Origin: Desulfuromonas sp. SDB
Lineage (GTDB): Bacteria > SDB-A
Assembly: GCA_001412365.1 (NCBI GenBank)
Contig: LKUE01000426.1
Coordinates: forward strand, 1 to 13,366
Direction: 5' to 3'
DNA: 13,366 nt
Positions 1 to 13,366 of the stretch are shown here, one piece after another (positions within the stretch are counted from its first letter, which is position 1; every line of letters starts with the position of its first letter). The notes beneath the pieces are model-generated. The model was not told the origin of the DNA. It saw only the letters and a list, made by a program, of their open reading frames with translations, and did not search any database. Made by a program: the position numbers and the translations under genes.

Positions 1-168
1 TGAATTTATTCAATCATTTCTGGTTATGAATCCTCCAGGTGAGATTTCGGTGTTTATCTGTGGTTATAATCAGGGCGAGGAGGGCGGCACCCTGTGAATC
101 CTGTCAATAATCTGGAGTGGTGGGTGGGCATCTTGTTGATCCTGTTCTTTCCTTATGGTGAGGAGTAA
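1..168. other. non-coding left edge, no gene recognised
   Basis: I see no convincing coding region or RNA gene here. It lies downstream of the tRNA gene on the minus strand. A GC-richer patch at 71-94 has short inverted arms (CAGGG at 71-75 and CCCTG at 90-94) but no following T-run, so it is at best a weak terminator. Fragments of the type AATCCTG or GATCCTG recur several times, at about 28, 97 and 138, and resemble a decayed simple repeat. Confidence 0.3.
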
Positions 169-242
169 TGGGCGAAACAGGATTCGAACCTGTGACCTCC
201 TGCGTGTAAGGCAGGCGCTCTAACCAGCTGAGCTATCCGCCC
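169..242 (-). tRNA. tRNA-Val, anticodon UAC
   Basis: Read on the minus strand, this folds into a complete cloverleaf. A seven-pair acceptor stem runs GGGCGGA with TTCGCCC and has one G-U pair. The D-arm is AGCTCAGCTGGTTAGAGC, the anticodon stem is CCTGC/GCAGG with loop CTTACAC, and the T-arm is ACAGG-TTCGAAT-CCTGT. The discriminator base is A at 169. The anticodon TAC (positions 206-208) reads GUA and related Val codons. CCA is not encoded; the next bases are TTA. The gene sits 62 bp downstream of the valyl-tRNA synthetase gene on the same strand, so the enzyme and its substrate RNA are neighbours. Confidence 0.97.
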
Positions 243-254
243 CTGGGATATTGA

Positions 255-282
255 AATATATCAAATTGTCGGTCAAAGTCAA
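255..282 (-). promoter_or_regulatory. putative sigma70 promoter of tRNA-Val
   Basis: On the minus strand, TTGACT (277-282) is followed after 16 bp by TATATT (255-260). The tRNA 5' end is at 242, about 12 bases past the -10 box, which suits a short leader. A second TTGACC lies at 271-276. This suggests the tRNA can be transcribed on its own as well as by readthrough from valS. Confidence 0.55.
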
Positions 283-304
283 ATATAATATTATCATCGT
301 ACAG

Positions 305-2785
305 CTAGATAAATTCCAAACTGTAAGATTGATCATCTCCTGAGTTGACCTTTTCTAAATCCAGAATATGGGTGGTAGCCAGAAAATCTTCCTGAATATT
401 TTCAAATAATTTTAAATTATCAGAACCGGTCTTTAAAACTGCCTTGGTGATTTCCGCTTTCTGGGATAAGCCCTGTGATCCCCTGAACTCCCTCAACTGA
501 GCTAGAAGCTCAAAAAACATATTCCCCTGACTTTCCAGATTATCACTAAATTCAACGTCTACCAGCTGGGGCCACTTACTCAGATGAATGCTTTTCACCC
601 CTTCTTGTGTGAAAAGTTGATCGTAAATTTCTTCAGTTATATAGGGAAGGAAGGGGGCTAATAATCCAATAATAGTCCTTCCGGCGGTGTACAAAGCAAA
701 TAAAGCAGATTTCCTGGCTTTATCTCCTCTTTGTTCGACATTGTACAACCGGTCCTTCACTATTTCCAGATAGTTGTCACAGAATTCCTTCCAGAAAAAT
801 TCAATTACTGTGTTCCGGGCTAACCGGAAATCGTAATGGTCAAAATAATCAGTGCAAGCGCTGATCACCTGGTTCAATCTATAAATTATAAAATTATCCA
901 TAACTTCCGATAAATCTGATAGTTCTGGTGTATAACCTTCTAGGTGCATGGAAATAAATCTAAATGAATTCCATATTTTGGTCACCACTTTCTTGCCTAC
1001 TTCAATTTCTTCAATTCCCTTGAACTGCATATCGTATCCAGGGGAAGCATTGGCCGACCAGTATCGCAGAATATCTGCACTGTATTTTTCCAATAATTTT
1101 AAGGGAGAGGCAATATCTCCATGTTTAGACTTGGATATTTTCTCCGCCTTAAATGTTTTCTTTCCCCCTTTGATGTTAACTTTACCCGGATCTTGGGAAG
1201 GTATGGTTACAAAACCTGAAATCACCACATTTTCCCAGGGTATTGAATCATGATGGAGATGGCTCTTCAAGATAGTGTAAAAGGTCCAGGTTCTTATAAT
1301 TTCATGAGCTTGAGGTCTCAACTGCATGGGGAATAGATAATCTTTTTGATCCTTTTCTCCCCATCTGAAATTTAAATCCGGGGTTAAACTAGAGGTCGCC
1401 CAGGTATCCAGTATATCTGTCTCCGGAGTAAAATCAGTTCCCTGGCAGTGGGGGCACCTTTGATCCGGGGGCTTGTCAATTATGGGATCAATGGGCAGAT
1501 GTTCATCCTCAGGTAGTATAAATTTTCCGCAAGCATTGCAGTGCCACACCGGAATGGGTACTCCGTAAAATCTCTGGCGGGATAAACACCAGTCCCAGGC
1601 TAGATTTCTAACCCAGTCAATATACCTCTTTTTCATAAAATCAGGATACCAGTTGATTTCATCTGCCCTGGCGATTAATTCATCTTTGAGGTCCATTACC
1701 TTTAAAAACCACTGTTTTTTAGACAGGAATTCAACCGGAGTGCCGCATCTTTCATGGGTATTGACCTGATGAGATATATCTTCACTCTTTTTCACCAAAC
1801 CCATTTCATCAGCTTTTGCCAAAATTTCCTTCCTGGCTTTTTCCACAATCAGTCCTTCAAATCCTCTAGCCAGGTCATTCATTCTACCTCTTTCATCTAT
1901 GGATATTTTTAAGGGCAGCTCATGCTTCTGCCACCATTCAATATCCTGACGGTCGCCAAAAGTACAGCACATTACCACTCCGGTACCCTTTTCCTTATCT
2001 ACAGCAGGATCAGTTATCAGAGGAACTTCTTGACCGAACACGGGAACTTTTAAGGTTAAACCCGCTGATTTATTTATCAAATGTTCATAGCGATTGTCCT
2101 CAGGATGAATAAATACAGCCACACAGGAAGCTAATAGTTCCGGTCGGGTTGTGGCAATAACCAATGGATCCCGGTTAGGCAGTTCGAATATCAGATCATT
2201 AAATTTACTGTTGAACATTTTTTCTTCAATCTCCGCCTGGGCAATTGCAGTTTGACATTTAGGACACCACATCACCGGAGCTTGTTGATAGTAAATTCTT
2301 TGCTGTTTAAGCAGATGGATAAATGAACGTTGAGAAATTCTCCTGCTGCTCTCCTGTATCGTGGTGTAAACCTCATCCCAATCTACACTTAGAGCAATAA
2401 TCTCCCAAAGGTTCTGATACATCTGTTCATATTTCTTGCAGGTTTGATAACATTTTTCCACAAATTCATTACGGGGAAGATCAGTGGCTTTAATTTTTAA
2501 ATCTTTTTCGGTTAAAATTTCTGAAGGCAGTCCATTATCATCAAACCCCATGGGATAGTAAACATTAAAACCCTTCATTCTGAAATAGCGTACCTGGATG
2601 TCGGTATGAGTGTAGCTGAATATATGTCCGATATGCAGGCTGCCCGAAACAGTGGGAGGAGGTGTATCTACCGAATATATCTTTCCCGGTTTCCGGGGAT
2701 CAAATTTAAAAATCTTATTATCTATCCAATACTGTTTCCATTTTGACTCAATGGATTTACTGTCGTATTTTTTTTCTAAAGCCAT
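305..2785 (-). CDS. valS: valyl-tRNA synthetase, type 2
   Basis: Cytoplasmic class I aminoacyl-tRNA synthetase of 826 residues that charges tRNA-Val with valine using ATP. Visible are the HIGH signature (residues 51-54, in PPPTVSGSLHIGH) and the KMSKS-type loop KISKS (549-553). The CP1 editing domain spans about 200-345, with ATTRPELL at 211-218 and GTGVVMCCTFGD at 267-278. Zinc-type cysteine pairs occur at C174/C177, C416/C419 and C444/C447. The wording PMGFDDNGLPSE after HIGH is the pattern of the archaeal, actinobacterial and rickettsial type 2 enzymes, not the bacterial VGTDHAG type. The protein seems to lack the long C-terminal coiled-coil arm of many bacterial ValRS. ATG at 2785 is preceded by GCGAGGAA at good spacing. 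The stop is TAG. There is no room upstream for a T-box leader. Confidence 0.97.
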   Translation of the reverse strand: MALEKKYDSKSIESKWKQYWIDNKIFKFDPRKPGKIYSVDTPPPTVSGSLHIGHIFSYTHTDIQVRYFRMKGFNVYYPMGFDDNGLPSEILTEKDLKIKATDLPRNEFVEKCYQTCKKYEQMYQNLWEIIALSVDWDEVYTTIQESSRRISQRSFIHLLKQQRIYYQQAPVMWCPKCQTAIAQAEIEEKMFNSKFNDLIFELPNRDPLVIATTRPELLASCVAVFIHPEDNRYEHLINKSAGLTLKVPVFGQEVPLITDPAVDKEKGTGVVMCCTFGDRQDIEWWQKHELPLKISIDERGRMNDLARGFEGLIVEKARKEILAKADEMGLVKKSEDISHQVNTHERCGTPVEFLSKKQWFLKVMDLKDELIARADEINWYPDFMKKRYIDWVRNLAWDWCLSRQRFYGVPIPVWHCNACGKFILPEDEHLPIDPIIDKPPDQRCPHCQGTDFTPETDILDTWATSSLTPDLNFRWGEKDQKDYLFPMQLRPQAHEIIRTWTFYTILKSHLHHDSIPWENVVISGFVTIPSQDPGKVNIKGGKKTFKAEKISKSKHGDIASPLKLLEKYSADILRYWSANASPGYDMQFKGIEEIEVGKKVVTKIWNSFRFISMHLEGYTPELSDLSEVMDNFIIYRLNQVISACTDYFDHYDFRLARNTVIEFFWKEFCDNYLEIVKDRLYNVEQRGDKARKSALFALYTAGRTIIGLLAPFLPYITEEIYDQLFTQEGVKSIHLSKWPQLVDVEFSDNLESQGNMFFELLAQLREFRGSQGLSQKAEITKAVLKTGSDNLKLFENIQEDFLATTHILDLEKVNSGDDQSYSLEFI

Positions 2786-2835
2786 ATATTCCTCGCTTTA
2801 AAATTATCAGGGGTATATCTATTCTAAATATTTAG

Positions 2836-2864
2836 TATATAATAGATAAGTTTAATTTAGTCAA
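2836..2864 (-). promoter_or_regulatory. putative sigma70 promoter of valS
   Basis: On the minus strand, TTGACT (2859-2864), a 17-bp spacer and TATATA (2836-2841) lie about 50 bp before the valS ATG. The promoter falls in the 87-bp gap after the upstream ferredoxin-ATPase gene, so valS is probably not just the tail of that operon. Confidence 0.6.
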
Positions 2865-2872
2865 CGATTAGT

Positions 2873-3736
2873 CTAGCTGATTTTTTCCAGTATATTTTTA
2901 AATATATCAGAAATGGGGTGATCGGTATAACTCTCTGCAAAAATCTGCTGATTTTCCACAGATTTGTATATTTCGGTACTAAAAGGTATCTTGCCAATTA
3001 CCGGAATATTGAATTTAGCGCAGACTTCTTGAATTTTTTCAGCATTATTATCATCAATATCATATTTATTGATTATACAATAACTGGTGATTTTAAATTG
3101 TTCTGCCACCCTGATAATCCTTTCCAGGTCATGAATACCGGAAAGGGTTGGTTCAGTTACTATTACTGCCAGATTAGTACCAGTCAAAGCGGCATTAACC
3201 GGGCAGGCTATTCCCGGGGGGCCATCCACCAGAAGATATTCAGCTTTATTTTTTTGGGCAACTTTCTTAGCTTGTTTTCTTACTTCAGTAACCAGTTTAC
3301 CTGAATTTTCCTCGGCAACATTTAACTCCGCGTATACAAAACTGCCCAGGGAAGTTTCAGATTGGTACAACATTCCAGTTGAATTTATTGTGAAATCTAT
3401 TGCTTTTAGTTCACAGGCGAAATAGCAGAATCCGCAGCCCTCGCATTTAATATGATTGATATTGTATTGACCGTCCTCATCAATCTCCACTGCATCGAAC
3501 CTGCACACTTCTTTGCATTTGCCGCATTGAACACATTTTTCCAGATCAATCCGGTAATTATTCCCTGATTTGAATTCATGCTGGCTAACCGGGGTTGATT
3601 TTATCAGTAAATTCAAATTTGCCGCATCTACATCACAATCGGCAATTACTTTATTTTCTAATAGGTAAGCCAAGCTGGCGGTTATGGTGGTTTTGCCAGT
3701 CCCTCCCTTACCGCTAATTACAGTTATCTCTTTCAT
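2873..3736 (-). CDS. MinD/Mrp-family ATPase with 2[4Fe-4S] ferredoxin insert (1)
   Basis: A 287-residue cytosolic P-loop ATPase of the SIMIBI class (COG1149 type). The deviant Walker A motif GKGGTGKTT is at 9-17 and the switch motif DGPPGIAC at 171-178. A ferredoxin domain is inserted in the ATPase fold, with two CxxCxxCxxxC clusters at C68/71/74/78 and C98/101/104/108. Family members are thought to couple nucleotide hydrolysis to assembly or transfer of metal clusters; the exact substrate is not shown here. It is a paralogue of the next gene upstream, and only 4 bp separate them. A GAGGGATAG ribosome site lies at the end of that gene, suggesting translational coupling. It is last of three genes starting with a double NifX-like protein. 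Confidence 0.9.
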   Translation of the reverse strand: MKEITVISGKGGTGKTTITASLAYLLENKVIADCDVDAANLNLLIKSTPVSQHEFKSGNNYRIDLEKCVQCGKCKEVCRFDAVEIDEDGQYNINHIKCEGCGFCYFACELKAIDFTINSTGMLYQSETSLGSFVYAELNVAEENSGKLVTEVRKQAKKVAQKNKAEYLLVDGPPGIACPVNAALTGTNLAVIVTEPTLSGIHDLERIIRVAEQFKITSYCIINKYDIDDNNAEKIQEVCAKFNIPVIGKIPFSTEIYKSVENQQIFAESYTDHPISDIFKNILEKIS

Positions 3737-3740
3737 TTTT

Positions 3741-4583
3741 CTATCCCTCTAAATTTATCTTTTCAACAATATTGTGGAAAATTTTACTGTATTCAGGATA
3801 ATCTATAACCAGTTCGCCCCGGGCGTAAATTTGAGAAATTTTCCGGTCATCATTAATTTTAGCCAAAATATTTAAATTTTCCTGATTACAGTAATTATCA
3901 ATTAAATCAGTATTTCCGGAAGTCCGGTTGACAACCACTGAACAAGGAAGGGCTAATTTTTTTACAACTTCCACTGATAATTTCAAATCATGAAGACCAA
4001 ATGGAGTAGATTCGGTAACTAGGATGACGTAATCTGATTTACTCAATGCAGCAATTAATGAACAAGATGTACCCGGCGGGCAGTCAAAGATATTAATATT
4101 ATTTTTATCCATTTTTCCAGTTAGATCATTGATCACCGGTACCGGCATCGGTTCACCTAGGTTTAATTCTCCTTGATAGCAGTTTAGTTTTCCGGAATAA
4201 CCCTGCTGAATTTTTCCAATAACTCTGGGTTTTTCCGCTATAGCCTGACTTGGGCAAAAATAACTACAGCTTCCACAGCCGTGACAGAGTTCAGGAAAAA
4301 CTAATACTTTTTGTTTAGCTACAATAATTGCATTGAACTGACAAACCTCAGAACATTTTCCGCAGTAAGTGCATTTTTGATCATCTACTTGGGGTACTGG
4401 AATTGAAACACTTTGCTCGAACTTAAAATCAGGTTTTAAAAATATATGCCCGTTAGGTTCCTCTACATCACCATCCAGATAGCAAACCGGAATCTTCTGC
4501 TGCTGAGATATTACTTTGGCTAAATTAGTAGCCAGAAAGGTTTTACCAGTTCCTCCCTTACCGCTGGCAACTGCAATATTCAT
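3741..4583 (-). CDS. MinD/Mrp-family ATPase with 2[4Fe-4S] ferredoxin insert (2)
   Basis: A 280-residue paralogue of the downstream gene, with the same plan. Walker A GKGGTGKT is at 8-15, and ferredoxin clusters are at C71/74/77/81 and C100/103/106/110. The switch motif DCPPGTSC is at 167-174; the cysteine after the first D is also common in this family. The two proteins differ enough to suggest a heterodimer rather than a recent duplication; that is inference. The start ATG at 4583 has no clear Shine-Dalgarno, so translation may depend on the upstream gene 12 bp away. Such adjacent pairs of ferredoxin-ATPases are typical of anaerobes and are found near NifX/ORP-like proteins, for example around the orange-protein locus of Desulfovibrio. 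Confidence 0.9.
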   Translation of the reverse strand: MNIAVASGKGGTGKTFLATNLAKVISQQQKIPVCYLDGDVEEPNGHIFLKPDFKFEQSVSIPVPQVDDQKCTYCGKCSEVCQFNAIIVAKQKVLVFPELCHGCGSCSYFCPSQAIAEKPRVIGKIQQGYSGKLNCYQGELNLGEPMPVPVINDLTGKMDKNNINIFDCPPGTSCSLIAALSKSDYVILVTESTPFGLHDLKLSVEVVKKLALPCSVVVNRTSGNTDLIDNYCNQENLNILAKINDDRKISQIYARGELVIDYPEYSKIFHNIVEKINLEG

Positions 4584-4595
4584 GATGGTAAAACA

Positions 4596-5336
4596 TCAAT
4601 TCTGACCGTGATGTCCAGCCACGGTAGGACTGTCAATTGGTTTAATTTCGCCAGATTTAAATTTTTTAATTATTTCAGAAATTTTACCGCCAGGGGAGAC
4701 ATACATCTTAATGTTAAAACTGTTCAATGCATTTGCAGCATTAGGACCAAAATTGCCAGCTATTACCCCTTTTACTCCTTTATTCGCCACAAGCTGAGAA
4801 GCACTGGATCCAGCTCCCTGGGCATATTGAACACTGCTGTTTTCAATAGATTCATATTGGTCAGTTTCCAAATCATATATCAGGAAATAGGGTGCCCTGC
4901 CAAACCGAGGATCCATTTCACTATCCAGATCAGCTCCGGTTGAAGAAACGATAATCTTTCCTTGTTGTCTTTCCTGACAATCTCCGCTGTTATTGTGTTG
5001 CCCATCCGGGTGTTCACACATACTCTCTCCTCCGTCTAAGGAACCGGAAGCGAACTGTTCAATAGCTGATTGTACCGATCCTGAAACTCCAACTACTGAC
5101 TGGATATTGTAATTGTCAAAAAGCTGTTTAGCCCGATGTCCCATCCCTCCGGCGATGATTACTGAAACTCCTCTTTCACTTAAGAATTTAGGCAGAAAAC
5201 CAGGACTATGACCGGGATTATTTATTTCCTGAACATCTAATACTTTTCCATTTTCCACTTCTGCTATAGTAAAGGTGGGGCATCTGCCAAAATGAGGATA
5301 AACCTGCTTATCTCCAGTTGAAATTGCAATTTTCAT
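4596..5336 (-). CDS. double-domain NifX/NifB-C-like metal-cofactor protein
   Basis: A 246-residue protein made of two tandem dinitrogenase iron-molybdenum cofactor domains (Pfam DiNase_FeMo-co; the MTH1175, NifX, NafY and ORP fold). Domain 1 covers about 1-105 (KIAISTGDK, HFGRCPTF, IIAGGMG). Domain 2 covers about 127-236 (KIIVSSTGADLDSEMDPRFGRAPYF, VIAGNFG). They are joined by a linker with possible metal ligands C107, H109, H114 and C120, and the C-terminus GHHGQN adds two histidines. Single-domain relatives bind Fe-Mo precursors or, in ORP, a Mo-Cu sulfide cluster; the ligand here is unknown. AAGGAG lies 5 bases before the ATG. This is the first gene of a likely operon with two ferredoxin-ATPases, and no other nitrogenase gene is present, so nitrogen fixation need not be involved. 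Confidence 0.88.
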   Translation of the reverse strand: MKIAISTGDKQVYPHFGRCPTFTIAEVENGKVLDVQEINNPGHSPGFLPKFLSERGVSVIIAGGMGHRAKQLFDNYNIQSVVGVSGSVQSAIEQFASGSLDGGESMCEHPDGQHNNSGDCQERQQGKIIVSSTGADLDSEMDPRFGRAPYFLIYDLETDQYESIENSSVQYAQGAGSSASQLVANKGVKGVIAGNFGPNAANALNSFNIKMYVSPGGKISEIIKKFKSGEIKPIDSPTVAGHHGQN

Positions 5337-5552
5337 AAAATCTCCTTGTTGATATGTAAATGTTAAAAATTTAGGTCAATATACATCAATGATTATTATA
5401 ATGCAAATTAAGTTTATTAAATTAACAATACGGGTAGCGTTTAAACCACTTATTATTCTTTCCAGTTATAAAAATAAGCTGCCGGATTGCTGAAATCTAA
5501 CTTTATTACTACAAGAGATTGTTTAAATTTTAAAATATTTTTATCAGATCAA
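5337..5552. other. AT-rich intergenic region with weak -10
   Basis: This 216-bp gap separates the end of the MtfA-like gene from the start of the NifX-like gene. On the minus strand a perfect TATAAT lies at 5395-5400, about 60 bp before the NifX start, but no good -35 stands 16-18 bp away. I find no clear intrinsic terminator for the upstream operon and no recognisable riboswitch. Confidence 0.35.
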
Positions 5553-6326
5553 TTAAACTTTATTTTTACTATACTTACGGGGATCCTGTTGATAGTAATT
5601 TCTTAATTGCTCATACATCTTAGGATGGATTTTAGACAGCTGATTAGGCTTTTCAAAAAACAATTCAGTGGCTACTGCAAAGAATTCAGCAGGATTAGTA
5701 GCTGCATAATCTCCCAATATATCTTGTTTGTGCATTTCAAGTTCATGAATGAGTTTGTTAAAATCTTCGCTCATAACCTTAACCCAAGCCGAATAACTTT
5801 TCCGGTCAGTGATGACCGGAGTTCCGTCGGCGACATTGTCTTCGCTGTCCAGCTGATGGGCAAATTCATGAAAAATCAAATTTGAGCCGTCATCCAGGTG
5901 CTTTGCCCCTTTGAGAACATGATCCCAGGCAAGGACAACTGTTCCTTTAATCCATGACTCCCCCAGCCGGGCTTGAGATCCTACAGTGACTACTCCTAAA
6001 TTCATAGAATATTGATTTGGGGCAATGTAGCCATGAGGATAAACTAAAATAGTGTTTAATTTTGAATAGTAATCTGTTTTCCGGTTAAGCAGCAGTATAC
6101 AAGCCTGAGTGGCAATGGTGACCTTTATCTCATCATTTAATACTAATCCTCCGCATCCCTCAAAATTTTTCTCCGCCATGAAGATCTTTACATCATCTAA
6201 TAATTCCTGCTGTAGTTTTTCCGGTAATTTTTCATAGAGCGGCACATTATTTCGGATAATCTCCAGCCAGTTGACCGGAAAAGGTTTGTTCAGTATTCTT
6301 TTTCTTCTGAATTTTTTAAATAACAT
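5553..6326 (-). CDS. mtfA: MtfA-like zinc peptidase (M90 family)
   Basis: A 257-residue soluble protein related to E. coli MtfA, which binds the glucose repressor Mlc and has metal-dependent aminopeptidase activity. The zinc site HEFAH is at 153-157, in the family context LIFHEFAHQLD. The third ligand is probably E214 in NPAEFFAVATELFF (211-224), also a family hallmark. Length matches the family. Position 6326 is the only reasonable ATG near the family N-terminus, but it lacks a clear ribosome site. The gene is last in the string, 30 bp after the methyltransferase. Its place behind a metal/thiol export operon is unusual. Whether it has anything to do with Mlc or sugar control here cannot be judged, since no partner is in view. 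Confidence 0.88.
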   Translation of the reverse strand: MLFKKFRRKRILNKPFPVNWLEIIRNNVPLYEKLPEKLQQELLDDVKIFMAEKNFEGCGGLVLNDEIKVTIATQACILLLNRKTDYYSKLNTILVYPHGYIAPNQYSMNLGVVTVGSQARLGESWIKGTVVLAWDHVLKGAKHLDDGSNLIFHEFAHQLDSEDNVADGTPVITDRKSYSAWVKVMSEDFNKLIHELEMHKQDILGDYAATNPAEFFAVATELFFEKPNQLSKIHPKMYEQLRNYYQQDPRKYSKNKV

Positions 6327-6356
6327 AATTAATATTAAATCATCAAAACAAAGTTA

Positions 6357-7016
6357 TTAATGTACTTGTTTTTTCAGAACAAAATAAACTGATTCAAATA
6401 GCTCCGGGGATTTTTTAAATTCCCGGATATAGTTCATTTCTTCTCGAAATAACTGTTTGTCATCTAAATCACTGAGTGACTTTTCCAGGCATTTAAAATA
6501 ATCATTCCACCAGATATTCCGGTCAAGTTCAAAACAATCTATTATCTCAAAATTATTTAGATTAAAAATATTCTTTTTTTTCTGTATATCCTTTTTTTCA
6601 TCATGAATTATCATATAACCATTATTTTCAAGCATTTCCTTGAGAATCAGAAATCCTGATTGAAATCCAACTATATGCAGTATTCCTTCAGCTAAAATCA
6701 GATCAAATTTCTGCTGGTATTTTTCTGTCTGAAAAAACGATGCTTGTATTAGTTTAAGCCGTTCTGTAAAACCTAATTTATCTATTTTTTGTCTGAACCA
6801 GCTTAAACTTTCCTCATCCTGGTCAACTGCAACCACAAAAGCATCATCAATTTCTCTGAGCAGGGCTATACTGGGAACTCCGGTTCCACAGCCGATATCC
6901 AGGATAACCGGACGGTGAATTTTATGGATTTTATTGAAAGCTTGAACAGTGTAGCTGGTCAGGTTTTCCCTGCATTGATCAGTTAAGATAAGTTTGTTTT
7001 CAATTTCATTGGACAT
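6357..7016 (-). CDS. class I SAM-dependent methyltransferase
   Basis: A 219-residue cytosolic methyltransferase of unknown substrate. Motif I, VILDIGCGTGVPS, spans 37-49. The acidic residue that would hold the SAM ribose is D65 (VVAVDQD), and the post-core motif FDLILAEGILHIVG is at 104-117. The C-terminal third (about 140-219) is charged and rich in aromatic residues (IWWNDYF near 168-174) and may shape the substrate pocket. It does not show the spaced conserved cysteines of arsenite methyltransferase ArsM. It follows the COG0701 permease by 62 bp on the same strand without an evident promoter or terminator, so it is probably part of the same operon. Methylation of a metalloid or thiol ligand before export is an inference from position only. 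Confidence 0.8.
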   Translation of the reverse strand: MSNEIENKLILTDQCRENLTSYTVQAFNKIHKIHRPVILDIGCGTGVPSIALLREIDDAFVVAVDQDEESLSWFRQKIDKLGFTERLKLIQASFFQTEKYQQKFDLILAEGILHIVGFQSGFLILKEMLENNGYMIIHDEKKDIQKKKNIFNLNNFEIIDCFELDRNIWWNDYFKCLEKSLSDLDDKQLFREEMNYIREFKKSPELFESVYFVLKKQVH

Positions 7017-7078
7017 AAAAAAATACTATCAGTTTTACACTGCTTTATTAACCATATTTTTAATATCCTTAACCGAAA

Positions 7079-8266
7079 TCAAGTAATTAAGCCATAACCC
7101 ATTCCCGCTAAAGTGGACATGACAATAACTAGTCCCACATAGGTTATAGTTTTCTTAACTCCCAATTCGCTTCCAATCACCAGTATGGAAGGAAGTGAAA
7201 GGGAAGGACCGGATAACAGCAGTGCCAGGGATGGTCCTTTGGCCATTCCTGACCCAATTAATCCCTGCATAATTGGAACTTCAGTTAGGGTTGCAAAGTA
7301 CATAAATGCACCAGAAATTGAAGCGATGAAATTCGACATAATGGAATTATCTCCTACTAGTCTGGTTATCCATTCAGAAGGAATTAATGCATCATGACCA
7401 GGTCTTCCTAATAAAAATCCGGCTAATATCACTCCTCCAAAAAGAAGAGGCAATATCTGCAGAGTAAAATCTCGGGTGGCAATAATCCATTCTTTTAATT
7501 CATCTTTTTTAAACCAGCTAACCAGGGCGAAGATTAAAATAACTCCAAACCCTGCAGTGATAAAGTACTTGGCTTTGTAAATAAAATCCCATACTGGTAG
7601 CTGTCCTTTAGACGGAGCCCAGTTGACAAAGACAAGTATTCCCACCATTGAAAATAAATAAATCACATTCTGCAATAAAGATCTGGAACTGTCATCAGAA
7701 ATAGATTGAAATAACTTTTCATCAGTTAATCTCTTTTCATCATCTTTTCTGTAGATAAAATGCATTAGAAGTCCAATTAAAAAGGCAAATATAACCGCTC
7801 CAACTGCCCGGGCCAAGCCTAACTGCGCCCCTAAAACCTTGGCAGTTAGCACAATGGCCAGAATATTGATTGCCGGACCTGAATACAAAAATGAAACCGC
7901 GGGGCCAATACCCGCCCCTTTTTTGTATATGCCTTTAAATAAGGGCAAAACTGTGCAGGAACAAACAGCGAGAATTGCTCCCGATACTGAAGCAACCGAG
8001 TAAGCTAAAAATTTATTTGCCTTGGGTCCAAGGTAGCGGGTTACCGCCTGCTGATTTAAAAAGACCATAATTGCCCCGGCAATAAAAAACGCGGGGATCA
8101 AGCACAGCAGAACATGTTCCCGGGCATACTCCTGCAGCATCATCAGCGCTTCGTTTACCGCCAGATTGATTTTCGGATCAGAAAAGGGGACTAGAAATAC
8201 TAAAATGAATATACCAGCTAAGATAATCAACTTGGCATTAGGATGATTAAACCATTTCTCATTCAT
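7079..8266 (-). CDS. COG0701 (ArsP/DUF318-type) membrane permease
   Basis: An integral membrane permease of about 395 residues with roughly eight to ten hydrophobic segments (Pfam ArsP_1/DUF318). Numbered from the chosen start, the family signature AVCSCTVLPLFKGI puts C102 and C104 in a membrane segment, and SGPAINILA follows. A second, repeat-like SGPSLSLPSILVI occurs in the C-terminal half. A charged loop (about 173-195) divides the two halves. Relatives include ArsP, which exports trivalent organoarsenicals, and permeases of unknown substrate beside DGC and thioredoxin genes. I chose ATG at 8266 because GGGAGAGA precedes it; the longer reading frame to 8305 begins with TTG. With this start the gene overlaps the DGC gene by 8 bp (ATGAATGA), indicating coupled translation. 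Confidence 0.9.
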   Translation of the reverse strand: MNEKWFNHPNAKLIILAGIFILVFLVPFSDPKINLAVNEALMMLQEYAREHVLLCLIPAFFIAGAIMVFLNQQAVTRYLGPKANKFLAYSVASVSGAILAVCSCTVLPLFKGIYKKGAGIGPAVSFLYSGPAINILAIVLTAKVLGAQLGLARAVGAVIFAFLIGLLMHFIYRKDDEKRLTDEKLFQSISDDSSRSLLQNVIYLFSMVGILVFVNWAPSKGQLPVWDFIYKAKYFITAGFGVILIFALVSWFKKDELKEWIIATRDFTLQILPLLFGGVILAGFLLGRPGHDALIPSEWITRLVGDNSIMSNFIASISGAFMYFATLTEVPIMQGLIGSGMAKGPSLALLLSGPSLSLPSILVIGSELGVKKTITYVGLVIVMSTLAGMGYGLIT

Positions 8267-8645
8267 CTTTGATCTCTCCCAGAATTTTCTCAGTAATCTG
8301 CTCAATCAGATTATGGTTGATTTTTGTCTTACCTTTTTCAACATTATAATCAGTTAAAATAAAATGCTGGTATTGTTTAAGATTATTAAAATCAAAAATT
8401 TTCTTTCCGCAACTGACCCCGCAACCATCTAAAACAATGTTTTGTTCAGCGGCAAGGGCATTGGCAATAAAACTGGATTTTTTTGCCCCCAGGGCGGACA
8501 GACAGATCATTTTAAAACAACTGTCTTTCATGATTTTCCTGGCTACCTGATCTGAAAGGTAACCGGTATTGGCAGCTCCTGAACAGGCGTAAACCAGATT
8601 AAGAGTATTAGATGAACAACTACAACCGGACATGTTAATTACCAT
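8259..8645 (-). CDS. DGC-family cysteine-rich putative metal-binding protein
   Basis: A small cytosolic protein of 124-128 residues of the DGC family (Pfam DGC, annotated as putative zinc-binding, COG4273 type). The name-giving motif appears as LDGCGVSCGKKIF, with D73-G74-C75 and C79. Other cysteines are C8 and C10 at the N-terminus and C21 in YACSGAANTGYLS, a typical family segment. C43 and C48 are also present. The start is uncertain: ATG 8645 overlaps the upstream thioredoxin gene by 11 bp, while ATG 8633 (MSGCSC) starts one base after its stop and matches the usual family N-terminus better. Neither has a strong ribosome site, so coupling is likely. The role is unknown; genes of this family recur next to COG0701 permeases and small thioredoxins, which suggests metal or metalloid handling. 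Confidence 0.85.
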   Translation of the reverse strand: MVINMSGCSCSSNTLNLVYACSGAANTGYLSDQVARKIMKDSCFKMICLSALGAKKSSFIANALAAEQNIVLDGCGVSCGKKIFDFNNLKQYQHFILTDYNVEKGKTKINHNLIEQITEKILGEIKDE

Positions 8646-8877
8646 TCATTTTTATCAGATCTTTAATTTGCTCAATATTCAGTACTTTTCCCACGCTTAC
8701 AACTTGTTTATCAATGGCCAGACCAGGGGTAAGCATAATCTCGAATTCCATTATTTTATTTATGTCAGTTACTTTTTCAATTTCACATTGGATATCAAGC
8801 TGTTCAACTGCTTTCCTGGTATTTTGTTCAAGTTTTATACATTTAGGACATCCAGTCCCCAGTATTTGTATTTTCAT
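8635..8877 (-). CDS. small thioredoxin-like redox protein (TM0996/MTH895 family)
   Basis: An 80-residue single-domain thioredoxin-fold protein without a signal peptide, so cytosolic. The redox pair is C10-P-K-C13 in GTGCPKC, and the cis-proline segment TPGLAID follows at about 50-56. This matches the short TM0996/MTH895 glutaredoxin-like family often found beside COG0701 permeases. A strong ribosome site, AAAGGAG, lies 6 bases before the ATG. A 98-bp gap separates it from the CcdA-like gene. In that gap a TATAAT (8949-8954, minus strand) without a well-spaced -35 could be a weak internal promoter. It probably passes reducing equivalents to the DGC protein or to a thiol-bound metal. Both active-site residues are cysteines; there is no selenocysteine codon. 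Confidence 0.92.
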   Translation of the reverse strand: MKIQILGTGCPKCIKLEQNTRKAVEQLDIQCEIEKVTDINKIMEFEIMLTPGLAIDKQVVSVGKVLNIEQIKDLIKMNGN

Positions 8878-8975
8878 AAAGCACTCCTTTTATTAATTTC
8901 CGATTTAAATTATTACTTTATTCACTATCAGCAACTTCATCTTCACCAATTATAAATGTTTCAAAAATTTAAATA

Positions 8976-9674
8976 TCAAGCGGTTAAAAACAAATAAATT
9001 GCAGCTCCAATTATCAGAACTCCGCATACTCTTTTCAGCCAGATAATTCCCTTTGAATTTTCAGTCCAGTGGAGGTATTTTCTAACCATTTCAGAGAATG
9101 TTCCAAAGAAAATAATTACTCCGCAATGTCCCAGGGCAAAAAAGAATATCAGGGAAAGTGCAAATAAGAGATTAATAGAAGCTAAGCTGAACACCAGTCC
9201 AACGATTGGAGCCATAAACGCAAAAGCACAAGGTCCCAGAGCAAGACCAAATATCAGACCAATTAAAAAGGCTGCCCAAACCCCTTTTCTTTTAATATTT
9301 GGAGAAATCCTTCGGTCCAAAAAAGGAATTTTTACAATATTCAGCATGTAAAAACCAAATAATAACAGAAACACACCTACTATATAATTGGAAAATCCTC
9401 CGATATCCCCCAATATTCTTCCCATCATACCGGTTATTATTCCTATAATGATCAAGGTAACCAGAATCCCCAGAGAAAACATAGTGGACAGAAGCGCAGC
9501 TTTCTTATTGGATATCTCTTTTCGATCGCTTATAAAAGCTACAATTAATGGTATGGTTGCCAGATGACAGGGACTTAAAATTATACTCAATATTCCCCAG
9601 ATAAATGAACTTAACAAAGCTATCCACCATGCTTCATAAAGCATCATGGTCAGTCTTGAATATACTGCCATCAT
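8976..9674 (-). CDS. ccdA: CcdA/DsbD-type membrane electron carrier
   Basis: A polytopic membrane protein of about 232 residues with six predicted hydrophobic segments (DsbD transmembrane/CcdA family), which moves electrons from cytosolic thioredoxin to exported thioredoxin-like proteins. Numbered from the TTG at 9683, the paired redox cysteines are C39 in LSPCHLATIP and C152 in LGPCAFAFMAP, at symmetric places in the two halves as expected. A further C187 lies in ALGHC. The longer frame begins with TTG at 9683 inside the upstream gene. I prefer ATG 9674, one base after the thioredoxin stop; ATG 9671 is also possible. The immediate link to an exported thioredoxin gives it an obvious partner. 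Confidence 0.9.
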   Translation of the reverse strand: MMAVYSRLTMMLYEAWWIALLSSFIWGILSIILSPCHLATIPLIVAFISDRKEISNKKAALLSTMFSLGILVTLIIIGIITGMMGRILGDIGGFSNYIVGVFLLLFGFYMLNIVKIPFLDRRISPNIKRKGVWAAFLIGLIFGLALGPCAFAFMAPIVGLVFSLASINLLFALSLIFFFALGHCGVIIFFGTFSEMVRKYLHWTENSKGIIWLKRVCGVLIIGAAIYLFLTA

Positions 9675-9675
9675 A

Positions 9676-10110
9676 TTATTCAACGCCTTGCATTTTAAGT
9701 ATTTCTATTATTTCTTCTTTGGGGAAAAATCCTTCATGTCTGTAATATTCATTGCCATGTTTATCCAGGAATACCTGAGTTGGAATTACTCTGATACCGT
9801 ATTTTTGACTATAAGGTTGCCCTTCTTCAGTCCATACATCGTAAAATATTACTTTTACCTGATCACCGAATTCTTCCTCAATTTCTTTCATCACCGGCTG
9901 CATCATTTTGCAGGGAACACAGTTAACCGAGCCCAGTTCAATAAAAGTTACCAGATATTCAATTTCATCGTTTTCTGCATTTTCTTGGGTAATAGTTGTT
10001 TGTTCTGTCTGATTACTGCTTTCCTGATTCTGGGCTTGAGAGGCGTCAGTACAGGATGCGGTTAGAAAAAGCACCAGCAGATAAAATTTAATTAATTTTA
10101 ATCTTTCCAT
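9676..10110 (-). CDS. exported thioredoxin-fold lipoprotein
   Basis: A 144-residue protein with a signal peptide (KLIKFYLLVLFLTASC) ending at a lipoprotein-like cysteine, C20. The -3 residue is T rather than L, so lipidation is likely but not certain. A polar Ser/Gln/Asn/Glu linker covers 21-50. A thioredoxin domain follows, with active site C64-V-P-C67 and the cis-proline segment RVIPTQVF. It would act outside the cytoplasmic membrane and be kept reduced by the CcdA-like protein encoded next. AAGGAG lies 8 bases before the ATG. As first gene of the string it follows a minus-strand promoter that overlaps an ArsR-type operator. Its substrate is unknown; an exported metal-thiol complex or an oxidised partner protein is plausible. 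Confidence 0.9.
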   Translation of the reverse strand: MERLKLIKFYLLVLFLTASCTDASQAQNQESSNQTEQTTITQENAENDEIEYLVTFIELGSVNCVPCKMMQPVMKEIEEEFGDQVKVIFYDVWTEEGQPYSQKYGIRVIPTQVFLDKHGNEYYRHEGFFPKEEIIEILKMQGVE

Positions 10111-10169
10111 TTATAAAACTCCTTAATGTAATTAAATTAATCCTGATTAATTTAACCTATTATTTATAC

Positions 10170-10185
10170 ATGGCAATATAGCCAA
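10170..10185. promoter_or_regulatory. putative ArsR-family operator, left copy
   Basis: ATGGCAATATAGCCAA contains its own dyad (TGGC and GCCA around AATATA). Read in reverse, the right copy at 10230-10245 matches it at 14 of 16 positions. It covers the -10 box of the minus-strand operon promoter, the position expected for repression by the divergent ArsR protein. Confidence 0.65.
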
Positions 10186-10203
10186 ATAACAATATTCAGT
10201 CAA
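10175..10203 (-). promoter_or_regulatory. sigma70-type promoter of the redox/permease operon
   Basis: On the minus strand, TTGACT (10198-10203), exactly 17 bp, then TATATT (10175-10180). The expected start of transcription is near 10168, giving a leader of about 58 bases before the thioredoxin lipoprotein ATG. The -10 lies inside the left operator copy. Confidence 0.7.
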
Positions 10204-10211
10204 GTATTAAT

Positions 10212-10240
10212 TTGACTTATCTGAATAAATTGGCTATATA
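10212..10240 (+). promoter_or_regulatory. sigma70-type promoter of the arsR-like gene
   Basis: TTGACT (10212-10217), exactly 17 bp, then TATATA (10235-10240). It is the mirror image of the minus-strand promoter, and their -35 boxes are only 8 bp apart. Transcription would start near 10247, leaving a leader of about 11 bases that consists largely of the ribosome site AAAGGA. Confidence 0.7.
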
Positions 10241-10245
10241 ACCAT
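10230..10245. promoter_or_regulatory. putative ArsR-family operator, right copy
   Basis: TTGGCTATATAACCAT is the inverted counterpart of the left copy, with the shared core ATATAGCCAA when read on the minus strand. It covers the -10 of the regulator's own promoter, implying autoregulation. The centres of the two copies are 60 bp apart. Confidence 0.65.
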
Positions 10246-10257
10246 AAAGGAATATTT

Positions 10258-10593
10258 ATGACTGAAGAAGAAAAATTCCGAGCAGAACAAAGATCTATAA
10301 TATTTAAAGCACTGGCTCATCCCTCCAGGATTTTTATAGTAGAAAAAATTCAACACAAACCCCACTGTGTCTGTGAACTTGCCAGGATGATTGGTATAGA
10401 TCAATCAACAACTTCTAAACATCTATCTGTTTTAAAAAATGCAGGAATAATTGAAGATAAAAAAAATGGAACTACAGTTTATTATTCATTGAAATATAAT
10501 TGTATAATGAAATTTATAGGCTGTATTGAAAACGTAATCCGTCAAAATATGGAAAACGCTTTTAAATTTTATCTCAACAGCAAAATTAAATAA
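10258..10593 (+). CDS. ArsR/SmtB-family metal-responsive repressor
   Basis: A 111-residue winged-helix DNA-binding protein. The opening FKALAHPSRIFIVEKI (16-31) is the family signature. Recognition helix STTSKHLSVLKNAGII spans 50-65, and the wing DKKNGTTVYYSL spans 67-78. C37-V-C39 in PHCVCELA sits at the place of the ELCVCD metal box of ArsR and CadC (the alpha3 site), implying that a thiol-binding metal or metalloid releases it from DNA. C82 and C89 in NCIMKFIGC may add ligands. It is divergent from the redox/permease operon, with shared operators on both -10 boxes, so it probably represses both that operon and itself. AAAGGA precedes the ATG. I cannot tell which metal it senses. Confidence 0.93.
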   Translation: MTEEEKFRAEQRSIIFKALAHPSRIFIVEKIQHKPHCVCELARMIGIDQSTTSKHLSVLKNAGIIEDKKNGTTVYYSLKYNCIMKFIGCIENVIRQNMENAFKFYLNSKIK

Positions 10594-10623
10594 TTCTCGA
10601 TTCGTTTTTACTCACTAATCAAC

Positions 10624-10653
10624 TTGACATTTTATAATAAATTAACCTAAATT
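10624..10653 (+). promoter_or_regulatory. possible promoter before the Cache-protein gene
   Basis: A perfect -35 TTGACA at 10624-10629 is followed after 18 bp by TAAATT (10648-10653), a 4-of-6 match to -10. It is a tentative call in the 88-bp gap after the repressor gene. No hairpin terminator is visible after that gene, so readthrough is also possible. Confidence 0.35.
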
Positions 10654-10681
10654 TGTTTGTTGAACTATTCAATAATATCTA

Positions 10682-11620
10682 ATGAGTTTTAACAATTTGA
10701 AATACCCTTCTTTTCCCAGGTTAATAGTTGTATTAATTAGTTTTCAAATTCTAATCACCGGATTAGGATGCAAAGGTAAATGCGATCAATTAAATCTCAG
10801 TATTTACCAATACCGGGATACAAAAAACCTGGTCTGCTTTGTATATGAAGCTTCTCAAATGATCGAGCAAAAAGGTGAATCAGGCATTGAATATTTAAAA
10901 AAGCACCGGGAAAATTATTATTCTGATAATTTTTACCTCTATGTATACGATATGGAAGCAAATGCTATCTTCCACGCAGGAATGCCTGACTTTGAAGGGA
11001 GAAATCTCAGAGAGGTAAAGGACATTAATGGAAAAAACATTTTCGATATGATCATCAAGGCAATTAATGATTCCGGTAATCCTCATAACTGGGTTCATTA
11101 CTCCTGGTGGGAGCCGGGAAATTTTTATCCTGTCCCCAAGTCTTCCTGTCATTTTGTGGTAACTACACCAGAAAATAAAATATTAATAGTGGGGGGAGGA
11201 ATTAATTATCCCCAAGAAGAAAGAGAATTTGCCCGAATCATTGTGGATAATGCTGCACAAATTTTACAACAAAAAGGCGATGATGCCTTTGAAGAAATTC
11301 AAAATCCAATTTCAATTTACAATTTTCGGGATGTAAAGGTTTTTGCATTCAAATCCGATACCAGCATTATCATATCCCCAGTCATTGAAAATAATCTGCT
11401 GGATTTAGACTTATTCCAAGCTACCGATCCAGTTGGCAACAAACCTTTTCAGTTAGCAGTTAATCAATTGGAAAAGCAGGATAGTGTTTGGCAGGTTTTC
11501 ATGGCTAGAAACAGATATCAGCGTCAATTAGTAAAAAAGATAATGTACCTTAGAAAGATTGAAACTTCCTGGGGATTCATATTTATCGGGGCAATTACCG
11601 ATCTCCCTGAAATGCCATGA
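10682..11620 (+). CDS. exported double-Cache-domain protein
   Basis: A 312-residue exported protein. A hydrophobic N-terminal segment (13-29) ends at C30 in ITGLGC. The lipobox is poor (G at -3), so it may be a lipoprotein or membrane-anchored. Two Cache-like sensor domains follow, at about 55-175 and 183-305, each starting with a helix containing an FVYEASQMIEQKG or IVDNAAQILQQKG pattern. The first has the Cache landmark HYSWWEPG plus LIVGGGINY; the second shows TSIIISPVIENNLLDLDLFQ. There is no kinase, HAMP or chemotaxis output domain, so it is a stand-alone binding or sensing module. It shares a reading frame with, and directly precedes, an NCS2-family permease, and they are likely an operon. 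There is no clear ribosome site. The ligand is unknown. Confidence 0.82.
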   Translation: MSFNNLKYPSFPRLIVVLISFQILITGLGCKGKCDQLNLSIYQYRDTKNLVCFVYEASQMIEQKGESGIEYLKKHRENYYSDNFYLYVYDMEANAIFHAGMPDFEGRNLREVKDINGKNIFDMIIKAINDSGNPHNWVHYSWWEPGNFYPVPKSSCHFVVTTPENKILIVGGGINYPQEEREFARIIVDNAAQILQQKGDDAFEEIQNPISIYNFRDVKVFAFKSDTSIIISPVIENNLLDLDLFQATDPVGNKPFQLAVNQLEKQDSVWQVFMARNRYQRQLVKKIMYLRKIETSWGFIFIGAITDLPEMP

Positions 11621-11629
11621 GAGGTAATT

Positions 11630-13027
11630 ATTTCAGAAAAAGATAATAAAACTAAATATGAGTATGGAGTCAATGAGATTCCTCCCCCCCGCCACCTGAT
11701 TTTACTTTCAATTCAACATGTACTGCTGATGTTTATGTCCCTGGGATTGCCCATTATCTTCGCCAGTCAAATTAACGCTTCCACCAAAACCACCCTGGCT
11801 ATAATTTCATTTTCCATGCTGGCTGCAGGAATAGGTTCAATATTGCAATCACTCAGATTGCGGTACATTGGCTCAGGATATTTATGTCCAAATTTATGCG
11901 GTCCTTCTTATTTCAGTTTATCTCTTTCCGCCGCCTGGGTGGGGGGAATACCTCTAATGAGGGGGATGATAATAATTGCCGGATTAGTCGAGATGATTCT
12001 GGCTCCTATTGTACAGAAATTGAAGAAAGTCTTCCCCCCTTATATTGTTGGACTAGTGGTGGCGATGGTAGGGGTAAGTGTAATTAAATCATCGGTATCT
12101 TCTCTGTTCGGCTTGAACTTTCATGGAGATGCAGTGGGAGGGGTAGAAATCGCTGTTGGCTTCTTCTCCTTGTCAGTTATGGTTTTATGCAATGTATGGG
12201 GTAAAGGACTAATTAGAATGTACTGCCTGCTAATCGGCATGATTGCAGGTTGGGTGGCTGCGGCAATTTTCATCCCTGAATACCGGTTTAATATGAGTGT
12301 TTTTCAAAACACTCCTTTTATTGCCGTGCCCACTATGCCCTGGGGAGTAAAAAATATTAGCTTTCAATGGAATCTGATAATACCATTTGTAGTTATCGCC
12401 GTAAGCGGATCTTTAAAATCATTTGGCAACCTTCTCGCTGCCCAGAAAATTTCAGAGCCAGGTTTAAAAAAGGTAAAGTATCTCCCCATCAGAAACGGTC
12501 TCATTGCAGATGGCTTTTCCACCGCTCTTGCCGGTTTCTTTGGAGCAATGGCAGTAGACACCTCCTCCAGCAATGTAGGATTAGCCGGTTCCACTAAAGT
12601 TTTCAGCAGATGGATTGCCACCTGTGCAGGGATAATGTTCTGTTTATTTGCATTTCTGCCGAAATTCACCGCAGTAATTTCTAAAATGCCTCCACCGGTA
12701 CTGGGGGCATCAATAATTTTTGCAGGTTGTTTCATGATCATAACCGGTTTAAAGGAAATGTTCAGCTACGGGTGGGATCAACGCAGAACTTTTGTTACCG
12801 GGATATCTTTATTTATGGGTCTTAGTACCGCTTTTCTTCCTGAACTTTACGCCCGGTCACCTCATTTGATTCAATCCTTTTTCACCGATCCTCTGCCCAC
12901 TACCACCATCATGGCGGTGTTGATTAACCAGATTATAAATCTGGATTTGCTGTTTAATAAAAATGCAGATAAAAATGATGTTACGGTAAAAGAAGATGAT
13001 ATTGAGGGTAAAACAGAAAATTCTTAA
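11630..13027 (+). CDS. NCS2 (nucleobase:cation symporter-2/SLC23) family permease, divergent
   Basis: A membrane transporter of about 465 residues with 12-14 hydrophobic segments. The first ATG in frame is at 11729, but the frame is open back to 11621. The missed part carries the family N-terminus YEYGVNEIPPPRH and the TM1 motif SIQHVLLMF, so 11729 is too short. No ATG, GTG or TTG exists in that stretch. ATT at 11630, four bases after GAGGT, is my tentative start; a one-base indel after ATG 11617 is the alternative. Numbered from 11630, the TM8 region GSLKSFGNLLA has K263 where family members carry a substrate-binding E. The TM10 motif is SSNVGLAGSTK (S314 N315 V316 G317) in place of Q/E/P-N-x-G-x4-T-R/K. 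The substrate may therefore not be uracil or xanthine. It is coupled to the Cache protein gene just upstream. Confidence 0.85.
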   Translation: MSEKDNKTKYEYGVNEIPPPRHLILLSIQHVLLMFMSLGLPIIFASQINASTKTTLAIISFSMLAAGIGSILQSLRLRYIGSGYLCPNLCGPSYFSLSLSAAWVGGIPLMRGMIIIAGLVEMILAPIVQKLKKVFPPYIVGLVVAMVGVSVIKSSVSSLFGLNFHGDAVGGVEIAVGFFSLSVMVLCNVWGKGLIRMYCLLIGMIAGWVAAAIFIPEYRFNMSVFQNTPFIAVPTMPWGVKNISFQWNLIIPFVVIAVSGSLKSFGNLLAAQKISEPGLKKVKYLPIRNGLIADGFSTALAGFFGAMAVDTSSSNVGLAGSTKVFSRWIATCAGIMFCLFAFLPKFTAVISKMPPPVLGASIIFAGCFMIITGLKEMFSYGWDQRRTFVTGISLFMGLSTAFLPELYARSPHLIQSFFTDPLPTTTIMAVLINQIINLDLLFNKNADKNDVTVKEDDIEGKTENS

Positions 13028-13050
13028 ATTTTCTTTTATCAAAGAATGAT

Positions 13051-13366
13051 CTAAGTAAACTTAGTTCACTTAGCCCACTCATCTGCGTAGCAGATGAAAC
13101 CTTCGGTTTACTCTCCGTTTTTTCTAAAAACAAATCGCTCTAACTGAGGGTAAGAGTGGGATGAACTGAACTAAGTAAACTTAGTTCACTTAGCCCACTC
13201 ATCTGCGTAGCAGATGAAACCTTCGGTTTACTCTCCGTTTTTTCTAAAAACAAATCGCTCTAACTGAGGGTAAGAGTGGGATGAACTGAACTAAGTAAAC
13301 TTAGTTCACTTAGCCCACTCATCTGCGTAGCAGATGAAACCTTCGGTTTACTCTCCGTTTTTTCTA
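13051..13366. repeat. 120-bp perfect tandem repeat, at least 2.6 copies
   Basis: Unit 1 is 13051-13170, unit 2 is 13171-13290, and unit 3 starts at 13291 and is cut by the window end after 76 bases. All copies are identical wherever they can be compared. The unit begins CTAAGTAAACTTAG. It has no frame open throughout on either strand, so it is not a protein repeat. Almost the whole unit can fold into short hairpins: 13080-13096, 13097-13109, 13117-13131, 13138-13156, and one spanning the junction between units. It starts 23 bp after the permease stop. The window may end here because an assembler could not cross the array. Confidence 0.95.
13154..13200. repeat. large hairpin across the tandem-unit junction
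   Basis: Outer arms GAGTGGG (13154-13160) and CCCACTC (13194-13200) enclose a perfect inner stem GAACTAAG/CTTAGTTC (13168-13175 and 13180-13187) with a TAAA loop. The hairpin can form only where two units abut. The first unit's left edge lacks the outer left arm. Confidence 0.7.

Follow-up and report, generated by a model that had tools for sequence, protein, structure and literature searches.

We characterized a tandem array of hairpin-rich 120-nt units at the end of a contig from an uncultured bacterium, at a locus with a permease gene on one side and, most likely, a serine tRNA gene on the other. Judged from the sequence, the array most likely fills the gap from the permease gene (plus strand) to a convergent tRNA-Ser(GGA) gene (minus strand), beside ssrA. 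We favor, at slightly better than even odds (about 0.55), the reading that it is a tRNA-distal tandem repeat with an RtT-like layout, grown from the tRNA-Ser 3′ end and trailer, that would act as a two-way terminator/processing substrate. The original prediction had left three readings side by side, namely a structured RNA array, a protein-binding or recombination substrate, and a mobile repeat amplified in tandem. The first of these fits best, with the addition that the array very probably adjoins the tRNA-Ser gene at its 3′ end and holds relics of that end.

The window, that is, the whole stretch of DNA analyzed (13,366 nt), is all of contig C426 in an assembly of 3.14 Mb and 433 contigs. 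Comparison of the window sequence with itself revealed an exact period of 120 from position 13051 to the contig end at 13366, corresponding to 2.63 copies, a lower bound given that the contig end truncates the array. This agrees with the perfect 120-bp array of identical copies that had been predicted. TRF reported 2.7 copies (99%) starting at 13047; the single mismatch to the period, T versus A at 13050, falls outside the interval of the original prediction. The array consists of a tRNA-distal copy that shares 116 nt and meets unique DNA at 13050 (13051–13166), a complete 120-nt unit (13167–13286) and a partial unit of 80 nt at the contig end (13287–13366). Since the copies are identical, we infer recent amplification or homogenization of the array.

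The complete unit begins with the hairpin TGAACTAAG-TAAA-CTTAGTTCA (13167–13188, unit positions 1–22). It continues with CATCTGC-GTA-GCAGATG (13200–13216, unit positions 34–50; also at 13080–13096 and 13320–13336), AAACC-TTC-GGTTT (13217–13229, unit positions 51–63; also at 13097–13109 and 13337–13349), GTTTTT-TCT-AAAAAC (13237–13251, unit positions 71–85; also at 13117–13131) and the imperfect hairpin CTCTAAC-TGAGG-GTAAGAG (13258–13276, unit positions 92–110; also at 13138–13156). A further stem, which pairs CCCACTC (13194–13200, unit positions 28–34) with GAGTGGG (13274–13280, unit positions 108–114), closes a three-way junction that spans 13194–13280. The hairpins named at the outset are all present, at the unit positions just listed, but counting the listed arms leaves 24 of the 120 bases outside hairpins rather than the approximately 13 that had been claimed. 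Because some arms share bases (one C is common to CCCACTC and CATCTGC, and GAG is common to GAGTGGG and GTAAGAG), the named hairpins cannot form all together. The minimum-energy fold of the unit as plus-strand RNA comprises the 22-nt hairpin followed by the three-way junction closed by CCCACTC/GAGTGGG. As RNA, the unit is structured beyond chance on both strands, with z scores of −5.2 (plus) and −3.9 (minus); as minus-strand DNA the z score was −4.45, and in each of the three cases none of 200 shuffles folded as well.

The array was also compared with known structured elements. Rfam returned no family above chance and neither a tRNA nor RtT at E ≤ 10, and ARAGORN returned no tRNA match, on which grounds an array of tRNAs or pseudo-tRNAs was rejected. 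Integron attC core sites (RYYYAAC/GTTRRRY) were absent from the unit as read, the nearest candidates, CTCTAAC and GTTAGAG, violating the consensus. Genome-wide, an enrichment of GNA triloops was not seen. An excess of CATCTGC...GCAGATG matches in the genome seemed, on reading, to reflect coding or chance contexts, and a match to AAACCTTCGGTTT on contig C318 lies in an apparent coding stretch.

On the inner side, the array is preceded by a gene for a xanthine/uracil-type permease (PF00860; 11729–13027, plus strand), whose stop at 13027 lies 23 nt before it. On the outer side, contig C187 opens with CTTCGGTTTACTCTCCGGTTTTTCTA, a 26-nt stretch that matches the end of the window at all positions but one (25/26), flush at both ends. 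C187 carries tRNA-Ser(GGA) at 37–129 (minus strand) and ssrA at 213–562 (plus strand). The overlap with the window end was unique to C187 among 271 sampled contig ends, some of them masked. Eleven further contig-end pairs overlap by 14–38 bases with at most one mismatch (183 unmasked ends), among them C381 with the start of the window (29/29), and such short flush overlaps are the way in which this assembly was cut at contig ends. Since the window end overlaps the start of C187 in the same flush manner, the array most likely lies between the permease and tRNA-Ser genes. The join is a 25/26 overlap within a repeat, and further copies may sit in it. The terminal 26 nt (13341–13366, minus strand), which recur at 13101–13126 and 13221–13246, represent the immediate 3′ flank of tRNA-Ser(GGA), reading into C187. 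The permease gene is absent from the relatives G001–G003 and its homologs elsewhere belong to various other groups, so that synteny is not traceable from the permease side. The tRNA-Ser gene of the relative G001 has no such repeat behind it, and thus no conservation or selection is shown.

Some further features of the window and of tRNA-Ser loci were observed. An inverted repeat with 25-nt arms (76%) at 10161–10254, between an ArsR-type regulator gene and a divergent thioredoxin gene, is a likely operator region. Each tRNA-Ser gene found (GGA; GCT with TGA; CGA) has its 3′ end within 35–149 nt of a contig end, on C187, C365 and C381, and in the relative G003 one contig begins inside tRNA-Ser(GGA).

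Read on the minus strand, in the direction of the tRNA, the unit holds the T-arm and acceptor strand in a gapped copy, next a spacer, and after that the tRNA's immediate 3′ flank. The degenerate copy of the tRNA-Ser(GGA) 3′ end (GTTC--ATCCCACTCT versus GTTCGAATCCCACTCT) lies at 13273–13286, and a second copy of this relic at 13153–13166, both on the minus strand. Alignment of the minus-strand unit with the tRNA-Ser 3′ end and flank yielded 45 identical columns, of which the flank part is the array's edge and not independent evidence, and the tRNA part is independent. The tRNA tail scored 23 points against the unit (p = 4e-4 from shuffled units; p = 1e-3 against 150-nt genome windows), and the collinear remainder after the C187 overlap gave p = 2e-4, or 0.012 with the position left free. 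All other tRNAs in the sampled genome (approximately 0.92 Mb unmasked for sequence-level comparisons) scored 15 or less, and the G001 counterpart of tRNA-Ser(GGA) scored 20. By itself, the relic, 14 nt long with a 2-nt gap and a significance of 4e-4 to 1e-3, is moderate sequence evidence; combined with its position, it makes a persuasive case for a copy of tRNA-Ser.

A serious rival is a neutral repeat: a local palindromic minisatellite, selfish or neutral, that would have expanded by hairpin slippage in a convergent intergenic gap, with a chance likeness to tRNA and without function. The identity of the copies fits recent slippage, the array is not conserved in G001–G003 and the tRNA relic is just 14 nt long, all of which a neutral repeat would accommodate. 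Against a chance likeness speak the specificity of the tRNA-tail match for the adjacent tRNA (p = 4e-4) and its collinear placement (p = 2e-4), and we consider this rival possible but doubtful.

The preferred reading, a tandem repeat grown from the tRNA 3′ end, has a counterpart in the RtT/rttR element of E. coli (RF00391), whose RNA has been described as freed from tRNA operon transcripts (PMC4986893). As a control, the tyrT/tyrV operon of E. coli K-12 showed a 178-bp repeat in 3.14 copies behind tRNA-Tyr and four Rfam RtT matches; within the operon, the final 19 nt of the tRNA occur six times without a mismatch. Like RtT, our array is a tandem repeat of about three copies directly downstream of a tRNA gene, as placed by the inferred C426–C187 join (25/26 overlap), and every unit carries the 3′ end of the adjoining tRNA, here as a degenerate 14-nt copy (p = 4e-4) rather than an exact 19-nt one. 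The two also differ in the length of the unit (120 nt versus 178 bp), in the tRNA (tRNA-Ser versus tRNA-Tyr) and in folding, the E. coli unit being not specially folded (z −0.5, compared with −5.2 and −3.9 here). Complementarity to the tRNA, as in RtT, was not significant in our unit (p = 0.15; E. coli, 0.0035). The covariance model RF00391 matched nothing in the genome itself or in G001–G003, the E. coli control being the only positive, and a true RtT was rejected for want of both a sequence and a covariance match. By analogy, the array has the layout of RtT and perhaps its mode of action, without being an RtT itself.

Searches for further copies bear on whether the unit could have come from elsewhere. 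BLAST of the unit against its own genome found the array, 34 bases at the start of C187, and otherwise short chance matches (E ≤ 10). In 97 other genomes, three from the same family and the rest sharing the domain only, nothing exceeded chance, the only match being 23 nt in G021. Phage and plasmid collections gave only chance matches (E 0.8) and scans for exact patterns in viral and genome contigs gave none; a phage, plasmid or viral origin was rejected, as these collections hold no copy of the unit. The search of the genome and its relatives proposed along with the original prediction thus ended at the array and the C187 start. With no match elsewhere in its own genome, the unit is not a dispersed element, and the idea of a mobile repeat amplified in tandem found no support, although the genome does contain other, unrelated hairpin families.

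Several of these families were observed. Four perfect hairpins and a long imperfect hairpin, bracketed by AAATCTCACC...GGTGAGATTT, extend from L108 (C381; 18640–18849) into window positions 1–70, between a glycogen-phosphorylase-like gene and tRNA-Val. Relatives of this row, most of them located at contig ends, occur at C143, C236, C401, C270 and C30 and make it a dispersed palindromic family. Double-hairpin repeats with GCAGTAC-N4-GTACTGC arms occur at L099 (1–39 and 5568–5607), L122 (5974–6011), C143, C159 and C270; genome-wide, the pattern matches exactly at six sites and with one mismatch at three, and a control pattern has none. An intergenic palindrome, ACCTGCC...GGCAGGT, possibly a REP family, was found at L196 (8309–8369), L173 (4253–4339), L182 (3046 and 4268), L087 (3057) and L192 (14892). 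Directly behind tRNA-Ser(GCT) on C365 stand three end-to-end hairpins (L106, 12870–12925), the first of which uses the last bases of the tRNA; L106 joins L193 through a 38-nt overlap, and this row shows no tandem repeat. These clusters resemble the array in style, not in sequence.

That the array arose by tandem amplification from one of the dispersed hairpin mosaics of this genome (REP/BIME- or MITE-like) is a disfavored and unlikely reading: BLAST finds no module common to the unit and the C381 or GCAGTAC...GTACTGC families, and at E ≤ 10 the genome holds no other copy of the unit besides the C187 join and short chance matches. The existence of such clusters and of one Y1/REP-type transposase gene (C25:28087–28416) would speak for it. 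With REP/BIME elements the array has in common that it is made of short palindromes, lying between genes at their 3′ ends, and that its genome encodes a Y1 transposase, but the unit is present at one locus only. It likewise recalls the intergenic hairpin-forming repeats of sponge mitochondria (PMC2800124), which, however, have been described as invading mitochondrial genomes repeatedly, whereas here we find one local bacterial tandem array.

The 3′ ends of tRNA genes commonly serve as attB sites, and copies of the tRNA-Ser 3′ end could be the remnant of an integrative element or satellite that used the tRNA in this way. Such a remnant would fit a 16-nt identity between the plus strand of the unit and the tRNA end with its T-run on the opposite strand, but this exact match is inverted, the direct copy being gapped. 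A 120-bp unit also leaves no space for an element, and no integrase or phage gene was recognized among the ten window genes (Pfam) or the C187 ORFs as read, making this origin improbable. An assembly artifact, in which a graph loop multiplied one real copy, might be suspected of an array at a contig end in a genome of 433 contigs; we judge it very improbable, because the unit–unit junction is distinct from the junction with the unique flank (TGAT versus TGAA at 13047–13050) and occurs twice, so that reads must have joined unit to unit. A protein-binding or recombination substrate is conceivable, but nothing points toward it.

If the array is indeed a repeat grown from tRNA-Ser, it would have arisen by tandem duplication of the tRNA 3′ end plus trailer, and the unit is probably a pre-tRNA trailer. 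RNA polymerase leaving tRNA-Ser, or arriving from the permease gene on the opposite side, would transcribe into the array, where the stable hairpins and three-way junctions could bring about two-way termination and form a 3′-end barrier. The same hairpins and junctions might be processing substrates in tRNA maturation, releasing short structured trailer RNAs. These functions in termination, processing and the supply of trailer RNAs are proposed by analogy, and the released trailer RNAs may also have a regulatory role. A bolder version, which taken as a whole we regard as a long shot, is that a tRNA-Ser precursor with an amplified, strongly folded trailer array would yield several identical, junction-shaped small RNAs per tRNA, and that regulatory RNAs of the RtT type, linked to a tRNA, would thus have originated independently in an uncultured lineage distant from E. 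coli.

To our knowledge, E. coli tyrT is the main known case of tandem repeats built from the 3′ end of the tRNA itself, and there they seemed a curiosity. Meeting them again in a distant lineage, differing in sequence and more strongly structured, would suggest that arrays of this kind are seeded repeatedly by tRNA 3′ ends, be it through repair, through slippage or because trailer RNAs are selected for; the role of pre-tRNA trailers would then be open to comparative testing.
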